64,000 nucleotides of DNA, taken from positions 107,501 to 171,500 of the forward strand of contig CAUYUJ010014590.1 of NCBI GenBank assembly GCA_963575745.1. Reading direction: 5' to 3'. The first letter of the stretch is position 1, and each line of letters opens with the position of its first letter. This document shows, in pieces, positions 1 to 64,000 of the stretch. This stretch comes from Prorocentrum cordatum. Its lineage: Eukaryota; Sar; Dinophyceae; Prorocentrales; Prorocentraceae. The translations under genes and the position numbers were made by a program. The notes under the pieces were generated by a model. It had not been told where the DNA came from. It was given only the letters and a program-made list of their open reading frames with translations, and searched no databases.

Positions 1-1136
1 GCCGATGCACTTGCGAGATGTGGCGACCGATCTCGAGCCCCACCTTCTCCATATGCCGGTGGTGTTGGCGACGTGCGGCGCAGCACGCAGCCTGCTGCTC
101 TTGTCCCGGCGTCGTGGGTGCTTCGGCAGTGCGGTGCGATCGTGCGAGGAACAACGTCGGCATGCACACGCACGTTCTGTGCCGCGCGGATTTCCGGATT
201 CGGCTCTGGAGCGCCCTCCCTGGCGTGCCGAGCGCGCCAGGGGCGACGCTGGAGGCGCCGGCGATACAAGAAATCCGCGCGGAGCGCCGAGCCCCTTGGG
301 GCGGCCTCGCCTGCGATCCCCACCTGCTGCCCCGAGCCCGAGCCGAGCGCGCTGTCCTGCGACCCCCGCCTGCTGTGCCAGAGCGAGCCGAGCCCCACCG
401 CCAGAGCGCCGAGCCCGCTGCCCTGCGACCCCCGCTCGGGGCGGCCTCGCAGGAGCCCTGGCCCGCGCTGCCGCCCGCGCCCGGGGCGGAGGGCGGCGCG
501 CCCGCGCTGGCGCCAGGCGCGGCCCCGGCCTCCGCGCGCGTGGGCGCCCGCTGCTTGCGGCGGGGGCAGCTGTCTCTCGTGGGTTCGGCGTGACCTGGGG
601 GGAGGGGGGGGGAAGGGGCGGGCAGCGCCACGATTCGCGCCTTCCAGGAGGAGACCATATGTTTCTTCCCTAGCGGGTGAAAGCGGGCGTGGCGGGGGAG
701 GGGGGGGGAGGGAGGGGGGAGTGGCGGGTAACGCCACGATTCGCGTTGGCGCCGTCCGGGAAAGCTTAGGTCCTAGGAAGGGCTGACTCCCAGACGGCGC
801 TGGCGCGCGTCGTGACGCGACCAGGGGTGGGTAAGGGGGGGCTGGCGGACCGGTAAGGACAGGTAGCGGGCGTTACCGCGAGTCATAAAACATGGGTTCG
901 AGGGGGGGTGATGGCAGGGGGTCAGAGGTGGAACAGATACCGATACCGCTGCGCGTTCCGCGTAGCCACGGCAGGATTCGCCGTGAAATTCTTCTTAGAA
1001 CGCATATGACGAGATGTCCGGGGAGTAGTGGTCAGAGTGAGGGGGCCGAACGGTCATTCATTGTCCCTGGGTGCGTGGCTGAAGTGGAAATATGTGGTGA
1101 GGATTCTGCTTTTATTGTTGTTGTCGTCGTCCCCCC
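1..1136. other. GC-rich sequence without a supported gene
   Basis: Long overlapping open frames exist here in several phases, as expected at this GC content, but their translations are Arg/Pro/Ala-rich with no recognisable domain. Short G-runs occur around 600-720. I see nothing else. Confidence 0.5.
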
Positions 1137-1444
1137 CGCGACCCACCCGCGACTCACCCCGCGACCCACCCCGCGACCCAACCCGCGACCCACCGCGCGA
1201 CCCACCCCGCGACCCACCCTTGACCCGACCCGCGACCCACCCGCGAGCCTACCCGCGACCCACCCGCGACCCACCCGCGACCCACCCGCAACCCACCCCG
1301 CGACCCACCCGCGACCCACCCCGCGACCCATCCGCGACCGACCCGCGACCCACCCGCGACCCACTTGCGACCCACCCGCGACCCACCCCGCGACCCATCC
1401 CGCGACCCACCCGCGACCCACCCGCGACCCACCCGCGACCGATC
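1137..1444. repeat. 10-11-bp minisatellite (ACCCACCCGCG)
   Basis: About 300 bp of near-perfect tandem copies of ACCCACCCGCG, alternating with a form that has one extra C (ACCCACCCCGCG). The unit is not a multiple of three throughout, so the Thr/Arg/Pro-rich open frames on both strands are artefacts of the repeat. Confidence 0.95.
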
Positions 1445-1997
1445 TACGCTGGTTTGAAGAAAAAATCTGCGCCTGCGACGGGCTCGTTGTATAATTTGTA
1501 AAACTTTGGCGCCTGCGGCGGGGTTTTCCAGAGTCTCGCAGACTGCCGACGTCCCCACCGCCCCTCCACTCTCACCCGCATCTGCGGGGTGCTACGTATG
1601 GTATATTTTTTGCCCCCCCCCCCCCCCCCAATGGTGGGGAGTATCATGGCCAGGGCCACAAGACCTCCCAGATATCAAGGCCACCTCGCTACTCTTTCAA
1701 TGCATCTCCATGGTCCCTCCTCGTCTGCGCGCATGCACCCCCCTCTTTTCTTAGACCCACTCCTCGGCGCACCCGAGGGAGCGGGGTGCGAGTGTGTTCG
1801 CAATAGCTCTCGGGCTCCTTATCGCCTCGGGGTGCTCTCAAACAGCTGCGCCTCGTCGAGGGCTTGCTGGTGGTGCCCGAAACGTCCCGAAGGGCCGCCG
1901 GGGGCCCGAGCTATGACCTGAACACCGCGTTGGCCATGACATCTCCAGGATTTTGAGGACGACCCGCAATCCATGAACATTCTGCAAAGTTGAAAGA
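1445..1997. other. Intergenic, nothing recognised
   Basis: Contains a poly(C) run near 1612-1629. I find no gene or structured repeat. Confidence 0.4.
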
Positions 1998-2202
1998 CGG
2001 ATGTGCGCGGAGTTGAGGCGAGAGCATCATTTTGAAAACGGCCCGCCCTCCATTCGTGAAACGGCTGCGCATTTCAAGCTTGGGAATCATTGATGGTGAG
2101 GAAGTCTCAGGCGAAACGCCCAGACTGCTCTACCAACACATCTCGGGGTGCGACAAGGAAGAGTTTGTAGAAGGAACAGGAACGGATATGGAGGACAAGC
2201 AG
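1998..2202 (+). repeat. Composite dispersed repeat, copy 1
   Basis: Starts with the dispersed ~85-bp motif (TGCGCGGAGTTGAGGCGAGAG, then TTTGAAAACGGCCCGCCCTC). It continues through GAGGAAGTCTCAGGCGAAAC (2098-2117) and CTCGGGGTGCGACAAGGA, and ends in a GAG microsatellite. The same order of blocks recurs at 37325-37560, so this is one mobile or duplicated unit rather than chance similarity. It is non-coding as far as I can see. Confidence 0.75.
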
Positions 2203-2330
2203 GAGGAGGAGGAGGAGGAGGAGGAGGAGGAGGAGGAGGAGGAGGAGGAGGAGGAGGAGGAGGAGGAGGAGGAGAGGGAGGAGAAGCTGGAATAAGAGGA
2301 GGAGGAGGAGGAGGAGGAGAAGGAAGAGAA
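2203..2330. repeat. (GAG)n microsatellite
   Basis: More than 20 consecutive GAG triplets followed by imperfect GGA/GAA triplets. Poly-Glu, poly-Gly, poly-Leu and poly-Pro frames over it are artefacts. Confidence 0.95.
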
Positions 2331-2700
2331 GAAGGCCTCTTGAGGGCCTCGTGGGCTTCTTGTGGGGTTTGGGGAGCCTTTCGGGGCCTCTTGGGGGCCT
2401 CATATGTTTCTGTTTGGGGGGCCTCTTGGGGGCCTCCTGGGCCTCTCGCCCTCTCGCGGGCCGCCCTTGGCCGGTGTGGAACCCTTTGTGGGCGCTTCAG
2501 GGCCATCTTGGAGGCCTGTGGGGCCGTCTAGCCCGCCCTCTTGGGGCGGTCTTTGTGGCCTCTTGTGCTGTCTTTGGGGGCTTCGTGGACCGCCGTTGGG
2601 CTGTCTTGGAGGCTTTTGGGCCGTGTTCGGATGTCCGAAGACTGACATGGCGAGAACGCGGCAACTATTGAAACATCTCAGCCGCGTGGATGCCAAACAG
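2331..2700 (+). repeat. GGCCTCTTGGGG interspersed repeat, block 1
   Basis: Irregular tandem of GGGGCCTCTTGGGGGCCT-like words, each ~10-18 bp. It leads into a core with GGCGAGAACGC near 2649. Blocks of the same type on either strand lie at 3838, 16690, 17840, 32030, 35770, 55255 and 60478. This is the most widely dispersed repeat in the window. Confidence 0.8.
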
Positions 2701-2949
2701 TGAATTTTTGCACTGGAGGGGTGGAAGCTATGTGGTATAACGGGTGGCAACTGGCGCCGCCGGCCGTGACCGTGACCGTGTCGAATCCTCGCCATCAGGA
2801 GCGAAAGAAGGACGTACATGTACATGAATCCACGCTGGTTTCGAGAGCATGCATTGCACAAATGTTCGTATCACGCGGCCGGTCTCGCGAATCGAGGGGC
2901 CGTGTTCATGTACATAGCTGAGCGCGTAGGTCCTTTGTGGGCTCCCTAC

Positions 2950-3780
2950 GCCAGACCCCCCAAGCAGAAACGCGGGGCAACGAGGCGGCCACGTCGTCGC
3001 AGCGGGCGGCAACTGGCGGCACTGTGGTGAGTCCTCGCCGCCTCGCCAGACACCACAGGCGGAACTGTGCGGCAACGAGGCGGCAGCGGGCGGCAACGAG
3101 GCGGCAACGGGCGGCAATTGTCAGGAGCGTGGCGAATCTTAACGAGGCGAAGCCTCGCCAGACCCACTCAGCGCACGAGGCGGCAACGAGGCGGCAACGA
3201 GGCGGCGATGCGGCGAAACCTCGTCCGACCCACCCAGCACACGAGGCGGCAACGAAGCGGCAACTGGCGGCAACGTTGCGACACCTCGCCAGACTGACCC
3301 AGCGCACGAGGCGGCATTGAAGCAGCAACGAGGCGGCAACGGGCGGCAACGTTGCGACACCTCGCCAGACTCACCGAGCGCACGAAGCGGCAACGAAGCA
3401 GCAACGGGCGGCAACGTGGCGAAACCTCGCCAGACCCACCCAACGTATGAGGCTGCAAGGAGGCAACGGGCGGCAACGTGGCTCAAAACTCGCCGAGCCA
3501 TTCCAGCACACGAGGCGGCAACGACAGCGAAGCGGCAAAGGGGCGGCAATGTGGCGAAGCCTCATGGAACATGGAACCCAGCACAGGAGGCGGTAGCGTA
3601 GCGTTAATTGGCGACAACGGAAACCTCGCCAGGCTCGCTCAACGCATGGGGCGGAAACGAGGCGGCAATGGGCGGCAACGTGGCGAACCTTCGCTGGACT
3701 CGCCCAGCGCACGAGGAGGCAACGAAGCGGCAACGGGCGGCAATATGGCGAACCCTCGCTGGACCCAACCAATTCCTCAG
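2950..3780. repeat. Degenerate minisatellite of GAGGCGGCAAC modules
   Basis: About 830 bp built from GAGGCGGCAACG and GGGCGGCAACG words, separated by CCTCGCCAGACCCACCCAGC. The higher-order unit is roughly 60-75 bp and imperfect, with many indels. Related words (GGTCTGGCGGCTCCGTGG, GCCGCCTCGTCGCCGCC) recur at 20020-20300 and 23165-23290, inverted. Confidence 0.85.
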
Positions 3781-3837
3781 AAAGACGAATACGAAACCCT
3801 CAGGACAAACACTGTTTGGGGGACAGGAGCCTTCATG

Positions 3838-4195
3838 ATTTTGGCCTCCTGGGGCCCTCTTGGGGGCGTCTCGGGGCCCTCTGGGACTGTCTTAGGGGAC
3901 TATTGGGCCGCCTTTGGGCCCTCGTGGGTCCTCTTGTGGGCCTCTTGGGTGGTGTTGGAGCGTCGAAAGTCCAAAAGGGCGATACCGCTAAATGCATCTC
4001 AATGCCGAATGATCTTCCATGATGTTTGCCTCTTGAGGCCCTCTTGGGGGCCTCTTTAAAGCCCTGTTGGGGCCCCTTGGGAGCCTCTTCGGCCTTCTTG
4101 AGGCCATCTTGGGTCTTTGAGCCATCTTTGAGGGACTCGAGGCCCTCTTGGACTGTCTTGGGGTCGTTTGGGCTTCTTCTCGTCTGTTAGTCATG
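3838..4195 (+). repeat. GGCCTCTTGGGG interspersed repeat, block 2
   Basis: Same irregular GGGCCCTCTTGGGGGCCTC words as block 1, with a non-repetitive core (GGAGCGTCGAAAGTCC, GGGCGATACCGCTAAATGC) at 3957-4020 and a second wing beyond it. The wing-core-wing layout is shared with the block at 35770. Confidence 0.8.
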
Positions 4196-5550
4196 CGACA
4201 TCACATGGGAACACACGCCACGCCCCAGGATATCGGATAATTTTGGGGTTCGGCACCTATATGTTCACTCCTCAGAACTCATGACGGAGGACTCAAGGGA
4301 CCTCAGGACCCCCCATCTCGTGCCTCGGGGCACTGTGACGGATTTGTATTAATTAAAACATCCGTCGCGTTCGGAGGGGGCTCGCTGTACCTAGGGCCCC
4401 TCCGTGCTTGTTCCTCCAGCACGCCTGCACCCAGGCGAATCTGGGGCCCTCGGAAGAGGGGCTGCGCTCTTCATTCCGCGTTCCTCATGGTAGCAGCTCG
4501 CCTGCAGGCCGCCCCACCCCCCCCTGCAGGCAGCGACCTGGCCCCGCCGCCGAAGACGAAGCCCGCGCCTGAGTCGGAGATGGCCCCGGCGCCAGGGCCG
4601 CCGGGCCCGCCAGGCCCGCCAGGCTCGGGTGCACGTAATCATTGGATCGGCCCAAACCTCCTTCGGGCCCTGGGGCCCTTGCAGATGGATCCGCGTAGAG
4701 AGTTGCCGCAGACAGATGGGTGATGGGATCGAGGTCCCCAGTTTGCGTCCTTGGGTTTGCCCCGCCCCTCCCCGCCCCCCCATTCGCGCCCTGCTCGGGC
4801 CGCGCACCACGGGTCACTCCTTTCCTGCCCAGATCTCCGACGTACGTCGTGTCTTCTTCGAAGCGCGGACTTCGTTGACCGTCGTTTCATCCCGAGCCGT
4901 TTTCTGATGGCCCCAGGGCCTGGCGAGGGCCCCCGCAGGTGAACACTGGCATGATTCCTCCTGGCATTGTTTGGGCGACGCGAGCGGAGGCCAGGACAGG
5001 GTCACTCCTGGCGTGTAGCCGACAGGAGGCAGTTTTTCTTTGGACTCTGGCAAGTTTACTCGCATGGAGGGGTGGGGCGCGGCGAGGTCCGAAAGGACAG
5101 CTAGACTAGCCGCAAGCGCCGTTTGAACTGGCAGCGGAGGGGGGGGGGGTCTGGACATGTCATGCAAGTATACGTGCAGGACTCTAATACAAGATTTACT
5201 CCAAGGGGGAAGTGCTCGTTCTCGTTGGCTATCCCTGAGATCCAGGCGCTGCATTTTTCATCACAGCTGTTGCTCGCGGTTTCGGGGCCCAGGGCTATCA
5301 CAGACCGATCCCATTCGAAAAATGGTGCAGAATGATCGGTCGAGGGCTCCAGTCGTGATTTCTTGTGATGTTGTTTCTTTTTCGCAACGCCAGATCTCAG
5401 AGTATTGGAGGAGGTTTTCGTAGCTGTTTTTCTCGCGTCGAGCCGCTTTCCGCAGCTGCGTCTCTTCGAGGGCGCTGTGGGGGTGCCCGAATGTCCCAGG
5501 AGGTCGCCAGAGGCCCGAGTGATGACCTAAAATCACCAGGCGTCGACAGG

Positions 5551-5580
5551 AGTGTATGTGTGTGTGTGTGTGTGTGTGCG
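5551..5580. repeat. (TG)n microsatellite
   Basis: About 14 TG dinucleotides in a row. Confidence 0.9.
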
Positions 5581-6073
5581 TGGTTGGAGAGTACGGCCAG
5601 GGCCATTGAATCTCCCAGATTTCATGGCCTCCCCTTTCGTCCACGCAGATGCCTCGGGCCATGATGCGCTAAACCCATTCTTGCCAGTCTCCCTATTCTG
5701 CGCGCCCGAAAGGCACGGCAGAGAGCATCCGCGACGCAGACGCTGCAAACGAGTCCAGCGGCGTCCCGTTGACGAGAGACTCTGGCGGGGACCGGCGGCG
5801 CGCGCTTCAAAGGGCTACGAGTGGAGAGTGGGTCCTGGAGGAGATGAGCCCAAGACCCAGACCTCTTCGCGTCTTGAAGAACTCTTGACGGAAGGTCCGC
5901 GCTCTGGGGGCCCTCACCGGGCCCTGGGACTGTGGAGAGCGGCTCGGGATGAACACCGGTCCCGTGCAAGGTGTCGAGCCTTCCAGGGTTGCGCTTTCGG
6001 GAACAAAAATAAGACGTAGGAGGTCTGGAGGTGCTCCTCCCCGCTTTCGGGCCCCGTGTGGTCTTCCCATACC

Positions 6074-6217
6074 CTGAAAGGAAGAAGGTACGATCGAAAC
6101 AGGACGGAAATCATATGGATCCAGACTATCAGCAGCTCCTGATCCCTGAGTGGAAGAAGGTACGATCGAAACAGGGATGGAATCATAGGGGCCCAGACTA
6201 TCAGCAGCTCCTGATCC
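6074..6217 (+). repeat. 72-bp tandem duplication
   Basis: Two adjacent 72-bp copies share GAAGAAGGTACGATCGAAAC and CAGACTATCAGCAGCTCCTG. The spacing of both anchors is exactly 72 bp. Since 72 is a multiple of three, any open frame is kept, but I do not recognise a product. Confidence 0.85.
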
Positions 6218-7149
6218 ATTTGAGCAGGGGTCGTTGTCGGTGTTGCCGCAGACCGTGGGGAGTGTCCACTGCAGGTAGAAAGTCGTCTGCCTAGCGGCGG
6301 CCGTTGGCGGCGTTGGACGACATTTTCTGCTCTTGGGCATCGTGCCCACTTTTCCCGTACCCCCTTCAGGGAAAGCTCCGGGGTCGAGGACCCCGAGTCC
6401 GGCAGGACATTGCTCCGCCAGTTCCATCCAGCAGGGCGAAGGGCGCCAGCCTGCTGAGACTCAGAGGTGCGAGAAGCAGTGCTGACGATGCGTCCCGAGA
6501 TGTCCCGTCACAAGGGGGCAGCTTTTGCCAGTTTTCGGCCTCCGGGGGGCCCTCCGTGGGCCTGGGGCAGTCAAAGATCGATTCCGTGTGAGAGCCCGGT
6601 CCTGTGGAAGGGGTCCCGGCTTCCCGGGTTCCATGTGGTGGCAAAGATCACGCTGTCGGAGGTCTGGAGACCGAGAGGTTATGGGTATACCGGGTGCGTT
6701 TCAAGATTTCCGGGTTTTTTGCCTTCCCTCGCGGCCCCGAGCGCGAATGGCCGAGGGTTGTTGGAAACCCTGGAATTCACAGATCGCGCATCCTGAGCAA
6801 AGCAAGGGGGGCCTCTCATAGGAGAGGCCCTGGCCTTTCCCGGAGGCTTCTCTGGATCCATAGTCTCCCGTGTCGCACTTTTTGATGACCTTCCTGGGTG
6901 TTGGGCTTTCGTTTTGAATAGACTACTGTGGTCTCCGTCCTCCCCCTCCCCCTGCTCTTCGTCCTCCTCACCCCTCCTTCTGCCTCCTGCCTCCTCCTCT
7001 CTTCTCCTCCTGCCTCCTGCCTCCGTTGCTCGTGGCTTCTCTTCCGTCGCCATGTTGTCTCAATGTTGATGTGCGGGGAGGCTTCCGCCTCCGTGCCTGA
7101 CTGGGATAGCTCTGTTTCCCGATCCAGCTTTCAGTGATTTTGTGAGCTC

Positions 7150-7392
7150 TTGCTGGAGCAAAGATTTTGTGAGCTCCTGCTGGAACTACCGATGGTTGGC
7201 AGGAGGAATGCTACGGCTTTCGCGACGTGCGGCACGTGTGGCAAGTGGGCCTGGGACTGGCGGTTCAAGCGCCAGAAAGGGGCCTGTGCCATCTGCGGCA
7301 CGGTGCAGCCAGGATGGACGACGTCTGGCAACGGCACGTGGTTCGCGCCGTGGTGGTCCGACGGCAAAAACAGCAAGTCCAAAGGCGAGTGA
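7150..7392 (+). pseudogene. LINE fragment: N-terminal zinc-ribbon segment
   Basis: An 80-codon frame with two cysteine pairs, CGTCGKWAWDWR and CAICG, followed by a Trp-rich stretch (W-F-A-P-W-W). It resembles the start of a retroelement ORF with a nucleic-acid-binding zinc ribbon. It is closed by TGA at 7390-7392; the next recognisable piece resumes downstream in the same and then a shifted phase, so it is a broken end and not an independent small protein. Moderate confidence. Confidence 0.55.
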
Positions 7393-7489
7393 CATGGCCT
7401 GCCGACGGTGTCCACGCTCGAGGGTTACATGTCCAAGGCGATGGTGTCGGCGGGTCTGGACTCGGACCCTGAGGCAACGAGGTCTGCTT

Positions 7490-7965
7490 CGCACGCAGGT
7501 CAAGTTGCTGGCCGACGCGAAGAAGCGTGCCACCCCGCCCAAGCCTGTCTACACGGTGCTCGAGGAGGCCGCGGCGGAGTGCTCCCGCAAGCAGGTGGTG
7601 CTGGACAAGGCTGCGCGCGTGGTCGAGTTCGCCAAGCAGCAGCTGGAGAAGGCACGCGAGGCCTTTGACAAGGCCACGGAGGAGATGATGGAGGCTGAGT
7701 GCAAGCGCCTGCAGTTTCACGAGTCTGTTGGCAACGCCCCCGACAAGACGGAAGGGGTCATCTTCCAGGTCGACCCGACCTTGTTCGAGTCCCTCGACGA
7801 GCTCGATGCGAGCGACAAGGCCGTGCTCGAGGCCTTCCAGAAGCAGTTAGACGACATCTCGAGGCAGGCGACCGAGAAGCAGAAGGAGTTCCAGGCGCTG
7901 CTGGGGCAGGCGAGGAGCGCGCGCAAGGAGGCGGCCACCAAACGGCACCGTCGCGACGAAGGTGG
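7490..7965 (+). pseudogene. LINE fragment: coiled-coil region
   Basis: About 155 codons with heptad-like Ala/Leu/Lys/Glu pattern (AAAECSRKQVVLDKAARVV, LEKAREAFDKATEEMMEAE), then a second helical stretch around ASDKAVLEAFQKQLDDIS. A long coiled coil before the endonuclease is consistent with the ORF1-like portion of such elements. The phase changes near 7490 (from the previous frame) and again near 7965. Confidence 0.65.
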
Positions 7966-8201
7966 CGCATCTGTCCGTGGAGCTGGGGGCCAAGGCCGAG
8001 CTGCTCAAGGAAGGTGGCCAAGATGCGTCCTCGGCAGACGGCGCCCGACCCTCTTCCGAGCTGCCCGAGCCGGCGCGGAAGGACATGGGCGAAAAGTTCC
8101 GCTCCAACGCGGGGTCGCAGGCGCAGGCGGCCAAGGGCGTGGGCAAAGGCGGCGGCGGCTCTCCTGGTGCTGCTGCAGATGCTGGCACGGCTGGCGCCTA
8201 G
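7966..8201 (+). pseudogene. LINE fragment: Ser/Ala/Gly-rich linker
   Basis: Continues the coiled-coil region in a third phase (HLSVELGAKAELL...), becoming Gly/Ala-rich and ending at a stop at 8199-8201. No domain of its own. Confidence 0.45.
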
Positions 8202-8463
8202 CGGCCAGGGGTTGTGCCCATCCCTCTGGGGCGAAGCAGCGGCAGTGCGCGATCGCGATCTACTTGCATCCCCCAGGCGGCGCGCTTCCTGTCCCGGGAG
8301 TCGAGGCGCAGCGCGGCTGTTTTCTGCGCGACCCGCAAGGGTGAGCTGGACATGCCCGACATCTGCGCGGGTCTGGACAAAGGTGGCTGGAGTCTTGTGC
8401 ACCCCGCTGCCCGCCCCTCGGGCAAGTCGGATTGGGGGCGCCTGGTGGCGAATGGGTTCTAAC

Positions 8464-8790
8464 GAAGAGGCATTTTGCTGCGACGAGCTTTGAGGGTGCC
8501 CGCCGTGCATCTGTGGATTCTGGGCGGTCGGGCCCCTGCAGAGGGTTCGCACCTTCGGCGCTGCGCGCCAAGGCGGACAGCTCGGTGCTGATCTCGGCCT
8601 ACCTCCAGCCAGGCCTGGGAGTGAAGGGCTGGGACCGGGACGTGCTGGTCGCCCTTGGCGCGTTCGTGCGCCCCCTGGCCGACCCGTGCTTGATCGTGGC
8701 CCACTGGGATATCGGGCCAGGCCCGTTCGCGGCCACTGGGTGGCCTGGGCGTCTCCTCGTGCGCTGCCTGACCCTGACAGCAAGGTTTCT
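8464..8790 (+). pseudogene. LINE fragment: AP-endonuclease-like domain
   Basis: Within the frame starting near 8432, the stretch VLISAYLQPGLGVKGWD followed by DVLVALGAFVRPL and CLIVAHWDIGP matches the endonuclease/exonuclease/phosphatase fold: strand, variable helix, then a hydrophobic strand ending in a D-W-N-like motif, here HWDIG. In LINEs this domain nicks the target DNA. The N of D-W-N is replaced and the N-terminal half of the domain is not readable, so it should be inactive. Confidence 0.65.
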
Positions 8791-9921
8791 GAGAGGAAGG
8801 GGGCTGCCCACCTACGTAGGCTTCAGGATCTACCTGCTGGGCACCACGAGGCCTTCGACGACCTACACCAGCGCCTTGGGGGCCCTGGGGAGAATGCGGC
8901 CTTTGCTATTTCTGTGGAGACATAGGATGAGGCAAAATCACAAATATGTTTGGGAAGACGTTCCTGCCGCGCATGGGCTGGCCCCCTCCGGTTTTCTGGG
9001 GCACCGTGCCCCTTATGGCCCTGCCGAGCACTTCGGCTTCCAGTGGCAGGAGGAAGCCAGTCGCTCTGTTGATGCGCCACGCGATCATTGGGCAGCTGCC
9101 ATGGACCGCGCAGCGCTGTTACATGAGAAGGTCGAGGCTGAGAAGTGGAAGCTCTGTTCAGGCAGCGCTCGTGGACCCGCCTGCTGTTGGAAGCTGGTTC
9201 GTTCGACTCCAAGCAGAGCGCGCGTGAGGAATGAGCGGGCTGAAAGGTGGGGCTCACAAGTACGCTAGCGATTAGGCATGCGTCGCGGAAGCGCAACGGT
9301 TCCGACCTTGCACAGGCAGCTAGCTCACCGCGTTGCGAAGGCGCGCGAACTGATCGAGCAGTTAGACTGCACGGGCGGCGAGACCCACTTTGGATAGGGG
9401 GGGGGGGCCCCAGGAGATCTTCGCGCGGAAGGGAATCGGCGCTAACCTGGATGCCGTCTCCTAGGAAATGTTCCCTGAATTGCTGGAGAGAGCTCGCAGG
9501 TGGGCTGATCGCTCTAATGCTCGGGCCCTGCTGCCCTCCAGGTCCTCCTTGATGAAATGGGCCCGGGACATGTGGGCCGAGGAGCCCGGGGCCGTCCACC
9601 GCCGCGTGAAACCCGCGCCTTCCCCAGATTGGGAAAGCAAGGGCCCCCTGGGGCGCGGTCGCCCCCGATGACCAGGCAATGCTGCCGTGTCTGGCTACTG
9701 AATGGAGAGACAGGTAGGTGGAAGGACCCCGTCGACAAGCCCCAGGACATTGGACATGATGCAGCGTTTTCTGGGCGAGGCGCGCGCTGCGCTCTGCTGG
9801 TTCTGGGCGCCGTGCTGCCCGGGACACCGGCCATGAAGGCGAACGGAGTAGACGCGCTGAGCCCGCTGGCTCTGCTATTCCGGAGGAGCCCGGAGTTTGC
9901 AGAGCACTCGGCTTAGCCCCG

Positions 9922-10176
9922 ATGACGCAGACGGTTTGGTCCCAGATGCGTGCGACAGTTTCGGGGGAGTGGTCGGCGTCGCTGTCTGCATTTTGGGATG
10001 CTGCGATAGCTGGATATTCTGCTCTGCGTGCTGCCTTGATTCGGGCAGTGATGGATGAAGGTGCGCATGGGGTGTCTTTCGAACACAGGGCGCTCTTCCT
10101 CGACCTCGTTGATTTTCATGATCATATGAGCTTTTTCTGGTTAATGCAAGTTGGCTTGAAGTGGGACTTTCATTAA
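9922..10176 (+). pseudogene. LINE fragment: reverse transcriptase palm, N-terminal part
   Basis: An 84-codon frame with ALFLDLVDFHDHMSFFWLM resembles the RT palm strand that carries the first catalytic aspartate (x-L-x-D-L-x-x-F-[YH]-D). It stops at 10174. The following ~110 bp contain the rest of the palm in shifted phases. Confidence 0.55.
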
Positions 10177-10292
10177 TAGTATTGCTTCTTGAGCTTGGTC
10201 TGCATTCGTCCCCTCGTCAAATGGTACCAGGTCAATTGTCGCTGGATCTGGGCATGGTTCTACTTTGGCCAAGGTGATGCTTCGCGGGCTGC

Positions 10293-10772
10293 TTGGCTCT
10301 GCGCGCCGCGCGGTGCCCCCCCGCGGGCTCGTGGAGCTACATCGGCGACATTGCTGGTGGAGCGGAGAGGTCCAAGCAGCAGGCTATGACTGTATTGGAG
10401 GCCACGGCAGATGTTATGGCGGCAGGCTTGGCTCAGCTACGCTTGCAGATCTCTTCTAAGACCAAGCTGGTGGCCAGCTCTGATGAGATCCGGGTGGGGC
10501 TGCAGCAGAGGAGGGCGAAGGGCATCCCTGCGGGGCATGAACGTTCGACTGTGCACCTGGGCTCAGATGCTTCGGCTTCGCGTGGGCGGGCTACGACCAG
10601 AATGGTGAAACGGCGTGCTCGAGCTAGACGGCGGCAGAAGAACGTGATGCAGGAACGACGTCTAGGCCGCGTGAGATTTGTGACAAAGAAGCCGTGTACT
10701 ACTGGAGTCTACCCTGCAAAAGTACTTGGCCATCAGATCATGAAACCCTTTTCCAAAGACGCTGTTGGCTAG
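10293..10772 (+). pseudogene. LINE fragment: reverse transcriptase catalytic loop and thumb
   Basis: Opens with WSYIGDIAGG (10332-10361), at the place of the Y-x-D-D catalytic hairpin. The first aspartate is glycine (YIGD, 10338-10349), so polymerase activity should be lost. It continues with a helix ending in LQISSKTKLVASS, the usual K-T/S strand after the catalytic hairpin. A basic thumb follows (RRARARRRQKNV, then TTGVYPAKVLGHQ). Confidence 0.7.
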
Positions 10773-11607
10773 AAGGAGTGATGCGACTGCTGCTGTGGCG
10801 GGCGCCAAGAGACGCAGATGCTTGACGACGTTGCTCCAGGTGGTCTATGGCACTGCTGATCCAGGAGGTGGTCTCAAGCGCCAGTTGATTCGCGAATGGG
10901 TCGTTCTTTGGCTTGCCCAGCCGCGCCTGCGCCTTAGGATAAGGAAGGCTTGGTCCTCGGCGCTGGCGACGCCCAAGCAGGGCATTGCCATTCGCTGGAA
11001 TGATGTTCGGGGGCCGATCGCGGCCTAGCAGGCGACGTTGATCCAGGTCGGGTGGGATCCACGGCCTCCGCTGGTTTGGTCTCGCCCGCTCTCGGACGGC
11101 ACGATTGGCGATTGGCTTGTCCCCAGCTTTAGTGATGAGCAGTTCGGCACAGTAGTGATGGCGCGCGTCGATGATGTGATTGGTGCTTCCATGGGTGATT
11201 GCATTGCTCAGCGGTGGCAGGCAGCTTTCCAGCATGTTGCAGGTCAGGGCCTGGTTGACGGCGCCGACATGACGACGGTGCGAACCGAGCTGAATCGCTT
11301 CGAAAAGCGCATGCAGTTTGACGAGTGGTCCGCCGACTTTGCAGTCTTGGGGAGTGGCCAGTGGACTCGTGAGAGGCAGATTGCTGCAGGCTGTGCCTGC
11401 CCGCCCGTGTGCCCCCGCTGCCAAGAATGGCTTGAAACTGCAGTGCGTCGAATTTGGATGTGCCCCGCGATCCGCGCGCGCGAGGATTTTGAAGACTGGT
11501 TTTCTGGTTCCCCAAGCCCTCGAGAGCCTCGATGCCCGGCCTGCGCTGCGGTTCCGCGGGGTGCCCCTGAAGGGCCTTATGGTGCCGAGGTTTGTGGAGG
11601 CCCCTGA
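10765..11607 (+). pseudogene. LINE fragment: thumb/connection and CCHC-like zinc knuckle
   Basis: Two frames in the same phase (10765-11028 and 11038-11607), separated by a TAG at 11026-11028. The first carries WVVLWLAQPRLRLRIRKAW, the second a helical connection (TELNRFEKRMQFDEW). Then comes CPPVCPRCQEWLETAVRRIW with a further CP, a C-x2-C...W-x-C-P zinc-knuckle arrangement commonly found between RT and RNase H in these elements. Confidence 0.65.
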
Positions 11608-11739
11608 TGTAGCCCAGACGGTCCTTCTTGGGGAGGGAGGTGTTTCGGGCCACTGGGTCGCCCTTGGAGCCCCCCCCCCCTTGCGCATCTCCGGGGGTGG
11701 CTCTTGGGGCGGGCGTGGCGCGGGCCCCGGGGGGAGGCG

Positions 11740-12300
11740 ATTCGGCCCGGCGATTGTTGTCATGAACCAGGAACCCCCGTCGCCCTTCTGGAGCCCCGTG
11801 CGTGGCGTTGCTCAGGTCCTGGTCGGTAGGCAGCAGGCGGTGCCGCGTGCTGAACTCCAAACTTTCTGCTTGGCACTTGAGAGCTCGTCTGGCCCTATCT
11901 GCTACGTGACTGACCGTGCGAGTTTAGTTGCCGATTGGCGCTCTGGCCGTGCCGGGTCTCTTTGGGGCCAACGGTGACCTTTGGGTCCGTGTCGGGCGTG
12001 CTCCGGAGGCCCGCGGCCTTGGGGGTGTCTCCGTGCTGTGACCCCCCCCGCACCGTGAGGAAGAGTCGCAACAGTTTGAGACGAAATCCGAATTGTTTTT
12101 GAGCCTGGGCAGCGCCTGTGCCGACGCTTGGGCGGGCACTGCGGCCCAGTGGGCCTGGGGCTGGCGCGTGGCGCCCCCCGCCCCTCGGGCGGATCTCTGT
12201 GGCGCGACGGCGGCGCTGGTGAGGCTCAGAGCTCGGCGCGCGCTGCTCGCGGCGCTCGAGGTTGAACCGTGGATCGGTGAGAGACCGCCTAGCGTCAAGC
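11740..12300 (+). pseudogene. LINE fragment: RNase H domain
   Basis: QQAVPRAELQTFCLALE (E of the catalytic set) and ICYVTDRASLVADW (second D) lie in order in one phase up to 11977. NGDLWVRVGRA follows across a frameshift, and a cysteine-poor tail (LGSACADAWAGTAAQWAW) in a third phase. The first catalytic aspartate is not readable. RNase H removes the RNA template during retrotransposition; this copy is broken. Confidence 0.65.
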
Positions 12301-12333
12301 AGCCGCTTAACCCAGCCGCTTACGCCGTAGCGT

Positions 12334-12780
12334 TTGGAGGTGGCTCTGAAATCTAGGTCTCACGATTTTGCGCCGTTCGCTGGTCGCTGGAGGTGTAGGC
12401 TGTGTAAGGGTGTTGTCCCGGGGGGCAGGCTGCTCAACGGCGCCTCGACCCCGTGCAGTGATCCGCCCTTCGCCGCGTCGCTGGGATCGCATGAGGCGCT
12501 GGGTTACCTGCGGAGTATGGCGAGGGTTTCGGGGCGATCTCGGGGGGGGGCGCGCGTCGGCGGGGTGCCCCTGGATCCCAGCCACCGTCTCGCCATGGTG
12601 AAGGCCTGCGGGCTGTTCTTCTTCATGGCGCGCGGGCGCGCAGCCGCTGCTGATGCGCGAAATCTTGTCGGCGAGCGCCCCCCCCCCCCCCCCCCCCCCG
12701 CATCGGAAAGGGGGGGGGGGATTTTCAGAGAATTCAGCGAGGCTTGTTTCTTGGCTATCGTGGTCCACCAGCGCCCGTGA
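12334..12780 (+). pseudogene. LINE fragment: C-terminal CxxC segment
   Basis: Starts with FAPFAGRWRCRLCKGVVPGG, a single CxxC pair after a W, as seen at the C-terminal end of related retroelement polyproteins as I remember them. It then runs into a poly(C)/poly(G) stretch at 12677-12720. The end of the element is uncertain. Confidence 0.4.
12677..12720. repeat. C-run facing G-run
   Basis: About 23 C, then GCATCGGAAA, then about 10 G. It can fold as a hairpin or quadruplex, and its length is likely to be unreliable in an assembly. Confidence 0.8.
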
Positions 12781-13242
12781 TGGCGGCGACCGCAGTGGGC
12801 GCTGTGAGCCGCGCGCCACCCGCTCCTGGAGCTCAGGTCGGAGGAACGCCTGTTCAGGGGCCAGCGGGGGAGGCGCCCGACCCACTAGACGAGTATTTGA
12901 GGCTCTCGTCGTCGCGCCATCCGTGCGAGACGGCGACCCTGATGTGCGCTGAAGCCGAGGGGGTTCCGTGCCGTGCTGCTGCTGCTGCCGCCCCGTCTGC
13001 CGCCGCTGCCTTCAGAGGGGTAGCGGTCGGCTCCGCGTGTCGAGCTCCTGCGGCAACGGTGGCGGCGCTTCGCAGCAGCTGGCAGCGGCAGCTGGAGACA
13101 GTGGTGACAGTGATTGATGGCCGCTTGCGCGGCGCTCAGCAGAGTCCAGCAGAGTCCTGCCTTCTCCTCTCGCCTCCTGCCTCCTCCTCCTCCTCTTTCT
13201 CCTCCTCTTCCTTCTCCTCCCTTCTCCTCCTGCGTGTGGAAG

Positions 13243-13580
13243 GCACGGTGGAGTGCAAGGCAGCGCGGGTGATTTTTGGACCTCGCGGTTCCGTCGGGGG
13301 GCTGCGAGCTGTGCGATTGTCGCCACGATCGTGGGCTCCCAGGAAGCACGGTGGAGTGCAGGGCAGCGCGGATCATTTCGGGACCTCGCGGCTCCGTCGG
13401 GGGGCTCGCGCAATTGTCGCCACCTTCGTGGGGTCCTGGGAGGCACGGCGGGGTGCAGGGCAGCGTAGATCACTTCGAGACTTCGCGGCTCCGCCGGAGA
13501 CTGCAAGCTGCGCACATGTCGCAACGATCGTGGGCTCGTGGGAGGCACGGTGGGGTGCAGGGCAGCGCGGGTCGTGCATA
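13243..13580 (+). repeat. ~100-bp minisatellite, about 3.5 copies
   Basis: The anchor GCACGGTGGAGTGCA recurs at 13243, 13346, 13443 and 13545 (spacing 103, 97, 102). Each copy carries a GACCTCGCGGCTCCGTCGG-like block and a TTGTCGCCACGATCGTGGG-like block. A CTCCTC-rich tract lies just before it (13155-13232). Confidence 0.9.
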
Positions 13581-16500
13581 TCTCCCGATGTGTTTTTGTG
13601 CATGAAGCGTTCATACAGATAGTCGCTTCGTGTGGAAAATGGGCCGGGCACGCCTGAGGTCATTTTGTTGTGGCGCGCCCCCCATGCATCTCAACCTTTC
13701 CCTGGGGCCCGCCTTTTGACCCGAATAAGTTTCGTTTACGGTCGTGGGGCAGAGTGACGGCCTGAAAAGTTCGATCATTTTGAACAGTTGGCCTTGACGA
13801 TCTTTGCTGTTGCGACGCCTTGATGCTTAGTCATACCAAAAGGGGTCCGAGAGGATGGGTTGGAGGAAACCGCCAGCGGCGCCGATGCGTTGCCGAGGTT
13901 GCCGATGCAGCGCGGTCATCCGGCCACATCTACTCGTACCCAATCTAGGAGGCTTCTACAGGTGTGAGGCAATGCCAGGCAGGGAGGGCTTTTTAGAAAC
14001 GGGCGGTTTGCCCCCCTCGGAGCGGCAACCGCTCCGAACGTCGTGCGTCACGAGCTTCTTCTGTGCCGTGAGTCCCCCGGGCATGCTTGGTATCGTGGGA
14101 CGCTTTGCGGTGGTCATACTTTGCGTCGCGCCGCGATCGGGAGACCGCTCTTCTCCATCTCGACGTCGCCGACGCATCGCCAATGCTGCATCGGCGGTGC
14201 GGCGCGACTCTCCGACCCCCCCCCGCTCTGTCGCTCTGTCCCATCTGGGAGAGGCCTCTTGTTGGAAAAAAGGGGGGGTCCTGCAGGCTCTCGCTGTGTC
14301 GGGCTCCAGGGACGCGCTTCCCCACGCCCCGCGAAGCCGCCAGGAAACACCGCCCAGGATGAAGAGGTGAGAAAATGATCGTGGGGGGCAACCTTTGGGT
14401 CCAGCCGTTTCCGCCAGGGTCCTCCGACCCCCTCCGCTCCAGCCCCAGTTGGGAGGTCCACACCTGAGGTAAGTCGGCCGTCCCCATTTGTGTCCATGAG
14501 GCGTCGGATGCTCGGCGCCGTTGGTGGAGGTTCTCTTGAGGTGCCAGCGGAGGCTTCTTTGGGTGCCGCCGAAGGTTCAGAGTTGATCCTCGATCCTGCA
14601 ATTATCCCTCGAGCCTCGATCCTCGGATCAACTGTCCCTCGATCCTCTGTCCCCGATCCCGCATCCTCGAACTTCGATCTTCGGACATCGATCCTCAGAC
14701 CTCGGTCTCGATCCTCAGACCTCGGGCTCGATCTTGAGCCCGTTCATCGGCCGAACAGGCTCCAGCGCCAAGGGTGCTCCGAAGAGAACCCTGGGGGAGG
14801 CCGAAGTTGGCCAACAGGCTCCCCTTGTGTTCTTTTGACCCGACGCCTAAGGAGGCATCTTCCCTGACCACTCCAGGAGGACGAGCAGAAATAGCAGCAG
14901 GATCTCTGGTTTTGAGTCCACTCCGAGGCTCGAAGCAGCCTAGCAGCTACATCTGGTCGCCAGACCCCGACGCCATGAACTTTTGACCCATTCCCCGCGA
15001 CAGTTTTTTTTCATCCTGAGTCGTTCTTCGACTGCCCCAGGCCAGGCCAGGGCCCCCGGAACCAGCAATTGACAAGACACACCCGTCGTGGTTTTGCCAT
15101 GGCCCCATGGGGGTCTGGGCCCATCATGTTCTGGAGGGTCATTTCTGCTCGGCGCTCTGGAGGGCCCACGACTGGGGCCCCTGGCGCGCCGCCCGCACAG
15201 GAGGGCTGGGCCGCTGGCATGCCCGTCAGGGTGCCCACGGGCGCGCCGCTGCCCACGCCTGCAGGCCGTCGGCCGTCGTTTCCGGACTCGGCGGCGACTA
15301 CAGTGGACGTGGCCGGATGGGTTGGTTTGGCGGGGTCCTCTGCAGAGGTCGGCCACGCGCAGAGGCGGGTAGGGGGAGGGGGGGGAGGCCTCTTAGAAGT
15401 ACCCCTGCTCCTAAGAAGCCTTCCCCCACCATACCCCCGTCTGCGCGCCGCCATAGTTCGTGCAATCGTTCGTATGTGATACGCACGTCGTTCAATATCG
15501 GCACGTGGCTGCCACGCGCCATGCGCCACAGGATGAACCATTGCATTGTTTTGGCCACTCTAGTCCGAAAGACCCCCTTGGCCCGGATCGAACTTGGACG
15601 TGGTGTGGGATCGGCGCCGTTGGGGCTTTGGAGGTCACCTGGTTGCGCCACAAGGTTTTGTTGGGCCCTCGTCGGGGCGCGGCAGAGATCTCAGTCGTGG
15701 TCCTCGCCCGCCCCCCCACCCCAGGCGCCGGTTGCAGTCCACATCCTTTGCAAACCAAGCCCTTCGGAGTCGCCGAGAGACCCTCAGAGGAGCAAGAGGT
15801 CATGATAACGGCCGAGGGATAAGAAAATGCACGGCATAGATCTAAATTTTCGGAGCTCCCCGCGGGTTTCTCATATCGGCGCTGGTCCTGCCCCCTCCCT
15901 CTCCTGGCGGCGCCTCCGGCGCCGCCCCTGCCGCGCTCCTCGCGCCAGGGAGGGGTTCCAGCGCAGATTCAATAATTCCGCGCTGACCTCCGAAAGTCAC
16001 TTGGCTCCAGGACCGTCAAACATCGACCCTGGATGAACAGCGGGAAGGGGTCCAGACCTCTGGGCGGGTCCACGTCGTGAGCAGATCATGATCTCGGGGG
16101 TCTGGGTCGCAGAGCCCAGTTCGATCCGACCTGTCCGATCCGATGCCGATCCGATCCGGTTCCGATGTTCCTCTGCATCGCCACGGAGCAGGCGGGCGCC
16201 GAGGGAAACGGGACCTGCGGCTTTCCCTGGACCTGGAGCCTCCACCAAGGTGGTGGGCCATGTCCCGCCCCTCCCACCAAGAGGAGGCGCGGAGGCGACG
16301 CCTGAGAGCAGCCATGGGGACGAGGTCAATGGGTCTCCGCACTTTTTGAATCGATTCTTGTGTGTATTCGGAATTTGCTTTTGAATTGTTCACATCATTC
16401 TGCACACTGCCTTGTTGTACTCATGCATTGCTGGCACAGGATCGAGGAATCATGCGCTCGGGGTGGCCGGCGAGTGAATTTGTCGAGGATGTCTTACGCG

Positions 16501-16689
16501 GAGCTGATTCCTTCTCATACATCATATGCGGGAGTGCGGGGGGCCCGGACCCCGGGCCGGGACACCCTCCCGGATTTCCCCCCCCCCCCCCCTTCCTTTT
16601 GGGCCCCCCCCCTGGGGCCTCCCGGGGCCCCCCCCCAGGCCGACCAAAAGAGTTCCAGGGAGCCCGACTCAGCGACAAGAGCGGCGCAA
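13581..16689. other. Intergenic with degenerate repeats, no supported gene
   Basis: Includes a partial foldback family C sequence near 14145-14230, a degenerate series of CTCGATCCTCGGA words (14580-14740) and C-rich runs near 16577-16640. I recognise no protein domain. Confidence 0.4.
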
Positions 16690-17185
16690 TAGCGCCCACG
16701 ACGACCCAAGATGGCCTCAAGATGGCCGAAAAGCCCCCAAGAGGCCACCAATACGCGCCAAGAAGGCTCAACAATGCTTTCCAAGAGCGCCCCAGATGCC
16801 TGAAGTTGCCCCATTCCCTTGCGTTTTCAGCATACTCGCTTCTTCGGTCTTAACAGCGTATAACAGCGTCCAAGACGGCCCAAGAGGCCTCCAAGATCGC
16901 CTCAAGACGGTCCAAGAGGCCCCCAAGAGAGCCCCAGTAGAGCCCCAAGACTGCCCAAGAGCGTCCAAGAGGCGCCCCTGACGGCCTGAGATAGGCCAAA
17001 GGCTCCACCTCACATTCCGAGCCCCCCGCCCCAAGTCGACCCCACAGACCGCCAGCAGGCCCCCAAGAGGCACCCAAGACGCTCAAAAGAGGCTCCAAGA
17101 GGCCCCAAACAGCTCCCAAGAGGCCCCATAGAGGCTTCACAAGTGGCTCCCAAAGGCGCCCGAGAAGCATGCCAAGGGACCCCAA
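16690..17185 (-). repeat. GGCCTCTTGGGG interspersed repeat, block 3 (inverted)
   Basis: Words such as CAAGAGGCCCCCAAGA on the plus strand, i.e. the reverse of blocks 1 and 2. The core at 16800-16875 has CCATTCCCTTGCGTTTTCAG and AGCGTCCAAGACGGC. The core of the block at 60478 has CACATTCCCTTCGG, TTTTTAGCATG and AGCGTCCAAGACG, so the core is conserved between copies. Confidence 0.8.
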
Positions 17186-17394
17186 ACAGGTATCCCACAA
17201 GCCTCTGACCCACAACCCAGACACGGTGGCAGTATGAGCCGACGACCCGTAGATAAGCAAACAAATAGCCTGGTGAAGGGCGCAACCTTTTGCAGTCACG
17301 CGTAGCGTAGGTCGCGGCCCTTTCTTCATATACTGCGTGCCGCGGGGCAATGCGGATAGGGGGCGTGCGCAGGCGCGCTGAACTCCTTGTTGTG

Positions 17395-17600
17395 GTCACG
17401 GTCCGCGTGAAGGGTGTGCCGAATATATTTTGGATGCACCCGCGGGAATACGCCCACTGACGCAGCAGGTGCAGCTCCCTGTGGGGCACCACCCGTGTGA
17501 GGCATGTGCCGAAATGGGCGGGGCGGGGGCACGCCATGCGAAGTTGCCCATGTGCTCCACAGGTGGAGCTCCTTCCAGGGCACGATTCGCGCGAGGGGCG
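17395..17600 (-). repeat. Old inverted copies of the ~90-bp satellite
   Basis: GTGCCGAAATGGGCG, GCAGCTCCCTGTGGGGC and GGTGGAGCTCCTTCC are reverse-complement matches to the satellite at 57262-58520. There are about three diverged units. It shows the satellite, or its progenitor, was present 40 kb away in the opposite orientation. Confidence 0.6.
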
Positions 17601-17839
17601 AACCGGTTTCCACTTGAGAGGCAAACCAATCTTGGAGGAGATAATTTTGGTGGCTTCGCAACGTCGCATTTGACATGTGCTGATGGATGCGGTGCAGGAG
17701 CAGCAGCTGCCGCCGAATTATTGGTTGCAGTTCAAGGCTGCGTGGCTGCTACGGCAGCTACCAGGCTTCAGGTAAGTGGCCGGAGCCACGCGATGGAACC
17801 AACCGACATAAGCGTGTGATCCGTTGGCAATAAAAAATT

Positions 17840-17985
17840 GCCCAAGATGGCATCAAAACGGTACCAGTACGGCCCAAAGAGATTTCCAAGATGGCCCAGG
17901 AGGCCCCCAAGACGGCTCCCAAACGGCCCATAATACCCCGAAGACCGTATATCCAGCATGCTTCCGAGAGGCTCCACGACGGCTT
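17840..17985 (-). repeat. GGCCTCTTGGGG interspersed repeat, short block
   Basis: GCCCAAGATGGC and CCCAGGAGGCCCCCAAGA words, same orientation as block 3. No core is visible. Confidence 0.65.
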
Positions 17986-18394
17986 AGAGACGGCTGGCAG
18001 TGGCCAGTAAGCTCTCTAACAATGCCCTCGAGAAACCAAAGTCATCGAATTGTGCGACCTGGAGGAGGTTCCTGGCTTTCGTTGCATATTGGTTTGGCCC
18101 CAGATGCGTGACGAGGAGGGCGGGGCGGCCTTCGATGCGCCCAGGCTCGGCCCTGGTGGCGTGTTCTACGGAGCCAGACTCGGGCACCCCTCCTCTTTGC
18201 TCAGTTCCTCCCCCGGTCCCAGGGCGGATTGAGAGAAGCGCAAGATGCGCGGAAGAAGCCTTCGCAATTCCCCTACACGTCGCCGGGATCCCCAATTTTA
18301 ATTTCCGCAGGCCCCATTACCGCCCCCAAAGAAGCTCCATAGTTGCTTATTTGTGCCTCATTGGCAAGTCGCGATGCGAGTTCCTTGGGCGCGG

Positions 18395-18434
18395 CTAGAA
18401 CCTGAGCGCGCGCGAAGCGCGCGCGTGGTTCTAG
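18395..18434. mobile_element. 40-bp foldback element (family E), copy 1
   Basis: CTAGAACC - TGA - GCGCGCGC - GAA - GCGCGCGC - GT - GGTTCTAG: two nested perfect inverted arms around a 3-nt loop. A copy differing at one base lies at 62535-62574, 44 kb away, with unrelated flanks, so it is a dispersed unit and not a local palindrome. No coding capacity. It could be a mini-MITE or a structured RNA-related element. Confidence 0.8.
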
Positions 18435-18450
18435 TTGACGAGCAACGATC

Positions 18451-18672
18451 GGCCTCCTAGATGGGTCCGAGTAAATGGGGTCGGAGGATCGCGCCGCATC
18501 GCCGATGCAGTGGCGATGCGGTTCGATGCGGAGCTCGATTTCTTCACGTCGACGTCGCCGATGCATCGCTTATGGCGACGATGCATCCGGTGCATCGCCG
18601 ATGCGTCGCCGATACATCGCCGATGCATCGCCGATGCATCGGCGATGCTACTCCGACCCCATCTACGAGGCC
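18451..18672 (+). mobile_element. Foldback element family C, copy 1
   Basis: Ends are inverted repeats: left GGCCTCCTAGATGGG, right reading GGCCTCGTAGATGGGG on the reverse strand. Inner parts are GGGGTCGGAG and multiple CATCGCCGATGC words. The inner left end matches the reverse complement of the right end of the copy at 42802-42974 over more than 40 bp. Partial copies lie near 14145-14230 and 42425-42480. It is 222 bp with no coding capacity. Confidence 0.7.
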
Positions 18673-19029
18673 TCTAATAACGAGCTTGGGGTGGCCTGTG
18701 AATGGATTTGTCGAGGATGTCTCAAGCGAAGCGCTTGTCTTGCAGAGATCGTGGCTATCTTGGACCGTCTTGGGGGCCTCTGGGGGCCCTTTTTTACCCG
18801 TCTGGGGGCCCTGTGTAAAGTCACGCGACCGACCCCGAGCGCGCCTCAAAGCGCCCGGAAGACTTCGTGGATGCAAGCATGGTACACTTTATACAGTCGG
18901 CCCAGATTGGTAGGTCGACCCTGCCAAATCAAGGGTACCCTTATGTCCTGTGTCTCGCGACCCATGCTTCCTGCATTCCTGCGGCAATGTGGCCCTCGGA
19001 GGGGTCTTGTGTCCTCTCGCGTGTCCTCT

Positions 19030-19775
19030 CCAGTCAAGCCCGACTGTCTGGGATTCTGGCCTCGGGGGCGCGAACCCGTCGTGGTTCACTACGCGTCAAA
19101 GGGCCCAGATCCGAATTCCCGGGAGACGATGGGGGATCCGAGCAGCCTCCCTCCCCTGACATACGTTCCAACGCGCAGAGTGACGTATTGCGCTTTTGGG
19201 CAGCCGCCTGGGGAGCGCGAGCCCGCCGAGATTCCGAAAAGATTCTGACCTCGGGGGAGCAAATCTTGAGTGCTTGCACCTGCAGATTTTTTTCCGTATG
19301 AGCTTCGCCCCCTGCCGCCGGACCCTTCTCGGAGAACGGGGCATGCAAGAGCTATGTTGTGAGGCCTGGGCGCCGGCATGAAGCAGCGCCAGAATTCCGA
19401 ACGGGGGTGCCACTTACAAAAGAAAACGACATTACGAAAATGGAGTACTTTACGAGGGTTTGTGATTTCGGGGACGCGATGAACAGCTAATTTAAAAGGG
19501 ATCGTGGCTTCGGGGACGCAACAATTGTTTAATCGACGGGAAAATATTGCCTTGGAGACGCGAGCATCATACAATTGACGAAGTATGATGGTTCCGGGGG
19601 CGCGAACATCGCGTAACCTGCGAAGGTGGATGGCCTCGGGGACGCGAATCTCGCGTTAAATTAAAAGTGATGACGGCCTCGGGGGCGCGAATCTTGGGGA
19701 GGGATTCTGGCCTCGGGGACGCGAGCACGGTGTAATTTACAAGGGTTCATGGATTCGAGGGCGCGAGCCGAATAC
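19030..19775 (+). repeat. Degenerate ~42-bp minisatellite
   Basis: The core GGCCTCGGGGACGCGAA (variants TTCGGGG, CCGGGGGCGCGAA) recurs about every 41-44 bp from 19451 to 19770, with isolated copies near 19055 and 19238. An AT-rich spacer of the TAATTTAAAAG type lies between cores. About eight copies are clear. Confidence 0.8.
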
Positions 19776-20019
19776 ATTTCGACGTGTCCAAGAACCCCCC
19801 CAGAAATTCTGACCCCCCTCAATGCGAAGGTGCCCACAGCGGTTTTCGACTCCCCCCCTTCGCGCGGACTTCAACAATTCGCAGTAGGAAGCACTCAGAA
19901 ATGTATCACGGGAGACTGGAAACTGGAACTGGAGCAGGTAGCAGCAAGCCGATGCCGCGAAACCTGGTGGTCTCGCAAGGGGGCCGCCGGTCTTGGTTTT
20001 CTAAGGGAACTAAGCCTGG

Positions 20020-20300
20020 GTGTCGGTCTGGCGGCTCCGTGGTGGCTGTCGTGACCCCGTCGCCGCCTCGTCGCCGCCCGTCGTCTCAAGCTGGGTAGGT
20101 GCTGGTCTGGCGGCTCATTGATGCCGTGGCCGCCCCGTCGCCGCCTCGTCGCCGCCTGTCTTTTGGGCCTGCGGGTCTGGTGGCTCCGCCCGGCGACGGG
20201 GCTGCGACGCCAACCGGGCACCGATGCCCAAACGACGGGCGGGAACGAGGCGGCGACGGGGCGGCGACGGCGACCACGGAGCCGCCAGACCAGCATCCAA
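20020..20300. repeat. Inverted modules of GGTCTGGCGGCTCCGTGG
   Basis: The block GGTCTGGCGGCTCCGTGG ... CGCCGCCTCGTCGCCGCC at 20025 and 20103 is present as reverse complement at 20240-20295 (GAGGCGGCGACGGGGCGGCG ... CCACGGAGCCGCCAGACC). The arms are ~60 bp and imperfect, around a ~130-bp middle. The words are shared with the array at 2950-3780. Confidence 0.7.
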
Positions 20301-20737
20301 GTTCCAGTTAGAGCAACAAGTGAAAATCCTTACGTGCAAGCGCTGCTTGGGTAACTCTATTTTGGGTAGTAATTGACGTCCGCGCGAGGGGCGGAACCCG
20401 ATACCCAGAGGCCATCCCAGAACTTACGGGGGCGCCTTCAGAATTTCACGGGGGTGCCATGGGACACGTGGAAGTATCACATGTTCGCCAGCGTGGACAC
20501 CAATCAGCGTGCTTGTAGAATTCTACGTTGCCCAATCTATGTGGTGCATTTAGTTTTGACAAATCGACTGTCAACTTCCATGCCCTTGCAAACATCCATC
20601 CGCAACTTGGTCTGCAAAACCCATGCGGCGGCGATTGCGATGCGTACCTGGCGTTGGCTGGTGCATCTTTGCGGCCGCGCTAGCCCGCGCATGCTCGCAC
20701 ACACACACACACAGCGGCCAGCTAGTTTGGCGCGACT
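20301..20737. other. Intergenic, nothing recognised
   Basis: A (CA)n run lies at 20700-20712. No gene supported. Confidence 0.4.
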
Positions 20738-21145
20738 GGCGCGGCCGCGGTGGCGGTGACCGCTGGACATTTCCCAACGAGCATTTCAATGTGAGTCGGT
20801 AACCAGGGCGGGCGCGGTATCATGGCGACGCCGACAACGGTAGACACGATTCTGACAGTAGCGATGATGGTCGCGATGGTGGCGAGGACGACGGCAAAGC
20901 CAATAACGGCGCCGATGTTGATCAGTCCCGGTGGTATCTTCGCGTCGGCGATGAAGGCTTTCCAAGGAGTTCGACATGCGCGCGCGGCCGACGCGCGTTG
21001 GTGGCCCAGGTGGTATTCTTTAACGCGGATCATGCCCCCCCCCGGCGCGCGCGCAACGGCGTTCGTATGGGTCTGGCATGCGGTGCGGGGGGCCCTTTTG
21101 GCAGAATTTGATGAACAGGTTGGGAAATTCATGGTTTCAAGTCGA
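20738..21145 (+). repeat. ~350-bp three-copy module, copy 1
   Basis: Blocks in order: GCGGCCGCGGT..., GAGTCGGTAACC, GGGCGGGCGCGGTAT, a tract rich in GATG/ACGACGGC triplets, TTCGACATGCGCGCGCGG, and GTGGCCCAGGTGG. It ends near GCAGAATTTGATGA...ATGG. The same order is found at 21920-22370 and 22600-22935. Confidence 0.7.
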
Positions 21146-21507
21146 ACTCGCAAGACCGCGAGTGCATGATTTTTGGTAATTGATTTGGACGAAAAACCAT
21201 GTGTTTGGATATATTTTCGGGACCGGAGGTTTTTGACATCGCTACGGAACCTCAGGTTCTTGCAGGATTCCGGCATACGCGCGCGATGAGGAGCGCCAGT
21301 CAGCACTTGCTTTTTTGTTGCCAGGGATTCTTGCGACAGCACGCGCGCCTGGGCGTTCGGACGCTTCTGTCAGGCCCGCGCAAAAGGCCAGTATGGTAAC
21401 CTCCAAGGAACATGTTGAAACGCTTATGGCTTTTTTGATCAAAAGTTCGCAACAGCGCGGGCCTTTTTTGTCAAAACCATGGTTGCGAATCATTTTTGTT
21501 CTCTCTC

Positions 21508-21550
21508 TCCATCTCTCTCTTTTTTTGTTCTCTCTCTCTCTCTCTCTCCC
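21508..21550. repeat. (CT)n-rich microsatellite
   Basis: Two runs of TCTCTC separated by TTTTTTTGTT. Repeat-derived open frames only. Confidence 0.85.
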
Positions 21551-21919
21551 ACATCTATTTACATATATACATGAGCAAGATTTTCAGGCTCGCTGCGCTT
21601 CGCCTTGTAAACTTGATCCTTGCACCTACATGTTGAATTGACTCTGCGGTTCGCATATTGATGTAGCCGCAGTGTTGCTACGACCCGTTCCCGAACCTGA
21701 CGTTGGGTGGGCTAACCTGGCGCAGCGCCGCTTGGCAACAGGCCCGACGGGTTCCGTCCAAACCGAACGCCGGGTTCGGCATTCGCCCAGCACGAAGGGA
21801 CGGTAGCTGCGGTCGCCAGTTGTCTCGCTCCGGAGGCGACGCTCGCAGAAGACTGATGCGGCCGAGGCCCAAACGAGAGTACCATTCTCACACACGGATG
21901 CGGCACGCGCTGGGGCAGT

Positions 21920-22370
21920 GCGGCCGCGGTTGCGCTGGCTGCCTGGACTTCCCAGTGCGTCTCGCAGGCCGCGCCGACGCGCGGGCACCTCAGTGCGAGT
22001 CGTTGATTCGGGCGGGCGCGGTACTATGGCGACGTCGACAACCGCCGACGCGATGATGATTGTTGCGGTGCTGGTGAAGATGCTGACGATGACGATGGCG
22101 ACGCCAATGGCGCCGCCGATGCTGGTCACGCCGTTGACGATGATGGTGTCCAACGGTTGGCGATGAATGTTTTGGAAGGATTTCGACATGCGCGCGCGGC
22201 TGGCGCGCGCGAGTGGCCCGCTTGGTGCTAGTTGACAAGGGTCGTCCCTTTCCACCCCGAAGGCAGTGCGCAAGTTCGAATGACTTCGACATGCGTGCGC
22301 GAGAGGCCCGCTCGGCCGCATTTGACGACAATGTGGAAACACTCGTGGTTGAGCGCGCGCGCAGTTCTTC
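21920..22370 (+). repeat. ~350-bp three-copy module, copy 2
   Basis: Same blocks as copy 1, including GGGCGGGCGCGGTACTATGG, TTTCGACATGCGCGCGCGG, GAGTGGCCCGCTTGG, and a second TTCGACATGCGTGCGCGAGA followed by GCATTTGACGACAATGTGG. The minus-strand translation of the GAT-rich part is hydrophobic in both copies 1 and 2, but I cannot tell whether that is meaningful. Confidence 0.7.
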
Positions 22371-22599
22371 TGTTCCACAAATATCGCAACGCCAAGTTTT
22401 CCATATGTTCTCGGGGAGCACCACTGTGTAACAGATTTCAGCATGCGCGCGCGACAGCGCGCGCGTGTCGACTTCTCCCGGTTAACTTGCAAATGGGCTC
22501 TTGGAAGTGCATCCATTAGGATAAACCGGCGTGCGCATATTATAGCTGGACTCCATGTGATGAGACGGATTCGTGTTAAAGTCAACGACGCGTATAGAT

Positions 22600-22935
22600 G
22601 CCCCCCCACTGAGGGTGCCGATGATAACGCCGATGCCGATGACGACGGCGGCGATGACGACGGCAAGGCCAATGACGGACAGCGCCTATGTTGACCACGT
22701 CGACGACGATAGTGGTGTCCGCGCGTCGTCGATGAAAGTTTGGGGAGAGTTTGACATGCGCGTGGCCGACGGGCGCGAGTGGCCCGCGTGCTATCATTTG
22801 AAAGCGGTCGCGCCCCGCGGCCCCTCCCCCCCAGCAAGCGTGCGAGGGCGTTCGAATAATTCCGGCATGCGCGCGCGAGTGGCCCGCTCGGTCGCATTTG
22901 ATGGAAATGTGGGCAACTTGATGTTTTTTTCGTAA
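22600..22935 (+). repeat. ~350-bp three-copy module, copy 3
   Basis: Carries the GATGACGACGGC tract, GAGTTTGACATGCGCGTGG, GAGTGGCCCGCGTG, GGGCGTTCGAATAATTCC, and the terminal GCATTTGATGGAAATGTGG. The last of these closely matches copy 2. Confidence 0.7.
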
Positions 22936-23299
22936 GGATTCGGCAGTGCGCGCGCGCGCGAGTTTTTTGATTGGATTGCGTTGCCGACCTTGGTTTTCAT
23001 TCAACGCTATCGTAGCATTAAATTTTTTGGGACCTCGCGAAATCTATTGTTTTTGACAGGCGCCAGCATGTGCGCACGACGGCGCGCGCGCGTGGACGTT
23101 GTGCGCTTCTCCAAACAGTGCTTGCTAACTTTTTGGTCCTTCGCTTTTGGAACTAGGCCGTTGTTTTGTTCTGGCGGCTATGTGGCCGCCGCCGCCGCCC
23201 CGTCGCTCCCCATCGTATGGGCCGTGTCTTCGGTCTGGCAGCCGCGTTGCCGCCGGCGCTGCCTCGTCGCGCTCCGTCGCCGCCGTAAATGGCGCAACG

Positions 23300-23415
23300 C
23301 AAATTGCGCCGCGTAGATTGCACCGCAAAGATTGCATCGCACAGGCTGCACCGCATTGTTTGCACCACATACATTGCACATCATATGCAGCACCACGCAG
23401 AGTTTGCACCGCGTA
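23300..23415. repeat. 14-bp minisatellite (TTGCACCGCGTAGA)
   Basis: About eight degenerate units such as TTGCACCGCAAAGA and TTGCATCGCACAGG. A second short array of the same unit is at 60118-60195. Confidence 0.8.
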
Positions 23416-25139
23416 GCTCTATTATTTCTAGACTCCCCCTCCTTGGATTCTCGGCACCCCCTTTCGTATGACGATTTACATGCGATTTTGCCCCATCGTC
23501 CATCCTAAATAGGAATTCGCACCATCCCAGGGGGCCATCCCCCCCGCATCCTCTGAAAATGACATTATTCGCGCGCACTCGTTTATAACGAATCATCAGT
23601 TTGTTTGCTTACCCACGAACCTCCTCTAGACATGTTTCCTGGGCGCTTTTTCTGGATGAGATGGTTGGGATGCGCGAAGCGTTGATAATGTTTGGCATCA
23701 TTGACCGCGCCCGTTTGACCATGATGCTCCTGTTCGCCAGGAAGGGGGGAACTGCAAAGGTTGTGTGCGCAAGTGATGACAACTGGTCTCGCGGGAACAT
23801 TTGTTTAGGATCGTGTTTGGGATTCCGTTCTTGTGTGTTTAACAAAATGCGTTGCGTCGTGGGCGCCTTGCGCGATATATGCGAGTATACCCCCTGCCGT
23901 TGTGCGAAAACACCAAACATCGAATGTATATATCATTGCTTGTCCATGCGGAATTCAGCGCGCGCGTAGGCTGTCCCGCCATATGGAACCATATATGGTG
24001 TTTCAAACGTTTCTAACATTCAGGTTTTTAACATGCTAAGTGAAAACTCTACAGGCCAGGCGAGCTGACCAAACCCAGAGGTAATCAGGAGGTTGGGGAC
24101 CAGCTGGGCCCAGCATCCGGCGATGCAGGTTGATATCGTGACCCATTCGTTTGTCACGAATGGGGAATTGCCGCGGACTTCAGCTCCTGAAAACATTAAC
24201 CCTGTGAGGCAGGTGTCAGTGGAACAGTCCCTGTCCGATCGTAAGATGTGTTCCACTGTTCGGAGTCGGTCCCTGGCCTCTTCACACAAGTACTGAAAAC
24301 GTGTTCAGAAGGGAGATATCGACCAAACATCTTCGACGTTCCAGTAACGACTTCACTCGCTTGTTCGGGTGCGGTCGACGTCCGTCGACTTGACGATTCG
24401 TCCGTTCGTCTCTTTCCCTCTTTCTCTATACCCTTCCGTTATTCATCCTTTCGTTCGTCTCTCTTTCTTCTTGCGGTCTTTCTCTTTCAAATTCGTCTTT
24501 GGTCAGAAAGGGGGCCCGACTATCGAGTTTTGATCAATTTTCTTCCAGTGTGGGAGGGGCCCTGCAAGCGATTCGCCCGTTGTTGCAGTGGTCAGCCGTT
24601 TTTGCAAGTACATGTTTCCGTGAACGCCAACTGTTTTGTGCCAGTGGAGATTACAGGAGTTTGAATTAGGCTTTCTGTATGGACCTATAGCCTTAGCTTC
24701 TCTCCGCTCCTCGTCGCTTGCCCGTATCATGGAACACGTTGACACAGAGTGGTCCGCAACCGTGTTGGCCCATGTTTGTCAGTGGCATGCTTACAATTTG
24801 GTCCCTTGCAGTGAGAAAAGTAGTGCTCCTCACCATCCCAGTGTATCTTGAGAAAGTCTCGTCTCACATGTACGTCCAGGATGGAGGATGCCTGGACCAG
24901 GAACGCCGTCGCCGCCGCAGCCGCCGTCGGCGTCAATCCGTCGTAGTCTTTCTCCGCCCCTGCGATCCGGCGTCGCGACCAGAGATGCAGACCCGCAAAA
25001 ACCACGCCAGGATCCTTCGACTTTTTTTTCCCGCGGCATCTCTCGAACCGAATGATTCTGCTTGCGTCCCGGGGCCCAATCCCCAGACGAATCATTACGC
25101 CAGGTTTGAAACCATGGCGTCGCCAGGATCTCAGGGGCC
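23416..25139. other. Intergenic, no supported gene
   Basis: Lower GC than the surroundings in places. Open frames of up to ~120 codons (e.g. 23601-23969) show no domain I recognise. Confidence 0.4.
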
Positions 25140-25400
25140 ATCTTCCTGCGTCGTCGTCCGCCGTCGTCGTCGTCCCCCGCCGCCGCCGTCGTCGTCGCCA
25201 TCCTTTGTCGTCGCCGTCCGCCGTCGTCGGCCGTTGTCGGCCGTCGTCGTCGTCTTGGTCGCCGTCCGCCGTCGTCCGCAGTCTTCGTCCGCCGCCGCCG
25301 CCGCAATCGTCGTCGTCGTCGTCGTCGTCGTTCGTCGTCGTCGTTCGTCGTCGTCGTCGTCGTCGTCGTCCGTTGTCGTCGTCGTCCGTCGTCGCCGAGG
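25140..25400. repeat. (CGT)n/(CGC)n trinucleotide tract
   Basis: Imperfect GTCGTCGTC runs, giving poly-Val/Ser/Arg and poly-Asp/Thr frames on the two strands. Confidence 0.9.
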
Positions 25401-25545
25401 CGGTGACGCCGGGGAGACGACGGGCACGCCGCTGCCCACGCCCTTCGGCGGCCCGGAGCCGGCGGGCCCGCGGGCGGCGGGCGGCGCGGGCGCAGGGCCG
25501 CTGGGCGACGTCGGAGGGAGGAGAATCGGCGCCAGCCCCCCGTCA

Positions 25546-25695
25546 TGATGGGCCTGTTTTCCACCACCACCACCATAAGTTGGAGGGGGAGGGAGGAGGA
25601 GGAGGAGGAGGAGGAGGAGGAGGAGGAGGAGGAGGAGGAGGAGGACCCCCTCCCCCTCCTACTTATGGTGGTGGTGGTGGAAAACAAGCCCACCA
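25546..25695. mobile_element. Foldback element family B (MITE), copy 1
   Basis: A 150-bp element with inverted ends TGATGGGCCTGTTTTCCACC / GGTGGAAAACAAGCCCACCA, arms of ~45 bp around a (GGA)n centre. It is flanked by a perfect 5-bp direct repeat CGTCA at 25541-25545 and 25696-25700. The second copy at 41530-41674 has the same ends and its own 5-bp duplication. It has no coding capacity and must be mobilised in trans. Just outside the right duplication a G creates CAG, so a GA...AG intron of 155 bp (25547-25701) is conceivable. Confidence 0.85.
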
Positions 25696-25740
25696 CGTCA
25701 GAGGCCAACGACGCCGTTTCAACGCTCAACGCCGTTGGAC

Positions 25741-25838
25741 GGCGTGCCGATGGGCTCCCCAAAGAAGGCGTGCCGTCGAACGTCGGGGAGCAGCCGTTTC
25801 AGCGGCACGCCTTCTCCTGGGGAGCCCATCGGCGTGGT
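25741..25838. repeat. Imperfect ~33-bp inverted repeat
   Basis: GCCGATGGGCTCCCC...AGAAGGCGTGCCG at 25746-25775 is mirrored by CGGCACGCCTTCT...GGGGAGCCCATCGGC at 25803-25833, with a ~27-nt loop. A related word GGTGCCCATCAGCGTGGTAG recurs at 25964. It lies 45 bp from the family B element but has different arms. Confidence 0.8.
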
Positions 25839-26288
25839 ATGGTTGAACGTGCAACGGGTCTTGCGGGCAACATCGGCAGGGCAACGCGCCCACCGACACC
25901 ACCCTTGGCCAGAGGCCAGGACCACGGGGAGCAAGAATGCTATGACTGTCGCGCTTCCGAGGGGTGCCCATCAGCGTGGTAGATTGTCGAGAAGACGCCT
26001 TGACCTCCGCCAACCTGGAACATGGGAAGGGAACGCGCCGATGGTTTCCCAACGGCGGTGTGTGACTCACGATCTTGTTCCATCCCAGAACATGTATGCG
26101 CGTACGCGGTTAGCTCCCTGCGCCTGAGCGCGGTCACCCGTGTAGATTCTGGGTATGGCCCGACAGCCAGACTCTCTCTATCTGCGAAGATGTCCAGGCG
26201 AAAAGTTTCTGCCCCCCTTGGTCGGCCTTTGGATGCCAGTTCCCACCGCCTCAAGCCGGAGGATGGGGACGGCTCTGGCAGGGCGCTG

Positions 26289-26329
26289 GAGAGCAGGGGG
26301 GTCGACGGGTCGACTCCCCCGCTGCTCTC
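26289..26329. repeat. Short near-perfect palindrome
   Basis: GAGAGCAGGGGGGTCGAC faces GTCGACTCCCCCGCTGCTCTC with a 2-nt loop. Confidence 0.75.
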
Positions 26330-26379
26330 GACGGTCCTCCGGGCGTGCGTTGGCCCAATGTGTGCTTAGCCCGCTTGGC

Positions 26380-26545
26380 CTCAAGCCGGGCCTGTCCCTC
26401 TACATACAGGGGGGATATTCGAACACAGTGAAGCAACATTTTCTGGGGACGATGTTTTTGGACTATTGGGAGCATTGTCTGAATATTTGTTGGGTTTTTC
26501 ATTTTTCGTTCAAGATCCGCCTGTGGGGGGACATGCCCGACCTAA
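26380..26545. mobile_element. Foldback element family D, copy 1
   Basis: The left end CCGGGCCTGTCCCTCTACA...CAGGGGGGATATTCGA is the approximate inverse of the right end TTTTTCGTTCAAGATCCGCC...GGGGGGACATGCCCGACC. The interior is AT-rich with TTTTTGGACTATTGGGAG. The copy at 50731-50923 has the same ends and interior words. Ends are placed to within a few bases; no target duplication is clear. Confidence 0.65.
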
Positions 26546-26768
26546 GCTTCGCCTCGACAGTCGCACGCTGGCCTTCGTTACGCAGCCTGCGTCGTCTTGA
26601 AGGGCTCTGGTAGACAAGCACATGCCGGCGCTAACACGCACACGTTCGTAGGATCCTCGATCCTCGCGATTGTGGTGGTGGTGTCCTGTTTTGTTCGCTC
26701 CCACGAGGGGGGGCCCGACTTCGACGCGGCGCCGGCAGCCTCGCCGCTGCCAACCCCGCCAGGCCTCA

Positions 26769-26815
26769 TCGTCGTCGTCGTCGTCGTCGTCGTAGACGTC
26801 GTCGTCGTCGTCGAG
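26769..26815. repeat. (CGT)n microsatellite
   Basis: GTCGTCGTC run, interrupted once by AGA. Confidence 0.85.
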
Positions 26816-27075
26816 ATGCAAAGTGCAGCTGAGGAGCTGGACTCAGGAGCAGTTCTCGTTCCGAGGGGGCTCGCTGTTCCCTCGTCAGCCCTTCACTGCT
26901 GCTGCTCCAGCGTTCCGTGTGCACCCCGGCGGTTTTGCGCCCCCCCAGGCTTGTGTCGTTCTTTACTCTGTTTTTTGGCCGTCGTGGATCGCAGCTTGAC
27001 CGCAGCTCTCCCCGCCGCTCTTGGCCTTTGGAGGCCCGTGCTGAGCCCAGGGGCCGTCGGGAGATCGGTGCACCA

Positions 27076-27178
27076 CTGCAAAGTGACCAGCATGGACCCC
27101 AGGAGGGTCCTGGGCCGCCTTTCGTGGGCTCTGGACGCCCGTACTGCAAAGTGACCAGCATGGACCCCAGTGGGGTCA
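27076..27178 (+). repeat. 68-bp spaced duplication
   Basis: CTGCAAAGTGACCAGCATGG and the following ACCCCAG occur at 27076 and 27144. CGTCGTC/TCCTCGTCCTCG tracts follow (27205-27325). Confidence 0.8.
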
Positions 27179-27325
27179 GGGGATCGATTGGGAGCGGAAC
27201 TCGGGGCCCGTCGTCGTCGCCGCCGCTGTCGTCGGCGGCGTCGTCGTCGCCGCCGCCTCCGCCATCGACGACGTCGTCCTCGTTCTCGTCCTCGTCCTCG
27301 TCCTCGTCGTCGCCTTCGTCATCCT

Positions 27326-30300
27326 CGAATAGGCAGCCGAACAGGGTCCATTCCCCCGACCCCGTCTGAACTCAGCCCGCTCGGCTGCCTCGGTGGTCGG
27401 ACGAGCTCAGACGCCGCACGGGCCGAAGAAAGGTGGCCGTGGGGCGCCGGAAGTGCGGCCGAAGCCGCGGTGAGCCACGTGCGGCAGGCTCGCGCCTGCA
27501 GGCCTCTCTGTGGAGCCCGTGGGGGCAGACCTCCGGCCCATCGGGGGATGAGAAGGGGCTTCGGCGTGGTTCGGTCCGCTCGCGTGCCCCCGTCGCCGCG
27601 GCGGCTCGAGTCTCGAGGCCCTGGCCAGGACGCCGGTGGCGCATCATTAACTCTTGTGGCCTAGCTCCTAGTTCCTAGCTCGCGGTCAACGGCCGGGGTT
27701 GGGCTAGATGGAGAGTGAGATTGCCCCGGGGCGACCTCCCCTCTCCCCTCCCCAATATTTGTTTTTTTTTTTGTTCTCTCTCTCTCTATCTCTCTCTCTC
27801 TCTCTCCGAGCCTCAGGAGGGCTTGAGACTGCAAGAGGCGGCTCGTGAGTGTACCCCAACGATGGAAACACTACAGCATGCTCTTCAGAGAAACAACAAG
27901 TGGGTGTCTTGGAGTTCCGCATGCTCTACACGCCTGCCCTCTCCGTCCCTCTGTGCCACTCTCTCTTCCCTTCGTATACACATCGTCTCTGCTTACACAT
28001 CGTCTCTGCTTACTTGGTACGCCCTCGCACAATGCTATGCGCTCTATTTTCGCGAGCGTATTCTCAATCAAACATATAGGTTTATTTGTGCGTGCGTGTG
28101 TGTGTCTCTCTCTCTCTCTTGTCTGTCTCCTCTCTCTCCCTCTGTATATCCATGCATATATCCCTTCCTCCCCCTCTCTACACCCAACCTCGCCCTATGC
28201 GCTCCGATATTTATTCGCTACATACACTACATTCAGTTTTCACGATTGCACCTAGCAGTGGTCGCACATTATAATCCATTTGATCAAATCTGCTCGCAAC
28301 TCTCTGGCCAGGGTGTTCAAAGATCCAGGCGATTGGCCTTAACCAAGAATTCCAGAACCTCAATACCTCAATACCTCACGCTGTCGGGAATCCAGACGCT
28401 GGAACGAGGCGCCACGGACCCCCGAATCGGGAACCCGGAGCCGGGGACCGGCCGCCCATCGAGCAGGCAACCCGGACACTTGCTGGGAACCCCAGAACAG
28501 AACCGGAGAACTCAGGAACCCCGACCATTGGGAAACGCGGAACAAGGAGCAGGGAACCCGGAACCCGGAATCCGGAACGAACACAGGGACGGGAATCCGG
28601 GAGCCCGGGAACTTGGGAACCAAGCCGTTTACCCAATTCGCCCGGGGATGTTCGCCAAAAATCTTTCAGAATCCGCGAGCACCTTTTCAGTGCAAGCCAT
28701 GATAGGGGACAAAATCCCAAGTCCAGTGGGGTGGTACTCTACCACCTTAAGTTTTTTTTTTTTTTTTTTTTTTTTTTTTGTTTTTTGTGTTTTTTTGTAA
28801 ATTTCTAGACGCGCCTCATTGCGCGCGCTGTCGGATGCCCTGAGCAGCGCTTGCCCGAGGGACCTGCAGCCCGCGCGGAACGGCGCCATACGTACACGAC
28901 GGGTACGCCAAGAGTGCCCCGAACATGCACCGGAAATGCGCCGAACACATTTCGGATTTACACCGGACATGCACAGAACATGCACCGACAATGCACAGAA
29001 CATGTTGACTGGCCCTGGTGCACTTTGGGGGCTTCCCAGTGATCCCGCCCGTGGGGGGCCACGTGGGAGCAGTAATTTAAGGAATCGATGCAATTCCGGG
29101 GCCGCCACTGGGATCGGAAATTCTCCCCAGGAACTCATTGGACGCCACGAACGCAAAACAATGCACAGAACATGCACCGAACATACAGTGGATATGCAGA
29201 GACAATGCACCGAACACGCACCAGAAACATTGAACGATGACCGAGTTCCATGTGTATCTAAAAAGCGTCCCGTGCCGCCTCGTGGACAGTGCACGGCGAC
29301 GCGCGAGCGGCGCGCGGACCCTGTGCCAAGCAATGACCACATGTGCTTGGGATTGGAACGATTGCAGACTTGGGAGCATCCTGCGCAGGCGCGTAAAGCT
29401 CTCCCGCGTGGGCGGGAGGGCTTGGCCCGCTCGCAGTGGAGTGGAACCTCGGCAGCGCCTCGCCAGATTGCCGATGGCCGATGGCCCGCTCGCAGTGGAG
29501 TGGAACCTCGGCAGCGCCTCGCCAGATTGCCGATGGCCGACTCTTGCAGGCTCTACACTCTGCGGCGTCTTCTCGATAGCGCACGTCCGGTGCGGCAGCC
29601 AGCCTCGACCGTGCCGCGAGCCAGCGACGGCGTGTCGCTGCCGCGTCGTCCATGCCGCCATTCTCGGGAGCGCACGTCCAGCGCGGCAGAATAGATCCCG
29701 CCAGTTCACCTTGATGACGTCTTGCTGGTCAGGTTCGCCCCTTCGCCTGCCAGAGCGGTGGCACTAGACGCCTGTCGTGGGAGGGGCGGTGTCGCAGTGT
29801 CAACGCTCGATGATACTCGGGTCATGGTCGACCGAAAGGAGAGGTCCTCGACACATTTGTGCCTCGTCGCCGCGGTGGCGACCCTCGCGCGGCCATTCAA
29901 GGTCGAACGTCCGCCGCCATCGACCAATCTTGCGCTATCGGGAAGCAGCGAATGCCCATGGTTGAACGATCCACGCGGTGTCAGAAGCCAACGACGAAGT
30001 CGCCACGACACAAGCCGAATTACCGTATTGAAGCGGATGATGGGCAGCCAGCCCGAAAGTATCGTTTAGGATCAGTTTAAGTTCCAGTGGTATATTTTTC
30101 AAATTCCGACCGCGAACAGAGTAATGTGTGACGTGCAACGCCCCAAAAGACATAGGTCAGGACAGGACTATCAATAACGGACAGCCCTGCTTGCAAGAGA
30201 CGTCCAAAAACCTCGGTCCATCGAACCTCGATGATCTTCGGACCTCCACCCTCGGAGCCTCGGACTCGAGCCTCGCCAAGGATAGCCGCGGTTCACCTCT

Positions 30301-30646
30301 GTCCCTGGCGTCTCTGGCGCCAATCAGCCAAGTGTTGCAATAGAGTGCGCCTCAGAACCCAGCACGATTGCTCGGGCTCTCGCTTCACTGTGCAATTTCC
30401 TCGAATTCCCAAGGTATCCAGTGCTCGCAGATTCGGGCCCGAGCGTGTACTCCTCCAGTTTGACTTTCTGATTCCACTCAGTGCCCGGCGTTGTGGCCGA
30501 ATTCCGTTTGATCGCACCCTGAACGTCATTAATTGGCAGGTGCAGACAAAACGACAAGGCTCGGCCGATTTCGTGCCTTGCTTTGTCGTTTTGAGGCCTC
30601 TTGAGGGTAGCGGTGGTTCGTGGGCCCTTTGGCCATTACGGCGGCC
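27326..30646. other. Intergenic with CT, poly(T) and short word repeats
   Basis: (CT)n at 27776-27808 and 28106-28140. Degenerate GGAACCCGGAAC words at 28390-28620. Poly(T) of 28 at 28752-28779, possibly the poly(A) end of a minus-strand retrocopy. ACATGCACCGAACATGCAC-type words at 28920-29010 and 29155-29225. The 59-bp duplication is listed separately. No supported gene. Confidence 0.45.
29424..29541 (+). repeat. 59-bp tandem duplication, two near-identical copies
   Basis: GGCCCGCTCGCAGTGGAGTG begins copies at 29424 and 29483. The copies look identical over their length, so the duplication is recent. Confidence 0.9.
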
Positions 30647-30668
30647 TCCGTAGCCACTTAGTTTCAAG
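30647..30668 (+). other. Degenerate spliced-leader relict
   Basis: TCCGTAGCCACTTAGTTTCA plus AG matches the 22-nt dinoflagellate SL with 17 of 21 defined positions, including the first nine and the last five. It ends 58 nt before the ATG of the methyltransferase-like frame, where a trans-spliced leader would sit in an mRNA. It suggests the gene passed through an mRNA intermediate. The next bases are GTAGTT, so a decayed SL RNA gene cannot be excluded, but the downstream frame favours a relict. Confidence 0.6.
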
Positions 30669-30726
30669 GTAGTTACCTTGCGCGTTACTCAGATCACGCT
30701 GCATCCATAACAAGGGACATTATACT

Positions 30727-31902
30727 ATGGCTGGGATCCTTGAACGATCAGTCTACGCTCTAATATCCATAGCAACGATCAGTCTGCTATGCGCAATTCT
30801 TAAATTGGATTCGACCGCAGACCATGTCAATGTTGCGCAGTCGTCGCTACTGCAATGCAGACACACAGTTGAAAACGTGCTGGCGAAATTCAGTACAAAT
30901 TCAGCACATGCGCTGAACATGTCAAATCACGACGCAGCTCAGAAGAGCATGATGGCTGTTTACCATGAGTGGTGGAACAGACAGGGAACATTGGAGGACT
31001 ACAGCAATGTGGTGCTGCAACGGGCATATACGCAGAACTTGTTGATGGGGCGCATTGTTAACGACTTGTACTACCTGGAACTTGCAACAAGCGGTGGCAG
31101 TGCCGCCTATAGCAGTCTTCTGAGAAATGGGACGCAGCCGCTTAACGTTGTTGCTCTCGGTTCTGGTCCTGGCAGTGAGCTGTGGAGTTTGATGATATTT
31201 TTGGGCCCTCGACAGCTTTCGAAGCGGTTGAAGAGGGCTGTATTGGTAGACGCTGCTCCTTGGGGTGAGACAGTCAGAGAGTTGGACGGGTTGTTTCGAC
31301 AGCAGCTGTCGAAGTACGAGAATGGGAAATGCGATTTGTTTGCAGCCGGTGATGGTCAGGAAAACGAGGGGGCATCGGAGTCCCCGTCGTCATCATTCCG
31401 AGTGAATTTTCACCAGGCAGATGTATCTTCAGTCTTTCATAGAGGGCCACATGCGAACCCTACCCCTACCCCCCACGATTTCTGAGGGGGAGGGTGGGGT
31501 TCACTTCGTTCGGGAGCTCCCAAGCGAAGTGAACCCAACCCTCCCCCTCAGAAATCAGGGGGGGAAGGGGTAGGGTTCGCATGCGGTCCCCTATTTCAAG
31601 CCAACGGTCAAGCCTCGGCGCTCCTCGCCTCTTTCCTCGATCGCTCACCCAGCACATTGAACCTGGTGTTCCTTTACCGCTTGACGTGGGACCTGTGGGC
31701 TCATGCGGCGCAGTCAACTCTGTTTAGTTCGTTTTTGAAGCAGCTTGAAGACATTCCGACAGTTGAAGTGTTTGTCGCAGATGCGTATTCGACAAGTGCT
31801 GTCTATCAAGCAGGTGACGGGTGGCAAAAACAAACACACATTGAAGAAGGCAGAACACGCGATCACAGGAATTTCTACAGCTTCCGTAGGGCAGGCTCTT
31901 GA
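30727..31902 (+). CDS. Class I SAM methyltransferase-like protein, split by a foldback element
   Basis: The ATG at 30727 opens an N-terminal membrane anchor (residues 9-25). A Rossmann-type core follows: NVVALGSGPGSEL (residues 140-152, SAM-binding motif I), RAVLVDAAPW (170-179, motif II with acidic residue) and FRVNFHQADV (224-233, motif III). After a 154-bp insertion at 31440-31593 the same phase continues with LNLVFLYRLTWDLWA (motif IV-like strand and helix) and VEVFVADAYS, ending at 31902. Leaving out 159 bp (element plus one target duplication) joins the two parts in frame. With the element retained, TGA at 31483-31485 ends translation after 252 residues. The C-terminal ~25 residues (GDGWQKQTH...) look unrelated and may be intronic. 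A decayed SL relict lies upstream, so this is probably a retrogene. Substrate unknown; fold assignment moderately sure. Confidence 0.6.
31440..31593. mobile_element. Foldback element family A (MITE), copy 1, inside the methyltransferase frame
   Basis: Inverted ends TAGAGGGCCACATGCGAACC / GGTTCGCATGCGGTCCCCTA extend into arms of ~70 bp, closing on a small palindrome CGGGAGCTCCC. It is flanked by TTTCA at 31435-31439 and 31594-31598, a perfect 5-bp target duplication. The copy at 40360-40503 is over 95% identical, so activity was recent. Candidate splice sites GA (31442) and AG (31599-31600) would remove exactly 159 bp and keep the frame; GA donors are reported in dinoflagellates. Either the gene is broken or the element behaves as an introner. 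Confidence 0.85.
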
Positions 31903-32029
31903 TATCCAGCTGCCTGCGGCAGGTCCCGCCACCGAGCAAGCGCAGCACCCTTTGTGGCGGCGCTTCGAGTACCGAAGGCCGTATTATTCGATACCCCTCG
32001 CTTCTGTTCTTTTGAGGAGGCTCTCGTGG
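31903..32029. other. Possible 3' region of the methyltransferase-like gene
   Basis: No poly(A) run or target duplication matching the sequence before the SL relict was found here, so the 3' end of the putative retrocopy is unplaced. Confidence 0.3.
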
Positions 32030-32330
32030 GGGTTTGCGTGCGCCATCGTGGCGCTTTGTGCTTTGGGGCCCTCCTTGGCTGTTTCGCTGCTGTCTCGGGC
32101 CGTCCTTCGCGCCTCCCGGCCGTTTGGGGCCCTTTTTGGGACTATCCTGGGCCGTCCTGGGCCCCTCTGGGCCTGTCGTTGGCGTCTCTTGGGGTCCTCT
32201 TAGAGGCTGTCTTGGGTTTCTCTGGCCCCATTGCTGGACCATCCTGGTGGCCTGGGTGATCCTCGGTGAGATTCCTGGGCCGTCTTGGAAGCCGTGGAGA
32301 GCCTTGGGAGAGAAGCACTGGGGAGACGTC
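32030..32330 (+). repeat. GGCCTCTTGGGG interspersed repeat, block 4
   Basis: Words such as GGGCCGTCCTGGGCC, TCTTGGGGTCCTCTTAG and GGCCGTCTTGGAAGCC. More diverged than blocks 1-3. Confidence 0.65.
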
Positions 32331-35248
32331 AGGGCGGCCCAGGGAGCTTCAATAAGGGGGTAGGTGGTGCAGCCGGCGCTGTGGAGTGCTTTCGAAGGCC
32401 TGGGCCAAAACGCCCGTTCTTCCCCCCCCGCCCGCCCCCCTCTCCTCTCCCTCACACAACGTAACACCCCCTCACCGCGCTCATCGCCCTCGCCCTCCCT
32501 GCAGCGCTCCCCCGGCACTGCCGCAGCGCACGCGTGCATTGCGGCCTCGTAGCAGGATGCGGCCGTAGCGTCGTGGCTCCTGTTTTCTGCTCGCCAGTTG
32601 CTGTGGTGCTCGCATGCTGGAGTATTGCTCGCAACATGCTGTGCTGCTCGCAGGCTGCTGTGGTGTTCGCATGCTTGTTGCCCGTGCTCGCGCACTTTCC
32701 TGTCAGAGACGACTTGGGTCCACGATGCGGTCTGGGAGCCTCATTGGGCACACGGGAAGGAAGAAGGGGCGCGGGCGGAGGAGGAAGTCGCGGGCAGCGG
32801 AGCACGCTCGGACCGAGACGATCTTGTACCCTGTGTGCCAGAGCACAAGCTTGAACGGCCAGTAAACGGGAGTGGCGGGGCCAACTTGCGGCCGTACCAG
32901 GGCGCGGCAAGTTTATGAGATGTTGGGTGGCGCATTTCCGAGGCGATTGCGCACGCAAGTTATGCGAGGGACATCACAGGTTGCAAGGGCAGTGCAGAGT
33001 TCCAGAAGAGTTTCGACCAATCTTGGCGCCATGCGACCAATCTTCGCTGATCGCTCCGTGCTCGCGCGCACCTTGCGGTGCTCGCAAGCTGCTGTGGCAT
33101 TTGCAGGTTCCAGCATGCTGCTGCGTGCGTGCACATGTGGGGCGTTCCAAAGACGGCCTTGCCTTCGAGGATCGATGGAGTTGTCATGTTTTCCGCGGCG
33201 GAAGGCGGTGGAAGGTCATCGGAAAGTCGGCGGAAGTAAAACGAGGCCGCAACCGCCGGCGGAAGGTGGCGGGAGTAAAACATGTGTCCCCAGGAGATGA
33301 GAACGTTTTTGGGTTCAGGGTTTCCGAAACCGACCATGTGCCGCTCGCACACTTCTGTGGTGCTGGCAGGGTCTGGCTCCCCTGGCCGTCTGGCGGTCTC
33401 GAGCATAGCTTTGTTTTCACGAGCGTTGTGGTGCTCGCAGCATGCTGTCGGGGTGCCCCTCGACGCCGGAAGCGCTGGCGCCCCTCTCCCCCACTCCCCC
33501 CTCGTCTTCTGCTTATACACCTGCTCGTCATCCTCCTCGCCCTCCCCCCATCCTTCTGCTCGTTATTCTCCTCTCCCTCGTTCTCCTCGTGCTCGTCGTT
33601 CTCGTGGTTTTCGTCTTGATCGTTGTCTCTGTCGTCCTCGTCGTCGCCTTCGTGGTCCTCCGTCCTCCTGGTCTCGTCCCCGACGCCGTCGTCGTTGTCA
33701 TCCTCGTCGGGTTCGTCGTCGTCACCGTTGTGATTGTCGTCGTCCTCGCCGTCCTCGCTACCCCCCTCACCTCCTCCTCGTCTCTTCGACCTCGTGCTCC
33801 TTCTCGTCGTCGTCGTCTTCTTCGTCCTCTTGTTCCTCCTCCTCCTTCCCCTCTTGCTAGTCATCCTCTTCTTCTGTCGAAGGCTATTGTGGCACTCGGA
33901 GGGTTCAGCATGCTTTTGTGGACACGCGTGGCGATCGAAGGTTTGTATGTTCCTGGCTAGGCCTGGCTTTCCTCGCCATCTGCTGGTCGCGAGCACGCTA
34001 CACTGATCACAGGGATGTGCGTTTGGGGTTCTCGTAGACTACTGAGGCTCTTTTTCTCACGAGAGAGTTGTTGTGCTCTCAGCCGCGTTGCAGTGCTCGC
34101 GGGCCTCTCTTGTATACCCTCGGAGTCTATCATCCTGCTGTTCGTAGATGTGGTACCGTTGTGGCGCCCGCGTGCTGCGGCGGTACGTGCTCGAAGGCTG
34201 CTCTGCCTCCGTGGTGCGGTAGTATCAGGGTCCGGCGTACTGTTCTGTGCGCAGGGTCTCGCAAGGCTGCTGTGGTTCTGGCAGGGTCTGTCTGCCCTCT
34301 CCTCGCCGTCCGATGGTGTCAGTCACGCGCTGTTCTCGCGGACATCTTCTTCTGCGCGCAGGCATGACGGCCGTTTTTTGCCACAGGGCTGAGGCGCGCG
34401 CGAGCGCTGTGGTGGTGCCATTGGGCACACTGCGGGGGCGGGGGGGAGGCCTTCCGTTATGCCCCCCCCCCTCTCTCTCCCCGAGTACGTCTGGTATGAC
34501 CACGACTGGAAGCTTGCATCTGCGTCAGGAGAGGGAAGACGGGCGGGGCGCCCTTACAACACTACCACGCCATAACGTGCCAGGGAGGGCACGCTGGCGG
34601 ACGTGTGTATGTATATACTATGCTCAAACTGTGAACGACTTGTTTGGTCGGCTGGATGGACTTTGCGGAACGCTCCATTAGACCAGATCTTTCACGAGGC
34701 ACGGTGCACGAATCCTTTTGGAAGTTCAGATGACTCGGCCACTGCCAGGTGAGGTTCAACCCAATACTCAAGGTCAGCCGCACTCACCCGTTAAGATGAA
34801 ACATAGGTCAATATGCCAGGAGTATCGGGCTCGTCTTTTCCCTGGTCATGACCCCACGGTGCAGACCCGCGCTGCCGTTGTCGCTATCCTGGTGGCTACC
34901 CTGACGTTCTATCGCTGGCGATACTGGCAGTACCCAGACGCGCGCTGCCGCGCCCACCCGCAGTCGGGCGCGGTGAGGCCTCACGGCTACGCGGCAGCCG
35001 TGGCACGGACGGTCTCGGCGCTGCACGGTCGCTCAGCCGCGGGGCCCTTGCGGCAAACGCGGCGCTGCCGACGCAGAGACGCGGCGACGGCGGCGACGAC
35101 GCTGCGACGACGCTGACGGCGACGGCGGTGCCGCCTTCGCGGCGACGATGGCGGCGACAGCGCGGCCAGGGCCCCCTCGGCCTGCGACGACGACGCGGCG
35201 GCGGCGGCGGCGGTGACGAGCGACGACGGCGACGCGGCGGCGGCAGCG
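32331..35248. other. Intergenic with GCTGCTGTGGTGCTCGCA words and CT/CGT tracts
   Basis: A ~20-bp word of the type GCTGCTGTGGTGCTCGCA recurs near 32590, 32655, 33085, 33350, 33425, 33885 and 34250 in changing contexts. A CCTCGTCGTC-rich tract occupies 33530-33880 and a GCGACGACG-rich tract 35090-35240. No supported gene. Confidence 0.5.
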
Positions 35249-35752
35249 GCGGCCGCGAGGCAGCCCCGCCACCGCCACGGGTGCCGCGGCGGGGCCGTCG
35301 CCGGCAGACCGCAACGTCACCAAGGTAGAGGCCGACGACGACTTCGACATGGGCGGCGCGGCAGGCGGGGCTGTTCTGCGCCTCCTCTCGGCATGAGGTC
35401 AGCTGGCCATGTTTTTGTCCTGGTCATCCGGCTCCCAGGGCCCTCAGCGGGCCTGGACGGGCAAGAAACGGCTCATCATGGAACGCTGTTCCTGGCGAGA
35501 GCCCCGAGGTCTCGGGTTCGTTTCTTTCAGGAAGGACCTCTTCCCGGCGGCCGCGAGGCAGCCCCGCCACCGCCACGGGTGCCGCGGCGGGGCCGTCGCC
35601 GGCAGACCGCAACGTCACCAAGGTAGAGGCCGACGACGACTTCGACATGGGCGGCGCGGCAGGCGGGGCTGTTCTGCGCCTCCTCTCGGCATGAGGTCAG
35701 CTGGCCATGTTTTTTCCTGGTCATCCGGCTCCCAGGGCCCTCAGCGGGCCTG
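35249..35752 (+). repeat. ~205-bp direct duplication spaced 298 bp
   Basis: GGCGGCCGCGAGGCAGCCCC opens copies at 35249 and 35547. Both run through CAACGTCACCAAGGTAGAGG and GACATGGGCGGCGCGGCAGG, and end with CCTCAGCGGGCCTGG. The copies differ by little more than a 3-bp deletion. TTCAG(G/A)AAGGACCT borders the second copy on both sides (35526 and 35759), suggesting how it was duplicated. Confidence 0.9.
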
Positions 35753-35769
35753 GGCTCCTTCAGAAAGGA

Positions 35770-36215
35770 CCTGGGGCCCTCTTGTAGCTTCGTGGAGGGT
35801 TCTCACGGGCCTCAGGGGGGCCGAGGGCTCGAAATGCGGGCTCGGGTTCCCCTCCAAAACCTTTCTCGCGGCGGTCTAGGATCTCTTTTGGGCCACGTTG
35901 GAGGCCTCTGAGGCAATCTTTGGGGCCGTATGGGGCCTTCTTCACCTGTTCAGGGCCTCTCTTGGAGGCCTCGTCTGGTAGCCTATTGGGAGCCTCTAGG
36001 GCCGTCGTGGAGCGTCGGGGAACCGAATCGGCGAGAACGCTAAACTCTGTCAGAAACGCAGCGAAAGTCAATGACTGTAGCTCGTGGGGCCCTCTGGGGA
36101 GGGCTCCTTGAGGCCTCTTGGGGCGTTTTCGGGGCACCTTGGGCCGCCCGGAGGCTACTCGGCGTCCTGGAGGAGCCTTCGGCGACTGGGAGCCCTCTTG
36201 GGCCGCCTCGGGGGC
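35770..36215 (+). repeat. GGCCTCTTGGGG interspersed repeat, block 5
   Basis: Two wings of GGCCTCTTGGGG-type words around a core (GGAGCGTCGGGGAACCGAAT, GGCGAGAACGCTAAACTC) at 36007-36080. The core words GGAGCGTCG and GGCGAGAACGC are shared with blocks 2 and 1 respectively. Confidence 0.8.
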
Positions 36216-36419
36216 TCTGGACCTCGCAGACGGACGGGCACCGCGGATGGATGATGCGAGCACGTGATTATGAGTGGGTCCCACCACCCCGCTGGCCAGG
36301 CAACTGTTAAAAATGTTCCCCGGCTCAAGAAACTATTCTTTTAATCGTCCCCCCACCGCGCCCGTCGGGGATGGGCCGAGGCGGCCGACGGAGCGAACCG
36401 GCGTGAGAGTGGGGGGAGG

Positions 36420-36580
36420 GATGAGGAGGAGGAGGAGGAGGAGGAGGAGGAGGAGGAGGAGGAGGAGGAGGAGGAGGAGGAGGGGGAGCAGGAGCAGGAG
36501 GAGGAGGAGGAGGAAGAGGAGGAGGAGGAGCAGGAGGAGGAGGAGGAGGGGAAGGAGGAGGAGGAGGAGGACCCATGTAA
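36420..36580. repeat. (GGA)n microsatellite
   Basis: About 150 bp of GGA triplets with GCA/GAA interruptions; poly-Arg/Glu/Gly and poly-Pro/Leu frames are artefacts. Confidence 0.95.
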
Positions 36581-36895
36581 GCCAAAGAGACATCAACGAT
36601 TTTGGAATTAGCCCTCCCTCAAAGCTCCGTCTTCATAAGACCCCCTACAACGGTTCATTTCCATTGAGGGAATTGCTTCGTTGGAAGACACCCTTGAAGA
36701 CCCTGAAACATGCCAAAACATTGTTCTCGGGGTTTCAACGCCACGGATCAACCCGACTGCTGACGAACAGTATCGTGACAGAGCGCTTTTTCGTGGGCTT
36801 CAACACCGCGAATCAACATAATCGTTGCAACCGCATAATCTTGAATCCTCCCAACACACCATGTTTGGTACGTTCATGATGGGACCCAGTTTTCA
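36575..36895 (+). repeat. ~300-bp duplicated segment, copy 1
   Basis: AAGCCAAAGAGACATCAACG...CAACGGTTCATTTCCATTGA...GGATCAACCCGACTGCTG recurs with ~80-85% identity at 37560-37880. In both copies a GGA microsatellite precedes it; ~85-bp repeats lie between the two copies. Not coding in any shared frame. Confidence 0.85.
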
Positions 36896-36899
36896 AAAA

Positions 36900-37400
36900 A
36901 ATTGAACGAATGTGCGCGGCGCTACGGCGAGAGCCACATTTTGAAAAGGAACCGCACTTAATCCGTGAAACTCTTGTATATACTTGAAACGGATGTTTGC
37001 GGCGCTAAGGCGAGAGCCACATTTTCAAAAGGAACCGCCCTCAATCTGTGAACTCGCGCACCTTTTATAGCACGAGTGCACGCCGCGCTAAGGCGAGAAC
37101 GACATGTTGAAAACGACCCGCCCTCAGTCCGTGAACATCTTGCAAGTGTTCAAACGAATTTGCGCGGCGCTAATGCGAGAGCCACATTTTGAAAAGGAGC
37201 CGCCCTCAACCCGTGCACCCTTTGCATTTTAACACGAAAGTGCGCGGCGCTAAGGCGAGAGTTCCATTTTGAAAAGGAGCCGCCCTCAACCCGTGAAACT
37301 CTTGCAATGTTTCAAAACGTATGTGCGCCGCGCTAAGGCGAGAACTACATGTTGAAAACCACCCGCCCTCCATCTGTGAAGCCGCTTCCAATGTTTAGCT
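36900..37400 (+). repeat. ~85-bp dispersed repeat, local array of six
   Basis: The unit GTGCGCGGCGCTAAGGCGAG, then CCACATTTTGAAAAGG, CCGCCCTCAATCCGTGAAAC, TCTTGCAA recurs about every 75-95 bp. Single or paired copies also lie at 1998, 39020-39180 and 40180-40360. Confidence 0.85.
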
Positions 37401-37560
37401 TCAGAGTCATAGATGCTGAGGACGTCTCAGGCGAAACGCCCTGCCCGGCCTAAAAGCTGGCCTCGGGGTGCGACAAGGACAAGTTATGTATATGGAAAGG
37501 GAATGGATGGAGAAGGAGAAGGAGGAGGAGGAGGAGGAGCAGGAGGAGGAGGAGGACAAG
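37325..37560 (+). repeat. Composite dispersed repeat, copy 2
   Basis: Same order of blocks as 1998-2202: the ~85-bp motif, then GAGGACGTCTCAGGCGAAAC (37418-37437), then CTCGGGGTGCGACAAGGACA, then a GGA microsatellite (37500-37558). Confidence 0.75.
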
Positions 37561-37880
37561 TGTAAACCAAAGAGTCATCAACGATGTTGGAGTAAACCCT
37601 TCCTCCAAGCTCTCTCTTCATAGGCCCCTGCAACGGTTCATCCCCATTGATGGAACTGCCTCGTTGGAAGACACTCGTTAGAAGACTCTGAAGCCTGCCA
37701 AAACATCGTTCTCGGGATTCCAACGCCACGGATCAACCTGACTGCTGCGTCTTGACAATCCAATGCCGTTCCAAAACGCCATTCCTAGGATTTCAACACA
37801 GAGAGCCAACGTAACTATTCACCCGCATAATCCGGAATCCCTCCAAAACATCATTTCTGGTACGTTGATGATGGGAATCC
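37560..37880 (+). repeat. ~300-bp duplicated segment, copy 2
   Basis: Counterpart of 36575-36895, starting AAACCAAAGAGTCATCAACG. It ends near a GTACGTTGATGATGGGA block that parallels GTACGTTCATGATGGGA at the end of copy 1. Confidence 0.85.
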
Positions 37881-38137
37881 GTGAAATCCGTAAGGGTTTC
37901 GCCCCCTGCCGCCGGCCCCCTCTCTCGGAGAATGGGCCATGGAAGAGCTAAGTCATGAGGCTTTGGCGCTGTCGTGCAGCAGTATCGGAACTTCATGCAA
38001 GGCCGATTCGCAATCGGCAAAACCAACTGATCACAAGAGGGGTTACCACACAGGGCGATTGGTAAGACGTGTATGGTTTACGAGCTTGGTTGCCACACCT
38101 TGGGATTAAAGGGCCGAGGGAGTACTCGCGCAAATCC

Positions 38138-38762
38138 CTTGTGTTTTTGGACCCTGACCCCGCGGATCTGCGTGAGGGGTGGCACCGAATTTCAGAAATG
38201 TGGCAAATCCCATGTGTTTTTGGACCCTGACCCCGCGGATCTGCGTGAGGGGTGGCACCGAATTTCAGAAATGTGGCAAATCCCTGTGTTTTTGGACCCT
38301 GACCCCGCGGATCTGCGTGAGGGGTGGCACCGAATTTCAGAAATGTGGCAAATCCCTGTGTTTTTGGACCCTGACCCCGCGGATCTGCGTGAGGGGTGGC
38401 ACCGAATTTCAGAAATGTGGCAAATCCCTGTGTTTTTGGACCCTGACCCCGCGGATCTGCGTGAGGGGTGGCACCGAATTTCAGAAATGTGGCAAATCCC
38501 ATGTGTTTTTGGACCCTGACCCCGCGGATCTGCGTGAGGGGTGGCACCGAATTTCAGAAATGTGGCAAATCCCCTGTGTTTTTGGACCCTGACCCCGCGG
38601 ATCTGCGTGAGGGGTGGCACCGAATTTCAGAAATGTGGCAAATCCCATGTGTTTTTGGACCCTGACCCCGCGGATCTGCGTGAGGGGTGGCACCGAATTT
38701 CAGAAATGTGGCAAATCCCTTGTGTTTTTGGACCCTGACCCCGCGGATCTGCGTGAGGGGTG
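38138..38762 (+). repeat. 71-74-bp satellite, about nine copies
   Basis: Unit: GTGTTTTTGGACCCTGACCC, CGCGGATCTGCGTGAGGGGT, GGCACCGAATTTCAGAAATG, TGGCAAATCCC. Copies are almost identical and vary mainly in the CCC/CCCT(T)/CCCATG junction. The period is not a multiple of three, so the repeated protein frames are artefacts. Near-identity implies recent expansion or homogenisation. Confidence 0.97.
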
Positions 38763-38851
38763 TTGATTTCGAGCCCCCCCAGCAATTCAGACAACGCGCC
38801 CAGGTGAGGCTAAAAGTCTTGTTTGGGCCTCCCCCCCCCTCGCGCGGTCAA

Positions 38852-38907
38852 TCAACTAGTTACAGTAACCAGCAAGAAGTCAACTAGTTACAGTAACCAG
38901 CAAGAAG
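38852..38907 (+). repeat. 28-bp tandem duplication
   Basis: TCAACTAGTTACAGTAACCA plus GCAAGAAG occurs twice in a row, identically. Confidence 0.95.
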
Positions 38908-39019
38908 CAGAACTGTAACACTGGAACCTACAACCTACGACTGGTACAGGAAACTGCGAATCACGCGCCTCGCAGCCTGGTGGCCCCACAAGGGGGCCGG
39001 CGGATTTTTGCAAGTGTTG

Positions 39020-39190
39020 AAAAAGGTGTTCGTGGCGTTACAGCGAGAGCCACATTTTGAAAACCACCCGCCCTCAATCCGTGAAACTCTTGTAAGATTT
39101 AAACAGATTGAGCGAGTGTGCGCGGTGTTAGGGCGAAACAACCCGCTTTCAATCTGTGGAACTCGTGCAATTTGTCCCAACCGTCTTTGG
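39020..39190 (+). repeat. ~85-bp dispersed repeat, two copies
   Basis: GGCGTTACAGCGAGAGCCAC...ACCCGCCCTCAATCCGTGAA and a second, shortened copy (GCGCGGTGTTAGGGCG). Confidence 0.75.
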
Positions 39191-39261
39191 TTGGGCAGTC
39201 GTTTTGAATAAAGCACTGCTCGCGCGTCCTTCCTCCCGCTTCCCCCCCCTGCTGCCCTCTC

Positions 39262-39920
39262 TTCGCCGTCCCTGGGGGGCTGCGATCTGCGAAGCTGTCG
39301 GCACCTCCGAGGGCTGCCGGTGGGTCCAGCGGGGTTAGGCACCGTGCAGGCCTGAGCAAGACCTCGCCGTCCACGGGGGGTTGCGATCTGCGAAACGGTC
39401 GCCACTTTCGAGGGCTGTTGGTGGGTCCAGCGGAGTGAGGCACCGTGCAGGCCTGAGCGAGACCTCGCCGTCCCTGGGGCGGGGCGGGGGCTGCGATCTG
39501 CGAAACGGTCGCCACTTTCGAGGGCTGTTGGTGGGTCCAGCGGAGTGAGGCACTGCGCAGACCTGAGCGAGACCGCGCCGTCTTTTGGGGGCTGCGATCT
39601 GCGAAACGGTCGCCACTTCGAGGGCTGCTGGTGGGTCTTGCGGAGTGAGGCACCGCGCAGACCTGAGGTAGACCTCGCCGTCTTTTGGGGGCTGCGTTCT
39701 GCGAAACTGTCGCCACTCTCGAGGGCTGTCGGGGGTCCAGCGGAGTGAGGCACCGTGCAGACCTGAGCGATACCTCGCTGTCCCTGGGGGGTGCGATCTG
39801 CGAAACGGTCGCCACTTTCGAGGGCTGCTGGTGGGCTCGCCACTTTCGAAGGCTGCTGGTGGGCCCAGTGGAGTGAGGCACTGCACGGACCTGAGCAGGA
39901 CCTCTCCGTCCTTGGGCGGC
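39262..39920 (+). repeat. ~100-bp satellite, about seven copies
   Basis: Unit: ACCTCGCCGTC(C), TGGGGGGCTGCGATCTGCGA, AACGGTCGCCACTTTCGAGG, GCTGTTGGTGGGTCCAGCGG, AGTGAGGCACCGTGCAGGCC, TGAGCG. Copies differ by small indels and substitutions; one is internally shortened near 39840. Confidence 0.95.
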
Positions 39921-40169
39921 CATGTCATGTTGTTGTTGCCCCGCCGACGTTTCAAGCCGCTTGCCCCGGTCTCCTTTTGGACCTTGCGTCTTCCTTAGTG
40001 ACTCAGTGGTTCACTTATTAGTTGCTCACGCATGTGTTTTGATTGGGGAGCTGCGAACCTCCCGGATGCCTCTCGCAGAAGTATATGCGCCCATGCCACG
40101 TCGCCGCTTTCCCGTCAAATCTCCCAAGCTACTCCTGCTCCGCATTGCGCAGGGGTTGGGTACGTCGCC

Positions 40170-40359
40170 AGGGTGATTTCAAACGTCGCTCAGGCCAGAA
40201 CCACATTTTAAAAACCACTTGCCCTCAATACGTGAAGCTCTTGCAACTGGTTCAAACAAATGCGCGCCGCGCTCAGACGAGAGCTACATTCTGAAAACCA
40301 CCCGACCTCAATCCGTGAAACTCTTTTTGCAAGTTTTTCAAACGAATGTGCGCCGCGCT
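40170..40359 (+). repeat. ~85-bp dispersed repeat, copies interrupted by family A
   Basis: Units near 40180, 40260 and 40345. The last is cut at CGCCGCGCT|, and the continuation GCTGAGGCCAGAGCTACAT lies beyond the foldback element at 40504, which dates the insertion after the repeat spread. Confidence 0.75.
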
Positions 40360-40503
40360 GCATGCGAACCCTACCCTACCCCCCACGATTTCTGAGGGGG
40401 AGGGTGGGGTTCACTTCGTTCGGGAGCTCTCAAGCGAAGTGAACCCCACCCTCCCCCTCAGAAATCGTGGGGGGTAGGGGTAGGGTTCGCATGCGGTCCC
40501 CTA
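40360..40503. mobile_element. Foldback element family A (MITE), copy 2
   Basis: Near-identical to 31440-31593, but the left end begins at GCATGCGAACC; about 9 bp of the terminal repeat and part of the target duplication appear deleted. GCT is still present on both sides. It is inserted in an ~85-bp dispersed repeat. Confidence 0.85.
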
Positions 40504-41260
40504 GCTGAGGCCAGAGCTACATGGGCTCTGTGCGCCATTTCCGTGGCAAAGAGCAGATCGAATTTGGGTTGCTCCGTTGCGCGGGATACGCAGCGGGGAC
40601 AGTAGCGCAAACCTAACCCAATCTGCGCACTTTCGGGGGCACGGCCTTGTCCGGGACACCGCGGAGGCATAATCGGGACTGGGCTCCGCCTCTCCTTTAC
40701 TGCGCTTGGGAGTTGCACGGGCAACATGGTTCGCCTCGAATCTTTCGGCGCCGCTTGCTCACGAATGTATGAGACGATGTATATCTCCGCGTCCTGGGGC
40801 GAGGGGCAGGTTTTTGAGAAAAGCTTTGGTGCCTTGCTGGACACCGCTGTTCTGTTTTGATGGCTCTCAAATTCTGCTCGGGAGTATCTGCTTGGAGGTG
40901 TCGTGCCGGATTCCGCGTCTCTCGGCCGGGCAAGGTTGTTTCAAGAGCAATTGAGCCCCAGAGTTGCCACCAGAGGGGAAACGAAGGTTGAAGAATTCAG
41001 GATGAGCAAGAGTAGCTGCTGCAAATGCGGCGTTGGCTTCGCGCCGAGCCTGAGGCAAGAGCCTGCAACGTATGGGGAGCAAGGGTGGCAGAGAGCAGGG
41101 GTGCAAGAGCATCGGCCCGCAAGTGCACAGAGCAAGCCGAGCTCGCGCGTGGGGGTGGGGGTGTCCTCCCCGGCCCACCGCACAGGCACGGCGGCGGGCG
41201 CCCCGACGCACAGTCCCACCGAAGCGGCGGGCGCCTCGGCAGTTGCACTCGATCGTCGCC
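40504..41260. other. Intergenic, no supported gene
   Basis: A 197-codon frame from 40903 (CCKCGVGFAPSLRQ...) runs into Ala/Arg repeats. It has one CxxC pair but no recognisable domain. Confidence 0.35.
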
Positions 41261-41380
41261 GCCGTCGCCGCCGCGCCGCCGCCACCATCGCCGCCGCCGT
41301 CGCCGCCGCGGCCGACGTCGCCGCCGCCGTCATCGTCGTCGTCGTCGTCCGTCGTCGTAGTCGTCGTCGGAGAGCGACCG
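41261..41380. repeat. GCCGCC/GTCGTC trinucleotide tract
   Basis: Imperfect CGC and CGT triplets. A similar tract precedes family B copy 1 at 25140-25400. Confidence 0.85.
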
Positions 41381-41529
41381 TCGAGGTTCGAGATCTGTTG
41401 GCGTTGTTTGGGGGCACCTCCGGCCCCCGTGGGTCGTCCCCGCCTCCACGGGTGGATCGTCGCCGCCGTCGCCGATGGCGCTGGCGTCGTCGTTGAAGAT
41501 GGAGGATCAGGATTCGAGCCCAGACATCA

Positions 41530-41674
41530 TGATGGGCCTGTTTTCCACCACCACCACCACAAGTTGGAGGGGGAAAGGAGGAGGACGACAAGAAGGAGGA
41601 GGACGAAGAGGAGGAGGTGGAGGACCCCCTCCCCCTCCAACTCATGGTGGTGGTGGTGGAAAACGAGCCCATCA
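41530..41674. mobile_element. Foldback element family B (MITE), copy 2
   Basis: Ends TGATGGGCCTGTTTTCCACC / GGTGGAAAACGAGCCCATCA, centre GGAGGAC-rich, flanked by CATCA at 41525-41529 and 41675-41679. The length is 145 bp. As in copy 1, the base after the right duplication is G, giving a potential AG acceptor (41679-41680) opposite a GA at 41531. Confidence 0.88.
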
Positions 41675-41924
41675 CATCAGCCGCCTCGGAACAAGATCGA
41701 GGCGGCCAGTTCGACGTCAGAGCTGCCTGGCCGTCGGAAAGAGGTCCCGGGCGGAAGTTGGTCTGTTCGGCGGAAGGGCTCGAGACGTCCGTGGCCCACG
41801 CATCGGCAACATCGAAACGTCGGGTGTATGGGAGGCGTGTTGATATTTGTGGGTCTCTTCGGGCCTCGTGGGTTGCCCTCGCCGCCACGGGTGGATCTCC
41901 CTCGACGTCCTGATATGGGGGCCG

Positions 41925-41948
41925 TTCGACGCCGCCGCCGCCGCCGCC

Positions 41949-41984
<36 letters not shown>

Positions 41985-41995
41985 GTCAAATCGAG
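41925..41995. repeat. (CGC)n(CGT)n tract
   Basis: GCCGCCGCC then GTCGTCGTC, about 55 bp. Confidence 0.9.
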
Positions 41996-42424
41996 GGCGT
42001 TATTTATTCATATGTATGTTTGCTTGTGCGAATATTTTTGCGTTTCGATACGTTTTTCAGCAGGTTGGCGTCTTCTGGTCCTCTGCGGAAGCCTCCAGGT
42101 ATCTCCACAGACCACTGGAAGTCGTCGGTTCCGTAGGTTAAGCCTCCTCCGGGTACGGCTTCGGAAGGAGCTCAGAGGCCTTGCAGCGCCACGCGTCACG
42201 AGTCGCCGCAGCCTGGGCACATAAGACTTCCAGACTCTTCGAAGGCGGAGGCCGACTGCCGCCGCCGCCGCCGTCGTCGCCGCCGCTGCCGCCGTCGTCA
42301 TCGTCGTCTCGGCTCCAGGCGCCACCGCGGCCCTCTCGGGCCGTGGCGGCGCAGTGCCCGGGCGGTGGTCGGCCCCGGCCCTGGACCTCCGACGCCGACG
42401 CCGTGGCTCTGGCCCGGGCCTCCC

Positions 42425-42490
42425 AGACTGGTCGGAGGATGCGCGCCGCATCGCCGATGCATCGATGGGCGGTACGGCCCGATTCGGAGG
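42425..42490 (+). mobile_element. Foldback family C, partial copy
   Basis: GGTCGGAGGATGCGCGCCGC followed by ATCGCCGATGCATCGATGGG, matching one end of the family C element only. Confidence 0.55.
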
Positions 42491-42801
42491 CGGAGGGCGA
42501 GGGCCGCCCCCGCCGTCGCCGGGGTCGTCGCCGCCGCCGCAGTCGTAGTCATCGTCGCCTCGGCTCATGGGCGCCGCCTCGGCCCGCCCGGGCACGACGG
42601 CGCGACGTCCGAGCGGTGGTCAGACCCAGGCCCCAGGGCCTCCGACGCCGTGGCCCCAGGCCTCCCAAACCCAGAGGCGGGCAAGTTGAGACAACCGGGG
42701 GCCTCCGCGTCGCCACGGCTGGACGCAGCTCGGAGAGTTGGTGCCTTGGCCCTGAGAGGGTGGGGACCGATCCTGAGCTGCCGACAACAGGGCCCCGGAG
42801 C

Positions 42802-42974
42802 GGGTGCGGTCGGAGGATCCGCGCCGCATCGTCGATGCGTCGGTCGGCGCTGCGGCTCAATTCGGAGCTCGATGCTCTCCACCCCGACGTCGCCGATGCA
42901 TCGCCAGCGTCGCCGCTGCATCGCCGTGGCATCGGCGATGCGGCGGGGTCCTCCGACTCCATCTGCTCGGACCC
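42802..42974 (-). mobile_element. Foldback element family C, copy 2
   Basis: Left GGTCGGAGGATCCGCGCCGC, middle with ACGTCGCCGATGCATCGCCA, right GGCATCGGCGATGCGGCGGG...CTCCGACTCCATCTGCTCGG. The right end inverted equals the inner left end of copy 1 with few mismatches. Confidence 0.7.
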
Positions 42975-45004
42975 CCATTGCTTTTTCACGGCGCCCGGCC
43001 CAGGGCCGTCGACTCCGTCCCTGGGGCCGCGGTGCTCCGTCGGTCGTGCCCTGAGGGACCTCTCGGAGGACTGGCGAGGCGGTCCACGATCCATCCCCGA
43101 GCTGGAGAGATCGGCTGCGTCTGGAGCGCGGCGCCGAGAGCGGTGAGACCACGGCCACCTGCCAGGAGGGCCTGCCGCCGCCCGCGAGGGCGGGGTCGAC
43201 GTGTCGAGTCTCCAGCAGCCTCCACGGCCGGGATCCGGTCGCCGAGGGCACCCGGGACGGGGCGGGCGTTCTCCGAGGGCGGCCCGTGCTCTCCGGGGCA
43301 CGGAGAGGGGGAGCACCCGGGCGCGTCAGACACGACGACGACGGGGCCGAAGGCTTGGGGAGGCGGATGGGCCTCCTGCCCCGGCACGTCGATTGGGGAA
43401 TCGGCCGTTTTCGGTTCGCGAGGGGGCGTCGCGGCCGTCATTTTTGCGGGTCCAGGTCCGTCGGTTTCGGTCCCAGGCCGTTTGCACGGGGGGGAGGTTT
43501 ACCAAAGGGAGGCTTGTCCACCGCCGACAAGAGTGCGCCTGGTGCTGCAGGGTCGACGTGCTGCATCTGGCGCTTTTTTTTTGGCGCTGTCGCCGTGGAC
43601 GGCCTTGGGAATCCGCCCAATGGCTGGGCGCGCGTTTTGGTGTCCAGTGGGGGTTCTCAGCCGCGGGGGCTGTGGACCACGGCATTCTCGTTTCGACAAA
43701 GACCTGTTGACCTCTTTCTCAGGGCATGCTTCTCATCCTGACCAGTTGTTGACTGCACCTGGGCAGGCACGAAATCGTCCCAGAGGCAGGCATTGCGCAA
43801 AATGTCCGCTTCGGGTTTTGTTCAAGCGCTTGGTTGAACGCAGACTTCGGGTAATCTACTCCCCGACAAGTCTTGGCTGCGCTCCGACTGGGGTTTTCTG
43901 ACACGAATCCAGACGCGGCGTCGAGGGCTCTCCAGGAGACCCGGAGAGAGCCGCAACGACATCCGGAAAATTCGAACCCTGATCTTCGGTTCTCGATCCG
44001 AACTGGTGGCCTTTTGCCCGTCGCGCTACCGTGCCTGGGATGTAGGTCAGCGGGATGAATCATAGATGCTTGTTGGGGTCTCTTGGGATGCCTCTCGGGG
44101 GCGTCATGCACATGGAGGCAAGTTTGAGGTCTCCAAGGAGCAAACACTCGAACATCGGTCGTCGAACCCATCTCCTCCCCGCTCCCCAGCATCCCGCCCC
44201 CCCTTTGCAGCCCTGGTCCTGGCAAGCGCCGGCGCCGGCGCCGGTGACGCCGCACGACCCAAGCGGTACGTTCACGCCGGTGGTGCGCAGGGAGCCGCCC
44301 AAGGACACCGCACGACGCTGTCATCGTCGCCGAGGAGGGGCAACGTTCAGGGGAGGTCGGCTCAGGTGTTTTTTTCGAGTCGAAGTTTTCTGACGTGTTC
44401 GCTGGCTTTCAGCCTGTTGATGCGTTCCAGCAGCTGCGCCTCGCCAGGGCGATCAGGGGTTGCCCAGATCGTCCTGAACGGCCGCCGTAGAGACGGGGTA
44501 TGACCTGAAAACCGATGGGCAATGTTAGGGGGGGATGGGCTCATCGGGGGGTGCATCGACTCCTCGTCGCCCATTGATCGCCGATGGGGGCCCGACAGTC
44601 CACCCTGTGCAGGAACGTGCGGTTTCATAATCGTGGGTCTATCGGCGATGTGTCGCCGATTCCAGGTTGGTGTTTCCTTCCATGTGCCACTTTCCCCGAC
44701 CGTTGCCTCTCAAGGGAGAGAAGATGGAGGAGCGAGGGTGTCCGTGATTCGATCCGTTCGGCTGCTTCGCAGTCGGCTGTTCACTTGTTCGGATCGGTTC
44801 GGTCGGTTGCTGCGCCGCTGCGCCCTCCTAGGGCTCCTTGCGGCCAGTCGGTTTCGGTCGGTCTCGGTTTCGCTGTCAGTTCGGTGGGTTTTCGGTCGAG
44901 TTGTCGCCGTGGGCGGTTTTGCGCAGGGAGAAAATGAAATCAGGATCGCGGATTATGAGGTCCGCGCGGGGTTCCCTGGGTCGGCGCTGGACCCACCCTG
45001 GCGG
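42975..45004. other. Intergenic, no supported gene
   Basis: Long frames on both strands are Arg/Pro/Gly-rich without domains. A family C-like word (ATCGCCGATGGGGG, ATCGGCGATGTGTCGCCGAT) occurs at 44560-44660. Confidence 0.4.
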
Positions 45005-45960
45005 CGCCTCTGCCGCCGTCGAGGCATTGCTGCCGCCGACGCCGCCGACGCCGCCGCTTACGAGGCCGACGACGCCGCCACCGACGCGGACGCCGCCGCC
45101 GTCAACGCCGCCGCTGACGGGGGCGGCGCCGACACCGCCGTCAACGACACCGACGGCGCCGACTCCGGTGAAGATGACGCGGGCGACGTCGCCGTCGCTG
45201 CCGTCGCTGCGGACGGCGCAGACGCCGCTGTCGCTGCCGACGAGGCGCTGACCGCGCCGTCGACGCCACCGCTGCCGCGGACACGAATGCCGCCGACCCT
45301 CACTGACAAGGCGCTGACGTCGCCGCCGACGCCGCCGTCGACGCCGCCGACGACCCTAACGCCGCCGACGAGGCCGCCGACGAAGCCGCCGTCGACGCGG
45401 TCGCCGACGCAGCCGCCGACGCCGACCTCGGCGTCAACGCTGCCGCTGACTTCGCGGACGCCTGTCAACGCCGCCGTCGCCGACGGCGCAGACGCCGCCA
45501 ACGGCGCCGACGCTGCCGCCGACGAGGCGCCGACGCTGACGTTGACGCCACCGCCGACGGCGGCAGCGACGCCGACGCCTATGCCGCCGCCGCGCCCGAT
45601 GCGGACGCCGACGACCACGCCGCTGACGCCTCCCGCACGGCGCCCGAGGGCATCCCGAGCGACGTCTCGGCAGCGGACGCTCGCGGCACCAGCGGCCGCG
45701 ATGGCACGCTCCACCCCAGCGGCGGCGCCGCGCAGGAGCGCCGCGGCCGCCATATGGGAGCGGCGTCGGCGGCGCCTTCGTCGTCAGCGCTGCCGTCAGC
45801 GGCGTCAGCGGCGGCGTTTGCGTCGTCGGCGTTCGGCGTCGACGTCGTCGGCGTTACGGTTCGGCGTCGGCGTCGGCGTCGACACCGTCTTCAGCGTCGG
45901 CGGCGGCAGCGTCAGCGGCGGCGGAGTCGGCGGCGGCGTTGTCGGCGCCGCCGCGTCCGC
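45005..45960. repeat. CGCCGA/CGGCGT low-complexity tract
   Basis: About 950 bp of GCCGACGCCGCCGACG-type hexamers, polarity switching from CGCCGA to CGGCGT near 45760. Long Ala/Asp, Pro/Thr, Val/Gly frames cover it on both strands, so none can be taken as a gene. Confidence 0.85.
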
Positions 45961-46319
45961 CAGGCCAGAGTCGCCGCTGCGGAGGGCGGGCGAAACCGTC
46001 CCAGGGCCCAACGGCCCAACGAGGCCCTGGAGTTTTGATTCAAGGGGCTCTCAGCGGGCGCAGGACTTGCCGCAGAAGTGTGTGTGTGTGTGTGCATGTA
46101 CGTGATGTATTTACTGCGCGTTCCGTTAGCCGCCGAGGCCTCAATCTGGAAGTCTTCGACACGCATAGCGCCAGGTGGGGGAAACAAAAACACAGACTTG
46201 CGCCATGAAGATTGGCGAGCTCTTTTATTCCCCATATCCTAAGATGGGGTTCTTGTTATTACTTGGACGCCTCCTACTCCCTCTCCTCCTTCCTCCTCCT
46301 CTTTCCTCCTCCCCTCCTG

Positions 46320-46625
46320 TCGGACTTACTCATACTCAGACTTGCTCATACTCAGACTTACTCATACTCAGACCTACTCATACTCAGACTTACTCACACT
46401 CAGACATACCAATACACAGACTTACTCATACACAGACTTACTCACACCCAGACGTACTCATACACAGACTCACTCATACCCAGACTTACTCATACACAGT
46501 ATCAGTCATACTCAGACTTACTCATACCCAGACGTACACATACACAGACTTTCTCATACACAGACCTACTCATACCCAGACTTACTCATACACAGACTTA
46601 CTCATACACAGACTTACTCATACTC
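46320..46625 (+). repeat. 16-bp minisatellite (ACAGACTTACTCATAC)
   Basis: About 19 copies of ACAGACTTACTCATAC, with TCAGACTTACTCATAC as the common variant. It is AT-rich and sharply bounded, directly abutting the 152-bp array. Confidence 0.95.
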
Positions 46626-47525
46626 AGCACCCCTAAGGGGAGCCGCCAGGGGTGGTTGCACGGGCTCGTTCGCGGCCATTTTGTGGGGATGTCTCAGGCG
46701 GTTTGCTTGTTTCTGGGCCCAACATCCTTCGCTTGGAGAGCAGATTGTGAGGATGTCTCAGGCGGGGCGCTGGTTTCAGCACCCCTAAGGGGAGCCGCCA
46801 GGGGTGGTTGCACGGGCTCGTTCGCGGCCATTTTGTGGGGATGTCTCAGGCGGTTTGCTTGTTTCTGGCCCAACATCCTTCGCTTGGGAGCAGATTTGAG
46901 GATGTCTCGGCGGGCGCTGGTTTCAGCACCCCTAAGGGGAGCCGCCAGGGGTGGTTGCACGGGCTCGTTCGCGGCCATTTTGTGGGGATGTCTCAGGCGG
47001 TTTGCTTGTTTCTGGCCCAACATCCTTCGCTTGGAGAGCAGATTGTGAGGATGTCTCAGGCGGGGCGCTGGTTTCAGCACCCCTAAGGGGAGCCGCCAGG
47101 GGTGGTTGCACGGGCTCGTTCGCGGCCATTTTGTGGGGATGTCTCAGGCGGTTTGCTTGTTTCTGGGCTCAACATCCTTCGCTTGGAGAGCAGATTGTGA
47201 GGATGTCTCAGGCGGGGCGCTGGTTTCAGCACCCCTAAGGGGAGCCGCCAGGGGTGGTTGCACGGGCTGTTCGCGGCCATTTTGTGGGGATGTCTCAGGC
47301 GGTTTGCTTGTTTCTGGGCCAACATCCTTCGGTGGGGATGTCTCAGGCGGTTTGCCTGTTTCGGGCTCAACATCCTTCGCTTGGAGAGCAGATTGTGAGG
47401 ATGTCTCAGGCGGGGCGCTGGTTTCAGCACCCCTAAGGGGAGCCGCCAGGGGTGGTTGCACGGGCACGTTCGCGGCCATATTGTGGGGATGTCTCAGGCG
47501 GTTCGCTTGTTTCTGGGCTCAACAG
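46626..47525 (+). repeat. ~152-bp satellite, about six copies
   Basis: Unit starts AGCACCCCTAAGGGGAGCCG and contains CGGGCTCGTTCGCGGCCATT, TGTGGGGATGTCTCAGGCGG, GGCCCAACATCCTTCGCTTG and AGATTGTGAGGATGTCTCAG. Copies start near 46625, 46777, 46925, 47077, 47229 and 47426. The fifth has an internal partial duplication (47315-47370). Each unit carries GGATGTCTCAGGCGG twice and a CCCCTAAGGGG palindrome. Confidence 0.95.
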
Positions 47526-47534
47526 GGAGGGAAA

Positions 47535-47700
47535 TGACAGGAACGAGGATGAGGAGGAGGAACAGGAGGAGGAGGAGGAGGAGGCGGGGGATCGTGAGGA
47601 AGGGCATGGGGGTGCGGAGGGGGAGGGGGAGCAGGAGGATGAGGAGGAGGAGCAGGAGCAGGAGAAGGGAGGGGGCGGAGGAACAGGAGGAGGAGGAGGA
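47535..47700. repeat. GGA/GAG-rich tract
   Basis: Imperfect GGA triplets directly after the 152-bp array. Confidence 0.85.
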
Positions 47701-48167
47701 GGAGCCCTGTCGCCCACGTGGACGCGCTATTGTAGTCGACCGCTCATGAACAGACGCTCACCACGGCATGACATAAAACATGAGATGCACATATGGGGAG
47801 CTCCACGCAGTGAGTAATTTAATATCATCTTACTTCGTGAAGCTATCACGCGTGCTCACATACTATATGTATCCCGTGTTTAGCGTGGGCAGGACATCTG
47901 GCTCAAGTAGCCATGCACGGAGAAGGGTTAAGGCCATGGTGCTAGCGGCCGAAGCGGAGATCGCGCACTCCGATTCCGACGAGGCGCCGCCGTGCAGGCA
48001 TCGGGGTCGGGCCCCCCCATGCGGCGCGTGGCTCGCAGGACGTGCCGATCGCCGTGAAAGCGGTGCAGGGGTCTCCCAGGTCGCGAAGGGGGGCAGACCA
48101 AGCATTTGCAGTCTGCACGGAGCGCGCTTGGGCGTTGTTCCGCCGAGCGTGCATCGGGAGGCGTTGG

Positions 48168-48805
48168 CGAGCTTGCTCGGCTCCGCGGCGCAGACTCGCG
48201 CTCCCCCCCCCGCCTGGCCTGGGCCCGCGCCTGTCGACGGCCGTGCCCTTCGTAAACGCGGGCCCAGCCTCGACGCGACTTCTCGCGGGCGTTCCGGGCA
48301 GCTTTTGGGCCCGGGGAGAAGTCGCGACTGTGCGTTCGGCTTTTGTCATGCGATCCTTCTTGCTCATATGATGCTTCGGGACGGATAACATTGGCAGAGG
48401 CGAATCCCCCCTTCTGCGCGCCCGCGAACGCGTCCGCGGCGCAGGTAATCACAATTTGGGATTCGTCTGGCCGTTCCGCTTCGGGGGGTTGCATTTCCCC
48501 GCCCGCCCGACCCTGCTGCGCGCGCGGCGGCGTCGCGGTGGTTCCTGGTTGTGAAGAGGATGGGCTGGCCCAGTGCTCGGCGAGGTGGGAGGCGTCAGCG
48601 GGTTTGCTCGGCTCTGTGGCGCCGACTCGCGCTCCCCCCGCCGCCTTGCCTGGGCCCGCGCTTGTCAACGGTCGTGCCCAGCGCAAGCGCGGGTCCAGCC
48701 TCGACACGACTTCTCGCGGGCGCCCCGGGCAGCTCTTGGGCCCGTGGAGAAGTCGCGACGGTGCGTTCGGCCCTTGTCATGCTATCCTCCTTGCTTCAGG
48801 CTCCC
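48168..48805 (+). repeat. ~205-bp direct duplication spaced 434 bp
   Basis: TTGCTCGGCTC...GACTCGCGCTCCCCC...CTCGACGCGACTTCTCGCGG...GTGCGTTCGGC...CTTGTCATGC occurs at 48168-48375 and again at 48602-48804, ~88% identical. The downstream copy is followed by AAGGACGTCTCAGACGAGAC and a GGA tract, as in the composite repeat. Confidence 0.85.
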
Positions 48806-48859
48806 AAGTGCCAAGGACGTCTCAGACGAGACGGCGGGCCCGCCTTTCCGATTGAGAAG

Positions 48860-49045
48860 AGGAGTGGAGGAGGAGGACGAAAGGGGGGGGGGGGGGGGGG
48901 GGGGGGAGGGGGAGGGGGAGGGAGGGGGAGGAGGAGGGGGGAGGAGGAGGAGGAGGAGGAGGGAGGAGAGGAGGAGGAGGAGGAGGAGGAGGAGGAGGAG
49001 GAGGAGGGAGGAGGAGGAGGAGGAGGAGGAGGAGGAGGAGGAGGT
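48860..49045. repeat. G-run and (GGA)n tract
   Basis: About 23 G (48884-48906), GGGGGA words, then GGA triplets. Likely unstable and hard to assemble. Confidence 0.95.
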
Positions 49046-49357
49046 CGGGAGAGGAGGGGGTGGCGAGGAAGGAAAGACCGCGGCGCGCGGCGCCCCGCAG
49101 AGGACCCGTGGTCCAGCGGCCACCCGACGGAGGCCCCATCGGCGTCGCCGACGCCTGCTGGCTCTTCGGCGCAGCCTGGAGGACGCTGCCGCGCGGGTCT
49201 CCCCAGTCGTCCGACGCTCCGTGGACCCAGATTTCCGACGATCCGATTTTGTTCGGTCCCAGGGTGTTCCTGGGATTTCGGCGTCAAGGGCCTTTTTGTC
49301 GGGCCTTGGGGTCACTTCGCGCGGATGCGGGTAACCTTCACGGCCGCGGTCTGGACC

Positions 49358-49665
49358 TCATGATGCTGATGATGGTGATGATGTTGGTGATGATGGTGAT
49401 GTTGCTGATGATGCTGTTGATGATGATGCTGCTGATGACGGATGCGGGTAAACTTCATGATGGTGATGATGCTGAGGATGCTGACGACGATGACGATTTT
49501 GATGGTGATGATGTTGTTGATGATGGTTGTGATGACAATGATGATGATGATGGTGATGAGGATGATGAGGATGGTGATGGTGATGGTGACGATGACGATG
49601 ACGATGACGATGATGCTGCTGCTGATGGTGATTCCGATGAGGAGGAGGCGGAGGATGATGATGAA
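49358..49665. repeat. (GAT)n/(ATG)n tract with a duplicated word
   Basis: Imperfect GATGAT with interruptions. GCGGGTAACCTTCA (49328) and GCGGGTAAACTTCA (49445) show an internal duplication of ~118 bp. The Met/Asp-rich frames are artefacts. Confidence 0.9.
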
Positions 49666-49774
49666 ACAAATATGCAGAAAACCGGGGATGGAAAGGTATG
49701 ATGAGAACGAAGCGGAGCTAGGTGGGGGGCTCGGACGAGCCATTGCGGTTGAGCCCCGACCTCTCCCCCTTCGG

Positions 49775-50345
49775 GAGTCTCCAGGAAGCCCCAGGAGGCC
49801 CCAGGAAACCCCAGGAGGATCCAGGAAGGGTGTACCTGCAGCCCATGCGTCCAGGAATCCAGAGCCATCTCGGTGCATCCAGGGCGGCGGTGTTGTGCGC
49901 ACGCGTGTTTTTGTTTTGAAGAAAAAGCGATTGACGTCTGCGTATGCCATGTTCTGCAGCGCCCGGCGCCGGGGAGCCGTGGGCGGGAGCAGCGGGCCCG
50001 GGAGATTCGGGAGCCCCACCAGGAGGCTCCAGGACGTCCCAGCAGGCCGTGGGAGGTCCCAGTCCCAGGGAGGGTCCGATGGGCCCCTGGAGATCCCAGG
50101 AGGCCCTGGGAGGTTGCGGGAGGCTCTGGGGGGCCTTGGGTCCTGGAGATGCCAGAAGGCCCCAGCACGTCCCGGGAGGCCCAGGGAGGCCCCGGGAGGC
50201 CCCAGGAGGCATCGGGAGGCCCCAGGAAGCACCGTGAGGCGCAAGGCCCCCAGGAAGCCCCAATAGGCCCTCCCAGGAGGCCCCAGGAACTCCCAGGAAG
50301 CCCCCGGAGGCCCCCCCAGGAGGCCCCAGGAGCTCCCAGGCACAC
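49775..50345 (+). repeat. CCAGGAGGCCC word tract
   Basis: Irregular tandem of CCCCAGGAGGCCCCAGGAA-type words over ~570 bp, similar in style to the GGCCTCTTGGGG repeat but with CAGG in place of CAAG. Less regular in the middle (49870-49990). Confidence 0.75.
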
Positions 50346-50487
50346 TCGAGATGATGTCCCGTCCTGGTCGATCGCACTGGAGGAGGGGAGGATGGAGGAC
50401 GAGGATTCGGTTGGAGGGGCGGATGGAGGGAGGGAGGAGGGACTGCTGGAGGGACGGGGAGGCAGGAGGGACGGCTGGAGGGACGGA

Positions 50488-50561
50488 GAGTTTGAGGAGG
50501 GAGCAGGGAGGGAGGATGATTGAGGAGTTTGAGGAGGGAGCAGGGAGGGAGGATGATTGAG
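50488..50561 (+). repeat. 37-bp tandem duplication
   Basis: GAGTTTGAGGAGGGAGCAGG plus GAGGGAGGATGATTGAG, two identical copies. Confidence 0.9.
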
Positions 50562-50730
50562 AAGGAAGTGCCCTGGGCCACTCTCCTGGCTGCGGAGCGC
50601 ACGCGCACGGAGAGGAGCGGACGCCGCGGTGGTCGGCTCCGGTGCCAGCCAGGCACGGCCCTGCCGGTCGCCCGGCCGCCGAGTCGCCCGGGCGTTCCGC
50701 TCTCGACTATTGCGGCGGGTCTGCGTTATG

Positions 50731-50923
50731 TCGGCCGTGTCCCCCTACACCCTACAGGGGGATGTTCGAGGAAAAATCAAACATTCCCCAAACATACATC
50801 CAACATGGCAACAAAAATACTCAAAAAATAGTCCCCAGACTATTTTTTGATTTTCCGGGGGTTATTTTTTTGGTGTACTTTTAATTTTTCGTTGAAAATC
50901 CCCCTGTAGGGGGACACGCCCGA
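50731..50923. mobile_element. Foldback element family D, copy 2
   Basis: Left TCGGCCGTGTCCCCCTACA...CAGGGGGATGTTCGAGGAA, right TTTTTCGTTGAAAATCCCCC, TGTAGGGGGACACGCCCGA. The interior is AT-rich, with CAAAAAATAGTCCCCAGACT and ATTTTTTGATTTTCCGGG. A 7-bp CCCTACA duplication is present in the left end. It shares ends and interior words with 26380-26545. Confidence 0.7.
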
Positions 50924-51361
50924 CTTAAGGTCTGCGTCGTGGCGTGAGGTCGGGGCCGGCGTTGACCTGAGTTTGACGACTTGCCAAACCATCCTGACCC
51001 GACCCGAAGGTCCCAGACCCTCCCGAATTCTTGACTGGGCGGTTGACGGGTTCCACGCTGTGCATTCTCGGTGTATCCAGAGCGGCCTCCCGATGGAACT
51101 TGCTCGCCCAAAGGCGACTTCGTGTTGGATTGGGTTGGCTTGGCGGGTAGTCAGAGACTTTTCGTCCCTCAGAGGAGGAAGCGGTTCCGATACCGCTACC
51201 CTCCCCTCGTGTTCGCCTCTTTGGGCCCCCTGGGAAGCCCTCGTCGCCACGGCTGCATCCTCTTCGAGATGTTGGTCAGACGACGCTCCACGAGAGAGGT
51301 CCGGGGAGAAGCGGTATCAGTACCTTTCTGTTCCCCCAGGTTTCTCAGGCCGACCGAAAGG

Positions 51362-51931
51362 GTGTGTGTGTGTGTGTGTGTGTGTGCAGAACGTCGAGGT
51401 TGCACCTGCTGCAGCCGGCGGGAGCGTGTCACCTCGTCTCGGGCCGACCGAAAGGGCGGCAATAGGGAAAGGGGGGGTTACGAAATCTGCTGCGTGCAGC
51501 TGGTTTTGGCCCCGCCGCGGGCCCGTTCCTCGATACATGGGCGGAGGCGCCGGGAAAATCGGCTACGTGAGCTGATTCTCACCCCCCCCCTTTGCTATCC
51601 CCCATTTCGCCCCTCCGGGCCCCGCCGCCGGGCCCATTCCTCGACACATGGGCGCCTCTGGCGCCGGGAGGCGCTGGGAAAATCAGCTACGAGAGCTGAT
51701 TCTCTTGCTATCCCCCCCTTTTGCCCGGCCCGACCTATGCTGGCGTCCGTGCTGCGCCTTCATCGTGACCTGCGGCATTCGACGGCCACTGTGCCCGTCG
51801 GCCTTGCCCTTCCTTCGTATTGCACTGCATGCGCTTCGGCCCCTTCTGCGTGCATCCGCTTCTATGGTTGTTCGGCATGGGGCTGCCCCCTGTCCAGTCA
51901 CCATTTGCTCCATGTGGAGGTCCTAGACGCT
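51362..51931 (+). repeat. ~550-bp segmental duplication, copy 1 (with (TG)n at its start)
   Basis: From the TG run through GCAGAACGTCGAGGTTGCAC to CATGTGGAGGTCCTAGACGC, this matches 54330-54795 at high identity. It contains an extra ~120-bp internal duplication (51480-51590 versus 51610-51715, both with CCATTCCTCGA/TACATGGGCG and AAAATC-GCTACG-GAGCTGATTCTC) that the other copy lacks. A 73-codon frame is shared on each strand but has no recognisable domain. Confidence 0.9.
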
Positions 51932-52832
51932 ATCCCCCCCTTTTGCCCGGCCCGAGTTTCAGGCTGGTTGGTCCGGGGAGCCCCCGAGGAGCAAGACTGC
52001 GGGCATACGGCGCCACGGCCCGACGGAGCGACGCTGGCCGCGCCTGGCTTCGCCTCCCAGCGGGCCAACTGACACTTCCTGCATTCGGTGCGATCGAACT
52101 GGGGGCGGGCAGAACCGAGACGAAGACGAGCCGCAGTCTTTGCTAATTTTGAACAGGATTCGCTATCGTCGTCGCTGAGGGCGTGGGGCAGAAAGAGTCG
52201 CCTGCCCAACAGTGGCCGCTGCCGATTTCGGATAACCTTTACTGTCGTGCATCCAGGCCTCGGAAGAAATTTGCGAACACTCGTGCCGCATTCATCTGTC
52301 AATGCCCCCAATGGTCAATGTTGGTGGTGGGTTGAACGAGCTAACGGAGTCTTCCCCGCGCGTTCCAACTTCGAGTTAGGGGGAACGGGGGAATGTCCAC
52401 GAATTGGTTCCTTCGCTGTTGTCCCATGTAACGACGTCGGCGCCGGTTTGTAAGACCGTGTGGACCGCTCAACCTTGAGCGGTCGCGGCTCTCTGCTAGG
52501 GCGGTCCGCTGGATGCCAGCCGTTTCTGGGCCCCTGGGATCGTTCAGCTTCGAGCGCCCGCGCGGGGGATCGTTGCTGCGTCGACGCGGCACGAACCGAC
52601 CGTGCACCTAAGGGAGCGACTCTTCGCCGGGTGGTCCCGTCGACCGACCCCCCCTGAGCTTCCAGGGGGAAGCACGACTAAGTCTAGCGCCAGGTCTTCT
52701 GAATGTTCAGGCGATCGCAAACAGGGATTAAGTGGGCGTGGATTAGCGACGGGTCCCGTTTCCATTGGAAATCGCGGATTTCCGTCGCCGAGCCAGGCGG
52801 CACAGACCGCATTTGGGGAAGGGCACCCCCCC
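51932..52832. other. Intergenic, no supported gene
   Basis: The frame at 52088-52453 (121 codons) shows no domain. A small hairpin CCGCTCAACCTTGAGCGG lies at 52465-52482. Confidence 0.4.
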
Positions 52833-52874
52833 CGATCCATGGATTTGGCGAGCGCGCGCCAAATCCATGGATCG
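52833..52874. repeat. Perfect 18-bp inverted repeat
   Basis: CGATCCATGGATTTGGCG faces its exact reverse complement across a 6-nt loop (AGCGCG); each arm itself contains the palindrome ATCCATGGAT. GATCCATG occurs again at 52877. Confidence 0.95.
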
Positions 52875-54329
52875 TTGATCCATGTTTGCGCGCCCCCGAA
52901 ATGTGTGTTCCAGTCGAGCCTGGGTAAGCAGTCTGGATCGGTCTATACATCTCGAGGGCTCTTTCTAAGCACTCTGTAAGGCCAGGGGAGGCTCAGGGTG
53001 GCGAACTGCCCCTGCCCTCGTCTTCCTGGCCCTGGCCGTCGAGGCCCCATCGATGGCCCGCCGAAAGGGGCCCTATGGACGCTCAGAGTGGCGAGACTGG
53101 CCTCCCCGATTTTCTTAGGGGGAAGAGGAGGAGGAGGAGGAGGAGGAGGAGGAGGAGGAGGAGGAGCTGATGCACATTCTTTTTTGTTTCCTGTGAGCCG
53201 CGGGGGGTCAGGGATGCAGGCCTCCTCGCAGACGTCGCCGCAGAGGGCGTCCCGCAGGCCCACTGATCCGCCACAAGAGCAGGGGCAGGTTCGATCCGAA
53301 GCACGGTCCGACTCGAACCGAACATCTGTCTCGAATCTACAAACGTATGTACAAAGACGCACCCCAGTGGACTGCGCTCCTGGGCCTGAGGAGAGGGTTG
53401 CGGTGCACGCATCGTCGCTAAAAGCAATTGTATTCATGCACCGCGCACCTTCCCTGGTTGTCTGTGTATGGATTTGCGTGGCGTGCCTTGCGTGGGTGCA
53501 GAGGCCTAGGCTGTCCAAAGCGCCAAACACCGAGCATAAAGCAACTGCATAAGGCAAACACATGCAAACGCTCAGAGGTTCACGCGGATATCTTGAGTCG
53601 TCGTCGTCGTTGGCCCCCCTTGGCGGCGCCTCTTGCGCCGCCCCCGGCGCGCTTTGCGTGCCAAGAGAATTCGCTTGCACCTCCAAGAATGTTGGTGCCG
53701 CTTCTTGTCATTAAGACAAATCCCTTCCAGATATTGGACCCTCTGTTTTTGTTGATGCGCTGCCCCCCAGACTGTGCCAGACCTCTCGACACTTTCACCC
53801 CAGATTCTGTTCTGACGCTCCCTGAGTCCGCCTCGATTTTTTCCGGCGAGGCTCCGGTTGCCGGGCGCTGCACCTCGAGTCTGGGTGGGGTGGCGCTCAC
53901 ACATCGAGTCTAGCGCACACATGGAGGATCATCGAGTATGGGGCGCTAAGCACCAGGCTGCGCGCCCAGGGAGAGTGCAGAGTGGGCGCAGGCCTTACGG
54001 CTTCCAGCCTTCTGACATAGCTTTCTGAAAGGATTGTCCGAAGGCGTGGGGCCTCTTGGAAGCCCAGCCGCCTTTTGAAAAGGCCTGTCCGCTTTCACGT
54101 CCCCCCACGGCGCGCTGTCGGCTAACGCATCGAGTCTGTGCCCCGCCCGGCACGCCCCCGTAGGTGTCGACCACGAATTGGCAGGCCGAGGACGAGGGGT
54201 CCTCGGAGGCTACGGCGCTGGCGGCAACCCTCTCCACGTTCCCGGCCGCACGGGCGCGCGCGCCCGCGTGGGCAGCTTGCTGGGGCAGGGTTTGCGCCGC
54301 GTCGGTACGGTTTGTGCCTTTGTTGTTTG
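52875..54329. other. Intergenic, no supported gene
   Basis: A (GGA)n microsatellite at 53112-53165. Otherwise no recognised structure. Confidence 0.4.
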
Positions 54330-54795
54330 TGTGTGTGTGTGTGTGTGTGCAGAACGTCGAGGTTGCACCTGCTGCAGCCGGCGGGGAGCGTGTCACCTCG
54401 TCTCGGGCCGGACGAAAGGGGGGGATTGGGAAAGGAGGGGTTACGAAATCTGCTGCATGCAGCTGGTTTCGGCCCCACCGCCGGGCCCACTCCTCGACAC
54501 ATGGGCGCCTCTGGCGCCGGGAGGCGCTGGGAAAATCAGCTACGTGAGCTGATTCTCAACCCCCCCCTTTGCTATCCCCCCATTTCGCCCGTCCCGACCT
54601 ATGCTGGCGTCCGTGCTGCGCCTTCATCGTGACCTGCGGCATTCGACGGCCACTGTGCCCGTCGGCCTTGCCCTTCCTTCGTATTGCACTGCATGCGCTT
54701 CGGCCCCTTCTGCGTGCATCCGCTTCTATGGTTGTTCGGCATGGGGCTGCCCCCTGTCCAGTCACCATCTGCTCCATGTGGAGGTCCTAGACGCT
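54330..54795 (+). repeat. ~450-bp segmental duplication, copy 2
   Basis: Counterpart of 51362-51931, also beginning with a TG run and ending GTGGAGGTCCTAGACGC. It has a single copy of the block that is doubled in the other copy, so it represents the simpler state. Confidence 0.9.
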
Positions 54796-55043
54796 GCGCG
54801 TAACCCAACCAGCCCATCCAGGAACGAGAATCAGGCGAGTTGCCTTGATCAGGGATAAAAGGGACCATGACAGGATTAGGAATCTAGGCGGATGGATGAG
54901 GAGGAGACGGAGGAGGAGGTGGTGGTGGTGGTCACTGCATAAGGGAAACAGAATCCCGAGCAGAGCAACACGCACCACGACCACGACGACGCCGACGACG
55001 ACGACGACGGAGACGAGGCGCGCTTACGATCCGCACCGAAGCA

Positions 55044-55127
55044 CGGATTTGGGAAAGGGCCCACCCTGCAGGTTCGGTTAAACAGCACATCGTTGAGCGG
55101 ATTTGGGAAAGGGCCCACCCTGCAGGG
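55044..55127 (+). repeat. 29-bp direct repeat spaced 54 bp
   Basis: CGGATTTGGGAAAGGGCCCA plus CCCTGCAGG at 55044 and 55098, identical. Confidence 0.9.
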
Positions 55128-55254
55128 TGCCGACGGAGGAGGAGGGGGATGGGGAGGAGGGAGGAGAAGAAGGAATAGGCTGATGAGGAAGATAAGGAAA
55201 CGGAGGAGGAGAAGCAGGCGGACGAGGATAATAATAAGGGCGATCAGAAATGTT

Positions 55255-55515
55255 AGAAGCCTCTTGGATGCCTCGCGCAGTGTCTTCGGATGTCTCTTAA
55301 GAGCTACTTGAAGTCCTCTTGGGCCTCCCAGGGGCATCTTGGAGTGTTTTCTTTGGTGTCTTGGGGGAGCCTCTTGGAGCCTCTCGGGGCTCTCTTGTTA
55401 GCCCCTAAGGGTATCTCTTGGGGGCTTCTTGGGGGCCTCCCGTAAGCTATTTGAGCCCACTCAGGGCGCTCTTGGTAGCCTTGGGTCATTTTGGGGCCAT
55501 CTTGGAGGAGATCGG
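55255..55515 (+). repeat. GGCCTCTTGGGG interspersed repeat, block 6
   Basis: CTCTTGGGCCTCCCAGGGGC, GGGCTTCTTGGGGGCCTCCC and CATTTTGGGGCCATCTTGG words. Confidence 0.75.
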
Positions 55516-55869
55516 TCAAAAGGGAAATGTGGCGGGGTTCTAACTAGAGCAGCCCCCCCCCCCAAGGAGGCTGGCATCGGATATTGACCTCAGTGCAGTC
55601 ACTGATGTGTGCCTCCTAGCCGACGCCTCCTTTCACACTCTGGCCGCTCGCGAAGCCCCCCATCCGGGTCCAGGGGACGGGCGCAGGGGGAGGGGTCAAG
55701 CTGCCCGTAACAAGCCGTCTCGCTCATCCCCCGCCCGCCCAGCCCCAACATAGGAGTAGCTCCCGAGTCTCAGCATTGACAGGCCGCGATGGACAACCAT
55801 TAGGATCCGATGGAGACGTCAGCCAGGTGCGCGAAACCTGCGAGGTACGCCGCACATGCCAGCTGCGCC

Positions 55870-56430
55870 ATGCGCCATGCGCGCCACATTGGACAACCTT
55901 TCGACCCTCTCACCGTTCCTTTCAAAAACCATTGCACAGTGACGGCTGGCTTGCGGGGTGCGGATTTGCGACCGTAATCGTTCTGCATTCATTTGGTGGG
56001 CTTGCGCGCAGCAGGCAGCATGTGCCATCCTGGTCACCAACCCAATGCAGCGTGAGCGCGCATGGTCCAGATGTTGGTGCAAAGTGTATTTTGTATTGTT
56101 TTATGTGCAAGGGATGGTTGAGGGGGCTGACATTGCGCTCAGCTGGGAATCTGTTTCCCCCGCCAGCCACCCCTGGCCAACAACACATGCGAAGTGATCG
56201 CGAGGCGTCCGCGCATGATGCAGATGTTGATGCAACGTGCATTTTTTTTGGGGGGGGGGGGGGGTCGAGGGATGTTGGGGAGGTGTTGGGCCGCAGGCAG
56301 CATGCTGGTACCCCAACCGCCCCTGCCATTAACCAGTACAAAGTGATCGCGTGGTGCCCGCGCGTGCTCCAGATTTGGTGGCAAACTGTAGGTTGTGTAG
56401 TTTTTGTTGACAAGGTCTGGGTTGGATGTC
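55870..56430 (+). repeat. ~130-bp satellite, diverged copies
   Basis: Recurring word order: TGCGCGCAGCAGGCAGCATG, then an ACCA..ATGC/ACAAAGTGATCGCG block, then GCGCATG(A/G)T(C/G)CAGAT(T/G)T(T/G)G, then CAACGTGCATTTT. Units near 55995, 56115 and 56290 here. Single units also lie at 56730-56870 and 58575-58720, on both sides of the ~90-bp satellite. Confidence 0.7.
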
Positions 56431-56729
56431 GGTCGAGTGGGGGAGGGGGTGTTGATTATTACAGTGGGGAGCCGTGATCAAGACACCTCCTACCCACACG
56501 GCACACGCCGTCTCGCTCACTCCCACCCGCTCTCCCAGCACCCGAGTCTCAGCATATCGGCTAGGAGCGCCACACATTCCGTGATCGCCACGGGTTCCAG
56601 GTGCACCAGGCACCCCGGAGGCCCGAGCGTGCCAGGAGCGCCAGGTGCGCCACGTGCTCCACGTGCGGCAAGCGTGCCACGTCCTCCAGCCGAGCCAGGT
56701 GCGCAACGTGGCGTGGCAGAGTGAAGTTG

Positions 56730-56870
56730 TGTTGTTTTTGGCAGGGACGGTTAGCATGCGCGCAGCACGCCATGTGTCGGCACCCCCGCCGTCCATGTGA
56801 CAAACCATTGCAAAGTTGTCGCGGGGCGACCGCGCATGCCCTAAATTTGGAGGCGAAGTTCATTTTCAGG
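56730..56870 (+). repeat. ~130-bp satellite, isolated copy before the CAT tract
   Basis: ATGCGCGCAGCACGCCATGT, CCGTCCATGTGACAAACCAT, TGCAAAGTTGTCGCGGGGCG, TGCCCTAAATTTGGAGGCGA. Confidence 0.7.
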
Positions 56871-57021
56871 GTTTATTTCAACAATCGTATGGTGTTGGGT
56901 CTTGATTGTGAAGAGAGCGCCCCGCGTTCCTCCTCACTCCTCCTCCTCTCACTTCTCTGTCTTTCCCCTTCCGTACCTGCCTCTGCCCTTCGCGTGTCTT
57001 CGTCGTCGTCGTCTCCGTCGT

Positions 57022-57045
57022 CGTCGGTGTCATCATCATCACCAC

Positions 57046-57122
<77 letters not shown>

Positions 57123-57124
57123 GG

Positions 57125-57180
<56 letters not shown>

Positions 57181-57199
57181 TATCATTATCATTATCAGT

Positions 57200-57233
<34 letters not shown>

Positions 57234-57250
57234 GCATCATTATCATAACC
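57022..57250. repeat. (CAT)n microsatellite
   Basis: More than 60 CAT/TAT triplets, giving poly-His, poly-Asp and poly-Met frames. Confidence 0.97.
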
Positions 57251-57261
57251 ATCACCCATCT

Positions 57262-58520
57262 CGGCCACCGTTCGTGGCCCCATGGGGAGCTCCACCGAAG
57301 GCCCTCGTTGCTGCGTCTAATTGCGTCCCGCGCCCTTTTTCGGCACACCCGTCTCACGTTTCGCGGCCTCTTAGGGAGCTCCTCCGAAGGCCCCAGTTGC
57401 TGCGTCCACATGCGTCCCTCGCGCATTTCGGCACACCCGTCACACGTCACGCGGCCTCATAGGGAGCTCCACCGGAGGCCCCAGTGGCTGCGTTCACATG
57501 TGACCCGCGCGCATTTCGGCACACACACGTCACATATTTCGTGGCCCCATCGGGAGCTCCACCGAAGGCACCTGTGGCTGCGTTCACATACATTCCGCGC
57601 CCATGTCGGCACAGCCCTCACACGGTTCGCGGCCCCATAGGGAGTTTTTCTCAAGGCCCCAGTGGATGCGTTTACGTGTCCCGCGCGCATTTCGGCACAC
57701 CCCTCACCCGTTTCGTGGTCCCATCGGGAGCTTCACCGAAGGCACTTGTGGCTGCGTTCACATGCATCCCGCGCCCATGCTGGCACAGCCCTCAAGCGGT
57801 TCGTGGCCCCATGGGGGAGCTTTTCCGAAGATCTCAGTGGTTGCGTCCACATGCGTCCCGCGCCCATTTCGGCACGCCCTCACTTGGTTCGGGGTCCCCA
57901 AATGAGCTCCACCGAAGGGCTCAGTGGCTGCGTCCACATGCGTCCCGCGCCCATTTCGGCACACCCCTCACACGGTTCGTGGCCCCATAGGGAATTCCAC
58001 CGAAGGCCCCAGTGGCTGCGTCCACATGCGTCCCGCGCCCATGTCGGCACAGCCTTCACACGTTTCTTGGCCCCATAGGGAGCTCCACCGAAGGCCCTAG
58101 TTGCTGCGTCCACATGCGTCCCGCGCCCATTTCGGCATACCCCTCACACGTTTCGTGGCCCCATAGGGAGCTCCACCGAAGGCACCAGTCAGTGGCTGCG
58201 TTCACATGCATCCCGTGCCCATGTCGGCACAGTCCTCACACGGCTCGTGGCCTCTCAGGGAGCTCCGTCGAAGGGCCCAGTGGCTGCGTCCACATGCGTC
58301 CCGCGCGCATGTTGGCGCAGCCCTCACACGTTTCGTGCCCCATACGAAGCTCCACCGAAGGCCCCAGCGGCTGCGTCCACATGCGTTCCGCGCATATGTC
58401 GGAACAACCCTCACACTTTTCGTGGCCCCATATGGATCGCCACCGAAGGCCCAGGTGGTTGCGCCCGCATGCGTCCCCGCCCAATGTCGGCACACCCTTG
58501 TTGGCGATGGAGATCCACCC
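57262..58520 (+). repeat. ~90-bp satellite, about 14 copies
   Basis: Unit: GGCCCCATAGGGAGCTCCAC, CGAAGGCCCCAGTGGCTGCG, TCCACATGCGTCCCGCGCCC, ATTTCGGCACACCCCTCACA, CGTTTCGT. Copies vary by substitutions and 1-5-bp indels (period 84-93). A second block of the same family occupies 63115-64000, and old inverted units lie at 17395-17600. Confidence 0.95.
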
Positions 58521-58574
58521 AAGGCGATACGCAAAATGGCGATACTCACACCCGCATATGGTTGGGCCCTTCGC

Positions 58575-58720
58575 CAGGATAATTTGACAGGGATGGTTGG
58601 CCTGCGCGCAGCAAGCAATGTGCGGGCATTCTCGCCGTCCCCGTGAAGAAACCATGCCAAGTGGTCGCGGGGCGTCGCGCATGCTCTGGATTTGCAGGCA
58701 ACGTGTATTATGAAGGCCTT
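58575..58720 (+). repeat. ~130-bp satellite, isolated copy after the ~90-bp array
   Basis: GGTTGGCCTGCGCGCAGCAA, CCGTCCCCGTGAAGAAACCA, TGCCAAGTGGTCGCGGGGCG, GCTCTGGATTTGCAGGCAAC. Closely follows the order of 56730-56870. Confidence 0.75.
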
Positions 58721-59340
58721 GCGGCCGGTGCCACCGACCTTGGAAGGACCCCCGCCGGCGCCCCCGCCGGGACCCGCCGGGACCCCAGGGAGGGCCGTAT
58801 TCGAACCTGGGGCCACCCTCCCACACCACAAGACTTCCCGTGGGACCCCCAGAGCCGACCCCCCCCCCCCCCGGGACCCGGGACCCGTGACTCCAGCTGG
58901 CGACCCCCCCCCAGACCCGCTTGGACCCCAGACGGGGGGGCTGCCTGCAGGACCTCCCCCCCGCAGGTGGGACACCCCCTTTGCCCTCCCTGTCCAGAGG
59001 GGTGGCCGGGGAGGGAAGGGGGGGCGCAGGGACAAACAAAAAATTGCGCGCTCTTGCGAAATCTTACGGAAGCCAATCGTTTTGTGTGGTGAACTTATCA
59101 AGCCATATGCCTCAACGGGCTTTGTGCACGCATGTCGAAATCTTTCGAACGCCCCTGCGCGCGTCCCGTCGCGAAAATCCTCTGCAACACATGTGACGAA
59201 TCGCACGCGCGCGCGCGTCGTCGCGCGCGCATGCCGAAATCCTTAAACAACCTTTGATTCCAGAAGGGTTTCAAAATCGAGTGTCCGAAATTCATACAAA
59301 CACATAGTTTTGCAACATGGGTTTTCAACAAAAGCGTGCG
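58721..59340. other. C-rich then GCGC-rich intergenic sequence
   Basis: CCCCCGCC-type runs at 58745-58980. GCGCGCGC words around 59190-59235 recall the TTCGACATGCGCGCGCG word of the 20.7-22.9-kb module. No gene supported. Confidence 0.4.
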
Positions 59341-59344
59341 CGCG

Positions 59345-59572
59345 CGCTCTTGCGTCGTCGTCGTCGTCGCCGTCCTTCCTCCTCCCTCGTCGTCGTCGTC
59401 GTCGCCGCCCTCGTCGTCCTCTGTCTTTCCTCGTCGTCGTCGTCGTCGTCGTCGTCCTCTTTGGCGTCGTCGTCGTTTCCGTCGTCGTTGTCGCCGTGGT
59501 CGTCCTTCCTCCTCCCACGTCGTCGTCGTCGTCCGTCGTCGGCGTCTCGTCGTCGTCCCTCCTATTTCGTCG

Positions 59573-59604
<32 letters not shown>

Positions 59605-59995
59605 CTCCCTCCTCCCTCGTCGTTGTCGTCGTCGGCGTCGCCGTCCTCCCTCCTTCTTCGTCGTTCGCGTCGTCGCCGTCCTCCGCCCTCCCTCGTCATT
59701 GTCGTCGTTGTCGCCGTTGTCCTCTCTCGTCGTCGTCGTCTTCGTTGGCGACGTCGTCGTCGTCGTCGTCTTCGTCGTCGTCGTCGTAGGCGGCGGCGTC
59801 GTCGTCGTCGGCGTCGTCGTCGTCGTGGGCGTCGTCGTCGTCGGCTTTGTCATTGTCGTCGTCGTCGGCGTCGTCGTCGTCGGTGTCGTCGTCGTCGTCG
59901 TTGTTGTCGTCGAGGTCGTTGGAGACGTCGGTGTCGTCGCAGTCGGTGTCGGCGTCGTCGTGTCGTCGTTGTCGTCGTCGGCGTCGGTGTCGTTG
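59345..59995. repeat. (CGT)n trinucleotide tract
   Basis: About 650 bp of imperfect CGTCGT with CCT/GCC interruptions; poly-Ser/Val/Arg and Thr/Asp frames on both strands are artefacts. Confidence 0.95.
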
Positions 59996-60117
59996 CCAAG
60001 TGCCATTTGGTACCTAACGTCACGGTCTTAAGAGGTCTTGCGACCAAGTTGCGGGTGAGAGGTGTGGGATGTTTGCACGGGCAGTGGAGAGGACAGCTTC
60101 AAGTTGAGCAATTGATT

Positions 60118-60195
60118 TATTGCACCGCGTAGACTGCACCACACAGGTTGCATCGCATACGTTGCACCTTGTGTGTTGCACCGCGCTGACTGCAA
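60118..60195. repeat. 14-bp minisatellite, second locus
   Basis: TTGCACCGCGTAGACTGCAC, CACACAGGTTGCATCGCA and similar; the same unit as 23300-23415. Confidence 0.75.
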
Positions 60196-60229
60196 GAAGC
60201 TACTGTTCGGTGTCCACGCTGGCGAACAG

Positions 60230-60370
60230 GTCGTTTTTTTTTTTTTTTCCTTCCTCTCTTCCTTCACATATATATATATATATATATATATGTTTTGCTT
60301 TTTTTTTTGTTTGTTTTTTTTTGTTTTTTATTTCCTTTCCCTCTCTCTCTCTATATATATATATTCATAT
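60230..60370. repeat. Poly(T), (TA)n and (TC)n tract
   Basis: T runs at 60234-60248 and 60301-60330, (TA)n at 60269-60292 and 60352-60363. An AT-rich island in GC-rich surroundings. Confidence 0.9.
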
Positions 60371-60477
60371 ACATCTACCCGGGGAAGGAAATCCGGGCCC
60401 GGAAACCACGGCCTCGAACCCCCAATCTGGGTCCACCCCCCCCTGGGGCCTCCTCGGCCGCTCCCCGGCCGCTCAAG

Positions 60478-60908
60478 GCAGCCCTTGGGACGCTCCAAGA
60501 GCGCCCACGATGGCTTCCAGACTGCCCAAGAGGTTGCCAAGAGCACCCGAAAGCGCCACAGAGGGCCCCCAGGACTGGTCAAGATGACTTCCCAGTGCCC
60601 TAGATGGTTTCAAGACGGCCCAAGAGGCCCCGAAAACGCCCCAAAAGGCCCCAACGAGGACCCCCACGAAGCAAAAATCGGCACATTCCCTTCGGAAAAC
60701 GTGCATTTTTAGCATGTTCGTTTGTTTGATCTCGAGAGCGTCCAAGACGTCCCAAGAAGCCCCCTAGATCCTCCCAAGTCGGCCCCAGAGGCCCCAAGAG
60801 GGCCCCAAAACGGCCCAAGAGAACACCAAGACGGCCCAAGAGAGCCCCATGACGGCCCAAGAGCGGCCTCAAAGGGCCCAAAAGGCTCCCAAGAGAGCCC
60901 CAAGACGG
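60478..60908 (-). repeat. GGCCTCTTGGGG interspersed repeat, block 7 (inverted), split by a retrocopy
   Basis: CAAGAGGCCCC/CAAGACGGCCC words with core at 60662-60755 (CACATTCCCTTCGGAAAACG, TTTTTAGCATGTTCG, GAGAGCGTCCAAGACG). The same repeat resumes at 62103-62190 after the retrocopy, so the retrocopy landed inside it. Confidence 0.85.
60891..60908 (+). repeat. Left target-site duplication of the MAPEG retrocopy
   Basis: AAGAGAGCCCCAAGACGG, directly before the first base of the spliced leader. The identical 18 bp are at 62103-62120. Confidence 0.92.
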
Positions 60909-60930
60909 TCCGTAGCCATTTTGGCTCAAG
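60909..60930 (+). other. Complete dinoflagellate spliced-leader relict
   Basis: T followed by CCGTAGCCATTTTGGCTCAA and G: all 22 positions of the canonical leader (first position D = T). The next bases are CC, not a GT splice donor, so this is not an SL RNA gene; it is the leader already joined to an mRNA. It marks the 5' end of a reverse-transcribed message. Confidence 0.95.
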
Positions 60931-61014
60931 CCGTTTTTGCTCCAGGCTAGGCCAAGCAAGGCATTGCACTAGCTGCTGCTCGTTCAAGCCAGTCGGTACC
61001 GCGGGGTCGACGCC

Positions 61015-61758
61015 ATGATCCTGGACCTCGGCTGCATGAAGCTGCCCTTCGAGGGCGACTTCAACACAATCATGATATTCACGGGGTTCGCGTCGGCATG
61101 CATCTCGACCACCTTGTTCTTTAACTTCGTCACCCCGAAGGGACCTGCACTGGGGGCAGGTACCCCCGAGCAAGTTGTTGATGCCTTCGGCAAGACGATG
61201 ATCGTGCAGGCCGTATGATGCATCATCTACTACAACTACGTGGGCGCTTAGGTTCTGGGCGTGTTCCTCTCAGGCCCTTGGGCCATGCTCGACGGGAAGA
61301 AGCAGACAGAGAAGTGGTGAGCGAACGCCTCGCGTTTCGCGGGCAACCAGTTTGAGCAAAGCTTTGTTTTCATCCCGTGTCTGTGGATGTACGCAGGGCT
61401 CGTTGATTACGAGACGGCTTGGACCCTTGGCGTGTTGTATATCATTGGCCGAATCCTGTATCCTCTCTTTTACGTTGTCCACGGGAGGTTCACTTTCTTC
61501 TTCGAGCACATCACCCAGGTTGGCTATGCAGTCAACGGCACGTTCATATTGGGCGCACTGATCAGGGGGGCGAAGTGGGACTACGTCGAGTTCTCAAAAG
61601 ATCACAACATTCTCACGCAGATCTTGGGTGCATGCCTCGGCGTCTTCACCCTTCTGCCGGGGGTCGGAATCACTATCCCTTGGTTCATCGCGCACACCGT
61701 GATGGACCGCAAGCGTGCCCAGGCATACTCGGCATCGGTCACTCCAGGCGACGCCTGA
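61015..61758 (+). pseudogene. Processed pseudogene of a MAPEG-family membrane protein
   Basis: A 247-codon frame in one phase, interrupted by TGA (61216-61218), TAG (61249-61251) and TGA (61318-61320), each one transition away from Trp or Gln codons. No indels. N-terminal hydrophobic helix (TIMIFTGFASACISTTLFF). Then ANASRFAGNQFEQSFVFIP, the helix LGVLYIIGRILYPLFYVVHG and the C-terminal hydrophobic segment ILGACLGVFTLLPGVGITIP. The R..(A/G)NQ.E......P and LG..Y..GR..YP..Y patterns are those of MAPEG proteins, small four-helix microsomal glutathione-transferase-like enzymes. Because the frame is intact apart from three point stops, the copy is young. Family call from motifs only. Confidence 0.8.
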
Positions 61759-62092
61759 CCAGGGCAATCGTGTATTCATCCTTTTCATGATTTTCCGCCA
61801 GCCGCCACAGAAAAATGTCGGTCGGCCGAGCTTCCATATCATTAATGTGATATCCCTGCACGTGCTCAGGCTATCCAGTCCTCGATGTACTCGCCTGCAA
61901 AGCACGCGGATGTTGGGAGCAGCTCCAAGGGTTTTCCGTAGCAGCCACTGCACCTCGGCGCGGCCCGGGACGCTCTGCAAAGCGTTATTTTTGTTGCTTC
62001 GACGCCCTGCCAGGTCGGCGAGTATTCCGTGGCCGCGGGGCCGAGGCCAGAACAGGCAGTAACGAAACAGGCACTGCAGCGCAGCGACGAGC

Positions 62093-62104
62093 AAAAAAAA
62101 AAAA
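62093..62104 (+). other. Poly(A) tail of the retrocopy
   Basis: Twelve consecutive A followed directly by GAGAGCCCC of the right target duplication. No AATAAA precedes it, as is usual in dinoflagellate messages. Confidence 0.9.
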
Positions 62105-62120
62105 GAGAGCCCCAAGACGG
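62103..62120 (+). repeat. Right target-site duplication of the MAPEG retrocopy
   Basis: Exact 18-bp match to 60891-60908; the first two A are shared with the poly(A) tail, so the true length is 16-18 bp. CCCCAGCCTCCCAAG follows, continuing the host repeat. Confidence 0.92.
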
Positions 62121-62534
62121 CCCCAGCCTCCCAAGTCTGCCCAATAGCGCTCCGGGACGGCCTTCGAGGGCCCCATACGAGCCCCTTCCGGGACACCACT
62201 GGGACACCGACGGGAAACCGCCGGGACACGACGGCGGGACAACCTTGGCCAACGCTGGACCACCAGGTGGATGGGGCGGTCAACGGCTCTTGACCCACCC
62301 TAGCCACAGCGGAACTATTCTTCTCGCCCGCTCACGTAGCTTCGCCTCGCCCGCACGCACGACACGAACCCGAAACCGAAACCCATTTCCTGGTGGGGGG
62401 CTCTCCGTTCCACTGGGATCTCACCCCCTCACTTCCGACCTCTTCGGTGCTTCTTGGGGCCGTCTTGGAGGCCGCTTGGAGGCGGAGAACAGGGTAGAGG
62501 ATCCCAATCTGTTGTAATTCTTCCCTAGCCTGCG

Positions 62535-62574
62535 CTAGAACCTAAGCGCGCGCGAAGCGCGCGCGTGGTTCTAG
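62535..62574. mobile_element. 40-bp foldback element (family E), copy 2
   Basis: CTAGAACC - TAA - GCGCGCGC - GAA - GCGCGCGC - GT - GGTTCTAG, one base different from 18395-18434. Flanks are unrelated to those of copy 1. Confidence 0.85.
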
Positions 62575-63114
62575 TATGTAGATGTATTTGTATGTTTATT
62601 AGTGTGTGTACCTATGTATCGCGTGTTTTCACCCCCAGGGGTGTACGATATCGTGCATCTTCTTTTGGACACCAGGAACATGCATATTCGCATTCGAAAT
62701 GCGACTGTACAATAACATATTGAGTGTTCATCGTCGACACATATAAATTCACATGCCGAGTCGTTAATCGGTCTTCGATTCTATAGAGCTGCAACTTGAT
62801 TGAAAGATTTGGTGCCCCATCATCCGCACACAACCAGATACGCTCAATCCTTAACAGCTGCATTATTCCAACTTGGTTACAGTTTCGCGGCTCGTATGCG
62901 GTAGTCTGATGTCATCAACGTTAATCAACATACATTTCGTTTGAGGAATCGTGGTGTGCTTGCTGCATTATTATAATACTTGGTATCGAAGTCCCAATCA
63001 TCCTTTGGTGCTGTGTCTTCGTTTTGAAGAGACACCGCCGCGTGTTCCTTTCCTTTTTCCTTCCCCCATCCTTCCTTCTCCGACTCCTGCCTCTGCCTTC
63101 TTCACCCAGTGCAG
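62575..63114. other. AT-richer intergenic sequence
   Basis: Noticeably lower GC than the rest of the window; no frame with a recognisable domain and no repeat found. Confidence 0.45.
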
Positions 63115-64000
63115 CGCTCCGTGGCCCCGTAGGGATTCCACCCTGAAGCCTCGGTCGCTGTGATCACATGTGTCCCCGCCACCCAGTTCTGCACGCCCCT
63201 CGCACGTTTGCGGCCCCAAGGCCCCAGTGGCTATGATCGCATGCGCCCCCGCCGCATATATCGGCGCATTCCTGACGCGCTTCGTGGCCCCACGGGGAGC
63301 TCCACCGAAGGCCCCACTGGCTGTGATCACATGCGCCCCCGCCGCCCATGTCTGCGAACTCTACGCGCGTTTCGTGGCAAGCGATTTCAGAGCTCCTTTC
63401 AGAGGTTTTTGAAACCCAGGCGCTCCGCTATCCGGGTTTTGGACGGTAGGGAGCTCCACCGAAGGCCCCAGTGGCGGTGTCCACACGCGTCTCTGCCTGT
63501 CATGTCGGCACACCCCTCACACGTTTCGTGCCCCCATACGGGGCTCCACTGAAGGCCCCCGTGGCGGTGTCCACATGCATCCCAGCCGCCCATGACGGCA
63601 CACCCCTCGCACGTTTCGTGGCCCCACAAAGGGGGTTATACCTCAGGTCCACCGAAGGCCCCAGTAACGGTGCCCACACGCGTCCCCGCCCGTTATTTCA
63701 GCACAAGCCCCGCACGTTTCGCGGCCCCATATGGGGGATCCAACGCAGGCCCCATCGGCGGTGTCCACATGCACCCCCGCTACCCATGTCGGCGCAGACC
63801 TCGCACGCTTCGTCGCCCCATAGGGAACTCCACCGAAGGCCCGAGTGGCGGTGTCTACATGCGTCCCCCCCCACAGAGTTCGGCGCACCCCTCGCGCGCG
63901 TCGTGGCCCCACAGGGAGCTCCACCGAACAGTGGCAGTGTTCGCAAGCGTCTCCGCCAGCCATGTCGGCGCACCTCTCGCACGTTCCGTGGCCCCATAAG
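63115..64000 (+). repeat. ~90-bp satellite, second block, running off the window
   Basis: About ten units with GGGAGCTCCACCGAAGGCCC, AGTGGC(T/G)GTG, (A/T)CCACATGCGTCCCCGCC and TCGGCACACCCCTCGCACGT. It is a subfamily of 57262-58520: CGGTGTCC or TGTGATC replaces CTGCGTCC and CCCCGCC replaces CCGCGCC. Not closed at the window end. Confidence 0.93.

Follow-up and report, generated by a model that had tools for sequence, protein, structure and literature searches.

Positions 60909-62104 of the window, by which we mean the whole 64,000-nt stretch of Prorocentrum cordatum DNA analyzed here, are a retrocopy, complete from end to end, of an mRNA that had been trans-spliced and polyadenylated. The insert (1,196 bp) is set between two exact copies of an 18-mer. 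We consider it very probable (roughly 0.9) that LINE-type target-primed reverse transcription acted in trans on a MAPEG-family mRNA from an older retrogene, and that the inserted copy then decayed. The first-pass annotation, made from the letters alone, had proposed a retrocopy with a target duplication, and this proposal stands: a parent-like gene found on another contig (C20452) has neither the leader, nor the tail, nor these flanks. That gene, the dead frame of the copy and a decayed older leader had been overlooked. The features of the locus are the following.

60439-60908 (no strand): host site, a degenerate CCCAAGACGGCCC-type array with a spacing of ~21 bp in part, resuming beyond 62121 (by eye, limits approximate)
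60891-60908 (+): left copy of the target-site duplication, AAGAGAGCCCCAAGACGG (exact 18-mer search and alignment)
60909-60930 (+): complete 22-nt dinoflagellate spliced leader TCCGTAGCCATTTTGGCTCAAG, first base T (perfect match)
60931-60945 (+): decayed older leader CCGTTTTTGCTCCAG, 12/15 to CCATTTTGGCTCAAG (the same in the parent-like gene on C20452)
60946-61014 (+): remaining 5'UTR, without ATG (sequence reading)
61015-61758 (+): MAPEG-family frame, 247 codons and stop, decayed (Pfam and translation)
61759-62092 (+): 3'UTR, 334 nt to the first tail A (sequence reading)
61829-61846 (+): 18 bp of the 3'UTR, present in the window copy and in a second copy on contig C18833 (L006), missing at C20452 (alignment)
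62093-62104 (+): 12-A poly-A tail, its last two As common to the duplication (absent at the parent-like locus C20452)
62103-62120 (+): right copy of the target-site duplication, AAGAGAGCCCCAAGACGG (exact 18-mer search and alignment)

Duplications made by LINE-type processed pseudogenes measure about 7-20 bp, and the one found here, adjoining both ends of the insert, lies inside that range. The alignment of 60891-60908 with 62103-62120 confirmed the claimed 18-bp duplication at 18/18 positions; the edge-to-edge match is exactly 18 bp and ends where the leader begins. Since the last two As of the tail are common to the duplication, its true length is 16-18 bp. The 12-A tail was equally verified, and among A runs of nine or more it is the only one on the plus strand of the window (61.3% GC; T runs of that length number six), abutting the right duplication copy. 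At the other end the complete leader matches perfectly, as first read. Reverse transcription up to the first nucleotide of the RNA had also been claimed, and this was borne out: the leader begins with T where the right duplication copy is followed by C, hence this T was copied from RNA. The decayed older leader sits directly behind the new one, in the register expected after re-trans-splicing (chance ~1e-5 at a preset place); the rule given in the excerpts of PMC3229502 and PMC12014239 is that a genomic leader is spliced anew at the AG of its nt 7. The template RNA was thus transcribed from a gene that had itself arisen as a retrogene.

The insert was searched against the 4.13-Gb assembly of 21,875 contigs, in which the window occupies 107501-171500 of contig C13741, and 40 of the 79 candidate matches were scored. 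Four of these 40 were pieces of the gene on C20452, where two copies are separated by ~40 kb and the second adjoins a stretch of N; another was the full-length copy on C18833. The window copy and C20452 are 98% identical (blocks of 846/864, 241/249, and 39/39). C20452 reads TTTGCTGCAG immediately followed by CCGTTTTTGCTCCAG, and the window leader joins exactly at that CAG acceptor (in short form, CAG before CCGTTTTT); at the 3' end, GACGAACAAA runs on into CAGATAG with no tail. The 247-aa ORF of C20452 equals protein cluster P0002, whose sources are MMETSP, JGI and 'lgn', and as the MMETSP transcriptomes are among them, an equivalent transcript is expressed. The 3'UTR contains a sharply bounded interspersed repeat of 1,080 bp (G000:C20452:50601-51680); the 40 scored of its 10,471 first-look candidates were 91-100% identical, nearly all with the same ends. 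The two-piece match to C20452 was tried as an intron-bearing parent and dropped, because the intervening segment is this repeat. The suggested search for an intron-containing parent of 61015-61758 therefore led to a parent-like gene elsewhere with no intron within the copied stretch, and of an intronless parent with the same flanks, which the first-pass annotation had named as damaging to its reading, the intronless state was found together with different flanks. It follows that the RNA route is documented by leader, tail and duplication, not by intron loss. A search of 84,980 prokaryote genomes gave no parent gene, which is unsurprising for a gene of eukaryotes.

The name of the protein is based on the MAPEG profile (40.3 bits, cut-off 23.4); the best solved-structure match, microsomal glutathione S-transferase 2, reached an E value of 0.048 only. 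The intronless frame described earlier proved continuous, with no frameshift in its 247 codons, but not open, being interrupted by in-frame stops at 61216 (TGA), 61249 (TAG) and 61318 (TGA), at W, Q and G codons; its lack of introns has no weight, as the parent-like gene is intronless too. A three-way comparison of the window copy, C20452 and the C18833 copy over 1,147 ungapped columns gave 18, 8 and 54 unique changes, respectively. Within the frame, the window copy showed eight amino-acid-changing (three of them the stops) and two silent unique changes versus none and four in C20452 (Fisher 0.015), which suggests constraint on the parent-like gene and none on the window copy. Stops, at three of the eight amino-acid changes, are somewhat more frequent than neutrality would predict (P 0.005-0.03 under different mutation models). 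At the decay estimated from the eight changes, an intact leader with both duplication copies intact is expected 41-46% of the time.

The source and the fate of the copy could be read differently. The template may have been another allele, a paralogue or an already decayed transcript instead of C20452, which would change the source and leave the mechanism the same. Both retrocopies contain the 18 bp that C20452 lacks and are free of its 1,080-bp repeat, so the C20452 allele as assembled was not the exact template, and the excess of stops also suits a different one. However, C20452 has the same acceptor junction and an identical older leader, and no closer locus appeared among the 40 scored of the 79 candidate matches; on balance, we consider such a different source rather unlikely. 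It is far less probable that the copy is a functional retrogene whose stops are tolerated or edited. The frame without frameshift would agree with it, and some dinoflagellate nuclear mRNAs are edited, according to an excerpt of PMC10666404, but the stops fall at W, Q and G codons, the changing-to-silent ratio of 8:2 stands against 0:4 in the parent-like gene, and it is C20452 that encodes the protein known from transcriptome data. The window copy, descended from an older retrogene, is a processed pseudogene with a dead frame.

The copy on C18833 (93%) is older, with a leader of 20/21, the older leader and one extra base in the frame. It ends in an A-rich tail, AAAAAGAAA, and is flanked by a decayed duplication, GAGGTCCGTCAGTG and GAGGTTCGTCAGGG, matching at 12/14 positions. 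These features mark it as the product of an earlier retroposition, again of an RNA from this gene.

The first-pass annotation had also advised testing flanked leader relicts for duplications of 10-20 bp, and such duplications were recovered at part of those surveyed. Among the 40 scored of the 79 candidates, 36 loci bore a leader, and 27 were surveyed, a sample drawn by similarity to the leader plus older leader and thus not random (three of the 27 matched the 21-mer at 20/21, as did L055 at 20). Ten loci were left out because their microsatellite flanks match each other, with swapped scores of up to 22; this left 17 complex-flank loci, including the window copy (L005) and L006. The score was the number of matches minus twice the mismatches for the best copy of the 5' flank behind an A-rich 12-mer, and 442 swapped pairs of flank and downstream sequence, each flank reused 26 times, served as controls; owing to this reuse, Fisher values for the survey are rough. 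A score of at least 10 was reached by 8/17 loci versus 1/442 swapped pairs, at least 8 by 9/17 versus 9/442, and at least 6 by 11/17 versus 25/442; the loci's own flanks read backwards scored 5 at best. All eight loci at 10 or above have an A-rich tail and a duplication of 14-20 bp. The remaining 9/17 stayed below 10 (8/17 below 8), and some of these misses may stop before the tail, as the downstream reach was 1.5 kb at five loci and 2.7-2.9 kb at three. The duplication matches were 18/18 at L005, 12/14 at L006, 20/20 at L012, 13/14 at L013, 16/17 at L014, 15/15 at L016, 14/14 at L017, 17/18 at L020, and 16/18 at L027. L016 has four other bases between the A run and the duplication, and L020 and L027 have one or two extra bases before the leader. 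The 5' ends of these loci were also compared with the target. In L014 the first leader T is, likewise, unlike the target base; in L016 it equals the target base and is hence uninformative on 5' completion. In L012, L013 and L017 the base before CCG is not T and equals the next target base (by eye), as if copying had halted one nucleotide early.

Five of the nine duplication-positive loci (L005, L012, L013, L017 and L020) have a CCAAG-type target by eye, which in most of them lies within a recognizable CCCAAGACGGCCC-like array (less plainly in L020); this may be a preferred target or merely an abundant repeat. Six of the nine listed duplications begin with AA, a start favored by As common to the tail. 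In the ten microsatellite-flank loci (L011, L015, L019, L021, L024, L026, L028, L031, L032 and L034) the leader abuts a 5' repeat of the (GGA)n, (TCC)n or (CAT)n type, and no clear tail with a duplication was seen downstream at these 10/27. They may represent a separate class or microsatellite-targeted insertions.

From both RNA ends, the duplication, the parent-like locus with its acceptor, the older leader, the unconstrained decay, the recurrence at other loci and at least one open APE-RT frame, all of them observed, we infer the following order of biochemical steps and an element of that kind as the source of the enzyme. The template would be a mature MAPEG-family mRNA, trans-spliced at the 5' end and polyadenylated, from a gene itself an older retrogene. 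An apparatus of the LINE type, with an APE endonuclease and a reverse transcriptase, would act on it in trans, nicking the bottom strand opposite CCC/AAGA and leaving a 3' TT, with which the poly-A tail would pair; the nick predicted at C/AAGA would offer a short TT primer strand. First-strand synthesis would then copy the RNA in full, as far as the initial nucleotide of the leader, the second strand would be cut 16-18 bp away, and repair would duplicate that stretch, after which the copy would decay as a processed pseudogene.

As to the enzyme, the domain order of APE-type LINEs is Exo_endo_phos and then RVT_1. RVT_1 gave 25,237 first-look candidates in the genome; all 150 scored were over the cut-off, most without stops. 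The one frame read, on C13430, has Exo_endo_phos (35.8 bits) followed by RVT_1 (145.2 bits) in an open stretch of 1,177 aa, and by these domain matches the genome appears to hold at least one APE-RT element as a candidate source. The flanks fetched for this LINE example contained no leader (best 12/21). A LINE inside the window itself was also considered and rejected: three YxDD-type motif matches were seen, none in a reverse-transcriptase-like context (by eye; few ORFs were scanned with Pfam).

Two further explanations concern the insertion itself. The 18-mers could be two units of the host array parted by the insert, with no duplication at all; the site is a degenerate array, with near copies of one or two mismatches just upstream. 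When up to three mismatches were allowed, AAGAGAGCCCCAAGACGG occurred at 12 places in the 64 kb (mean of 0.04 in shuffles), namely both edges, three close upstream near copies (1-2 mismatches) and seven places elsewhere, all ten non-edge places having 1-3 mismatches. The first-pass annotation had itself warned that such a match might be frequent in the host repeat with no insertion in between, whereas exact copies of the 18-mer within the 64 kb stand only at the two insert edges. With the flanks rejoined as an empty site, 0 of 79,689 position pairs yielded an exact 16-bp direct repeat, a null that covers blunt inserts or inserts losing up to 100 bp in the joined empty-site region. Moreover, the array spacing is 21 and not 18, both 18-mer copies end exactly at leader and tail, and the same signature is found at loci with other flanks (L014, L016 and L027), which makes parted array units hardly credible. 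The other explanation holds that a Ty1/copia-type LTR retrotransposon copied the mRNA and that integrase inserted it. Integrase duplications are 4-6 bp long, unlike the 16-18 bp found here and the 14-20 bp at seven other loci. The poly-A abuts the duplication, the 5' end is full-length, and between the duplications only leader-to-tail sequence is present, with no LTR or chimeric ends. Ty1/copia is nevertheless favored for its high expression in a 2018 review, which, in the excerpts of PMC6050394, calls the responsible element type unknown. We regard this route as very unlikely, since duplication length, tail and full-length 5' end together favor an APE-type LINE over integrase. The enzyme class had been said to be readable from the insert, a claim strengthened by the recurrence of the signature at other leader loci. 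We lean only slightly toward the broader view that mRNA recycling in this dinoflagellate is driven mainly by LINE-type target-primed reverse transcription instead of LTR elements, with most of the exact leaders in the genome being full-length retro-insertions by that route and a CC/AAG preference in GGCCCCAAGAC-type repeats.

The assembly contains 14,218 exact matches to the 21-nt leader and none to the reversed pattern. SL RNA genes were rejected as the bulk of these leaders, as only 76 of the 14,218 are followed by GTA (the GTA donor alone was counted). With 27 loci inspected, we infer that most of the leaders are retro-insertions. Leader-like 21-mers with four mismatches start at 7044 and 30648 in the window, and a duplication was looked for and not found at either. 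The one at 30648-30668, CCGTAGCCACTTAGTTTCAAG (17/21), lies ~60 bp upstream of an ORF (30727-31485) and is perhaps an old leader relict. This ORF has a sub-threshold Methyltransf_34 match (24.5 bits, cut-off 26), and at its end (~31436-31600) a large near-perfect foldback-like palindrome was noticed by eye.

Leaders were also seen in other collections. L001 (IMGVR_UViG_3300045993_001077, 1936-2913, minus strand), a contig of 22% GC filed as viral and giant-virus-like by eye, has two exact 21-nt leaders 147 bp apart, the second preceding a 254-aa ORF that matched only itself in a protein search. A clean poly-A or duplication was looked for there and not found; the arrangement suggests that a virus has acquired a host mRNA together with its leader. 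A further viral contig, L004, was matched by a shorter leader pattern. Exact leaders on contigs filed under Dehalococcoidia MAGs, L002 (CAJXDJ010000191.1) and L003 (JAKUNN010000063.1), possibly mark mis-binned eukaryote DNA; in L003 the leader is followed by GTACGC, at a guess the donor of a leader RNA gene.

Retrogenes make up 22-23% of the genes in two Symbiodinium genomes, according to the excerpts of PMC6050394, and a 2025 study states, in the part available, that retrotransposons may mediate the recycling and does not rule out retroviruses (PMC12014239). Target-site duplications are mentioned for MITE-like intronic elements (PMC7789003). In our non-exhaustive full-text search, which covered sources in part, no report of duplications at leader-tagged dinoflagellate retrocopies was found; an earlier report is possible. 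In the leader-tagged endogenous RNA-virus elements of Symbiodiniaceae a leader likewise stands near integrated RNA-derived sequence and a role of LINEs was proposed; the excerpts describe no tail or duplication, and the term 'target site' is absent from the main text of that paper (PMC10235124). Retrocopies that retain both ends and the duplication are directly relevant to the question of which element recycles dinoflagellate mRNA. The leader is nucleotide 1 of the RNA, so each such locus tells whether reverse transcription reached completion. If a LINE engine does drive the recycling, the leader would provide a built-in measure of the frequency with which reverse transcription extends to the RNA cap.

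Dinoflagellate SL-relict retrogenes were reportedly described by Slamovits and Keeling in 2008. Their leader, followed by an older leader truncated after nt 7, is taken as a sign of repeated mRNA recycling in the excerpts of Jaeckisch et al. 2011 (PMC3229502) and Haro et al. 2025 (PMC12014239). Like them, the window copy has an older leader truncated at nt 7 behind the new one. Those retrogenes are known by their 5' tag and are expressed genes with an intact frame; the window copy, in contrast, is dead, with three stops, and its 3' tail, duplication and parent acceptor can be read as well. Mammalian LINE-1-type processed pseudogenes have a poly-A tail, a duplication of 7-20 bp, a parent elsewhere and a decayed sequence. 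The window copy shares the tail, the range of the duplication, the remote parent and the decay with them. It differs in the trans-spliced leader that marks the exact 5' end of the RNA, in a parent-like gene that is intronless over the copied stretch, and in the predicted nick, which would offer a short TT instead of the longer T tract of the mammalian pseudogenes.
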